A DNA stretch of 40,581 nucleotides from Muribaculaceae bacterium. Lineage in GTDB: Bacteria; Bacteroidota; Bacteroidia; Bacteroidales; Muribaculaceae. Below the pieces are notes generated by a model. It was not told the DNA's origin. It saw only the letters and a program-made list of their open reading frames with translations, and searched no databases. The stretch's first letter is position 1, and the number at the start of each line of letters is the position of its first letter. Both the position numbers and the translations under genes were made by a program. The stretch covers positions 1 through 40,581 of the forward strand of contig JAGAUV010000028.1 of assembly GCA_017620635.1 (NCBI GenBank), read 5' to 3'. Shown piece after piece: positions 1 to 40,581 of the stretch.

Positions 1-1
1 A

Positions 2-1378
2 TTAGAGATCGCGAGGATCGGGAGTAACTTCGTCAACGGGGATGTCTTTGTTAACGTTCTTGCAACCGGCAACAGCGTAGAAGAGGAGGTAAGCAAGCAT
101 AGCGATAACGAGCCAGTAAGAAGCCATGTAGCCAACACTGTTAGCGATAGCATTCTGGATCAGAGGCATCACGCCACCGCCTACAACCATCATCATGAAG
201 AGACCCGAAGCCTGAGCGGTGTATTTGCCGAGACCTTCAACGGCGAGGTTGAAGATGCCGCCCCACATAACAGAAGTGCAGAGACCGCAGAGTACAAGCA
301 GAAGGGCCTTGGCAGGAACCTCAGCAGTAGTGAAGCCGTCGGCAGCACTGTAAGCAGGCATAGAAACGCGGATGTCGGAGGGAAGGAAGATAGCACCGCA
401 GATGAGGCAGATAGCGGCTGTTGTGACAACGAGGAGCTGAGTGCGGCTCGAAACCTTGCCGGAGATGACGGTAGAAACGAGACGGCCAACGAGCATGAGC
501 AGCCAGTAGATAGCGGCAACGCCACCGGCTACAGCTGTAGCATTGACAGTGATACCCGAAGCGGCAGAGTCGCTGAGGTAGAAGATGAGCACACCGGGGA
601 TACCAACTTCGATACCAACATAGAAGAAGATACCGACGATACCGAGGACAGTGTGACGGAAGTTCCAGGCGCTGTGAGTGTATTTAACTTTTGCAGTGCC
701 TTCTTTTTTCATGTGAGGCTCAGGAATAGCCACGCAGCTGATGATGATGAAAGCAAGTACGAACACGCCCATTGCAATGTAGAGCAGGGGAGCCACATTG
801 AGCATAGAGGTCTCGGCAGTAACCTGACCGATGAGCATACCTACGAAGAGGGGAGTGAGAGTACCTGCGAGCGAGTTGAACGAGCCACCGGCCTGAACGA
901 GCTGGTTGCCGGTGTTACCGCCACCACCGAGGAGGTTGAGCATGGGATTAACAACGGTGTTGAGCATGCATACGCAGAAACCGCATATGAAAGCACCGAG
1001 GAGGTAGATGATGAAGTTGAGAGTCACAGCCTGCTGAGCAACAGTGAAAACTTCAACGCTTGCGCCAACACGGCCGGAAAGCCATTGGAAGATAAGGCCG
1101 ATAAGACCAACCGCCATAGCGGTAAGGGCTGTTTTCTTGTAGCCGATGCGCACAAGCATGTTGCCAGCCGGAATACCCATGAATAGGTAAGCCAGGAAGT
1201 TCATCATGTTGCCGAGCATACCCGACCACTCGTAATTGTTTTTCCAGATAGTACCCAGAGGAGCGGCAAGATTCGTTACAAACGAGATCATCGCGAAAAG
1301 GAAGAACATGGCCACAATAGCCACGATACTGCCCTTTGCCGAAGCTTTAGCCGCAGTTACGGTTGCTGTTTTTGACAT
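2..1378 (-). CDS. MFS sugar permease (FucP/FHS-like)
   Basis: This 458-residue inner-membrane protein has about twelve hydrophobic segments and belongs to the major facilitator superfamily. It probably imports a monosaccharide by proton symport. After a short Ala/Lys-rich N-terminus, TM1 begins around residue 17. The segment VRIGYKKTAL, at about residues 76-85, is the basic TM2-TM3 loop typical of MFS carriers. Gly-rich segments at about 150-160 (LLGGGGNTGN) resemble the fucose/glucose-galactose permease branch. The stop codon lies at bases 2-4, so the gene is complete. It is divergent from ugd and has its own promoter. A fucose or related hexose substrate is plausible because GDP-fucose genes lie next door and a fucosidase is at the far end of the window, but the substrate cannot be read from the sequence. 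The fold is certain; the specificity is a guess. Confidence 0.8.
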   Translation of the reverse strand: MSKTATVTAAKASAKGSIVAIVAMFFLFAMISFVTNLAAPLGTIWKNNYEWSGMLGNMMNFLAYLFMGIPAGNMLVRIGYKKTALTAMAVGLIGLIFQWLSGRVGASVEVFTVAQQAVTLNFIIYLLGAFICGFCVCMLNTVVNPMLNLLGGGGNTGNQLVQAGGSFNSLAGTLTPLFVGMLIGQVTAETSMLNVAPLLYIAMGVFVLAFIIISCVAIPEPHMKKEGTAKVKYTHSAWNFRHTVLGIVGIFFYVGIEVGIPGVLIFYLSDSAASGITVNATAVAGGVAAIYWLLMLVGRLVSTVISGKVSSRTQLLVVTTAAICLICGAIFLPSDIRVSMPAYSAADGFTTAEVPAKALLLVLCGLCTSVMWGGIFNLAVEGLGKYTAQASGLFMMMVVGGGVMPLIQNAIANSVGYMASYWLVIAMLAYLLFYAVAGCKNVNKDIPVDEVTPDPRDL

Positions 1379-1463
1379 GGATCTTAGATTGAAATTGTTT
1401 ATGTGAAAAGAATTAAGTTTATTTAAGGTTTAAAGCTGTCGGCATATATATTTATGCACACTG

Positions 1464-1471
1464 CAAAGTTA
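1464..1471 (-). promoter_or_regulatory. -7 box of the MFS permease promoter
   Basis: On the minus strand this reads TAACTTTG, an exact match to the Bacteroidetes -7 consensus TAnnTTTG. No good TTTG is visible 19-20 bases upstream. Transcription would start near 1457 and give a leader of about 80 bases. Confidence 0.55.
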
Positions 1472-1548
1472 GACAATTTTTCTGAAGGATATACTATCAG
1501 ACGGTCATTTTTTATAAAAATAATGTCGTTTAGTATCGAAAAATAATC

Positions 1549-1556
1549 TATCTTTG
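1549..1556 (+). promoter_or_regulatory. -7 box of the ugd-gmd-fcl promoter
   Basis: TATCTTTG matches TAnnTTTG exactly. The -33 element is weak: only a TTTA near 1529, with poor spacing. Initiation near 1563 would leave a leader of only about 13 bases before the ugd ATG at 1576. Confidence 0.6.
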
Positions 1557-1575
1557 CATAAAAACAAAGATAATA

Positions 1576-2892
1576 ATGAAACAATATAAAATAGCAGTAG
1601 CCGGAACAGGATATGTTGGTCTGAGTATAGCAGTCCTGCTTTCCCAGCATAACAAAGTGACGGCAGTCGATATCGTGCCGGAAAAGGTGGATATGATAAA
1701 CCGTCGCATATCTCCTATCTCCGACGATTATATCGAGCGCTATCTCGCAGAGAAGACACTTGATCTGACGGCCACACTCGACGGAGCGTCGGCATATGCC
1801 GACGCCGACTTTGTGATAATCTCCACGCCTACCAATTATGATCCGGTAAAAAACTATTTCGACACTCACAATATAGAGGATGTCATAGACCTTGTGCTTT
1901 CGGTCAACCGAAATGCGACTATGATCATCAAGTCGACGATTCCTGTCGGCTATTGCCGCAGTCTCTACCGGCGCTATGCGGACAAAGGAATCAAACGACT
2001 CAACCTGTTGTTCTCCCCAGAGTTCCTGAGAGAGAGCAAGGCACTCTACGACAACCTCTATCCGAGCCGTATAATAGTCGGAATACCCAGAAGCATAGCC
2101 AATCAGGAATCGAGCGAGGAGAATGCAGCGATAGAAAGCCTTGCCGATATACCATATCTTACAAGCCAGGCACATCTGTTTGCAGAGCTTCTTAAGCAGG
2201 GAGCGGTCAAGACAGACATACCCAAACTGTTTATGGGCCTAAAGGACGCCGAGGCGGTAAAATTGTTTGCCAATACATATCTGGCGCTCCGAGTCAGCTT
2301 CTTTAATGAGCTTGATACCTATTCGGAGGTCAAGGGTCTTGATTCGAAGGCCATAATAGAAGGCATAGGCCTTGACCCACGCATAGGCACACACTACAAT
2401 AATCCTTCGTTCGGTTATGGCGGTTACTGTCTGCCAAAGGATACGAAGCAGTTGCTTGCCAATTATGAGAATGTGCCTCAGAATATGATGTCGGCCATAG
2501 TGAGGAGCAACAGGACGCGCAAGGATTTTATCGCCGATCAGGTGCTCCGTATGGCCGGTTATTATAGTTACAGGGAAAACACCGGCTACAGCCCCGAAGC
2601 CGAGCGGCATATTGTAATAGGTGTGTACCGTCTGACAATGAAGTCGAACAGCGACAATTTCAGGCAGTCGTCGATACAGGGTGTGATGAAGAGGATAAAG
2701 GCAAAGGGCGCGCAGGTGCTTGTGTACGAGCCGACGCTTGCCGATGGCTCTACATTCTTCGGCAGCCTTGTAGTCAATGATCTTGACAAGTTCAAGCAAG
2801 GATGTGACGCTATCATAGCCAACAGGTATGACAGTGATCTCGATGATGTAGAGAATAAGGTTTATACGCGAGATCTCTTCAGGCGCGACTGA
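1576..2892 (+). CDS. ugd: UDP-glucose 6-dehydrogenase
   Basis: Oxidises UDP-glucose to UDP-glucuronate with two NAD+, in the cytoplasm, feeding capsule or exopolysaccharide synthesis. The Rossmann motif GTGYVGLS is at residues 10-17. [15 protein letters not shown] (146-160) is the sugar-nucleotide dehydrogenase signature. The catalytic cysteine is Cys285 within [14 protein letters not shown], and the central-domain Lys229/Asn233 region is intact. At 438 residues it is within the usual family range. Because the family also includes GDP-mannose and UDP-N-acetylmannosamine dehydrogenases, those remain formal alternatives, but the overall signature fits Ugd best. It is the first gene of a three-gene operon, 22 bases before gmd. 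Confidence 0.9.
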
Positions 2893-2914
2893 CGTGTAAT
2901 TATAAACGAAAACT

Positions 2915-4003
2915 ATGAAAACAGCACTTATAACAGGTGTTACCGGCCAGGACGGTTCATTTCTGTCAGAGTTCCTTCTTGAGAAGGGTTATGATGTACA
3001 TGGCACGATCCGTCGTTCGTCGGTCGATTACCGTGAACGCATAGCACATCTTGAAGGCCGCCCACATTTCCACCTGCATTATGCCGACCTCAGCGATTCT
3101 ATGTCGATTATTAAAGTAATCAACAGCGTCAAACCTGATGAGATATATAATCTTGCGGCCCAGAGCCATGTACAGGTATCGTTCGACTCTCCGGAGTTCA
3201 CAGCCGATGTCGATGCTGTAGGCGTTCTGCGTATACTCGAGGGAGTCCGTCAGTGCGGCCTTGCCGATACATGCCGAATATATCAGGCCTCAACCTCGGA
3301 GCTTTACGGGAAGGTGGAAGAAGTGCCACAGAACGAGAATACTCCGTTCCATCCATACAGCCCCTATGCAGTAGCCAAACTCTATGGCTACTGGATTGTA
3401 AAGGAATACCGCGAGGCTTATAACATGTTCTGCTGCTCGGGTATCCTGTTCAATCATGAATCGGAACGGCGAGGCGAGACTTTTGTGACACGCAAGATCA
3501 CTCTTGCGGCAGCCAGGATAGCCCAGGGCAAACAGGATAAACTCTATCTCGGCAACCTGTCGTCGCTGCGCGACTGGGGATACGCCAAGGATTATGTAGA
3601 GTGCATGTGGCTGATACTGCAATATAAGCGTCCGGAAGATTTTGTGATAGCGACAGGCGAGCAACACTCGGTAAGGGAGTTCGCCACCCTTGCCTTCCGC
3701 AACGTAAGCATAGACATAGAGTGGACCGGCGAGGGCGCCGAAGAAAAAGGCATCGACAAGGCGACGGGCAAGGTGCTTGTAGAGGTAAGCCCGGATTTCT
3801 ACCGTCCGACCGATGTGGTAAATCTCTGGGGTGATCCGACCAAGGCCCGAGCAGAACTTGGCTGGAATCCGCAGAAGACGAGCTTTGAAGAGCTTGTAAA
3901 GATCATGACAGACGCCGACATGGCCAAAGTGGCAGTAGAAAGAGCCGGAGACAGCGTGAGGACAAATCTTGCCGAATTTCTTGAGAAAGGTATTGTGAAG
4001 TGA
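2915..4003 (+). CDS. gmd: GDP-mannose 4,6-dehydratase
   Basis: Converts GDP-D-mannose to GDP-4-keto-6-deoxymannose, the first committed step to GDP-L-fucose. It is an extended short-chain dehydrogenase: NADP-binding GVTGQDG at residues 8-14, the catalytic Thr127/Glu129 in ASTSELYG, and the YxxxK pair Tyr151/Lys155 in SPYAVAK. The segment [18 protein letters not shown] is characteristic of Gmd and distinguishes it from other sugar-nucleotide dehydratases. Its 362 residues are normal for the family. It sits 22 bases after ugd and 7 bases before fcl, so the three genes are almost certainly cotranscribed. GDP-mannose is the point of contact with the manA gene farther along the window. Confidence 0.95.
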
Positions 4004-4010
4004 TGTAGAT

Positions 4011-4952
4011 ATGGATAAGGATTCAAAGATCTATGTGGCAGGACATCGCGGCATGGTAGGCTCTGCGATAGTACGCGAACTGCAACGACAGGGCTATACA
4101 AATATAATAACACGCACACACAAGGAGCTTGATCTGATCAATCAGCAGTCTGTCAACGATTTTTTTGCCGAAGAGAAACCGGAATACGTATTCCTTGCCG
4201 CCGCTAAGGTGGGCGGCATAATTGCGAATCAGAATCATCTCGCCGACTTCATGTATGACAATATGATGCTTGAGATGAATGTGATAAACGCAGCGTGGCG
4301 AAACGGCGTGAAAAAGCTCGAGTTCCTCGGCTCGTCGTGTATATATCCCCGAATGGCACCTCAGCCAATGCAGGAAAGTTGTCTTCTGACATCTGAACTC
4401 GAGAAAACCAACGAGGCTTACGCTCTTGCCAAAATCTCAGGTCTTAAATACTGCGAGTTTCTCAACCGTCAGTACGGCACCGACTATATATCAGTGATGC
4501 CGACAAACCTGTATGGCCCTAACGATAATTATCATCCCGAGCATTCACACGTGCTGCCGGCGCTTATACGAAGATTCCACGAAGCCAAGGAATCGGGAGC
4601 ACAGGAGGTAACATGTTGGGGCGACGGCAGCCCACTCCGCGAATTTCTTTATGTGGACGATCTTGCGAATTTGTGTGTGTTTCTCATGAACAACTACTCC
4701 GGGAACGAGACTGTCAATGCCGGTACGGGCAAAGAGCTGTCGATAAAAGAACTGACGGAACTTGTGGCCGAAACAGTAGGCTACAAAGGCCGTATCAACT
4801 GGGATAGGACACGGCCTAACGGAACGCCACGCAAGCTCCTTGATGTGTCGAAAGCTACAAAACTCGGCTGGACTTACCGCACCGAACTGCCGGAAGGGAT
4901 AAGACTTGCCTATCACGATTTCCTGACAAATCCGGTGCGTGCGGAGAGATAA
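4011..4952 (+). CDS. fcl: GDP-L-fucose synthase
   Basis: A bifunctional 3,5-epimerase/4-reductase that turns the Gmd product into GDP-L-fucose with NADPH. The nucleotide-binding loop GHRGMVG is at residues 11-17. The active-site cysteine lies in SSCIYP (Cys110), and the YxxxK pair is Tyr137/Lys141 in YALAK. The C-terminal substrate-binding part contains [18 protein letters not shown], another family hallmark. Its 313 residues are the usual length. As last gene of the ugd-gmd-fcl operon it runs convergently to within 12 bases of the sialate esterase gene. No terminator is visible in that short gap. GDP-fucose made here would decorate surface polysaccharide or O-glycosylated proteins. Confidence 0.95.
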
Positions 4953-4964
4953 GATATAGAGCCT

Positions 4965-6434
4965 TTACCACGGATTCACGTCCCAATTGTCGGTACGGAA
5001 CGGGACGAGAGGCTGGCCGAGGCATGTCTTTACGTTTGCATCGGGTACATAATTGTGGAAATAGTAGCGCACAGCGATCGGCTTTGCCACTTTGTCGCTA
5101 TATAGCTCGATTGTGTTGACTCCATGACCGAAAGACGCCGTGGCCGGATAGAATACCTTGTCCTCTCCGGCAATCTCGAATCCGAGAGGCCGTATGTATG
5201 ATGTGTCGTGATAGCTGTGGAATGAGTTTCCGTCCCACCAGTCGTGTACAAACAACAGGTTATTGAACTCTAATGTAGCCTTGTTGCCGTTAACAGTCAT
5301 AGACTTGTATGTAGGAGCCGGCAGCGGAAGACCTTTGATGCTGTAGTCGTTCTGAAGGGCGAGGAAGGCGAGTCGCTGACCTACTTCTTTCTTGCACTGA
5401 GGATGGATACATGTAGGGTTGCCTATGTCTGTCGTGGCGGCGATACCTACCTTGTCCACATTTTCGGCTACTTTATACTGAGCCTCCACCATCAGAGGCA
5501 GAGACATCTTTTCGGCACCTTCATAGTTGTAAGGCGCGAGCTGCACCATGTAGAACGGCATTTCTGTATTGCCCCATTTCTCACGCCAGCTGTTTATGAG
5601 AGCGGTCTGCAGTTTTACATAATCGTCGTGGTGTCCGCGGTTCGATTCGCCCTGATACCAGATGAAACCTTTTGCAGTGTATCCGGCAATAGGATGTATC
5701 ATGCCGTTGTAGAGCCTTGCGATCTGCGAGTTGGGCTGGTCCATGCTGCGAGAATGAGCAATATCAATGTCCTTTATGCCGTCGAAAGTCTCGCTGTCGA
5801 TCCATGTCTCGATAGTAGATCCGCCCCAGTTGGTAGATATAAGGCCTACGGGCACTCCAAGTATCTGATTGAGGAGATGCCCGAAGAAGTATGCGCAAGC
5901 AGAGAAATCGGCCACGACATCGGTGGTGGATTCCTGCCACACGCCTTTGCAGTCGTCGGCCGGGCTGTCGAGAGATGCTCTTTCGACAGTGAAGAAACGC
6001 ATGTCGGGATGATTGGGAGCGTCGAGTATCGCGTCCAGAGCGCCCTCGACAGGCTGGTGCATGAAGCCGTGTACCATCATCTCCATGTTGGACTGTCCAC
6101 TGCATATCCATACCTCGCCCAAGAGAATATTGTCAAGGACTACCTTGTCGCCATCGTTTATAGTGATAGTGTATGGACCGCCGGCATCTCCGGTGGCGAT
6201 TGTTGTCGTCCAGTTGCCGTCGTTGTCCGCTTTTGCTTTATACGTCTTGTTGTCCCAAGAAGGGTTGACTTTTATTGTCGCGCCCGGTTTTGCTTTGCCC
6301 CAGATATTAGCGTCGGTATTTCGCTGGAGCACCATGTTGTCGCCAAGCACGGCCGGCAATGTCACTTTTGCATCCGCGCCCATGACGGACGAGAGACACA
6401 AAAGAAGGCTTAAGGTAAGATGTGATAATTTCAT
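4965..6434 (-). CDS. sialate O-acetylesterase, SGNH family
   Basis: Predicted periplasmic enzyme that removes O-acetyl groups from sialic acid or from similarly acetylated glycans. A signal peptide covers about residues 1-22, with cleavage after ADA. A beta-sandwich-like region (about 25-100) is followed by the SGNH hydrolase: nucleophile Ser115 in CSGQSNMEM, the block WYQGESN at 259-265, and the catalytic pair Asp336/His344 in DIGNPTCIH. Length is 489 residues. It is the distal gene of an operon of exported enzymes, 27 bases behind the dipeptide epimerase. That context leaves open a role on O-acetylated murein or plant glycans rather than sialic acid. No sialidase or sialate catabolic gene is present in the window. 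Confidence 0.88.
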   Translation of the reverse strand: MKLSHLTLSLLLCLSSVMGADAKVTLPAVLGDNMVLQRNTDANIWGKAKPGATIKVNPSWDNKTYKAKADNDGNWTTTIATGDAGGPYTITINDGDKVVLDNILLGEVWICSGQSNMEMMVHGFMHQPVEGALDAILDAPNHPDMRFFTVERASLDSPADDCKGVWQESTTDVVADFSACAYFFGHLLNQILGVPVGLISTNWGGSTIETWIDSETFDGIKDIDIAHSRSMDQPNSQIARLYNGMIHPIAGYTAKGFIWYQGESNRGHHDDYVKLQTALINSWREKWGNTEMPFYMVQLAPYNYEGAEKMSLPLMVEAQYKVAENVDKVGIAATTDIGNPTCIHPQCKKEVGQRLAFLALQNDYSIKGLPLPAPTYKSMTVNGNKATLEFNNLLFVHDWWDGNSFHSYHDTSYIRPLGFEIAGEDKVFYPATASFGHGVNTIELYSDKVAKPIAVRYYFHNYVPDANVKTCLGQPLVPFRTDNWDVNPW

Positions 6435-6461
6435 GGCTTGGTATTAAGGATTGTTTTTAGG

Positions 6462-7604
6462 TCAGGATAGCTCAGAGACAGGCACTACGCCTATGCCCGG
6501 GCGGTCGGGCAGCGTTATTTTGCCGTCGACGATTTTCATGCCGTCGAATATGTCGTTGGCGATAAGGAGATTGCCGTCGAGGTCGGCCCAGTCTACCATA
6601 GGCGCAAGCTGAGCTGCGGCACTGACGGCGCAAGATGTTTCGGTCATACATCCGAGCATCACTTTCATGCCCATAGCCCGAGCGAGAGTCGCCATCTGAT
6701 AGGCTTCGTGCATGCCTGTGCTCTTCATCAGTTTTATGTTTATTCCGTCGTATGCTCCGGCCGCACGTCTTATGTCGGGCAAGCGCTGCAGGAACTCGTC
6801 GGCAATGATAGGGAGGGGCGAGCGCTCACGCAGCCAGGCGGTGTCGTCGATAGCTTTTTTGTCCATAGGCTGCTCAACGAACAGACAACCGCGGTCGGCA
6901 AGCCAGTGGCACATCTCGAGCGCTTTGTTCTTGTCGTTCCAGCCTTGGTTGGCATCTACGCAAATGGGCACGTCGGTGTGTTTCCGCAGGGCCTCAACGA
7001 TCTCTTTGTCGTGATCAAGACCCATTTTTATCTTTATGACCTTGTATGGCGCTGTCTCCTCGATCTTCTTGCGCATTTCATCGGGATCGGCGTCGTAGCT
7101 TATTGTAAAGGATGTGTTGGGGCACTTGTCGGGATTGAGACCCCATATCTTGTACCACGGCTGTCCCATAATCTTGCCGACAAGGTCGTGCAGGGCTATG
7201 TCGACAGATGCTTTTGCCGCACGATTGTTGGGCGCCACATTGTCGAGATATTCGAGAATGTCTTCGATACGGAAGGGGTCGTTGAACTGACTCAGATCAA
7301 GCTTAGAAAGGAACTCGCATACCGAAGCTACCGATTCTCCCAGATATGGGGGCATGGAAGCTTCGCCATAGCCGACCAAGCCGTCGTATTCGATCTCGAC
7401 CTGTACGCCCGGTGTGGTGGTGCGTTGTGAACGGGCAAGATTGAATGCGTGCCGGAGCTGTAGCTCATATGGGCGGAATCTCAGATTGAGCGAGCCGCTG
7501 CGTCCGGTCTGTTTTGTCGCCTGACCGAAGGCGGAGAAAGATATTGGGGATGTGGCGGCAATAGTGCCGAGTATGCCTGTGCGGATAAAATTTCTACGAT
7601 TCAC
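6462..7604 (-). CDS. L-Ala-D/L-Glu (dipeptide) epimerase
   Basis: Enolase-superfamily enzyme predicted to epimerise L-Ala-D-Glu from murein so that the dipeptide can be degraded. The capping domain occupies about residues 38-155 and the barrel follows. The KxK motif is Lys191/Lys193 in KVIKIKMG. The metal ligands are Asp218 (VDANQGW), Glu244 (VEQP) and Asp269 (ADE). The opposite catalytic lysine is Lys291 in INIKLMK, and the DLDG at 341-344 is typical of dipeptide epimerases. The N-terminus RRNFIRTG followed by a hydrophobic stretch looks like a twin-arginine export signal, which is unusual for a step normally thought to be cytoplasmic. It lies 24 bases downstream of an NlpC/P60 peptidase gene of YkfC type, a common partner. 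Confidence 0.88.
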   Translation of the reverse strand: MNRRNFIRTGILGTIAATSPISFSAFGQATKQTGRSGSLNLRFRPYELQLRHAFNLARSQRTTTPGVQVEIEYDGLVGYGEASMPPYLGESVASVCEFLSKLDLSQFNDPFRIEDILEYLDNVAPNNRAAKASVDIALHDLVGKIMGQPWYKIWGLNPDKCPNTSFTISYDADPDEMRKKIEETAPYKVIKIKMGLDHDKEIVEALRKHTDVPICVDANQGWNDKNKALEMCHWLADRGCLFVEQPMDKKAIDDTAWLRERSPLPIIADEFLQRLPDIRRAAGAYDGINIKLMKSTGMHEAYQMATLARAMGMKVMLGCMTETSCAVSAAAQLAPMVDWADLDGNLLIANDIFDGMKIVDGKITLPDRPGIGVVPVSELS

Positions 7605-7628
7605 TGTCGGGTTGTTATTTATGGAGAG

Positions 7629-8798
7629 TTAAAAGTACCAGGGATGGTTACGGGCACGAGTGATGCCCGGAGTCTCTTCGTTGCCAGCAATGCGGACGGC
7701 ATGGAGGAAAGGCGTGTCGAGGTAGCTCTCGGATTCGGGGTCGACGCTGTTACGTTTGACCCGGCCGGAAGAGTGCACGTAGTTGCCGTCGTGGTCGTAT
7801 ATAGCAACGTGGGTAACTTTGCCAGTGCGTGCGTTACCGAAGAAGAGGAGGTCGCCGGGGCGGCATGAGCGCCAGTTGGCGGCTTCTATCCTGCGCCCTG
7901 TACGTGCTTGTTGCGAGGCGTCGCGCATTAGAATGAGTCCGTTTGCGTAATAGCTTACTTTTGCAAGTCCGGAGCAGTCGAGGGCTTTGGGAGATGTTCC
8001 GCCCCATAGGTAGGGAGTGCCTTCCATAGAATATGCGATGTCGAGGATACGGTCGGCATCGAAATTCTGTGCCGCCCAGGTCTCGATCGGGGTAAGATCG
8101 TCGGTGTCGACAAAGCCGGTGCGGCCGTTGGGGAGCTCTACACCTATGCGTCCGTCCGTGACATGCACTTCATTGCCGGGAACAGTGACTATACATCCGT
8201 TGACAAGGTCGGACACAACATCGCGCAGGCCTTTGGTTGTGGGTGTGCGCCATGCCCTTGTCTGGAAAGGAGAGGAAACGATAAAACGACGAGCCTGCCG
8301 CCATTCTTTCATCTCGGCCGGGGTCTTCGCTACAATCGACGAAGAAGGAATCCATGCGATGTATCCGTCGGGTGTCTGTACGTGCCACCAGTCGCCGCCT
8401 TTATGCAGTACACGGAGGGGGGTACCCATAAGAGCCTGAGTCGCCATCTCGGCGGAGTGCCGTCCGGCCGTGCGCATACTTGCCACCGATATTCTGACCT
8501 GTGCCCATTTGTCGTAAGGCAGCAGGTTGATTTTGTCGGCATAGTCGATGTCGGCCTCGTCCAAGGCTTTTACAGTGGCGCGCATTGCTGTTGAATCGGA
8601 TACATCGCCGCCGACAACCAGGCTGCCTTCGTTGTTGTTATAGGCCTTTATGTCGTATACTATCTGTCGGCCGTCGGGTGCATATTCCGCTTTTACGTCT
8701 TTTATGCATTCCTGTGCCTTGGCAAGCATATTTGCCGAAGACTGGGCGTAGACCGGCACTGCGGCGACGCATAGGGCTATTATGGCGAGATAATTCAT
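7629..8798 (-). CDS. NlpC/P60 peptidase with SH3 domains (YkfC-like)
   Basis: Predicted gamma-D-glutamyl-L-diamino-acid endopeptidase that cuts murein peptides and releases L-Ala-D-Glu. A signal peptide covers residues 1-18 (cleavage after VYA). A helical N-terminal part (about 20-110) and two bacterial SH3-like modules (about 115-160 and 170-235) precede the C-terminal NlpC/P60 domain. The catalytic residues are Cys275 in ALDCSGL, His330 in VTHVAIY and His342 in YVHSSG. At 389 residues the architecture matches the periplasmic Bacteroides YkfC-like proteins. It starts one base after the transglutaminase stop and is followed by the dipeptide epimerase, giving a pair that produces and then processes the same dipeptide. 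Confidence 0.9.
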   Translation of the reverse strand: MNYLAIIALCVAAVPVYAQSSANMLAKAQECIKDVKAEYAPDGRQIVYDIKAYNNNEGSLVVGGDVSDSTAMRATVKALDEADIDYADKINLLPYDKWAQVRISVASMRTAGRHSAEMATQALMGTPLRVLHKGGDWWHVQTPDGYIAWIPSSSIVAKTPAEMKEWRQARRFIVSSPFQTRAWRTPTTKGLRDVVSDLVNGCIVTVPGNEVHVTDGRIGVELPNGRTGFVDTDDLTPIETWAAQNFDADRILDIAYSMEGTPYLWGGTSPKALDCSGLAKVSYYANGLILMRDASQQARTGRRIEAANWRSCRPGDLLFFGNARTGKVTHVAIYDHDGNYVHSSGRVKRNSVDPESESYLDTPFLHAVRIAGNEETPGITRARNHPWYF

Positions 8799-8799
8799 T

Positions 8800-10194
8800 T
8801 TAGGGTTCTGCTATAGGAGTTATGGAAATAAGGTCGAAGTTGATGTCCCATGCCGGATAGAAGAGGTTTCCACGAGTTGTCTCTACTTCTCCAAGCTGGA
8901 AGTCGACAGTTTCGCTTCTTACAAATTTTTTGGGAGGGAAGAGATTGCCGCAGACACCCTTATTGGTGGCGAAGCGGTGTGCGTCGATGCCATGGCTGCA
9001 GAAGTTGGTTATTTCGGGCTTGTCGGCACCGTTGTATCTTCCAAATGACATGTCGACGGGAACCCATCCGATGCCTTCGAAGTAAACTTCGGCCCAGTCG
9101 TGCAGATTTGTCTCGCCCGGATGCAGCATCCAGCCGCTTTCCCAGCGAGCCGGGACGCCAAGGCTACGCATGAGCGAGATGTACAGCAAGGATACCTGGC
9201 CGCAATCGCCGTGCCGCTCGGTCAGTACGTATTGCGGTATGCACGGGATTGTGCTGTACTCACGGGCTCCGGCCCAGGGGAAGTTGGTGTCGATCCAGTC
9301 GTAGATAAGCTCGCTCTGTCGGAAGGGGTTTGTCTCATCGCCAGTTATTTCGTGGGCGAGGGAGTCGAGACGGATGATATGTGGCTTTTCGAAGGATGTG
9401 TATTGCCGGTAGGTGTCGCTGCTTTTGTCATAAGGTCTGATCGCTTTGATAATCGCGTCTTCAGAATAGTATGCGCCTGAGACGATGTATTCTCCGACAT
9501 ATTCGAAATGAGCGGTATCGCCGGGCTGCGGTGCCGGAGCTGTGAAGAATATGGTGTTGTGGACCGAGCGGTTGTCGGATAAAATATATTCGGCCGGCGA
9601 TGCGCTAATGATACGCAAGTCGCGCTGGCGTCCGCCTTCCGGATTTGTCAACGGCAGCGGCATCCATACTTTCAGAGTGTCGCCGGAATATATTTCGTGT
9701 CCGGGAACGTCGATGCTGAATCTGTATTTTACCCGATGGCTGAGCCCAAGAGGGTTGTTGCCTTTATAGTACTCGAGAACAGAGTCGACGTAAGAGTATC
9801 TGTTTCTTGCGGCAAGATCGCCGTTGCCGTTAGTCGCTTTAGAATACTCAGGGTTGAGCAGGTCGAGATTATTCGGCGATTTACGATGAAAGCGCCGGAC
9901 TCCATCTATTGTCATAGCTTCGATGTAGTGCCCGGCGAGGAATGTGTCGAGCATTGCTTCTGTAATGTCGGGATGCCGTTGTTTTATGGCTTCGAGTATC
10001 TCGTCTTTCGATAAAGAGAAGTCGGCGGCGGTGCGCGCCGCTATTGCTGCCGCAGAATCGGTCTCGAACCATGCAGGATGTTCATTCTGCGACTCCGAAC
10101 GAGTAAGACCCAACTTCACGGCTTCGTGATAGACCATATAGGCGCCAAAAGCTCCGATAGCTATAGCGACTGCAAGAATAATGACTTTTTTCAT
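8800..10194 (-). CDS. exported transglutaminase-like protein
   Basis: A 464-residue protein with an N-terminal signal anchor (residues 3-22) and a C-terminal transglutaminase-like cysteine-protease fold. The triad is visible as Cys331 in RHGDCGQVS, His365 in LHDWAEVY and Asp381 in WVPVDMSFG. The middle (about 155-245) looks like a beta-rich domain often found before such folds. The N-terminal 60-110 region is helical and unassigned. Related bacterial proteins are putative peptidases or amidases, and no substrate is established. As first gene of an operon with a murein endopeptidase and dipeptide epimerase, a role in trimming cell-wall peptides is reasonable but inferred. The operon promoter lies at 10226-10256. 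Confidence 0.8.
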   Translation of the reverse strand: MKKVIILAVAIAIGAFGAYMVYHEAVKLGLTRSESQNEHPAWFETDSAAAIAARTAADFSLSKDEILEAIKQRHPDITEAMLDTFLAGHYIEAMTIDGVRRFHRKSPNNLDLLNPEYSKATNGNGDLAARNRYSYVDSVLEYYKGNNPLGLSHRVKYRFSIDVPGHEIYSGDTLKVWMPLPLTNPEGGRQRDLRIISASPAEYILSDNRSVHNTIFFTAPAPQPGDTAHFEYVGEYIVSGAYYSEDAIIKAIRPYDKSSDTYRQYTSFEKPHIIRLDSLAHEITGDETNPFRQSELIYDWIDTNFPWAGAREYSTIPCIPQYVLTERHGDCGQVSLLYISLMRSLGVPARWESGWMLHPGETNLHDWAEVYFEGIGWVPVDMSFGRYNGADKPEITNFCSHGIDAHRFATNKGVCGNLFPPKKFVRSETVDFQLGEVETTRGNLFYPAWDINFDLISITPIAEP

Positions 10195-10225
10195 CGATAG
10201 AGGTTATTTCGTTGAAAATCTTTTG

Positions 10226-10256
10226 TAAAGTTACTCAAATTTTGTGATATACCAAA
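10226..10256 (-). promoter_or_regulatory. promoter of the transglutaminase-YkfC-epimerase-esterase operon
   Basis: On the minus strand TTTG (10253-10256) is followed after 19 bases by TAACTTTA (10226-10233), seven of eight matches to the -7 consensus. Initiation near 10219 gives a leader of about 25 bases. The -33 element lies inside the T-rich tail of the gdhA terminator. Confidence 0.6.
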
Positions 10257-10294
10257 AACAATCGAAGGGCCGCAGCAGAGCCACGACCCTTCGA
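10253..10294 (-). terminator. intrinsic terminator of gdhA
   Basis: An 8-bp perfect stem (10262-10269 with 10287-10294, TCGAAGGG/CCCTTCGA) is followed on the minus strand by the T-rich tract TTGTTTTTGG at 10252-10261. It lies 20 bases after the gdhA stop. Confidence 0.75.
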
Positions 10295-10313
10295 CCATTC
10301 ATGTTATACCAAG

Positions 10314-11651
10314 TTAGTAAATACCTTGAGCTATCATGGCCTTAGCGACCTTCATGAAACCGGCGGTATTCGCACCGCGGACGTAGTTGATGTATCCGTC
10401 GTCCTCACGGCCGTATTTCTCGCACTGCGAGTGAATGTCGGCCATGATCTGTCGGAGCTTGTTGTCAACTTCTTCGGCAGTCCAGTGCATTTTCTGTGAG
10501 TTCTGAGCCATTTCGAGGCCGGAAACGGAAACGCCACCGGCATTGGCGGCCTTGCCCGGGGCATAGAGTATGCGAGCCTTGATAAACTCGGCAACGGCTT
10601 CGGGAGTAGAAGGCATGTTTGCACCTTCACTCACAGCGATCACACCCTGTGCGAGCAGAGCACGAGCATCGTCGCCGTCGATTTCGTTTTGTGTCGCAGA
10701 CGGCATGGCGATATCGCAATCGACGTGCTTCCAGGGGCGTTCTTTCGGGAAGTACTGGCATCCGCTCTCTTCAGCGAACTCGCTGATTCGTGCGCGATAG
10801 GCAGTCTTGAGCTCGAAGATTCTTTCGAATTGCTCTTCGGTCATTCCGTCGGGCAAGTAGATCGATCCGTCCGAGTCGCTCATCGAAACAACTTTAGCAC
10901 CGAGGCTCAGAAGTTTCTTGGCGGTGTAGAGGGCAACGTTGCCAGATCCAGAAATGGCAACACGTTTGTCTTTGATGTCGATTCCGCGTGTCGCAAGCAT
11001 GTTGAGGAGGAAATATACATTTCCATAGCCGGTAGCCTCGGGACGCACGAGCGAGCCGCCAAATTCGAGGCATTTGCCTGTAAATGTGCCGGTAAACTCG
11101 CGAGTCATTTTCTTATACCAGCCAAACATATATCCTACTTCACGTGCGCCAACGCCGATATCACCTGCAGGGACGTCGGTGTCAGGGCCAAGGTTGCGCC
11201 ATAGCTCTGTAATGAAAGCCTGGCAGAAACGCATTACCTCGGTGTCGCTTTTGCCTCTTGGAGAGAAGTCGCTGCCGCCTTTCGCGCCGCCCATGGCAAG
11301 TGTTGTAAGAGAGTTCTTGAAAGTCTGCTCGAAGGCAAGAAACTTTAATATAGACAGATTTACCGATGAGTGGAACCTTATGCCACCTTTATACGGACCA
11401 ATGGCATTGTTGTGCTGCACGCGATAGCCCATATTATTCCTTACGTTACCTTTGTCGTCGATCCATGAAACCCTGAACGATATTATACGATCGGGGATGC
11501 ACAGACGCTCAAGCAGATTGTAGCGCTCGAAAGCAGGGTAGAGGTTGTAGGTTTCTTCGATAGAGCTTACCACTTCTTCGACGGCCTGGAGATATTCGGG
11601 CTCGTTAGGGAAGCGCCGGCTCAGGTCAGCCATAAATTCTTTTACCTTCAT
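10314..11651 (-). CDS. gdhA: NADP-type glutamate dehydrogenase
   Basis: Assimilates ammonia by reductive amination of 2-oxoglutarate to glutamate. The 445-residue length and hexameric small-GDH features are typical: substrate-binding GPYKGGIRFH (Lys88), Lys112, the catalytic Lys124 in GGAKGGSDF, and Asp164 in VPAGDIGVG. The Rossmann nucleotide-binding segment is SGSGNVALYTAKKL in the second half. NADP preference is inferred from overall similarity to the bacterial biosynthetic enzyme, not from a single residue. The gene is monocistronic, with a near-ideal promoter, a hairpin in the leader and an intrinsic terminator, suggesting strong independent expression. It is unrelated in function to the genes on either side. 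Confidence 0.95.
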   Translation of the reverse strand: MKVKEFMADLSRRFPNEPEYLQAVEEVVSSIEETYNLYPAFERYNLLERLCIPDRIISFRVSWIDDKGNVRNNMGYRVQHNNAIGPYKGGIRFHSSVNLSILKFLAFEQTFKNSLTTLAMGGAKGGSDFSPRGKSDTEVMRFCQAFITELWRNLGPDTDVPAGDIGVGAREVGYMFGWYKKMTREFTGTFTGKCLEFGGSLVRPEATGYGNVYFLLNMLATRGIDIKDKRVAISGSGNVALYTAKKLLSLGAKVVSMSDSDGSIYLPDGMTEEQFERIFELKTAYRARISEFAEESGCQYFPKERPWKHVDCDIAMPSATQNEIDGDDARALLAQGVIAVSEGANMPSTPEAVAEFIKARILYAPGKAANAGGVSVSGLEMAQNSQKMHWTAEEVDNKLRQIMADIHSQCEKYGREDDGYINYVRGANTAGFMKVAKAMIAQGIY

Positions 11652-11679
11652 TGGTGTTATATTTTATGAATCTTTGAGC

Positions 11680-11703
11680 AAAACGAAAGACGTTTTTCGT
11701 TTT
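11680..11703 (-). other. hairpin at the 5' end of the gdhA leader
   Basis: A 9-bp perfect inverted repeat, AAAACGAAA at 11680-11688 and TTTCGTTTT at 11695-11703, with a 6-base loop. The predicted transcription start falls at about 11703, so the mRNA would begin with this stem. A role in stabilising the mRNA is an inference. Confidence 0.5.
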
Positions 11704-11709
11704 CGGCCG

Positions 11710-11740
11710 CAAAGTTACAAAGAATTTGCGAACTTACAAA
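11710..11740 (-). promoter_or_regulatory. gdhA promoter
   Basis: On the minus strand TTTG (11737-11740), a 19-base spacer and TAACTTTG (11710-11717): a full match to the Bacteroidetes housekeeping consensus. The start site should be near 11703, about 52 bases before the ATG. Confidence 0.8.
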
Positions 11741-11777
11741 ACTTTTGCTTGATTATCTTCGTTTGAGAAACTATTTT

Positions 11778-12452
11778 TTATTCGTGCTTTATGTATAATG
11801 CGGTAAAAGCTTTGTCGAGTCTGGATATCATACCGTCGTAATGATTGCCTTGTACAGACTCGAATACTGTGTCTATTCCAAACTTGTCGAGCCTTTTTAA
11901 GACGAGCTGGGTGTCTGTCGCAATAGATTTAAAAGCTTTGACACGAGTCTTGCTTTCTTTATTGCCAAGCAGGAAGTAGGCCATACCCTGTTTGGGCGGA
12001 ATGTCACGGATATTAAGCCATGTAGTAAAACCTTCGTACCATAAGGATGCAGACAGACAAGCTATTGATCTGAATATATCGCAGATGACCCATTGCCATG
12101 TCGCGAAAAGGCCAGACAGAGAGACTCCGACGAGATCACGAACGACAGAACAGTCGCAGCCAAGGCGTTTTTCCGTGTCCGGGATAAGTTCATCGCGCAG
12201 CTTTTCGAGAAACCCGGGTGCAAGCCCCTTGAACGGACTCGAGCCTTTTGGCTGTCCCTTTGCCGGCCATGGGGTCAGATCATCCAGCCATCGCATTCCA
12301 GTGACTACAACGATTGTGGTGTCGTAGCGCAGGGCTGCAGAGTCAATCCATGAGCCGAGGATATCGACCGGATATAATATGTATGTGATGCGGCCCGGAT
12401 TTGTAGATGAACTGCACATTACATGCATGCCGGCTATATCGTGTCTATTCAT
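11778..12452 (-). CDS. esterase-like alpha/beta hydrolase
   Basis: A 224-residue cytoplasmic protein with no signal peptide. It resembles the putative esterase (esterase D/enterochelin-esterase-like) branch of alpha/beta hydrolases. The likely nucleophile is Ser111 in LVGVSLSGL, where the last Gly of the GxSxG elbow is Ser. FLLGNKESKTR (160-170) matches the strand and loop that usually carries the acid residue. His204 in QGNHYDG is the likely catalytic histidine. It overlaps the preceding GNAT gene by 4 bases and is the last gene of a coupled adenylation-GNAT-hydrolase operon. It may hydrolyse an ester or thioester made by its partners, or act as an editing hydrolase. The substrate is unknown. 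Confidence 0.65.
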   Translation of the reverse strand: MNRHDIAGMHVMCSSSTNPGRITYILYPVDILGSWIDSAALRYDTTIVVVTGMRWLDDLTPWPAKGQPKGSSPFKGLAPGFLEKLRDELIPDTEKRLGCDCSVVRDLVGVSLSGLFATWQWVICDIFRSIACLSASLWYEGFTTWLNIRDIPPKQGMAYFLLGNKESKTRVKAFKSIATDTQLVLKRLDKFGIDTVFESVQGNHYDGMISRLDKAFTALYIKHE

Positions 12453-12895
12453 TTTTTTAATGTCATAATATCGGGCATTGCAGCGAATCCGATTGATTCA
12501 TAAAGTGATTTAGCCATCGGTGTGCTTTCGAGGAATATTTTGTCGCATGCGCGTTCGCGGCATTCCCGGATAAGTCTCCTGACGATAGCGTGACCGATCC
12601 CTTTGTTGCGGAATTGCTGACGCACATATATGTTCATTATATACGCGCATAGCCCCGAGGGATTGTCGGGAGAGGGGAGTTCGGAATAAAAGCATACAGC
12701 ACCGCATCCACAATCCTCGCCCATATATCTTGCAATGACTGCAAAATGAGACCCGTCGGCGATGTGTTCGCGATAGTATCGCCGGTTGGCCACAAGAAGG
12801 CGTTTGTCGGGCTCGATGCCGAATACAGAGCGAATAACTTCCATCCTCCAATGTATCAGTGTCGGGACTGCCTCGACTTTGACTATAGATATCAT
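12449..12895 (-). CDS. GNAT-family acyltransferase
   Basis: A 148-residue protein with the GCN5-related N-acetyltransferase fold, transferring an acyl group from acyl-CoA (or possibly another thioester) to an amine. The central strand MNIYVRQQF leads into the pyrophosphate-binding loop RNKGIGHAIV (residues 96-105). A C-terminal segment AKSLYESIGF (128-137) is the usual motif B. The substrate cannot be read from the sequence. Its start overlaps the adenylation gene stop by 4 bases and its own stop overlaps the hydrolase start by 4 bases, so all three are translationally coupled. This coupling suggests a shared pathway or complex in which an activated amino acid is acylated. Confidence 0.75.
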   Translation of the reverse strand: MISIVKVEAVPTLIHWRMEVIRSVFGIEPDKRLLVANRRYYREHIADGSHFAVIARYMGEDCGCGAVCFYSELPSPDNPSGLCAYIMNIYVRQQFRNKGIGHAIVRRLIRECRERACDKIFLESTPMAKSLYESIGFAAMPDIMTLKK

Positions 12896-14331
12896 ACTGC
12901 AGCCCCTTCTTTCATGATTACAGGAAGCATCTCTAAATCGATTTTTCCTCTGCGTGTTATAGGTATCTGTTTCATTTTCACAAAAAACTCTGGCACCATG
13001 AAGTCGACAAGACGCTCAGAAAGCCATTTGTGAATCTCGTGAAGCGTACAGGCTGCTTTCGGCATGAGATAAGCGACGAGATAGTACAATCCGTTTTCAT
13101 CGAGGAATGCCCGGACAATGCCTCTGTCGACACAAGGACAGGTGTTAAGGATGTTCTCAACTTCTTCGGGTTCGACACGTTTGCCCATAATCATTACCTG
13201 ATTGTCGCGCCGATGAAGAAATACTATGTTTCCGTCGTCCATTTCATATCCGACATCGCCGCTTCGGTAGAATCTTGCGCCGTTTTTTATTGAGACGAAG
13301 TTTTTTTGCTCAGGAGGATTCCCGGTATATCCTTGGGCGATACCTTCGCCAAAAATACATATCTCTCCAACTGTACCTTTGGGGACTTCCCTAAGATTAT
13401 TGTCGAGAATTTTCACTTCAACGCCTTTGATCGCTTTGCCGACGGGGAATGTGCCGTCGGGCAGAGCTTTTGCATTGTCGATTCTGTAGTAGTTGGAACA
13501 TACGGTGGTTTCCGATGGACCGTAAGTATTATATATTATGATGCCTTTGTCGCGCAGATTGTTTATGTAGCTTTCTCGAACGACATCTCCACCGCTGATA
13601 ATTAAGCGGATAGAGGGCGGTATACTCTCAAGCTTATTCATCTCTGCAAGCAGATAGGGGAACCCGTCGACAATTGTCACTCCGTGTTTTTCTACAAATT
13701 CCATGAGTTCGCGGATGTTGCCGTTGCGCTTCTTCTCAGACGGTATGCACAGGGCTGCACCGTTGAGTAATGTTGCAAAAACTTCTTCTACAAATATGTC
13801 GAACGAACATACAGAGTACTGCAGCATTATATCTCCTCGGCCGATATTAAATTCGTTTTCAAATGCTCGGGTGTAGTTTGTAACAGAATGATTCTCAATT
13901 ATCACACCTTTTGGCCGGCCGGATGTGCCCGAGGTATATAGTATATATGCCGGAGCGTTCGGCTCAGATCTGTCTGGCATGACACGGCCGGTGCCGCGAG
14001 CTTTGTTACAATAGTCATCCGTTATTATAAGGTCTACGCCGGCTGTCTGCATCATATAGTCGGTCCTTACCTTCGGGATGAAAGGTTCGGTCGGTACATA
14101 TGCAGCACCACTCTTAAGAATAGCGAGCATGGCAGCGATCTGACGTGGGCCGTGCCGCATTATTAATCCGATTCTCGGAATATGCCGGTCATAGAATAGC
14201 GCCATTATTTCGTTTGCCATATCGTTGAGCTGACTGTATGTGAGTGTCTGCTCCTCCGTAATAATGGCCGGGGCATCAGGTTGACGTTCGACGATAGACT
14301 CAAACTTCGAATAAATGGTATTGTCTGCCAT
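12892..14331 (-). CDS. stand-alone amino-acid adenylation enzyme (NRPS A-domain-like)
   Basis: A 479-residue ANL-superfamily enzyme predicted to activate an amino acid as its acyl-adenylate. Core motifs are all present: YTSGTSGRPKG (132-142), FDIFVEEVF with Asp178, NTYGPSETT (268-276), YRSGDVG (355-361), the hinge RRDNQVMIMGKRVEPEE, and the catalytic Lys463 in RRGKIDLEML. Asp178 matches the residue that binds the alpha-amino group in NRPS A-domains, so an amino acid substrate is likely. No condensation or carrier domain is attached, and no carrier protein gene adjoins. The ATG at 14331 was chosen because alignment to the family begins there; a TTG (14409) and an ATG (14394) lie in frame upstream. 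No clear promoter was found. DltA-like D-alanine activation is an alternative. Confidence 0.8.
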   Translation of the reverse strand: MADNTIYSKFESIVERQPDAPAIITEEQTLTYSQLNDMANEIMALFYDRHIPRIGLIMRHGPRQIAAMLAILKSGAAYVPTEPFIPKVRTDYMMQTAGVDLIITDDYCNKARGTGRVMPDRSEPNAPAYILYTSGTSGRPKGVIIENHSVTNYTRAFENEFNIGRGDIMLQYSVCSFDIFVEEVFATLLNGAALCIPSEKKRNGNIRELMEFVEKHGVTIVDGFPYLLAEMNKLESIPPSIRLIISGGDVVRESYINNLRDKGIIIYNTYGPSETTVCSNYYRIDNAKALPDGTFPVGKAIKGVEVKILDNNLREVPKGTVGEICIFGEGIAQGYTGNPPEQKNFVSIKNGARFYRSGDVGYEMDDGNIVFLHRRDNQVMIMGKRVEPEEVENILNTCPCVDRGIVRAFLDENGLYYLVAYLMPKAACTLHEIHKWLSERLVDFMVPEFFVKMKQIPITRRGKIDLEMLPVIMKEGAAV

Positions 14332-14377
14332 AATATATGTATTTATAGTCGTGCATATACCATATATAATGACAGAA

Positions 14378-14404
14378 GACGCCGGGTTGTTCATTCCCGA
14401 CGCC
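14378..14404 (-). terminator. possible terminator after the ROK kinase gene
   Basis: On the minus-strand transcript GGCGTCGGG (14396-14404) pairs with CCCGGCGTC (14378-14386) over nine positions, using two G-U wobbles, with a 9-base loop. The wobbles break the pairing on the other strand. No strong U-tract follows, so it may only attenuate readthrough from the mannose operon. Confidence 0.4.
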
Positions 14405-14423
14405 TTCAAGTTATCTTCAGAAC

Positions 14424-15524
14424 TTATTTCTTATCGAGCTGAGAGAGTGCATATGTGTACGCTCCTATTGATATAGCTTTAGAAGCTCCGAGCTTCGATA
14501 TCATGACGCCGGTACGTTTCATCGGGTCGTATGTCACAACATCGTCGTAGCCGTACACCTTAAGTTTTCGTGCGTCGCCTTTTATGAACTGTTCGAGTTC
14601 CGCTTCGTCATCGAGATTGAAGACCTTGAGTTGCAGACGTCCGATTTCTTCTCCGTTGAGAGACTTTATGGTCGAACGTAATTCTTTGAGCAGATGCGGC
14701 ATGATTAGATGAGCCGCCCCGGTAAGTCCGCCACCTATCACGATAAGAGAGTCGGTCAGTGTTACGGCAGTAGCCATAGAATCGCCGGCCTGACGTCCCA
14801 GACGAGCGAAAGCTTCACGGGCCGCTTCCTGGTCGCCGTCACGTTTGCCGTCGGCGATCTCACATATATCGCGAGGAGTAAGAGACTCGTCTGACTGCCC
14901 GGACAATGCAGCATATTCACGCACGACCGCGCGGATAGAGCAGTATTCTTCGGCCATTATGCCGTTATGGTGGTAGGAGTCGAGGCAGAATGTCTCGATA
15001 CACGAGTTGTTGCCAAGATTCAGATTACCTCCGACAACCTGTCCGATACCGAAACCGGTGCCGAAAGTATAGCCCAACAGATTTTTGTATTTTTTGTCGG
15101 ATCCGCTTTCCGCTACTTTTTTGTTGATATAAGGAAGGGCTCCGGCCGTTGCCTCGCCGAAAGCGAAGAGGTCGCCGTCGTTGTTGATAAATACCGGGAG
15201 CCCGAAAGTCTTGCTAAGGAAAGGGCCGAGGGCAACACCGTCGCGGAACGAGGGGAAGTTGGGCAGATGACCACCGATTATACCGTTGGCATAGTCTGCC
15301 GGACCGGGGAAGGCAAAAGATATTGCGACCGGAGCCTCAGAGAGCGAGTCGATAATCTGTCGGAATCCTTTTACTATAGTGGCAAGGCATTCGTCGAGAT
15401 CGGCTGAATTTGAAGGCAGAGTGATGGTAGACCCAACAAATTCGCAAGCTTTCATAGCCCCGAATACGAGGTTGGTGCCACCGGCATCGAGGGTAACTAC
15501 TATTCTGTTATCGTGTTGATACAT
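14424..15524 (-). CDS. ROK-family sugar kinase
   Basis: Predicted ATP-dependent hexokinase of the ROK family, 366 residues, cytoplasmic. The phosphate-1 loop DAGGTN is at residues 13-18. The catalytic aspartate is probably Asp116 in INNDGDL. The glycine-rich GYTFGTGFGIG segment (151-161) and a second ATP motif IVIGGGLTGA follow. The usual CxCGxxGC zinc-binding motif after the GTGFG block is absent: the corresponding region reads GNNSCIETFC. It lies 13 bases after manA in an operon headed by an alpha-mannosidase, so mannose is the best guess for the substrate (mannokinase), with fructose or glucose as alternatives. Length exceeds the common 290-320 residues, with extra sequence at about 130-150 and 275-340. 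Confidence 0.75.
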   Translation of the reverse strand: MYQHDNRIVVTLDAGGTNLVFGAMKACEFVGSTITLPSNSADLDECLATIVKGFRQIIDSLSEAPVAISFAFPGPADYANGIIGGHLPNFPSFRDGVALGPFLSKTFGLPVFINNDGDLFAFGEATAGALPYINKKVAESGSDKKYKNLLGYTFGTGFGIGQVVGGNLNLGNNSCIETFCLDSYHHNGIMAEEYCSIRAVVREYAALSGQSDESLTPRDICEIADGKRDGDQEAAREAFARLGRQAGDSMATAVTLTDSLIVIGGGLTGAAHLIMPHLLKELRSTIKSLNGEEIGRLQLKVFNLDDEAELEQFIKGDARKLKVYGYDDVVTYDPMKRTGVMISKLGASKAISIGAYTYALSQLDKK

Positions 15525-15537
15525 AGTTTTTCAGTTA

Positions 15538-16503
15538 TTAGGTGGTTACTAACACGACTTTGCCTTTGCCTGAGAGGCTTACAAAAGGCATTGATGCCGG
15601 TATAAGGGCGGTGCGGCCTTGAGGCAGTTTTGTCGTTGTGTTATCCGGATCGGTAATAGTCACGTCGCCATCAGTGCTGATGATAATGGTAAACGACATG
15701 TTTTTGTCGAGCTTTAATTCGAAGTCTCCGTCGACGCCGAGCAGACTTGTCTTGAAGAACGGACAATCTACCAGTGTCTGTATGTTTCCTGTCGAGGCCT
15801 GTACATTCGCAGCTTCAGGTATCTCATCATCAAATTTGATGGCATCGAGAGCATCTTTTATGTGAAGCTCGCGCAGATTGCCGTTGCTGTCGCGACGGTC
15901 GTAGTCGTAGATGCGGTATGTGACATCGCTGGCCTGCTGAATCTCGAGGACAAAGTTACCGGCCCCGATAGCGTGTACACGTCCTGCAGGGAGATAGAAA
16001 ACATCGCCTTTGCGTACATTGTGTTTGGCGAGACAGTCGATAATGGTCTTGTCCTCGACAGCAGCCATGAATGAAGACTTGTCCATGGCGCGGTTGAAAC
16101 CGTCGTAGAGGTAGGCGTCGGGAGTAGGAGCTACGGCATACCACATCTCTGTCTTGCCGGCCGAATTGTGCTTTGCTTTTGCCAGTTCATTGTCGGGGTG
16201 TACCTGTACCGAGAGATCCTGACAAGAGTCTATGAATTTGATTAGCAGAGGAAAGCGTCCGTCGAAATTTTCGATTGTGCGTTTTCCGAGCAGCTCAGCA
16301 CCGAATTCTTCTGATAGGCTGCCCAATGTTCTGCCGGCGAATACGCCTTCGTCGACCACAGACTCGTGACCGGGCACAGGCGAGAGCTCCCATGATTCGC
16401 CGATGTTTTCCATATCGGCTTTTTCATGTTTAAATTCAGCTATTCGAGATCCGCCCCACAGGACAGACTTGTATATTGGTTTGAATGTTAATACAGGTAA
16501 CAT
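15538..16503 (-). CDS. manA: mannose-6-phosphate isomerase, type I
   Basis: Zinc enzyme interconverting mannose 6-phosphate and fructose 6-phosphate. Zinc ligands are recognisable: Gln100 and His102 in SVQVHPDNE, Glu119 in GKTEMWY, and His177 in LPAGRVHAIG. Glu and Arg residues of the active site lie in LEIQQASDVTYRIYDYDR. At 321 residues it matches the short Bacillus/Bacteroidetes class rather than the longer enterobacterial enzyme. It starts one base after the GH43 stop and is followed closely by a ROK kinase. With the GH92 mannosidase upstream, the operon provides hydrolysis, phosphorylation and isomerisation of mannose, and also links to GDP-mannose for gmd. Confidence 0.93.
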   Translation of the reverse strand: MLPVLTFKPIYKSVLWGGSRIAEFKHEKADMENIGESWELSPVPGHESVVDEGVFAGRTLGSLSEEFGAELLGKRTIENFDGRFPLLIKFIDSCQDLSVQVHPDNELAKAKHNSAGKTEMWYAVAPTPDAYLYDGFNRAMDKSSFMAAVEDKTIIDCLAKHNVRKGDVFYLPAGRVHAIGAGNFVLEIQQASDVTYRIYDYDRRDSNGNLRELHIKDALDAIKFDDEIPEAANVQASTGNIQTLVDCPFFKTSLLGVDGDFELKLDKNMSFTIIISTDGDVTITDPDNTTTKLPQGRTALIPASMPFVSLSGKGKVVLVTT

Positions 16504-16504
16504 G

Positions 16505-17458
16505 TTATTTCTTTAAAGGACGGGCTTTAACGCCTTCTTTAGTAATTTTTACAGGTTTGATCGTACCGTCAGAGTTGAAGTATAGACGGTCGATGCAGGT
16601 GTGACGGTGGTCGCGGCCGTTGTCGCCAAGCGGACGGCGATGGTATACGATGTAGTATTCGTCTTTACCGGGTATCTGTATTACCGAATGATGACCGGCG
16701 CCAGTCGCTACAGAAGGATCTGCTTTAAGAATCTTGCCAATGCGTTCGAACGGCCCCTCGGGGGAGTCGGCGATAGCATAAGCCACCGAGTAGTCAGGGC
16801 CACCCCATCCGCCTTCGCTCCACATGAAGTAATATTTGCCGTCGCGTTTGAGCATGAATGGGCCTTCTACGTAGTTTTTCGGAGTGACCTCGCGGTATAT
16901 TGTACCGTCGGGCCAAGGCTCGAGGCCGGTAAAGGAATCGTTCAGGCGGACGAGATTGCAGTGTCCCCAACCGCCGTAGAACATATACCATACGCCGTTG
17001 TCCTCGAAGACGAACTGGTCGATAGGCTGAGCTCCGTTTACGATATCGTTGATCAGGGGCTCTCCGAGGAGATCACGGTAAGGACCTTCGGGTTTGTTTG
17101 CGACGGCTACGCCTATACCGCCAATTTCGCCTTCGTGAACATCGTTGGCGGAGAAGAACAGGTAATATTTTCCGCCTTTCTCGACGATTGCCGGAGCCCA
17201 CATACACTTCTCGGCCCATTCTACACGGGCAGTGTCGAGAATAGCGTGGTGGCGCTCCCAGTCAACGAGATTGTCGGACGAGAAGCAGTCAAAGAATGTC
17301 TGTTTCTCGTAGAGATCACTCCAGGTAGGGAATATCCAGTATTTGCCTTCGAATATGGCACCTTCGGGGTCGGCATACCAACCGTCAAAAACGGGGTTTG
17401 AGCTCCAGGCTCCGGAAGCAGCAAGTGACAGTGCCGCTGCGATAAATATCTTTTTCAA
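16505..17458 (-). CDS. glycoside hydrolase family 43 enzyme
   Basis: Exported five-bladed beta-propeller hydrolase of 317 residues. A signal peptide spans residues 1-19. The three catalytic carboxylates typical of GH43 are visible: base Asp30 in WYADPEG, pKa modulator Asp147 in IDQFVFED, and acid Glu198 in YVEGPFM. It consists of the catalytic propeller alone, with no carbohydrate-binding module. The family contains arabinofuranosidases, xylosidases and galactosidases; I cannot assign the bond cut. It lies between the GH92 gene (18-base gap) and manA (1-base gap), so its product should act on a side branch of a mannose-containing glycan. Confidence 0.88.
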   Translation of the reverse strand: MKKIFIAAALSLAASGAWSSNPVFDGWYADPEGAIFEGKYWIFPTWSDLYEKQTFFDCFSSDNLVDWERHHAILDTARVEWAEKCMWAPAIVEKGGKYYLFFSANDVHEGEIGGIGVAVANKPEGPYRDLLGEPLINDIVNGAQPIDQFVFEDNGVWYMFYGGWGHCNLVRLNDSFTGLEPWPDGTIYREVTPKNYVEGPFMLKRDGKYYFMWSEGGWGGPDYSVAYAIADSPEGPFERIGKILKADPSVATGAGHHSVIQIPGKDEYYIVYHRRPLGDNGRDHRHTCIDRLYFNSDGTIKPVKITKEGVKARPLKK

Positions 17459-17476
17459 TTTTAAGGTTTTAGAGGG

Positions 17477-19750
17477 TTACTTATTTTTAGAGAATGAATA
17501 AGGCGCGTCGCTGTCTTTTGTGCCTCGTGTGGTTACGGGCTTGTCGGTCATTACATAGTTTATTTTAGCGCCGTCGGTAAGTTGCTTGTGGCTGAGATAG
17601 TTCTTGGTATACTCTTTGCCGTTGACTTTCATCGATTTGATGTAGAGATTTTCGTCGGAGTTTTCGGGCGCGGTTATCTCTATTGTCTTGCCACCCTGCG
17701 GATGTATCTTCATCGATTTGAAGAACGGAGTGCCGAGCACATATTCGTTAGAGCCCGGGCAAACGGGGTAGAATCCCATAGCGGAGAATACATACCAGGC
17801 CGAAGTCTGACCGTTGTCTTCGTCGCCGCAGTATCCGTCGAAGTTGGCGTTGTACATCTTGTCCATAACCTCGCGAACGCGCTGCTGGGCTTTCCAGGGC
17901 TGGCCGGAGTAGTTGTACATATAGATCATGTGCTGTATCGGCTGATTGCCGTGAGCGTAGTTGCCCATATTCATAATCTGCATCTCGCGAATCTCGTGGA
18001 TAACGCCGCCATAATAGCTATCGTCGAAAATGGGAGGAAGGATGAATACAGAATCCATCATCTGATTGAAACCGTCTTTTCCACCCATGAGATCGATAAG
18101 CCCCTGAGGGTCGTGGAATACCGACCATGAATAGTGCCAGCTGTTACCTTCGGTAAATGCGTCGCCCCATTTGAGCGGATTAAAGTCTTTGGGGAAAGAA
18201 CCGTCCTCGTTGCGGCCGCTCATCAGACGGAAGTCCTTGTTGAACAGATTGCGGTAATTCATGGCGCTTTTCGCGTAGCGTTCGAGCTCTTTGTCGGACT
18301 TGCCGAGAGCCTTGCCGAATTTGTATATGCACCAGTCGTCATACGCATATTCGAGTGTGCGAGCGGCGCTTTCGTTGATACCTACATTATAAGGTACATA
18401 GCCGAGTCTGTTATAATACTCGTGACCGAGTCTTCCACTCGAGCTGCCTTTGAGGTAGTTGTCGGCTCCATGCACTACGGCTTGCCAAAGTTTTTCGGCG
18501 TCATAGCCCCGAATACCTTTGAGGTATGCGTCGGCGACCACCGATGCCGAGTTGTTGCCTACCATGCAGAATCTGTGACCGGGGCTTGCCCATTCAGGCA
18601 GGAATCCGCTTTCTTCGTATGCGTTGACCAGACCTTCCTGCATTTTAGCAGCTTCGGCCGGATAGAGCAGATTGACGAGAGGGAAGAGTGCACGGAAAGT
18701 GTCCCAGAATCCGGTGTCGGTGTACATGTAGCCGGGGCGAAGCTCGCCGTTGTAAGGGCTGTAGTGGATAGCCTTTCCGTTTTTGTCGTATTCATGGAAG
18801 CTACGAGGGAAGAGCACAGAACGATAGAGGCAAGAGTAGAATGTACGGAGTTTGTCGGGATCGTTGCTGTCTATTTCGACACTGCCGAGTATTTCGTTCC
18901 AACGGTCACGGCCGGCCGCTTTGATCTGATCGAAATCCTTGTCGCCGAGTTCCTTGAGATTGTCGATTGCCTGTTCGGGGCTAATGAATGAAGAGGCTAC
19001 ACGGACGTTGACCTGTTCGCCGCGTTTTGTTGGGAAACCGATGATAGCGCCGGCATGTTTGCCGTCGAAGCTTGTACTGCCGGTGTCGATAGTACCATCG
19101 GCGACGGCAGCGCTATAAGTAAAGTCCTTGTCGAACTCAACGACAAAATAGCAGCGGAAATTTTGGGGAACGCCACCGCTGTTGCGAGTGGTATAGCCGA
19201 CAATGCGGTTGTTCTTTTTGTCGATGCTTATTGACGAACCACGGTCGAAGGCATCGACGACAACGAATGCTGAATCAGTCTCAGGGAAGGAGAAGCGCAT
19301 GATCGCAGCACGTTCGGTCGGCGCGATCTCGGCCACGACGTCGTAGTCGGCCAGATATGTTCTATAATAATAAGGAGTCGCCGTCTCAGCTTTGTGAGAA
19401 TACCAGCTTGCGCGTTTGTCCTGATCGAAGACTGCGCTGCCGGTGGTAGGCATGATAGAGAACTGGCCATAGTCATTCATCCACGGGCTTGGCTGGTGAG
19501 TCTGCTTGAAACCACGTATTATATCAGCAGTATAGGTGTAGACCCACCCGTCGCCCATGCGACCGGTCTGAGGTGTCCATGCATTCATGCCCCAAGGCAT
19601 TGCGATAGCCGGATAAGTGTTGCCTGTAGAAAGTTCGAACTTCGACAGGGTGCCCACAAGCGGATTAACATAATCCACCGGAGTGTTTGCTGCCGCGTTG
19701 AAGCTTAATGAGGCTGTTAGGATTAGTAATAAAAACGTTTTGATTTTCAT
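17477..19750 (-). CDS. glycoside hydrolase family 92 alpha-mannosidase
   Basis: Exported calcium-dependent exo-alpha-mannosidase, 757 residues from the chosen start. The reading frame continues upstream to 19840, but the ATG at 19750 begins a clear signal peptide (cleavage after NAAA) and lies just after the predicted transcription start. GH92 hallmarks are the N-terminal YVNPLVGT, KQTHQPSPWMNDYGQ, GVIHEIREMQ with its probable catalytic glutamate, and the GDEDNGQTSAWYVFSAMGFY block in the (alpha/alpha)6 barrel. Such enzymes trim high-mannose N-glycans or yeast mannan. It leads the operon GH92-GH43-manA-ROK. No SusC/SusD pair adjoins, so the transporter is not encoded here. Confidence 0.95.
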   Translation of the reverse strand: MKIKTFLLLILTASLSFNAAANTPVDYVNPLVGTLSKFELSTGNTYPAIAMPWGMNAWTPQTGRMGDGWVYTYTADIIRGFKQTHQPSPWMNDYGQFSIMPTTGSAVFDQDKRASWYSHKAETATPYYYRTYLADYDVVAEIAPTERAAIMRFSFPETDSAFVVVDAFDRGSSISIDKKNNRIVGYTTRNSGGVPQNFRCYFVVEFDKDFTYSAAVADGTIDTGSTSFDGKHAGAIIGFPTKRGEQVNVRVASSFISPEQAIDNLKELGDKDFDQIKAAGRDRWNEILGSVEIDSNDPDKLRTFYSCLYRSVLFPRSFHEYDKNGKAIHYSPYNGELRPGYMYTDTGFWDTFRALFPLVNLLYPAEAAKMQEGLVNAYEESGFLPEWASPGHRFCMVGNNSASVVADAYLKGIRGYDAEKLWQAVVHGADNYLKGSSSGRLGHEYYNRLGYVPYNVGINESAARTLEYAYDDWCIYKFGKALGKSDKELERYAKSAMNYRNLFNKDFRLMSGRNEDGSFPKDFNPLKWGDAFTEGNSWHYSWSVFHDPQGLIDLMGGKDGFNQMMDSVFILPPIFDDSYYGGVIHEIREMQIMNMGNYAHGNQPIQHMIYMYNYSGQPWKAQQRVREVMDKMYNANFDGYCGDEDNGQTSAWYVFSAMGFYPVCPGSNEYVLGTPFFKSMKIHPQGGKTIEITAPENSDENLYIKSMKVNGKEYTKNYLSHKQLTDGAKINYVMTDKPVTTRGTKDSDAPYSFSKNK

Positions 19751-19776
19751 AGATGCACAAAGTTTTTCTGGTTGTG

Positions 19777-19808
19777 CAAAGTTAGTCAAAAAAAACAATC
19801 TTGGCAAA
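19777..19808 (-). promoter_or_regulatory. promoter of the GH92-GH43-manA-ROK operon
   Basis: On the minus strand TTTG (19805-19808), a 20-base spacer, then TAACTTTG (19777-19784). Initiation near 19770 gives a 20-base leader, which supports the ATG at 19750. Confidence 0.78.
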
Positions 19809-19823
19809 TGCCTACAGACGATG

Positions 19824-19842
19824 CCCTCACGACCCCTCACGA
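19824..19842. repeat. tandem 10-bp repeat between divergent promoters
   Basis: CCCTCACGA occurs at 19824-19832 and again at 19834-19842, so the copies are exactly 10 bp apart, about one helical turn. The pair sits between the -33 elements of the GH92 and GH30 promoters, a natural place for an activator to bind. Confidence 0.45.
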
Positions 19843-19874
19843 TAGCCTCGAATTATGTATTGTTGCAATATGGT

Positions 19875-19905
19875 TTTGCAGTTAAGCAAAAATGTTGTAC
19901 CTTTG
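19875..19905 (+). promoter_or_regulatory. GH30 promoter
   Basis: TTTG (19875-19878), exactly 19 bases, then TACCTTTG (19898-19905): a full consensus match. Initiation near 19912 leaves about 9 bases before the ATG at 19921 and rules out the in-frame start at 19855. Confidence 0.8.
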
Positions 19906-19920
19906 GAGAAAAATTTGGTC

Positions 19921-21432
19921 ATGGCTAAATACAATAAACCGATAAATAACACGAGACATATTTTTTTGAGTGCTATTATTCCGTGTCTTATGCTTATAGG
20001 ATGTGGAGAAAGTGACAACACTTCAAGCAATAGCGAACCGGCAGAAAAGCCGGTAAAAGTGGAGGTGCTTACTACAACATCCAACAGAAGCAAGGATTTG
20101 TCTCCGTCGACTGTAGAGATGAACGGAGCAAATAAAACAGCGACCAACGTGATCAAGCTCCAGCCGGACAATACCTTCCAGACTATTGACGGTTTTGGCG
20201 CGGCCATTACCGGAGCCACAGCCTATAATCTGTTGAAGATGACACCGGAGAACCGCACCAAGTTCCTCAAGGAGACTTTTTCGCCTACTGAGGGTTATGG
20301 CATGAGCTATGTGCGTGTATGTATCGGATGCTCGGACTTCTCGCTGAGCGATTATACATGTTGTGATACACCCGGCATCGAGAATTTCGCACTAACAAGC
20401 GAAGAGACCGATTATGTGATTCCTGTACTTAAGGAAATACTTGCGATAAATCCGGATCTAAAGATTATCGCCTCTCCCTGGACCGCTCCAAAGTGGATGA
20501 AGGTAAAGGATCTGAAGGACAAGAAGCCTCACGACAAATGGACCTCTGGCCATCTTAATCCAGACTACTATCAGGACTATGCCACATATTTTGTGAAGTG
20601 GATCGAAGCGTTTAAGAGCAATGGTATAGATATATATTCAATGACGGTGCAGAACGAACCGCTCAACAGAGGCAATTCGGCTTCAATGTTTATGGGCTGG
20701 GACGAGCAGCGCGATTTCATCAAGACCGCTCTTGGTCCGGCGTTCGAGAAGGCCGGGATAGACACGAAGATCTATGCATTCGATCATAACTACAATTATG
20801 ACAATATGGATGATCAGAATGGTTATCCGGCAAAAATATTTGAAGACCCTGAGGCTTCGAAGTATATAGCAGGTGCCGCATATCACAATTATGGCGGCAA
20901 CAAAGAAGAGCTCAATGTTATCCATGAGAAATTTCCGGGTAAAGAGCTCGTCTTTACTGAGTCGACAGCAGGAGACTGGAATGACGGCTCAAATCTCGGC
21001 AAACGCCTTGTGAATGATATGGAGGAGATCACACTCGGCACAGTCAACCGCTGGTGTCGCGGCTCGATCATATGGAACCTTATGCTTGATTCGAAGCGTG
21101 GTCCGAACCGTCCCGGCGGCTGTACGACCGGTTTCGGTGCGGTAGATATATCAGATGATTATTCGACAATACGCCGCAATTCATTCTACTATATAATGGC
21201 GCATATGTCGAGTGCTGTAAAACCTGGAGCCAAGCGCATCGCAACAAGCGGAGAGGCTGCAAATGGTATTACCTATGCCGCTTTTGTCAATCCTGACGGC
21301 AGCAAGGCGTTTGTGGCAAGTAATTCCGGAGGCGAGGGCGTAAATGTAACGGTTGTCGACGGCAAGCAGCATTTTGTGCTGTTGTTGCCGGCAAACAGTA
21401 TCGTTTCATCCAAATGGTCAGATAAGAAATAA
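19921..21432 (+). CDS. glycoside hydrolase family 30 lipoprotein
   Basis: Retaining beta-glycosidase of the glucosylceramidase (GH30) family, 503 residues. The N-terminus carries a lipoprotein signal with lipobox LIGC (Cys28), followed by a polar Ser/Glu-rich linker, so the enzyme is membrane-anchored and perhaps surface-exposed. The catalytic barrel begins with TIDGFGAAITGATA (88-101). The acid/base is Glu246 in TVQNEP and the nucleophile is Glu347 in VFTES. The C-terminal beta domain carries AAFVNPDGSKAFV. Known members act on beta-1,6-glucan, beta-glucosides or xylan; the substrate is not evident. It is transcribed divergently from the mannosidase operon and followed by a good terminator, so it is monocistronic. 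Confidence 0.92.
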   Translation: MAKYNKPINNTRHIFLSAIIPCLMLIGCGESDNTSSNSEPAEKPVKVEVLTTTSNRSKDLSPSTVEMNGANKTATNVIKLQPDNTFQTIDGFGAAITGATAYNLLKMTPENRTKFLKETFSPTEGYGMSYVRVCIGCSDFSLSDYTCCDTPGIENFALTSEETDYVIPVLKEILAINPDLKIIASPWTAPKWMKVKDLKDKKPHDKWTSGHLNPDYYQDYATYFVKWIEAFKSNGIDIYSMTVQNEPLNRGNSASMFMGWDEQRDFIKTALGPAFEKAGIDTKIYAFDHNYNYDNMDDQNGYPAKIFEDPEASKYIAGAAYHNYGGNKEELNVIHEKFPGKELVFTESTAGDWNDGSNLGKRLVNDMEEITLGTVNRWCRGSIIWNLMLDSKRGPNRPGGCTTGFGAVDISDDYSTIRRNSFYYIMAHMSSAVKPGAKRIATSGEAANGITYAAFVNPDGSKAFVASNSGGEGVNVTVVDGKQHFVLLLPANSIVSSKWSDKK

Positions 21433-21450
21433 AGATATACAGTGCGAAGG

Positions 21451-21501
21451 ATCGGCTGTGTCTCAATAGTACTTGTTACGTTGGGATGCAGCCGATTTTT
21501 T
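21451..21501 (+). terminator. intrinsic terminator of the GH30 gene
   Basis: ATCGGCTG (21451-21458) pairs with CAGCCGAT (21489-21496), an inner stem TCTCAA/TTGGGA extends it, and a run of six T follows (21496-21501). It ends three bases before the stop codon of the convergent ATP-grasp gene. Confidence 0.85.
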
Positions 21502-21503
21502 AT

Positions 21504-22625
21504 TCAATGTATATCAACAAGGAATGAGAAGTCGGCGCCGGGCTGAGCGAGGTCGAGAGTGCCACCATATATACGGGCATCGCGTACATCACAATCGATG
21601 AGTCCTGCATTTGTCGCCTTGCTTATAGAGAAGCGCCCGGTTCGGCCATTCGCGACAAAGTGGCTATAGAAACGATGACATACGTGCCCCATTGTCATCC
21701 GTAGATTAAGCTCGACAGCAGGCACGAGAGAGTAATCGTCGGCGTTGACGGCCATCATGTCGATTCCGAGTGCTCCGTTATAGTTTTTCCCTATCAGTTC
21801 TTCAATAAGGGGTGGCATCGCGGATATGACCGCATCGAGCTGTCTGTTGTCGCCGAGGGCGGAGCATATCATGTCGTGCAGATATTCGTCGGGGGCGAGT
21901 TTGTTGCCTGAATAAGAACTGAAACCGGCGGTCTCGAAAACAGAGAAGCCGGAGAAACAGCAATGACCGTCGTAGAGCTCGAATAGAGCTGCAAAGTCGA
22001 GCTTCTTGTCATAGAACGGTTCGACCATGACGGAGCCTTGCCTGCGGATCATTCCTTCGACCGATTTTTCCTGCTTGTCGAAATCTTTTGCTTCCACTGG
22101 TATGACACCTCTGCCGGATGATGACCATGGTAATTTAATAACGGCTCTTCCAAGCCGTGTCACGATATCGCGAACTTCATTTACTGAAGAACATTCATGG
22201 GCGACAGGCGCTAAAGCGGTCGGTATAGTCTCCTGGATAAGTGTCGCGATCCGCGCCGCTGTGCGTCGGTGAGACAGTTGCCGTATTTCCGACAGCGATT
22301 GGTCGATAGGGAGAACTGATGCCGGGACTCCGTTTATTTCAAAGAAACGGCGCGAAGCAATAGACCAGCCCCACGGAGCAGGAGTCATGTCGCTGCTATA
22401 TTGCGAAAACGGATCGACGCTTAGTCTGAAGGTCGATTTAATCCTGTCGAACCATTGAGCGTTGATGCCCTCGGTCATGACAAAGTCGCCCGGCTTACCG
22501 TACCATAAGGGTAAGGTTGCGCCTGCACGGCGAAGTTTCACTACAATCGGCGGAGCTGTATATCTTGCCGTGTCAGCGGCCAGCGCAAGGTCGTTCTCCG
22601 GGAAAAAGAGGTGTAAGTGCGGCAT
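21504..22625 (-). CDS. uncharacterised ATP-grasp-fold protein
   Basis: A 373-residue cytoplasmic protein. I do not recognise a named family, but the ATP-grasp core is visible: Lys164 in AVIKLPW followed by the loop SSSGRG (168-173), the hinge segment SVMVEPFYDKKLDF (198-211) with Glu202, and a metal-binding stretch LGIDMM then VPAVELNLR containing Asp289, Glu305 and Asn307. Such enzymes join a carboxylate to an amine or thiol through an acyl-phosphate. Residues 1-110 form an unassigned N-terminal domain with the conserved-looking NDLALA. The gene overlaps the stop of the preceding outer-membrane-like gene by one base and is last in the prmA operon. The substrate is unknown. Confidence 0.65.
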   Translation of the reverse strand: MPHLHLFFPENDLALAADTARYTAPPIVVKLRRAGATLPLWYGKPGDFVMTEGINAQWFDRIKSTFRLSVDPFSQYSSDMTPAPWGWSIASRRFFEINGVPASVLPIDQSLSEIRQLSHRRTAARIATLIQETIPTALAPVAHECSSVNEVRDIVTRLGRAVIKLPWSSSGRGVIPVEAKDFDKQEKSVEGMIRRQGSVMVEPFYDKKLDFAALFELYDGHCCFSGFSVFETAGFSSYSGNKLAPDEYLHDMICSALGDNRQLDAVISAMPPLIEELIGKNYNGALGIDMMAVNADDYSLVPAVELNLRMTMGHVCHRFYSHFVANGRTGRFSISKATNAGLIDCDVRDARIYGGTLDLAQPGADFSFLVDIH

Positions 22626-23167
22626 CAGAAAGTGATTCCGATTTTTACCGTGGCGTAGTGCAAGTTTTTAAAGTCGTGCGACATTGAACCGTCCTCAGAT
22701 TCGATATATCTGCGTTCGCGGAATGTGTATCCCACGATCATGTATGAGCAGTATTTTTTGCCTCTTGCCAGATTTATACCAATGCCGGTCGACCCATAGA
22801 AACCAGTCTGTTCGTGGTTGTGCTCGAGATAATTGAGCGAAGCACCCAGACGGGTCGGCCAGAAAAGCAGGGTAGGGCGATTGACGAAGTTCGTCCTGAA
22901 GTCGGCGAAAATATCGTAAGAGCGGCATGAGTTGGCTGTTGTAAGATCAGCCCCGAGACCTATGCCGAGAAAGTTGATCCATCCGCGTTTTAAACCGAAC
23001 TGAGCGCTGAAATTGATATCGCTCATGTCGCTGCCTGTCATGTCGATAGATGCTCCGGCGTCGGCACCCCACGCAAAGACAGTCCTATTGTTTTCAGGAA
23101 TGTCGGATTTCGCATATGCTCCTATAGCGCATATGACGCAGATGATAATTATATATATCTTTCTCAT
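22625..23167 (-). CDS. small outer-membrane beta-barrel-like protein
   Basis: A 180-residue protein of unknown function. A signal peptide (residues 1-19, cleavage near AYA) is followed by alternating polar/aromatic strands rich in Gly, Tyr and Phe. The C-terminus is KIGITF, ending in Phe as beta-barrel outer-membrane proteins often do. The pattern suggests an eight-stranded barrel, but no family signature is recognised. It starts 7 bases after the prmA stop and overlaps the ATP-grasp gene by one base, so expression is probably shared. It could equally be a periplasmic beta-rich protein. Confidence 0.6.
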   Translation of the reverse strand: MRKIYIIIICVICAIGAYAKSDIPENNRTVFAWGADAGASIDMTGSDMSDINFSAQFGLKRGWINFLGIGLGADLTTANSCRSYDIFADFRTNFVNRPTLLFWPTRLGASLNYLEHNHEQTGFYGSTGIGINLARGKKYCSYMIVGYTFRERRYIESEDGSMSHDFKNLHYATVKIGITF

Positions 23168-23174
23168 GATTGGT

Positions 23175-24074
23175 TTAGCGTTTGATGAATACCATAGATG
23201 ACCAACGGTCTATTTCGTCCGCTTCAACGAAATCGAATCCCGATTTTTCGGCCTTGTCTCTTATAATATCCCGGTCTTCTACATAAAAACCGCTGACAAT
23301 CAGCTTGCCGCCATGCCGTATCGCGGAGGCGTAGCGATGTATATCGTTTGTGATTATGTTGCGGTTTATGTTGGCCAGAAAATAGTCGGCGCCGAAGCCG
23401 TCGGGCAGCAAGCCTGCATCTCCGAGGCGTACCGTTACTTCTGTATTGTTGTCCGGCAGGTTAATTTTCACGTTGTCGACAGCATTCTCTGCCGCTGCCG
23501 GATCAATTTCAATAGCAAGGACTTCGCTTGCGCCACACATGCGAGAGAGGATAGCTAATATACCGGTGCCCGTGCCCATGTCGACGAGACGCTTGCCGTT
23601 CATTTCGGCTCCGAGTATATACTTCATCATCAGCGTGGTAGTGGCGTGATGGCCGGTGCCGAATGCCATTCTGGGGTCTATTACAATGTCGTATTCAGCC
23701 TTTGGTATGTCGGTGTGAAAGCTGCTGTGAACGACAACTTTGCCGCCTACGATTATAGGTTTGAAATAGTGACGTTCCCATTCGGCGTTCCAGTCCTGCC
23801 CGGGCACAAACTCGGTAGTGTAATCCACTTTAATGTCGAAGGGAAGGGCTTCGATGGCCATATCCGTAGCGCTCTTGTCGAAAAGAGGAGCCGCTACATA
23901 TGCTTTCATGGTCGCGCCCGGACATACTTCATCCTGTTCGAAGCTTTCATATCCGGCATCGGCCAGAAAAGAAGCAAGGAGGTCGCAAGCATCGGCGCTT
24001 GCAGGTGTCACTGTAAACGCAACCAGATAATAGTCATTCATATTGGGCGCTTTAGCGCCATTGTCTGTACTCAT
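23175..24074 (-). CDS. prmA: ribosomal protein L11 methyltransferase
   Basis: SAM-dependent enzyme that methylates ribosomal protein L11. The C-terminal Rossmann methyltransferase domain contains the SAM loop VDMGTGTGILAI and the segment FLANINRNI, diagnostic for PrmA. AFGTGHHATT is the conserved region between the N-terminal substrate domain and the catalytic part. The ATG at 24074 (299 residues) is chosen; an ATG at 24041 would align better with some family members, but a GGCGCT/AGCGCC hairpin lies directly before it. The frame extends to a GTG at 24092, which lies inside the -7 box and is excluded. It is divergent from fur and first in an operon with two unknown genes. Confidence 0.9.
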   Translation of the reverse strand: MSTDNGAKAPNMNDYYLVAFTVTPASADACDLLASFLADAGYESFEQDEVCPGATMKAYVAAPLFDKSATDMAIEALPFDIKVDYTTEFVPGQDWNAEWERHYFKPIIVGGKVVVHSSFHTDIPKAEYDIVIDPRMAFGTGHHATTTLMMKYILGAEMNGKRLVDMGTGTGILAILSRMCGASEVLAIEIDPAAAENAVDNVKINLPDNNTEVTVRLGDAGLLPDGFGADYFLANINRNIITNDIHRYASAIRHGGKLIVSGFYVEDRDIIRDKAEKSGFDFVEADEIDRWSSMVFIKR

Positions 24075-24091
24075 AATAATAGAAGAATGCA

Positions 24092-24099
24092 CAAAGGTA
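24092..24099 (-). promoter_or_regulatory. -7 box of the prmA promoter
   Basis: Reads TACCTTTG on the minus strand, a consensus match. The -33 region (about 24116-24120) has only ATTG with short spacing. It overlaps the upstream region of the fur promoter. Confidence 0.55.
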
Positions 24100-24132
24100 C
24101 AAAAATTTAGCCGTCCAATAAAAAATTATTTG

Positions 24133-24140
24133 TACTTTTG
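24133..24140 (+). promoter_or_regulatory. -7 box of the fur-purA promoter
   Basis: TACTTTTG matches TAnnTTTG. A TTTA at 24106-24109 is the nearest -33 candidate, with long spacing. Initiation near 24147 supports the ATG at 24175 over in-frame starts farther upstream. Confidence 0.55.
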
Positions 24141-24174
24141 CAAGAGAAACCAAACACATAAGTGTGCCCGGACA

Positions 24175-24672
24175 ATGACGACCGACAGACATAGAGCATG
24201 TGCCGCAGAGCAGATATTCGACCAATATCTGCAGTCGACTCATCGCAGGCGTACTCAGGAGCGAATGATGGTGCTGAGTTGCTCCGAGTCCATGAAGGGT
24301 CATTTTACGGCGGAAGATGTAGCCAATCAGCTGCAGGCCGGACACAACAATGTAGCGTTGGCGACAGTATACAGCACACTTGATCTGCTGACGCATTGCG
24401 GAATCCTTACAGCACGACATTTCGACAGCGGAGTCACATATTACGAAAAAGCATCGACTCCACACATGCACCTTGTGTGTACGGTCTGTGGAAAGATAAG
24501 AGATCTGCGAGACGCAAGCATCGACGCTATAGTGGCTAACAGGCGCTTTTCGTCGTTTACGCCTACAAGATATGCGATGACGGTGTACGGTATGTGCGGA
24601 GCTTGTGCCAAGGCGGTCAAAAATAAGAGTAAATCAAACAAAACCATATCAAAATCTCAAAAGAGAAAATGA
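24175..24672 (+). CDS. Fur-family metal-responsive regulator
   Basis: A 165-residue DNA-binding repressor of the Fur/Zur/PerR superfamily. The winged-helix domain covers about residues 10-85, including HFTAEDVANQL and the recognition-helix region ALATVYSTLDLL. The dimerisation domain has HMHLVCTVCG with Cys102/Cys105 and a second pair Cys141/Cys144 in GMCGAC, forming the structural zinc site. Whether it senses iron, zinc or peroxide cannot be decided from sequence alone. The C-terminal 17 residues are a Lys/Ser-rich tail. Its stop overlaps the purA start by 4 bases. The promoter is back to back with that of prmA. Confidence 0.88.
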   Translation: MTTDRHRACAAEQIFDQYLQSTHRRRTQERMMVLSCSESMKGHFTAEDVANQLQAGHNNVALATVYSTLDLLTHCGILTARHFDSGVTYYEKASTPHMHLVCTVCGKIRDLRDASIDAIVANRRFSSFTPTRYAMTVYGMCGACAKAVKNKSKSNKTISKSQKRK

Positions 24673-25961
24673 AAGCAGATATTCTGTTAGGCCTCCAGTG
24701 GGGCGATGAGGGCAAAGGCAAGATTGTTGATGTCCTTGCACCGAAATACGATATAGTAGCCCGTTTTCAGGGCGGTCCGAACGCTGGCCATACACTCGAA
24801 TTTGATGGCCGTAAGCATGTGCTGCGTTCAATTCCCTCGGGAGTGTTCGCGAGCGGTAGCGGAGCAAATATAATAGGAAACGGAGTAGTGCTTGATCCGG
24901 TCCTTTTCCGTGAAGAGGCCGCAGCACTCGAAGCAGAAGGACTTGACCTCCATTCGATATTGCGCATATCAAAGAAGGCGCACCTTATTCTGCCGACACA
25001 CAGACTGCTTGATGCAGCCGGAGAGCGTGCGAAAGGATCGTCGAAGATCGGTACTACCGGCAAAGGCATCGGCCCTACATATACAGATAAGGTTTCGCGT
25101 CACGGTCTGCGTGTCGGCGATGCCATAGGCCCGGATTTCATTGAGCGATACCACGCTCTTCGCGATCGTCATTTTGCGATGCTTAAAGCAGCCGGAGCTG
25201 AGATACCTGCTAATTTCGAAGATTTAGAAACCACATGGCTCGAGGCTGTGAAGTATCTTTGCGGTTTCCGCCTTACCGATACCGAGCATTATGTAAACAA
25301 AGCGCTTGACGATAACAAAAGCCTACTCTGTGAAGGAGCCCAGGGTACAATGCTTGATATCGATTTCGGGTCATATCCGTTTGTAACATCAAGCAATACC
25401 GTGGCTGCCGGCGCATGCACCGGCCTTGGTCTCGCACCCCGTCGCATCGGTAAGGTATACGGTATATTCAAGGCTTACTGTACCCGTGTCGGCAGTGGTC
25501 CCTTCCCGACTGAACTTTTCGATGAGACCGGCGCGGAGATCCGTCGCATAGGTCATGAGTTCGGTGCTGTTACAGGACGTGAACGCCGCTGTGGCTGGCT
25601 CGACCTCGTCGCTCTGCGCTATGCGGTAATGATCAACGGAGCTACCGATCTGATCATGATGAAGAGCGATGTACTCGACGGCTTCGATACAATCAAGGTA
25701 GCGACATCATATCGCCTGCCCGACGGCAGCGAGACCCGTGATTTCCCGTACAGTATCGGAGATAACGCCGAGGGTTCCGGCTCGATGACACCTGTATATC
25801 AGGAGTTCAAAGGCTGGAAGACATCTCTTGCCGATAAGCGCACATTTGATGAGCTGCCGAAAACTTTTAAAGACTATGTGGCGTTTATAGAAAGTGAAGT
25901 CGGTGTACCGGTAACCATAATATCTGTGGGTCCGGACCGTACTGAAACTATTTTTAAATGA
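24669..25961 (+). CDS. purA: adenylosuccinate synthetase
   Basis: Joins IMP and aspartate with GTP to give adenylosuccinate, the first step from IMP to AMP. The 430-residue protein opens with the GTP-binding loop GLQWGDEGKGKIVD (Asp13 and Lys18 region), then GGPNAGHTLE with the catalytic histidine, and carries SSKIGTTGKGIGPTYTDK, TVAAGACTGLGLAP and GRERRCGWLDLVALRYA. All are classical PurA blocks. It is translationally coupled to the Fur-family gene by an ATGA overlap, so purine synthesis may respond to metal status through shared transcription. Confidence 0.97.
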   Translation: MKADILLGLQWGDEGKGKIVDVLAPKYDIVARFQGGPNAGHTLEFDGRKHVLRSIPSGVFASGSGANIIGNGVVLDPVLFREEAAALEAEGLDLHSILRISKKAHLILPTHRLLDAAGERAKGSSKIGTTGKGIGPTYTDKVSRHGLRVGDAIGPDFIERYHALRDRHFAMLKAAGAEIPANFEDLETTWLEAVKYLCGFRLTDTEHYVNKALDDNKSLLCEGAQGTMLDIDFGSYPFVTSSNTVAAGACTGLGLAPRRIGKVYGIFKAYCTRVGSGPFPTELFDETGAEIRRIGHEFGAVTGRERRCGWLDLVALRYAVMINGATDLIMMKSDVLDGFDTIKVATSYRLPDGSETRDFPYSIGDNAEGSGSMTPVYQEFKGWKTSLADKRTFDELPKTFKDYVAFIESEVGVPVTIISVGPDRTETIFK

Positions 25962-25988
25962 TTGTCATTCAGTTCAACTTTTAAATCT

Positions 25989-27233
25989 ATGGCCAAAGTA
26001 AAACCTTTTCGCGGCATACGTCCGCCTCGTGAGCTTGTGACAGAAGTAGCTTCGCGACCTTATGATGTGCTCAACAGCGAGGAAGCCCGTCGAGAAGCAG
26101 ACGGTAATCCAAAGTCGCTCTATCATATAATCAAGCCGGAGATCGATTTCGCTCCCGGCACCGACGAACATGCCCCAGAGGTGTATGCCCGTGCCGTAGA
26201 CAACTTCAGAAAGTTCCGCGACAATGGCTGGCTTGTGCAGGATAAGAAAGAACATTACTATATCTATGCACAGACTATGGATGGCCGTACACAGTATGGT
26301 ATTGTCGTAGCAGCAAGCGTGGCCGATTATATGGAGGGCCGCATCAAGAAACACGAGTTGACTCGCCGCGACAAGGAGGAAGACCGCATGAAGCATGTGC
26401 GTATAAACAATGCAAATATCGAGCCGGTCTTCTTTGCTTTTCCCGACAACGAAGATCTTGCCGAGGTCATCAGTAAGGTAATAGTCGAGAAGCCTGAATA
26501 TGACTTTGTGGCTCCCGACGGTTTCGGACATAAATTCTGGGTAGTGGACGATTCGCTTAACGACAGAATTACCAAGGCCTTTGCCGGAATACCATACCTT
26601 TATATTGCCGACGGACATCATCGCAGTGCTGCGGCCGCTCTTGTCGGCGATGAGAAGGCAAAACAGAATCCAAATCATCGTGGCGACGAGGAATATAATT
26701 ATTTTCTCGCAGTCGCTTTCCCGGCTTCGCATCTCAAGATCATAGACTACAACCGTGTGGTAAAGGATCTTAACGGGCTTACTCCGGCCGAGTTCCTCGA
26801 GCGTCTTGAGAAGAACTTTGTGGTAATAGACAAAGGCGAGGAGTTATATCGTCCTGAAGCTCTCCATAATTTCGCGCTTTACCTTGAAGGTCACTGGTAC
26901 TCGCTTACGGCCCGTCCCGGAACATATGATGACAATGACCCGATTGGCGTGCTTGACGTAACGATATCCTCAGATCTTATTCTCCGCGATATAATAGGTA
27001 TAACAGACCTGCGAAGCGACAAGAGAATCGACTTCGTAGGCGGTATAAGAGGCCTCGAGGAGCTTAAGCATCGTGTGGATTCCGGCGAAATGGCATTTGC
27101 GCTCGCTTTATATCCTGTCAGCATGGATCAGCTTATGGCAATCGCCGATACGGGTAATATAATGCCGCCCAAAACCACATGGTTTGAGCCGAAGTTACGG
27201 TCAGGGCTTGTAATACATTCTCTTGAGGATTAA
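25989..27233 (+). CDS. DUF1015-family protein
   Basis: A 414-residue cytoplasmic protein of the DUF1015 family, whose biochemical role is not settled. Family features are the N-terminal KPFRGIRPP, the RPYDVLN segment, KHELTRRDKEEDR and the histidine-rich ADGHHRSAAA (about 207-216). An in-frame TTG at 25962 is possible, but the ATG at 25989 fits the family N-terminus MAKVKPFRG. It lies 27 bases after purA and 14 bases before nfo, within an apparent operon. In other bacteria the family is often near serine or phosphoglycerate genes, but that association is not seen here. Confidence 0.85.
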   Translation: MAKVKPFRGIRPPRELVTEVASRPYDVLNSEEARREADGNPKSLYHIIKPEIDFAPGTDEHAPEVYARAVDNFRKFRDNGWLVQDKKEHYYIYAQTMDGRTQYGIVVAASVADYMEGRIKKHELTRRDKEEDRMKHVRINNANIEPVFFAFPDNEDLAEVISKVIVEKPEYDFVAPDGFGHKFWVVDDSLNDRITKAFAGIPYLYIADGHHRSAAAALVGDEKAKQNPNHRGDEEYNYFLAVAFPASHLKIIDYNRVVKDLNGLTPAEFLERLEKNFVVIDKGEELYRPEALHNFALYLEGHWYSLTARPGTYDDNDPIGVLDVTISSDLILRDIIGITDLRSDKRIDFVGGIRGLEELKHRVDSGEMAFALALYPVSMDQLMAIADTGNIMPPKTTWFEPKLRSGLVIHSLED

Positions 27234-27247
27234 ACAGGCATAGCCTG

Positions 27248-28090
27248 ATGAAATATCTCGGAGCCCATATCGAAATAGAAGGCAATCTGTCTGAGATTCC
27301 GGCGGCGGCCGCCTCGATCGGGGCAAAAGCGTTTTCCTTTTGCCCCGGCGATGCCCGTCGCTGGAGTCTGCCGACATATGACGACAGTGCAGTAGCCGAT
27401 TTCATTGCTGCTTGTGCTTCATTTGGATTCGCTCCGGCTCAGATTCTGCCTCACGCATCGCTGTTGCTCAACTTGTGTTCGCCCGACAAGCGAAAACTCA
27501 GTCTCTCGCGAATGTCTCTATGCGATCAGATGAATCTTTGCGCACGTCTGGGCCTGACAATGCTTAATTTCCATCCGGGAGCAACTTTAAAGGAGATGAG
27601 CGAGACTGATGCGGTAGCTCTTGTGGCCGAAAGTATCAACTATGCGCTTGAGCGTACCGGTGGTGTGACTGCTGTGATAGAAAACACTGCAGGACAGGGC
27701 TCCAATATCGGTTATGATTTTGCGCACATAGCAGAGATCATAGCCAGAGTTGAAGACAAGAGCAGGGTGGGTGTGTGCATCGATACCTGTCATGCCTGGG
27801 CGGCCGGTTATGATATGTCGACCGAAGAGGGATATAAACGCACGTGGGATGAGTTTGACAGGCTTATTGGCATGAAATATCTTAGAGGAATGCATATTAA
27901 CGATGCCGTAAGGCCTCTTGGCTCACGTATCGACAGGCACGCGTCAATACGAAACGGCACTATAGGAAACGAATTTTTTGCCATGTTGATGTCTGATCCG
28001 AATATCGATGGCATACCAATGATACTCGAAACTCCCGATCCTTCTTTATGGAAGGCAGAGATTGAATGGCTCGAATCTCTAAGTGCCTGA
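27248..28090 (+). CDS. nfo: endonuclease IV
   Basis: Zinc-dependent AP endonuclease of base-excision repair, which nicks 5' to abasic sites. The 280-residue TIM barrel carries the expected metal ligands: His69 (ILPHAS), His109 (NFHPGA), Glu145 (VIENTAGQG), Asp179/His182 (CIDTCHAW), His216 (HINDA), and Asp229/His231 (SRIDRHASI). All family signatures are intact and the length is standard. It follows the DUF1015 gene by 14 bases. Confidence 0.95.
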   Translation: MKYLGAHIEIEGNLSEIPAAAASIGAKAFSFCPGDARRWSLPTYDDSAVADFIAACASFGFAPAQILPHASLLLNLCSPDKRKLSLSRMSLCDQMNLCARLGLTMLNFHPGATLKEMSETDAVALVAESINYALERTGGVTAVIENTAGQGSNIGYDFAHIAEIIARVEDKSRVGVCIDTCHAWAAGYDMSTEEGYKRTWDEFDRLIGMKYLRGMHINDAVRPLGSRIDRHASIRNGTIGNEFFAMLMSDPNIDGIPMILETPDPSLWKAEIEWLESLSA

Positions 28091-28144
28091 ACATAACCAA
28101 TATTGAATCATACTATAAGATCATACTTACTTAAATACTAAAAC

Positions 28145-29941
28145 ATGAAAAATCAAAGAGATCTAAGTTTCTGGAAATTATGGAATCTTAGCTTCGGGTT
28201 CTTCGGCGTACAGATAGCGTATGCATTACAGAGCTCGCAGATAAGCCGTATATTTTCAACTATCGGCGCCGATCCACACGATCTGAGTTACTTCTGGATT
28301 CTGCCGCCGCTTATGGGACTTATCGTGCAACCTATAGTCGGTAGCGCCAGTGACCGCACATGGACCCGTATCGGACGGCGTCTGCCCTATCTGCTCATAG
28401 GTGCGGCAGTAGCGATAATAGTAATGTGTCTGCTGCCCAATGCCGGCTCCTTGGGCCTGACTATATCGAGCGCCATTATGTTTGGCCTGGTAATGCTCAT
28501 GCTGCTTGATACATCTATCAATATGGCCATGCAGCCGTTCAAGATGCTTGTCGGGGATATGGTAAACGAGCGCCAGAAGGGTCTTGCCTATTCTATACAA
28601 TCGTTCCTGTGCAATGCAGGTTCTGTTGTAGGTTATATCGCTCCATTTGTGCTTGCCTGGTTCCTCAGTAACACTGCGCCGGCCGGAGAAGTTCCGCCGA
28701 CTGTTACGTGGGCGTTCTATCTCGGTGCGATAATACTTGCTCTTTGCGTGGTATATACATTTGCGAAGGTACGCGAGATGCCGCCTCATGAATATGCTCA
28801 ATTCCATGGTATAGATGATACCAAGACGGATAAAGCCTCGTCGGAAAATATGTTCCGTCTTCTTGTCAAGGCTCCGAAGGTTTTCTGGACGGTCGGCCTG
28901 GTTCAGTTCTTCTGCTGGGCGGCATTTCTGTATATGTGGACATATTCTACCGATGCCGTTGCACATCAGGCTTTTAATGCTCCGTCGATGCAGATTGTTA
29001 CCGGTGTCACTATAGATGGCAAAAAGTACGATGACAAGTTTATCTTTAATAATGAACGTCCTGTCATTTCAAATGGTCGTCTCAATATAGCCGGCATAGA
29101 AGTCGACGGTGAGATGACGAGGCCCAATACGGTTGTCTTTGACGGTGATACTCTTGTTCGTGGCGGAGTGCCTGTTGTTACGAACGGTGTGGAAAAAATT
29201 TCGGCAGACCGTATGTTTGCAGAAGCAGGCAGAACAATTAATATCGATGGAAACGATATCCTGCTTACAAAAGGAGCAAATGCAGTGTCTGAGTTTTCTC
29301 TGATATCTCCGGGAACGACTCTTACTTTGGCTCATATAGCAAATCTTGATCAAGGGACAGGCAAGTATGTGCTCGATCAGACAAGCGAGCTTCCTGCAGT
29401 AAACTCTCCTTCAGAGATCGAACTCAACTATAACACAATACTCAATCCATCGACCTCAGAATATCAGAATGCAGGCGACTGGAATGGTATTCTACTTGCG
29501 ATACAAGGTATTGCCGCAGTATTATGGGCTATTGTTCTCGGCGGTGTCAAACGTCGCAAACCGGCATACTCGTTGAGCCTTGTGATCGGTGCAGCCGGTT
29601 TTATCTCGGTATTTTTCATCCACAACCAGTATCTGCTGTGGATCAGCTATGCTCTGATGGGATGTGCGTGGGCTGCGATGCTGTCTATGCCGTTTACAAT
29701 TCTTACAAACGCTCTTTCCGGCGGTAATATCGGTACATATCTCGGATTGTTCAACTGTACGATTACAGTGCCTCAGATTGTAGCGGCATTATGCGGTGGC
29801 GCGATACTGCATTGTTTCCCGGCAGCAGCCAACGGCGCGCCTATGACCCCTGGCATGTTGTTTGTCTCGGGTGTGCTTCTTTTGATCGGCGCAGCTGTCG
29901 TATGGGTAATAAAGGAGACTTACGGTTCTCAAACCAAGTAA
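28145..29941 (+). CDS. SLC45/GPH-type MFS transporter with large periplasmic insertion
   Basis: Inner-membrane sugar transporter of 598 residues, about 150 longer than usual. The N-terminal half is typical: SFWKLWNLSFGFFGVQIAYAL, the TM2-TM3 loop GSASDRTWTRIGRRLPYL, and PFKMLVGDMVNERQKGLAYS. After TM7 (about 248-270) the expected short loop is replaced by about 155 soluble residues (roughly 285-440), before the family sequence resumes at QNAGDWNGILLAIQGIAAV. The insertion is rich in Asp, Gly, Thr and Val with strand-like segments such as NTVVFDGDTLVRGG, suggesting a beta-rich periplasmic domain. The substrate may be a disaccharide. It is separated by 54 bases from nfo and ended by a strong terminator. 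Confidence 0.85.
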   Translation: MKNQRDLSFWKLWNLSFGFFGVQIAYALQSSQISRIFSTIGADPHDLSYFWILPPLMGLIVQPIVGSASDRTWTRIGRRLPYLLIGAAVAIIVMCLLPNAGSLGLTISSAIMFGLVMLMLLDTSINMAMQPFKMLVGDMVNERQKGLAYSIQSFLCNAGSVVGYIAPFVLAWFLSNTAPAGEVPPTVTWAFYLGAIILALCVVYTFAKVREMPPHEYAQFHGIDDTKTDKASSENMFRLLVKAPKVFWTVGLVQFFCWAAFLYMWTYSTDAVAHQAFNAPSMQIVTGVTIDGKKYDDKFIFNNERPVISNGRLNIAGIEVDGEMTRPNTVVFDGDTLVRGGVPVVTNGVEKISADRMFAEAGRTINIDGNDILLTKGANAVSEFSLISPGTTLTLAHIANLDQGTGKYVLDQTSELPAVNSPSEIELNYNTILNPSTSEYQNAGDWNGILLAIQGIAAVLWAIVLGGVKRRKPAYSLSLVIGAAGFISVFFIHNQYLLWISYALMGCAWAAMLSMPFTILTNALSGGNIGTYLGLFNCTITVPQIVAALCGGAILHCFPAAANGAPMTPGMLFVSGVLLLIGAAVVWVIKETYGSQTK

Positions 29942-29957
29942 GCCGGCTATTGTAATA

Positions 29958-30006
29958 CAGACTCCTGCATCTGTCGGATTATGGCAGATGCAGGAGTCTG
30001 CTTTTT
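29958..30006 (+). terminator. strong intrinsic terminator after the MFS transporter
   Basis: A perfect 16-bp stem, 29958-29973 with 29985-30000 (CAGACTCCTGCATCTG and its complement), with an 11-base loop and T-run at 30002-30006. A second small hairpin, CAGGCA/TGCCTG, follows at 30009-30024. The rest of the 245-base gap up to dnaN holds the dnaN promoter and leader. Confidence 0.92.
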
Positions 30007-30085
30007 GACAGGCATGTTTGCCTGAATAAGATGCTTCTTCAGGGTAATGGCTTATGAAAATTTGACAAAAATGCATCGTGAAAAA

Positions 30086-30117
30086 TTTGTGGCGTTGCGG
30101 AATAATTCTTAAATTTG
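30086..30117 (+). promoter_or_regulatory. promoter of the dnaN operon
   Basis: TTTG (30086-30089), 20 bases, then TAAATTTG (30110-30117). Initiation near 30124 gives a leader of about 63 bases before the dnaN ATG. Confidence 0.7.
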
Positions 30118-30186
30118 TAGATTGAAAGAGAGTGCTAAAGCACATTCTCTTATTAACTGAAAAATAATAAACATATATACCGCGAC

Positions 30187-31314
30187 ATGAAATTCAACGT
30201 ATCGAGCAAAGCTCTCTACAACGCCACCTCCGCAGTGAGCAAGGTAATCAATTCGAAAAATGCCCTTGCCATTCTCGACAATTTTCTTATCAACCTGAGC
30301 GGCAACACGCTTACTATAACCGGTAGCGATCAGGAAAATGCCCTGACAGCTCATCTTGAGGTTGAAAATGCAAAAGGCGAGGGTAGTGTCTGCCTCGGAG
30401 CCCGTCGTCTGGTAGAGCTTCTGAAGGAGATTCCAGATCAGGGCGTGACTGTAGATCTCAATCCTGATACACTTGAGATGCAACTGACTTATCAGAGCGG
30501 TCACTATACGTTTGTAGGCCTTCCGGCAGACCAGTATCCTCAGTTTACACCAGAGAGTGCCGGCGAGCCTATAAGCTTCAGCATCGCTACCGAACAGATG
30601 ATCGCCGGCCTTGACAATACAATGTTTGCTGTCAGCAACGACGAGTACCGCATTATCATGCAGGGTGTACTCTTCGACATCGCACCGGACAGCGTCACAT
30701 TCGTAGCAACAGATACACGCAAGCTTGTGCGCTATATCGACCGCCGTACAGCGCCCGGTGTTACAGGCAGCTGTGTCATACCGTCCAAGCCTGCCAACAT
30801 CATCAAGAATGTCTTCGCCAAAGACGAGTCGCTTTCTATTACGATGAATAGCCGTAGCGCTGTAATCGATAGCGGAAACTATACATTCCAGTGCACATTC
30901 CTCAATGGCAACTATCCGGATTACAACCGCGTGATTCCGCGTAACAATACAAATGTACTGACAGTCGACCGTCTGGCTCTGTCGAATGCCGTCCGTCGTG
31001 TAGGTATCTTCGTAGAGGTAGACGGCGGTCTGGAGAAATTCCGTATTACCTCAGAGAATATTCTCATCAAGAGCAATGATCCGAGCCTCTGCACAAGCGC
31101 CCGTGAACAAGTGCCGTGTTCGTACACCGGCAGTGAGCTTACTATCGGCTTCAACGCTTCTTATCTGAATGAGATACTTGGTACAATCAAGAGCAAGGAA
31201 GTGATAGTGAATCTCGGAGATGCCGGCCGTCCCGGAGTATTCCGTCCGAGCGAGGAGACCGAGAACACCGAGCTTGTGATGCTTCTGATGCCCATGACTG
31301 TAGGCGAATTCTGA
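30187..31314 (+). CDS. dnaN: DNA polymerase III beta subunit (sliding clamp)
   Basis: Ring-forming processivity clamp of the replicative polymerase. The 375-residue protein shows the three repeated clamp domains: the N-terminal MKFNVSSKALYNATSAVSKV, the middle LPADQYPQFT and ATDTRKLVRY, and the C-terminal FLNGNYPDYNRVIPRN and VMLLMPM near the peptide-binding pocket. Normal length, no anomalies. Here it is not next to dnaA but heads an operon with a DnaQ-like exonuclease, coaBC, porD, recN and rlmB, an arrangement I believe is shared by other Bacteroidales. Confidence 0.97.
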   Translation: MKFNVSSKALYNATSAVSKVINSKNALAILDNFLINLSGNTLTITGSDQENALTAHLEVENAKGEGSVCLGARRLVELLKEIPDQGVTVDLNPDTLEMQLTYQSGHYTFVGLPADQYPQFTPESAGEPISFSIATEQMIAGLDNTMFAVSNDEYRIIMQGVLFDIAPDSVTFVATDTRKLVRYIDRRTAPGVTGSCVIPSKPANIIKNVFAKDESLSITMNSRSAVIDSGNYTFQCTFLNGNYPDYNRVIPRNNTNVLTVDRLALSNAVRRVGIFVEVDGGLEKFRITSENILIKSNDPSLCTSAREQVPCSYTGSELTIGFNASYLNEILGTIKSKEVIVNLGDAGRPGVFRPSEETENTELVMLLMPMTVGEF

Positions 31315-31315
31315 T

Positions 31316-32092
31316 ATGAAGCTTCAGCTTACCCGGCCCCTGGTGTTTTTTGATCTTGAGACTACAGGGACGAACATAGTGACAGACCGCATAGTCGAGA
31401 TCTCGCTTGTCAAACTCATGCCCGATGGCCGTGTGATAGAGAAAACACGCCGTATCAACCCCGAGATGCACATTCCCGAGGAGGCTACGGCCGTACATCA
31501 TATTACCGACGAGGATGTAGCAGGAGAGCCGACTTTCAAGCAGATAGCATCATCACTTGCCCAACAGCTGAGCAACTGCGATATCGCCGGATTCAACAGC
31601 AACCGTTTCGATGTTCCTCTGCTTGATCAGGAGTTCGAACGTGTCGGTGTAGATTTTGATATATCGCGTGCACGTATGATTGATGTGCAGACGATATATC
31701 ATAAAAAAGAGCCTCGTACGCTTGTCGCTGCTTATAAATATTATTGTGACAAGAATCTGGAGGATGCGCACAGCGCTCTTGCGGATACCCGTGCGACAAT
31801 GGAAGTGCTGCTGGCTCAGCTCGAACGTTATGATGATGTGCCTACGGAAATAGGCGCGCTGGCGGAATATGCCTCGGCCAACCGCAATGTCGATATAATG
31901 GGCCGCATGGTTTATGACAGTAATGGGCGAGAGGTCATCAATTTCGGAAAATACAAAGGACGTCTTGCCGAGGAGGTGCTTGCTACCGATTGTGGCTATT
32001 ACAGCTGGATAATGGGCGGCGATTTCCCCCGGAATACGAAAAAAGCTTTCACGCGCGTATTTATGCGCATAAAGAAAAATGCAAAATCTTAA
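31316..32092 (+). CDS. DnaQ-like 3'-5' exonuclease with ExoX-type C-terminal domain
   Basis: A 258-residue DEDDh exonuclease, probably the proofreading epsilon subunit or a repair nuclease. Catalytic residues are Asp13 and Glu15 in FFDLETTG, Asp99 in NRFDVPLL, and His152/Asp157 in AHSALADTRA. Beyond the nuclease (about 1-175) the C-terminal part contains VINFGKYKGRLAEEV (208-222) and DCGYYSWIMGGDFP, which resembles the small domain at the end of exodeoxyribonuclease X-like proteins. It begins one base after the dnaN stop, so clamp and nuclease are made together. Assignment as the true DnaQ is likely but not proven. Confidence 0.85.
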   Translation: MKLQLTRPLVFFDLETTGTNIVTDRIVEISLVKLMPDGRVIEKTRRINPEMHIPEEATAVHHITDEDVAGEPTFKQIASSLAQQLSNCDIAGFNSNRFDVPLLDQEFERVGVDFDISRARMIDVQTIYHKKEPRTLVAAYKYYCDKNLEDAHSALADTRATMEVLLAQLERYDDVPTEIGALAEYASANRNVDIMGRMVYDSNGREVINFGKYKGRLAEEVLATDCGYYSWIMGGDFPRNTKKAFTRVFMRIKKNAKS

Positions 32093-33287
32093 AGGAAAGC
32101 ATATTATACTTGGTATAAGCGGAGGAATAGCCGCTTATAAAAGTGTGGTGCTGCTTCGTCTGTTGGTAAAAGCAGGAGCAGATGTGCAGGTGGTAATCAC
32201 ACCCAATGGAAAGCAGTTTATAACACCGGTCACGTTGTCGTCGCTTTCCGGCAAACCTGTGATAAGCGAGTTCTTTACAGCCAACACCGGCGAGTGGCAT
32301 TCGCATGTCGATCTCGGTCTGTGGGCTGATGCCATGGTTATTGCACCGGCTACGGCTTCGACAATAGCAAAAATGGCCAATGGAGTAGCTGACAATATGC
32401 TTGTTACGACCTATCTGTCGGCTCGCAGTCAGGTATTTGTCGCTCCGGCTATGGATCTTGACATGATGTCGCATCCCTCGACAGAGCGAAATCTGGCAAC
32501 TCTACGTAATGACGGAGTGATTGTCATAGAACCGGAAACAGGCGAACTTGCAAGTCATCTTGTCGGTCGTGGCCGCATGGAGGAGCCTGAAAAGATCGCA
32601 GAATTACTTAATGCTTTTTTTGCTCCCAAGAATCAGGCTTTATGCGGTAAACACGTCATGATTACAGCCGGACCGACGGTAGAACGCATAGACCCTGTGA
32701 GATATATCAGTAATTTCTCAAGTGGTAAAATGGGCTTCGCACTTGCCGAAGAGGCGGCGTCGCGAGGAGCTGACGTGACTCTGATATGTGGTCCATGTGC
32801 GTGCACGACTTCCAACCCTATGATTAAGAGGATTGATGTTGAAAGTGCCCGGGAGATGCTTGAGGCAGCTGACAAAGCTTTCGACTCCTGCGATGTGGCA
32901 ATTATGGCTGCTGCGGTTGCTGATTATGCACCGGCAGAGTTCCACGACAGAAAGATCAAGCGAGAGCATGAAGATGTAGACAGTATCCGACTTGTTAAGA
33001 ACCCGGACATAGCGGCGTCGCTTGGAAAGAAGAAAAGAGATGATCAGATATTGGTCGGTTTCGCTCTTGAAACCGATAACGGGGCTGCCAATGCAGAGGA
33101 AAAGCTTACCCGAAAGAACCTCGATATGATAGTGCTCAACAGCCTTGCTGATGCCGGTGCCGGATTCGGAACCGACACAAACAAGATAAGCGTATATTAT
33201 GCAGACGGCCGGCCGTCAAATAATTATACACTTAAGAGTAAGACTGCTGTCGCCGCTGATATTTTTGATTGTATAGAGAATCTATGA
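32079..33287 (+). CDS. coaBC: bifunctional CoaBC (Dfp)
   Basis: Two coenzyme A steps in one 402-residue flavoprotein: ligation of cysteine to 4'-phosphopantothenate (CoaB, C-terminal) and decarboxylation of the product (CoaC, N-terminal). The FMN-binding CoaC part has [10 protein letters not shown] (12-21), the active histidine His76 in HVDL and VAPAMD (121-126). The CoaB part starts near residue 190 with [20 protein letters not shown], followed by the GKMG motif. The stretch that normally reads LACGxxGxGRM is [11 protein letters not shown], with Ser159 in place of the usual cysteine. The gene overlaps the exonuclease gene by 14 bases and porD by 4. Confidence 0.93.
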
Positions 33288-34204
33288 TGTTGCGACTGAA
33301 GAGGTTGTCCGTGGTAATTGCCATGATTTATGCTTGTCTGCCTTTGATCGGAGCACAAGAGCTTAATTGTGAGGTAAGCATAAATTCAGATCAGATATCG
33401 GGTAACAAACAGGTTTTCGAGACTCTGCAGCAGGCCATAAACGACTACCTTAACACCACAACATTTACGAACGCTCAGTTTGCGGCTAACGAGAAGATAG
33501 AGTGTCGTCTGTTCCTGACTGTAAAAGAATATAATGACGATACTTTCAAAGGAGATCTTCAGGTTCAGTCGCTCAGACCGGTATATAACAGTTCGTACAC
33601 AACAACGCTGATAAACTTCAAGGATACAAAAATTGAATTTACATACAGAGAGAACGAGCCGCTTGTTTTTTCTGTAAATTCGATGGAAAGCCAGCTGACA
33701 CAGATACTTAATTTCTATGCCTATCTCATACTTGCGATTGACTTTGACTCTTTTGCACCACGTGGCGGCAATCCGTACTATGACAGGCTCGAACTCATAG
33801 TCCAGCAGGCTCAGTCGTCGGGCGAGACCGGATGGAAAGCATTTGAGGATAATAAGAACCGCACTTCTGTGCTGTCGGCATTTACGGATGCTTCTACTGT
33901 CTCTCTTCGCGATATGTTATATAAGTATCATCGTCAGGGGCTGGATCAGATGGCGGTTAGTCCGGACAAGGGGCGAGCTTCGATTTCCGAGAGCCTCCAG
34001 ACAATAAAGGATGTTTTTGATGTAGCTCCCATGTCTGTGGCGATATCGATGTTTAAAGACGCAAAGCTCGACGAACTTGTCAATGTTTACTCCAAAGCGC
34101 CGGCCGAGGAGCGTAACAAGGTATTCAAATTGTTAGAACCGATATATCCGACAGAAAACGAGCGTCTTGAACAAATACGTAAAGGACAGGAAGACCAGCG
34201 ATGA
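33284..34204 (+). CDS. porD: PorD-like (DUF4835) type IX secretion-associated protein
   Basis: A 306-residue exported protein with a signal peptide (cleavage after LIGA). It matches the DUF4835 family, named PorD for its link to Porphyromonas gliding/type IX secretion work. Family-like segments are QELNCEVSIN at the mature N-terminus, ANEKIECRLFLTV, LNFYAYLILAIDFDSFAPRGGNPYYD, and TGWKAFEDNKNR. Position between coaBC and recN is also characteristic of the family in Bacteroidetes. The start at 33284 makes an ATGA overlap with coaBC; earlier in-frame starts are less likely. Whether this organism has a full type IX system cannot be judged here, and PorD occurs in species lacking one. Confidence 0.82.
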   Translation: MMLRLKRLSVVIAMIYACLPLIGAQELNCEVSINSDQISGNKQVFETLQQAINDYLNTTTFTNAQFAANEKIECRLFLTVKEYNDDTFKGDLQVQSLRPVYNSSYTTTLINFKDTKIEFTYRENEPLVFSVNSMESQLTQILNFYAYLILAIDFDSFAPRGGNPYYDRLELIVQQAQSSGETGWKAFEDNKNRTSVLSAFTDASTVSLRDMLYKYHRQGLDQMAVSPDKGRASISESLQTIKDVFDVAPMSVAISMFKDAKLDELVNVYSKAPAEERNKVFKLLEPIYPTENERLEQIRKGQEDQR

Positions 34205-35886
34205 TAAAGACACTTCATATAAGCAATTATGCATTGATAGATGCGTTAGACATCGAGTTTGACTCCGGTTTTAATATTATAACAGGAGAAACCGGTGCCG
34301 GCAAATCGATTATACTTGGCGCACTGTCGCTGTTGCTTGGCGAAAGGGCTGATATCAAGGCTGTGCGCCGTGGCGAACGCAAGTCTGTGATAGAAGGCGT
34401 TTTTAAGCTCGGCGATGCTCCGGATGTTGAGCGTATAATATCAGAGAATGAGCTTGACAAGCCTGTGGATGGCGAGTGTATACTCAGACGCGAGTTGTTG
34501 CCCGGTGGCCGCAGCCGCGCTTTTGTCAATGACACACCGGTAACACTGCCTGTGCTGAGGGAACTTGCGTCGCATCTGGTAGATATACATTCTCAGCATG
34601 CCAATCTGCAACTGACGTCAGAGACTTATCAGCTTAATGTACTTGACATACTTGCCGGCAACGGAGAGCTTCTGGCGGAATATCACAGGGTATTTGCTTC
34701 TTTCCGTGAAGCTCTGCAGAAGTATACGAAGGCTCGAGACATGTTGCGTCGCAATCGTGATGATGCCGATTTCCTGGTGTATCAGTACGAACAACTGGCT
34801 GCAATGAATCTGCAGCCCGGTGAGCATGAGGCGCTCGAACAGGAACGGGAGATGCTGGCTAATGTGGGCGAGATCAATGAGAACCTTGCAGCGGCTCTTG
34901 ATCCTCTGAACAATGAAAGCCCCAATGCACTCGGACTTATAAGCAATGCTGTGGATGCACTCACTCGTCTTGCCGATACACTTGGGGAGGGCGAACGATC
35001 GATAGATTTCAGAGTACTTGCCGAGAGGCTTGAATCCGCCAGAATCGAGATATCGGATATCAGTGATACGCTTATAGAAGCAGGTGAGACCATTGCTGCC
35101 GACCCTGAGCGCCTGCAGGAAATAGAGGACAGACTAAGCAAAATATATTCTCTTGAGCTTAAGCATCATGTAGATACTACAGACGCTCTTATAGAATTGA
35201 GAGACAATATAAAAGCTCAGATAGACACTCTCGACAACGGCGACAATATACTTAAAGAGCTTGAGACAGTGGCCAAACGAGCCAAGAAATCGGCTATCAA
35301 TATCGCACAGCAGCTGTCGGAGCGCAGATGTGCCACCGCAAATGAGTTGTCGGCCGAGTTGGTGCGACGCGCCGCTCCGTTGGGGATGCCGAATCTTCGA
35401 TGCAGTATAGTGATAGACAAAGGTAAATTAGGTCACGATGGCATGGATAGCGTAAAATTCCTGTTTGCATTCAATAAGAATCAGGAGCCTATGCCTCTCG
35501 GAGCTACTGCCAGTGGCGGCGAGATCTCGCGACTGATGCTTACTCTTAAGAGTATCGTGGCTGAGCGGACGAAACTTCCTTCGATAATTTTCGATGAGGT
35601 AGATACCGGTGTCTCAGGTGATATAGCCGGACGTATGGGCTCTACAATGGCTCTTGTAAGCCGTTATCTGCAGGTGGTAGCGATAACGCATCTTCCCGGC
35701 ATAGCAGCGCTTGGCGACAAGCATTTCAAGGTGTATAAGGAAGATGACGACCAGACCACCAACACCCACATCAGAATACTTGACGATGCAGGCCGGCGCC
35801 GGGAACTGGCTCTTATGATAAGCGGCAATCCGGATGATCAGGCAGCTCTTGCCAGTGCCGATGCATTGCTCAATTCAGCATTATAA
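34201..35886 (+). CDS. recN: DNA repair protein RecN
   Basis: SMC-like ATPase of double-strand-break repair, 561 residues. Walker A is GETGAGKS (29-36). The long central coiled coil (about 150-370) is rich in Glu, Leu and Arg. The ABC signature ATASGGEISRLMLTLKSI and Walker B region SIIFDEVDTGVSG lie in the C-terminal head, followed by VVAITHLPGIAALGD. Length and order are standard. It overlaps porD by 4 bases and precedes rlmB by 18. Confidence 0.96.
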   Translation: MIKTLHISNYALIDALDIEFDSGFNIITGETGAGKSIILGALSLLLGERADIKAVRRGERKSVIEGVFKLGDAPDVERIISENELDKPVDGECILRRELLPGGRSRAFVNDTPVTLPVLRELASHLVDIHSQHANLQLTSETYQLNVLDILAGNGELLAEYHRVFASFREALQKYTKARDMLRRNRDDADFLVYQYEQLAAMNLQPGEHEALEQEREMLANVGEINENLAAALDPLNNESPNALGLISNAVDALTRLADTLGEGERSIDFRVLAERLESARIEISDISDTLIEAGETIAADPERLQEIEDRLSKIYSLELKHHVDTTDALIELRDNIKAQIDTLDNGDNILKELETVAKRAKKSAINIAQQLSERRCATANELSAELVRRAAPLGMPNLRCSIVIDKGKLGHDGMDSVKFLFAFNKNQEPMPLGATASGGEISRLMLTLKSIVAERTKLPSIIFDEVDTGVSGDIAGRMGSTMALVSRYLQVVAITHLPGIAALGDKHFKVYKEDDDQTTNTHIRILDDAGRRRELALMISGNPDDQAALASADALLNSAL

Positions 35887-35904
35887 TTAAACTAACAGAC
35901 CGAT

Positions 35905-36636
35905 ATGGACTATATATATGGTATACATCCTGTGCTTGAGGCAATAGAGGCCGGCCGCACAATTGATAAGATTTATGTGAAAAATGCCCGTAGCGAGGTC
36001 GCAGCCCGAGCACGAGCTGCCGGTATTCCTCTTCAGGTTGTGCCGGAAGAGCGTCTTACCCGAATTACCCGGAAGAACCACCAGGGAGTTATTGCGATGA
36101 TATCGGCTATAGAATATACCAGTCTCGGCAATCTTATGCCGATGCTGTTTGAAGAAGGTGTATTGCCTTTTATCCTTGTGCTTGACGGTATTACCGATGT
36201 GAGAAATTTCGGAGCTATAGCCCGTACAGCCGAGTGTTGCGGCGTCAATGCTATTGTCATAGCATCCAAAGGCAGCGTGAGTGTAGGAGCCGATGCGGTG
36301 CGTACGTCGGCCGGAGCGTTGTGCCGTATACCTGTATGCCGCGAGGATTCATTGAGTAAGGCTGTCGCTTATCTTCACGACAGCGGCTGCCAGATAGTTG
36401 CCGCGACAGAGAAATCGAGTCAGAACTATACGACAGCAGATTACACGACTCCGCTTGCAATAGTAATGGGAGCCGAGGGGTGTGGCATAAGTGCGGATAT
36501 CTTACGCCTGGCCGACACCCGTGCCGCAATACCGATGTTCGGTCACATAGGATCGCTTAACGTGGGTGTCGCTGCCGGCGTAATGATGTATGAGGTTGTT
36601 CGTCAGCGACTCGCTGAAAACCTCGAGATTATCTGA
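35905..36636 (+). CDS. rlmB: 23S rRNA (guanosine-2'-O) methyltransferase, TrmH/SpoU family
   Basis: SPOUT-class RNA 2'-O-ribose methyltransferase of 243 residues. The N-terminal substrate-binding domain (about 1-75) begins MDYIYGIHPVLEAIEAG. The knotted catalytic domain has NFGAIARTAECCG, IVMGAEGCGIS and IPMFGHIGSLNVGVAAG, which are motifs 1-3 of the family. RlmB is the best match by length and N-terminal domain; another SpoU-type specificity is possible. It is the last gene of the dnaN operon. Its TGA is directly joined to the reverse-strand stop of nadC. Confidence 0.87.
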   Translation: MDYIYGIHPVLEAIEAGRTIDKIYVKNARSEVAARARAAGIPLQVVPEERLTRITRKNHQGVIAMISAIEYTSLGNLMPMLFEEGVLPFILVLDGITDVRNFGAIARTAECCGVNAIVIASKGSVSVGADAVRTSAGALCRIPVCREDSLSKAVAYLHDSGCQIVAATEKSSQNYTTADYTTPLAIVMGAEGCGISADILRLADTRAAIPMFGHIGSLNVGVAAGVMMYEVVRQRLAENLEII

Positions 36637-37491
36637 TCAGCAAGCCTTAAAGCTGAGATCGAGCCCTTTGACAGAGTGGGTTAGTGCTCCCACAGAAATA
36701 TAGTCGACTCCGGCTTCGCCATATGCGCGAAGGGTGTCGAGTGTAATACCTCCGCTTGATTCAATCTCTACAGTGGGATTGGTCGAGCGGATTAATTTTA
36801 CAGCTTCAGCTGTTCGTTCGGGCGAGAAGTTGTCGAGCATTATTCTGTCGACACCGGCCTCAAGAGCCTGACGAATCTCGTCGGTGTTTCGTACCTCTTG
36901 CTCGATTTTAAGATTCTTGTTGTTGGCCTTGCAATATTCTTTTGCCGACCTTACGGCCTGAGGTATACCTCCTGCGAAATCTACGTGGTTGTCCTTGATA
37001 AGTATCATGTCGAAGAGACCGATGCGATGGTTCATACCACCACCAATGGCTACAGCCTGTTTCTCGAGGATTCTCATGCCCGGAGTTGTCTTGCGAGTGT
37101 CGAGTACATGACAGTTCAGCCCCTTGAGGCGATCCTGATATTTTGCGGTCATGGTTGCGACACCGCTCATTCGCTGCATGATGTTTAGCATCAGACGTTC
37201 GGTCTGCAGTAATGAGCGCACAGGACCTTCGACAACAAATGCGATATCGCCCGGCTTTACGTGCGCGCCATCTTCTATGAAGACGGTCATTTTGAGCGAG
37301 GGATCAAATTTATTGAATACGCGGCGAGCTATGTCGACACCGGCAAGGATACCTTCTTCTTTTACCAAAAGGTGCTGACGGCCCATGGCGTCAGGGCCGA
37401 TAGTAGAGAGGGTGGTGTGGTCTCCGTCGCCTATATCTTCGGCAAACGAAAGGTCGATCAATGCGTCGATAAGTTCTTCTGTCGTTTTCAT
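36637..37491 (-). CDS. nadC: nicotinate-nucleotide pyrophosphorylase (carboxylating)
   Basis: Converts quinolinate and PRPP to nicotinate mononucleotide in NAD synthesis. The 284-residue protein shows TLDTRKTTPGMRILEK-type substrate binding (here VLDTRKTTPGMR), the GGGMNHRIGLFDMILIKDNH block, and the C-terminal IMLDNFSPERTAEAV and IESSGGITLDTL. All are QPRTase signatures and the length is normal. It lies one base after pfkA and is probably cotranscribed from the pfkA promoter. No terminator separates it from the convergent rlmB. Confidence 0.95.
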   Translation of the reverse strand: MKTTEELIDALIDLSFAEDIGDGDHTTLSTIGPDAMGRQHLLVKEEGILAGVDIARRVFNKFDPSLKMTVFIEDGAHVKPGDIAFVVEGPVRSLLQTERLMLNIMQRMSGVATMTAKYQDRLKGLNCHVLDTRKTTPGMRILEKQAVAIGGGMNHRIGLFDMILIKDNHVDFAGGIPQAVRSAKEYCKANNKNLKIEQEVRNTDEIRQALEAGVDRIMLDNFSPERTAEAVKLIRSTNPTVEIESSGGITLDTLRAYGEAGVDYISVGALTHSVKGLDLSFKAC

Positions 37492-37492
37492 A

Positions 37493-38473
37493 TTATATAG
37501 ATAAGCGGCGAAGTGTGTTCAGTAGTTCGCGGTTGATAGGTTTGTCGTTGTTGATGGCTTTTGAGAAAGGCACGTATACGATCTCGTCGTTTTTGATGCC
37601 GATCATAACATTGCGCTGGTCCTCCATAAGTGCATCGATTGCAGCCGCACCCATGCGTGATGCCAGAATGCGGTCGTGAGCTGTCGGGCTGCCGCCACGC
37701 TGCAGGTGTCCGAGGATAGATACTCGTACATCATAGCCGGGATATTCGTTTTTGACGCGTTCGGCAAGTCCCATGGCGCCACCTGTTACGGGGCTTTCCG
37801 CAACTAATACAATAGAAGAGTTTTTACTCTTGCGGAAACCGTTCTGTATAAGTTCGGCCAACTGGTCGACTTCAGTAGAAATTTCAGGGATAATGGCAGC
37901 TTCGGCACCTGATGCTATCGCTCCGTTAAGAGCAAGGAAGCCTGCATCGCGTCCCATTACCTCGATAAAGAACAGACGTTCGTGGCTTGTGGCTGTATCG
38001 CGGATCTTGTCGACGCACTGCATAATAGTGTTGAGTGCAGTATCGTAACCGATAGTAGTATCGGTGCCAAAAAGGTCATTGTCGATAGTACCGGGCAGAC
38101 CGATTATAGGGAAGTTGAACTCATTGGCAAATATGCGAGCGCCGGTTAAAGAACCATCGCCGCCGATTACAACGAGAGCGTCGATTTCATGACGACGTAC
38201 TACGTCGTAGGCCAGTTGGCGGCCTTCCGGAGTCTGGAACTCTTTGCACCTGGCAGTTTTCAATATTGTACCGCCTTGTTGTATTATATTAGAAACATTC
38301 TGGGTGCGGAAATCGACAATCTCATCGGTAATGAGGCCGCGGTAGCCGCGATATATGCCTTTGACTTTTAGACCGCTGAAAATAGCTGATCGAGTGACTG
38401 CGCGTATTGCGGCATTCATACCAGGGGCATCACCGCCAGAAGTAAGTATACCTATGCATTTGATATCAGACAT
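37493..38473 (-). CDS. pfkA: ATP-dependent 6-phosphofructokinase
   Basis: Commits fructose 6-phosphate to glycolysis. From the ATG at 38473 the protein has 326 residues, the usual bacterial length. The frame remains open to 38665, but that extension has no family similarity and spans the promoter. The ATP loop is [12 protein letters not shown] (13-24), GGDGS is at 104-108, and the catalytic PGTIDND at 127-133 includes base Asp131. [17 protein letters not shown] and [15 protein letters not shown] complete the family pattern. GGDGS with Gly at the ATP site fits the ATP-using group rather than the PPi-using group. Coupled by a 1-base gap to nadC. Confidence 0.95.
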
Positions 38474-38508
38474 ACCTTTAATAGATTTTATTGTTCTGTA
38501 TTTTAGTG

Positions 38509-38540
38509 CAAAAATACATCTTTTTTGTTGAATAGCCGAA
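38509..38540 (-). promoter_or_regulatory. pfkA-nadC promoter
   Basis: On the minus strand TTCG (38537-38540, three of four matches), 20 bases, then TATTTTTG (38509-38516). Initiation near 38502 gives a leader of about 29 bases and excludes the longer pfkA frame. Confidence 0.55.
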
Positions 38541-38578
38541 ATATGGGCTGTAAAAATTATTGTATGGCCGGTAATTGT

Positions 38579-38610
38579 GTTGGCCGATCTGAATATTTTA
38601 TATACCTTTG
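38579..38610 (+). promoter_or_regulatory. alpha-fucosidase promoter
   Basis: GTTG (38579-38582), 20 bases, then TACCTTTG (38603-38610), which matches the -7 consensus. Initiation near 38617 would leave about 11 bases before the ATG at 38628. Confidence 0.65.
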
Positions 38611-38627
38611 TATAAAACCTTAATACA

Positions 38628-39926
38628 ATGAATCGGTACAGTAATTTAATCAAGTGTCTTGCCATTGCAGCCTCATTGGTAGTGTCGGCATATACACCAA
38701 CGGCGGAGGTCGTGAAATCTCAAATGGAGTTTGAGAGTGAACGTTTCGGAATATTCCTGCACTGGGGTATCTATAGCATGTTCGGACAAGGCGAGTGGTA
38801 TCTCAACTACGGTCCTGAAGCTAAAGAATATGCAAAGGCTGCCGGCGGTTTCTATCCGGCCTCTTTCGATGCTGATTCATGGGTAAAGGCTATCAAAAAT
38901 TCGGGCGCGAAATATATCTGTTTTACCTCTCGCCATCATGATGGATTCTCAATGTGGCATACAGGGCAGAGCAAGTATAATATTGTCGATGCCACTCCTT
39001 TTGGCCGTGATATTATAAAGGAGCTGTCGGATGCCTGTGAGGCAAACGGGATAAGTCTGCATCTATATTATTCCCATCTTGACTGGACGAGACCTGACTA
39101 TCCGCTCGGCCGCACAGGGCATACTACAGGTCGTGAAACCGATAAAACCGACTGGCCGGCCTATTATGATTTTATGAACAATCAGCTCAAAGAGCTACTT
39201 ACAAACTACGGCGATATACGAGCCATATGGTTTGACGGGTGGTGGGATCACGATAGCGATTCAATACCGTTCGACTGGCAGCTCGAACAGCAGTATGAAA
39301 TGATACATCAGCTTCGCCCCGGTTGTATGGTAGGGAACAATCATCATCAGACTCCATTTGCCGGCGAGGATATCCAGATATTTGAGCGAGATGTGCCCGG
39401 CGAGAATACAGCAGGCCTTTCCGGACAGTCGGTCAGCCGTTTGCCCCTTGAAACGTGCCAGACAATGAATGGCATGTGGGGTTATAAGATCCAGGATCAA
39501 AACTATAAGAGCGTTCAGGAACTTATAAGGTTGTTGGTACGTACAGCCGGGAAAGGTGCTAATCTCTTACTAAATATCGGTCCGCAACCCGATGGTAACT
39601 TACCACAGGCTGCACTTGACCGTCTTGACGGTATGGGTAAGTGGCTTGATAAAAACGGAAAGACCATTTATTCAACCACAGGAAGCCGTCTGCCAAAAGC
39701 AGAGTGGGGCACATCTACTCATCGTGGAGATACTACATTTATCCATGTGCTTGATCCTTCAGTTAGATCAATATCGATACCGATGACCGAGAAGGTAAAG
39801 TATGTAAAGAGTTTTGAGAACCGCGATAATCTCAGATTCTCTATAAAAGATAAGGTTCTGACTATCCAGTTGCCTGAGATTGAAGCCGAAGAACCTGATT
39901 ACATCATAGAATTACTTAATAGATAA
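38628..39926 (+). CDS. alpha-L-fucosidase, GH29
   Basis: Exported retaining fucosidase of 432 residues. The signal peptide covers about residues 1-21. GH29 features: [19 protein letters not shown] (40-58), [15 protein letters not shown] (96-110), and the nucleophile Asp203 in [10 protein letters not shown] small C-terminal beta domain follows (about 345-432). The acid/base residue is variable in the family and I do not assign it; EDIQIFERD is a candidate region. It is monocistronic and not beside a SusC/D pair. Released fucose would suit the permease at the start of the window, though that link is an inference. Confidence 0.93.
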
Positions 39927-39932
39927 AATGGA

Positions 39933-40508
39933 TTATGAGTTTTGGGGCCTGAAGGTCTCAAAACTCCCATCTGTATATAATACTATTATCGACGATATCT
40001 GACGGGTGTCGTCATTAGGTATTTCAGCAAGTGTTTGCTGTGTGGTCCTGTTTTTGTCGGAATAATTATCGTTTGGCGTCTTGTTGTTCGGGAATACCGT
40101 ACGCGATGGGTCTGTATTGGGTTTTGTCTGCTCGTTTGTTCTATTTGAGAACGAAAATAAATTTGCGTTTTCGGCAGTGTCGTAGTTAGAAGTTGCTTCA
40201 TTATCAGTTGCTTGGGCTGGCATTCCTTCAACAAACTGCATGTTTTGAAGCTCTGAGGTTTCGATATTTGTTGTTTGCAACATATCTCCACGGCCAAATA
40301 AAAGCCATAAGATGTTGAGCTCGGGAAAAGCTGCATTAAGTTTCGCGAGGACCTGATTGTTGACAGATTTATTTCGCCCATGCAGCATTTGTGATAAGCT
40401 GGGGCGGGGTATACCGGTTTTGTCTGCAAACTGTGTGCTCGAAAGCCCGGTAGAGTTTATAAATAGGATCAATCTGTCTAAAACAGGGTTTTTGTCGTCG
40501 TTTTCCAC
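39933..40508 (-). CDS. XRE-type helix-turn-helix regulator with disordered linker
   Basis: A 191-residue probable DNA-binding regulator. The helix-turn-helix spans residues 20-65 (STQFADKTGIPRPSLSQML, recognition helix about 35-43). Residues 75-165 are a low-complexity Asn/Thr/Ser/Gln-rich linker. A short C-terminal motif SSIIVLYTDGSFETF (172-186) looks like a conserved beta-hairpin and may mediate binding. The GTG at 40508 is chosen because the only upstream ATG (40565) lies between the -33 and -7 boxes, before any likely transcript start. The gene is convergent with the fucosidase, 6 bases apart. Its targets are unknown. Confidence 0.75.
   Translation of the reverse strand: MENDDKNPVLDRLILFINSTGLSSTQFADKTGIPRPSLSQMLHGRNKSVNNQVLAKLNAAFPELNILWLLFGRGDMLQTTNIETSELQNMQFVEGMPAQATDNEATSNYDTAENANLFSFSNRTNEQTKPNTDPSRTVFPNNKTPNDNYSDKNRTTQQTLAEIPNDDTRQISSIIVLYTDGSFETFRPQNS
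39937..39966. terminator. possible hairpin terminator between fucosidase and XRE genes
   Basis: GAGTTTTG (39937-39944) pairs with CAAAACTC (39959-39966), with G-U pairs extending inward. It overlaps the last codons of the XRE gene. Neither side has a strong T-run, so efficiency is doubtful. Confidence 0.35.
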
Positions 40509-40534
40509 GAATTTAAGTTTTGAAATATGTGTTG

Positions 40535-40566
40535 CAAATTTAAAAATAAAAATTGAAACATGCAAA
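40535..40566 (-). promoter_or_regulatory. promoter of the XRE regulator gene
   Basis: On the minus strand TTTG (40563-40566), 20 bases, then TAAATTTG (40535-40542). The sequence TAAATTTGCA occurs at both elements (40533-40542 and 40561-40570), 28 bp apart. Initiation near 40528 supports the GTG start at 40508. Confidence 0.65.
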
Positions 40567-40581
40567 TTTAATAATCAAAAC

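Follow-up and report, generated by a model that had tools for sequence, protein, structure and literature searches.

Introduction

A stand-alone adenylation (A) domain was reportedly described by Maruyama in 2012 in the synthesis of streptothricin. In the excerpts of PMC10522769, this stand-alone domain acts with beta-lysine, a basic diamino acid. Streptothricin contains beta-lysine and also a lactam; acetyltransferases inactivate it, as does a hydrolase that opens the lactam, so far as the excerpts of PMC11702664 go. Acetylation and hydrolysis act here on the same kind of molecule; the beta-lysine is joined to the drug scaffold, and resistance is the role of the acetyltransferases and of the isochorismatase-like hydrolase. 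The epsilon-poly-lysine synthetase and PosA, two cationic homopoly(amino acid) synthetases, contain a fused carrier and membrane condensation-like domains. In gut bacteria, free-standing NRPS-like parts are found in the OaaA/ACP/OaaC fatty-acid amide clusters, which activate a fatty acid and include a condensation domain as well as an ACP (PMC13142362, in excerpt). DltA, the D-alanyl carrier ligase, is about 500 aa long and likewise acts as a single A enzyme that stands alone. On the hydrolytic side, IroE, Fes, PfeE and EstB (PF00756) are siderophore esterases with a Ser-Glu-His catalytic site.

We analysed three adjoining genes, hereafter the trio, on a contig of a Muribaculaceae bacterium (JAGAUV010000028.1; the whole stretch of 40,581 nucleotides is called the window). 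Compared with the streptothricin system, the trio consists of three genes only, its A enzyme has a pocket with the Asp of alpha-amino acids, and its hydrolase is of another family. With the epsilon-poly-lysine synthetase and PosA it shares the type of pocket code, Asp and Glu being in the same places (PMC10522769, in excerpt), but the fused carrier and the condensation-like domains are absent from the window enzyme. Unlike the Oaa clusters, it has neither an ACP nor a condensation domain, and a fatty acid is not the predicted substrate.

Organization of the locus

The genes follow one another in the order A enzyme, GNAT, hydrolase (Table 1), and both junctions are 4-base ATGA overlaps, at 12892..12895 and 12449..12452. 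A sequence-only reading of this DNA had reported the overlaps and had described the products as an A enzyme of amino-acid rather than acyl-CoA-ligase type containing Asp178 and Lys463, a GNAT acyltransferase and an esterase-like hydrolase, with a carrier neither fused nor adjoining; all of this was borne out by the analyses below.

Table 1. Features of the trio and its borders in the window.
Feature	Coordinates	Strand	Basis
Stand-alone adenylation (A) enzyme, 479 aa	12892..14331	-	PF00501 / PF13193 / TIGR01733
GNAT N-acyltransferase, 148 aa	12449..12895	-	PF00583, invariant columns over 36 sequences
Alpha/beta hydrolase, siderophore-esterase fold, 224 aa	11778..12452	-	predicted model, Foldseek
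12-bp hairpin, possible terminator (candidate)	14375..14407	-	RNA fold of 14424-14330
Bacteroidales-type promoter match TTTG-N19-TAACTTTG	11710..11740	-	pattern match

The candidate hairpin lies between the trio and the upstream gene, which by eye we take to be ROK-like, and none of 200 shuffles was equally stable (z = -3.53). The promoter match comes after the trio and ahead of the next downstream gene, presumably, again by eye, glutamate-dehydrogenase-like; this suggests that the unit of the trio ends before that gene. With a hairpin before and a promoter match after, the trio probably forms a separate unit. The Bacteroidales-type pattern gave no promoter match for the trio.

The adenylation enzyme and its pocket

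The A enzyme matches PF00501 and PF13193, with no domain match beyond the A-domain anywhere in its length. It scored 311 bits with the amino-acid adenylation model TIGR01733, just under the cut-off of 317.4, whereas the best of the acyl-CoA ligase models listed reached 187 bits. Asp178 and Lys463 were both found by alignment to be the equivalents of Asp235 and Lys517. Model scores and these two residues rule out a plain acyl-CoA ligase. A DltA type is ruled out as well (TIGR01734, 213.6 bits versus a cut-off of 559.85); the pocket of DltA differs from that of the trio enzyme, and no DltB, DltC or DltD was noticed among the window ORFs read.

By sequence profile, LgrA, GrsA and TycA are nearest. 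Among solved structures, NRPS A-domains that load carriers come closest, and the predicted model (pLDDT 89) is in the thiolation pose, with a TM of 0.90 to the thiolation-state structure of LgrA. Because of these structural relatives, the pose and core A motifs that are apparently intact, no sign of lost thiol transfer can be seen.

The sequence-only reading had listed nine pocket residues correctly and missed a tenth, Asp222 (GrsA position 278). The full code by alignment is DIEDIGTVCK (D178, I179, E182, D222, I245, G247, T269, V277, C278, K463). The statement that the signature matched no known code was true of the incomplete code only, as the full code is near published lysine/ornithine codes. 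Thus, in the excerpts of PMC10522769, PosA has the pocket DMEHNGTVSK, in which the same Asp and Glu serve the two amines of ornithine/lysine, and DLEDIGTV[TVI]K and DIESIGTVTK are given for relatives; those of PMC12283262 give DMEDVGSVDK and DGEDHGTVVK for Lys/Orn. The earlier guess that the Glu could favour a basic amino acid is therefore stronger than first thought, since Asp222 completes a code near the lysine/ornithine type. Arginine codes, written D-A/V-E-D-I/V/L-G-A-V/I-T/D-K in the excerpts of PMC12283262, have 7 of 10 positions in common with DIEDIGTVCK. A pocket code predicts a substrate class, not an individual substrate, and this one points fairly strongly to a basic, ornithine- or lysine-like diamino acid. 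The code DIE[D/S]IGT[V/I]CK was present in 47/47 distinct members of the A clade, a count confined to A genes with over 45% identity to the query; Glu182 is invariant and position 222 is Asp or Ser. In a paralogue clade, Asn replaces Asp178 in all six of the 12 paralogues that were examined.

Could the enzyme make lysyl- or ornithyl-CoA, a thioester that the GNAT or the hydrolase would then use? It belongs to the same superfamily as the CoA ligases, and GNATs bind acyl-CoA, which would fit; transfer to CoA was also among the possibilities raised by the sequence-only reading. However, the preference for TIGR01733 over acyl-CoA ligase models (311 versus 187 bits) argues against such a route, and GNATs normally use the acyl group of CoA. 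Moreover, activated ornithine should cyclise, judging from the behaviour of Orn-AMP (PMC8001834, in excerpt). We consider this route quite improbable.

Acyltransferase and hydrolase

The GNAT matches PF00583 with 52.7 bits. Over 36 sequences, the acetyl-CoA loop R96..G99 (pattern R/Q-x-x-G-x-G/A) has an invariant R96 and a nearly invariant G99, and a family motif E72-x-P-S-P-D-N-x-x-G81 is found.

The window hydrolase alone gave no Pfam or NCBIfam match at E 0.01, and no phmmer match to the PDB at E 0.1; PF00756 (Esterase) was matched in 35/41 aligned members. Its predicted model (pLDDT 95.5) retrieved EstB, BES, PfeE, IroE and Fes with Foldseek, and the predicted catalytic residues Ser111-Glu166-His204 are S, E and H in 53/53 distinct members. 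The PDB titles of EstB name mutants of E, S and H, in agreement with this triad. By fold, on the predicted model, and by residues, the protein is thus a siderophore-esterase-like alpha/beta hydrolase, differing from the siderophore esterases in being shorter and, for the window protein, in escaping detection by Pfam. Near the trio, siderophore genes were not noticed.

Co-occurrence and spread

The sequence-only reading had named beforehand a lack of conserved co-occurrence as one point on which its proposal would fall; the proposal stands up to this check. Among 198 genomes of the family, the A clade was present in 43, and the GNAT and the hydrolase were also present in 43/43, as against 7/155 (GNAT) and 20/155 (hydrolase) of the genomes without it (Fisher 1e-36 and 2e-28, respectively, kinship ignored). 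The A clade was delimited at 460 bits or more once the scores had been seen to jump from 399 to 469.6 bits; the count leaves out 12 lower-scoring matches, of which one is in genome G115 and 11 are in genus g6. Six of the 12 were fetched. The GNAT and the hydrolase were absent from 6/6 genomes having only the paralogue. Conversely, the A clade was absent from 20/63 hydrolase genomes and 7/50 GNAT genomes; because both occur without it, the hydrolase and the GNAT can have another job.

Trio sets were complete but split over two contigs in 11/43 genomes. Other genes follow the pieces in 10/11 of these; in the set of G055 the A+GNAT piece stops at the contig end, which may be an assembly break. 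At the 37 loci with all three genes, the order was A-GNAT-hydrolase in 30, hydrolase-A-GNAT in six and A-hydrolase-GNAT in one; ORF starts at loci other than ours were set mechanically, so that overlaps there are approximate. Distances correlate over these loci (Pearson 0.84-0.88, species tree ignored).

The trio was also found in Faecalibacterium and Blautia, in a different gene order, within blocks of 4.0-4.5 kb whose Faecalibacterium and Blautia copies share about 99.5% identity, and the trio is mobile on this evidence. Given its recurrence in Bacteroidota and in Faecalibacterium/Blautia, the trio is not a product of chance. A merely coincidental neighbourhood of genes with unrelated functions would agree with the finding of the hydrolase alone in 18/198 genomes and of the GNAT alone in 5/198, but not with the 43/43 co-occurrence, which holds even with the genes on different contigs, nor with the recurrence of the trio, differently ordered, in a second phylum, nor with the correlated distances; we regard it as extremely improbable. 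We take the three genes to work as a single unit: where the A enzyme is kept, the GNAT and the hydrolase are kept.

Neighbours of the trio mostly differ between loci, so that it looks self-contained. At 72 loci holding all or part of the trio, the recurring ones were YjbR (10), AraC-like (5) and HxlR-like (4) regulators, and at one locus a UvrA-like gene stands between A and GNAT. YjbR is ruled out as an obligate fourth member, being present in 139/198 genomes anyway.

These neighbours, of a stress or regulator kind, bear on another explanation: the trio could be a detoxification or resistance cassette, protecting its host. In it, the A enzyme would couple a toxic amine to a basic amino acid, and drugs would be acetylated by the GNAT and cleaved by the hydrolase. 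The accessory distribution of the trio (43/198 genomes) and the near identity of the Faecalibacterium and Blautia blocks agree with it. On the other side, we know of no resistance cassette with an A-domain, no resistance-like gene adjoins the trio among the window ORFs judged by eye, and YjbR is in any case common in these genomes. The inactivation of streptothricin by an acetyltransferase or a hydrolase is a parallel in favour of such a cassette (PMC11702664, in excerpt). On balance such a cassette seems unlikely.

A phage-borne system was rejected: four weak hydrolase matches in phage records (27-31% identity) had no A or GNAT beside them, in three whole records and 12.5 kb of the fourth. 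Of 58 candidates from viral contigs scanned with the A alignment, none was confirmed. A plasmid search with the A enzyme gave 70 records, all below 60% identity; the best 15 of the 70 had 33-35% identity and were nearly all annotated as ordinary NRPS. In two separate scans, 3 to 5 candidates were fully scored per listed genome, so that the tallies are lower bounds. In full-text searches of the literature, no description of the trio was met in the titles and abstract openings of the matches listed; a search by pocket code, which codes printed with spaced letters (as in PMC10522769) would escape, matched no paper.

The carrier question

No carrier is fused to the A enzyme or adjacent to it in the window. 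The sequence-only reading had proposed to look in the genome for a phosphopantetheinyl transferase (PPTase) and a lone carrier. One PPTase was found; the lone carrier was not, the only PP-binding domain of this genome (88.6% complete) being AcpP beside FabF. None of 513 neighbouring ORFs was carrier-like in a scan for GxDS-type motifs, all 19 motif matches being other proteins by eye. Exactly one PP-binding domain was counted in 20/33 trio genomes versus 10/18 genomes without the trio, and 2-5 matches in 12/33 trio genomes, using PF00550, which may miss odd carriers; the sample (33 of the 43 trio genomes and 18 others, our own genome kept separate) was picked mostly for completeness. From sequence, we hold with moderate confidence that the pathway is carrier-independent.

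AcpP or CoA could act as acceptor in trans. If the A enzyme loaded AcpP, or an unrecognised carrier, the GNAT would acetylate the bound aminoacyl group and the hydrolase would be a releasing thioesterase. Carrier-loading A-domains as closest structures, the thiolation pose of the model, and AcpP and one PPTase in the genome favour this, and free-standing A + ACP systems do exist in gut bacteria (OaaA/OaaACP/OaaC; PMC13142362, in excerpt). However, no neighbouring ORF is carrier-like, the number of PP-binding domains is no higher with the trio, lysine or ornithine on AcpP would be expected to compete with fatty-acid synthesis, and by fold the hydrolase has siderophore esterases as its nearest relatives. 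Loading in trans is, in our judgement, unlikely.

Discussion

The reading that we favour, tentatively and as something short of probable, is a mobile, carrier-independent pathway in which a basic diamino acid is adenylated and an N-acetylated amide, ester or lactam is made. The substrate adenylated by the A enzyme would be a basic alpha-amino acid, and most likely an ornithine- or lysine-type diamino acid, its alpha-amine held by Asp178 and its side-chain amine by Glu182. The activated aminoacyl group would not be passed to a dedicated carrier; an acceptor with an amine or a hydroxyl would capture it directly, or else the side-chain amine of the substrate itself would do so, giving a lactam. 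The GNAT would cap a free amine with acetyl, or another acyl, from CoA, and the Ser-Glu-His hydrolase would open or transfer an ester or amide, as the last step or a recycling step. The sequence-only reading had suggested, as one possibility, that the activated amino acid might be acylated or transferred to CoA or an amine, with hydrolysis or editing to follow. For the order of the steps and the product, our proposal is a weak one.

A narrower version, rather unlikely in our estimation, has the trio make an N-acyl-aminolactam signal without a carrier. Ornithyl-AMP cyclises to a lactam (PMC8001834, in excerpt); ornithyl- (or lysyl-) AMP would close to 3-amino-2-piperidone (or aminocaprolactam), and because closure would occur on its own side-chain amine, no carrier would be needed. 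The GNAT would then acylate the remaining alpha-amine, the hydrolase would open or recycle the N-acyl-aminolactam, and the product would be the lactam counterpart of the N-acyl-homoserine lactones. If true, gut Bacteroidota and Clostridia would share a minimal, mobile pathway to a small molecule.

Lone, carrier-less A-domains are easily written off as fragments. Here, such a domain is a member of a conserved three-gene set that is found together in two phyla of gut bacteria, has moved between genera, and has an almost invariant pocket code. Because the set is conserved and the code nearly invariant, the product is testable with the three proteins, a diamino acid, ATP and acetyl-CoA. If confirmed, the pathway would be among the smallest NRPS-like ones, and its product would be a gut metabolite that may be expected to escape genome mining wherever the rules demand a carrier.

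Three overlapping genes and their surroundings

The sequence-only reading had noticed three genes overlapping by 4 bases each, for an adenylation enzyme (A), a GNAT and a hydrolase. This is confirmed: the open reading frames lie on the minus strand and both junctions are ATGA overlaps. On A, TIGR01733 scored 311 bits, slightly under its cut-off of 317.4; among the acyl-CoA ligase models shown, the best reached 187 bits. Tested for membership, A fell outside both DltA and poly-lysine synthetase. The hydrolase searched alone gave no family match; PF00756 matched 35 of 41 aligned hydrolase members, and the structures nearest to the AlphaFold model (pLDDT 95.5) are the siderophore esterases EstB, BES, PfeE, IroE and Fes (structure comparison, with a profile search also run).

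A stable hairpin sits between the trio and the gene upstream of it, and on the downstream side a Bacteroidales-type promoter match belongs to the next gene, so the three genes probably form a distinct unit. Six such matches were found in the window, versus 0.6 expected by chance. Consecutive ORFs elsewhere in the window perhaps serve murein-peptide recycling.

Features of the window
Feature	Position	Strand	Description
A-domain	14331..12892	-	479 aa; PF00501 and PF13193, complete domain
GNAT	12895..12449	-	148 aa; PF00583, 52.7 bits
Hydrolase	12452..11778	-	224 aa; fold and family via relatives and AlphaFold model
Promoter match	11710-11740		TTTG-N-TANNTTTG
Promoter match	19777-19808		TTTG-N-TANNTTTG
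Promoter match	19875-19905		TTTG-N-TANNTTTG
Promoter match	30086-30117		TTTG-N-TANNTTTG
Promoter match	40135-40165		TTTG-N-TANNTTTG
Promoter match	40535-40566		TTTG-N-TANNTTTG
Consecutive ORFs	6462-10194		dipeptide-epimerase-like, NlpC/P60-like, transglutaminase-like (by eye)

The three genes occur together in Muribaculaceae

All three proteins were queried against one set of 198 Muribaculaceae genomes, with cut-offs of bit score ≥460 for the clade of trio-type A genes, E 1e-12 or better for GNAT and E 0.001 or better for the hydrolase. Positive genomes numbered 43, 50 and 63, respectively. The sequence-only reading had proposed looking for conserved co-occurrence across Bacteroidales, and in this family all 43 A-clade genomes hold all three genes (Fisher test, kinship ignored: A-GNAT 1e-36, A-hydrolase 2e-28). 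Incomplete sets were hydrolase only (18 genomes), GNAT only (5) and GNAT with hydrolase (2). The genes adjoin in 30 of the 43 genomes and are split over two contigs in 11, nine times as A and GNAT with the hydrolase elsewhere and twice as GNAT and hydrolase with A elsewhere. In 10 of these 11 split sets the contigs continue past the pieces with unrelated ORFs; in genome G055 the A-GNAT piece stops at a contig end, and this split may be an assembly break. The order is A-hydrolase-GNAT in genome G027, and in G121 an 835-aa UvrA-like gene (L116:2334-4841:-) separates A from GNAT.

Hydrolase residues Ser111, Glu166 and His204 are kept in all 53 distinct members, loci without A included. The GNAT motifs W16-R17, E72-x-PSPDN-x-x-G81 and R96/G99 are all exact in 45 of 51. 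Two exceptions lie inside trios (L104, L115) and the others at four of the six fetched loci from genomes without A (L117, L118, L120, L126). Since four of six exceptions fall in genomes without A, this small sample suggests that the presence of A constrains the GNAT motifs.

A natural control is provided by A paralogues, 39-43% identical and found in 12 places, 11 of them in one genus. Asn replaces Asp178 in all six examined and Lys463 is lost in five; the paralogue-only genomes (G006, G090, G117, G130, G161, G191) have neither GNAT nor hydrolase. The genes at L098-L103 (e.g. L098:5326-6804:-) are perhaps a non-adenylating relative; an ATPase-like protein of about 520-540 aa (by eye) adjoins in three of the six loci.

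The trio is mobile and, in what was sampled, rare outside the family

Besides the window's own genome, the A clade was present in at least 1 of 395 genomes of a phylum sample (G591, full trio), and none of 295 genomes of an order sample had it outside the family; few candidates were scored per genome, and both tallies are lower bounds. The A clade is thus rare outside the family in what was sampled. In a Blautia-centred family it occurs in 6 of 200 genomes: the query's own, one in which it is a fragment at a contig edge, and four further ones with the trio. It is also present in two Faecalibacterium and three Blautia records (L032-L036). At 37 complete loci, four near-identical copies included, the genes are always co-directional, with the orders A-GNAT-hydrolase (30), hydrolase-A-GNAT (6) and A-hydrolase-GNAT (1), and the A-to-GNAT gap is -14 to +3 in 35 of 36.

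Faecalibacterium L032 shares blocks of 4001-4525 bp at 99.5-99.6% identity with Blautia L033-L035, with nothing further outside the block at E 1e-20; two blocks stop at or near contig ends. Over 6.8 kb, L032 and a second Faecalibacterium locus share 97.8% identity. Trio neighbours otherwise mostly vary. Given the co-occurrence, the near-identical blocks and the varying neighbours, the trio is a largely self-contained, horizontally moving set. Besides the trio, the shared 4.0-4.5 kb block (L032:4766-9291) contains a radical-SAM piece, a YjbR piece and, by eye, a DUF5131-like fragment.

This mobility also favours a serious rival reading, that the trio has a resistance or stress role, as do the YjbR, HxlR and AraC neighbours that recur near it. 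At 10 of 72 loci, three near-identical copies among them, a YjbR-like gene is no more than four genes away from the trio or one of its members (L032, L035, L036, L087, L092, L106, L115, L121, L145, L150; blastp grouping, three representatives confirmed by Pfam). HxlR-like regulators occur at four loci (L068, L084, L148, L150) and AraC-like ones at five (L074, L089, L106, L116, L118), with two representatives of each Pfam-checked.

The pocket points to a diamino acid

With GrsA numbering and motif positions, and an alignment anchored on that of LgrA, the pocket is D178 I179 E182 D222 I245 G247 T269 V277 C278 K463 (DIEDIGTVCK). The residues listed in the sequence-only reading stand, but a tenth, D222, was absent from it. 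Among 47 distinct clade members, the codes are DIESIGTVCK (24), DIEDIGTVCK (22) and DIEDIGTICK (1).

According to passages of PMC10522769, in PosA (DMEHNGTVSK) Asp at position 1 holds the alpha-amine of ornithine or lysine and Glu at position 3 the side-chain amine, assisted by Thr at 7 and Ser at 9; at position 2, lysine enzymes have Ala, ornithine enzymes Met and diaminopropionate enzymes Phe, and further relatives have DLEDIGTV[TVI]K and DIESIGTVTK. Lys/Orn codes excerpted from PMC12283262 include DMEDVGSVDK and DGEDHGTVVK; the arginine consensus there shares 7 of 10 positions with the trio code. From its code, the substrate of A is read as a basic diamino acid, and Ile at position 2 rather favours one of ornithine size.

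No recognisable carrier accompanies the trio

The absence of an adjoining carrier, remarked on earlier, extends to 513 neighbouring ORFs at 72 loci, where 19 had a GxDS-like motif and none was carrier-like (size and context, by eye). The suggested search for a lone carrier and a PPTase in the window's own genome (88.6% complete) returned one PP-binding domain, AcpP beside FabF, and one PPTase. PP-binding matches numbered exactly one in 20, two to five in 12 and none in 1 of 33 trio genomes, and one in 10, two to six in 7 and none in 1 of 18 genomes without the trio. From these counts and the neighbour scan, the trio brings no recognisable carrier along. AcpP or CoA could serve as acceptor: the structures nearest to A are carrier-loading A-domains, and its model was predicted in the thiolation pose, which is weak evidence against carrier independence.

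Most likely, A would adenylate a diamino acid whose capture would need no dedicated carrier; an amine would be acylated by the GNAT, and the hydrolase would process the ester, amide or lactam. There are precedents: a stand-alone A-domain of streptothricin synthesis reportedly 'forms amide bonds', in the title wording of Maruyama 2012. Such a domain acts with beta-lysine there (passages of PMC10522769), and both acetyltransferases and a hydrolase that opens the lactam act on streptothricin (excerpts of PMC11702664). Orn-AMP made by lysyl-tRNA synthetase cyclises to a lactam (part of PMC8001834). On the boldest reading, by analogy, the aminoacyl-AMP would cyclise to a lactam and a carrier would not be needed at all. 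The earlier interpretation, activation of an amino acid followed by acylation or transfer and then hydrolysis or editing, is borne out in part and sharpened: the trio is predicted to work like a minimal stand-alone NRPS-type pathway.
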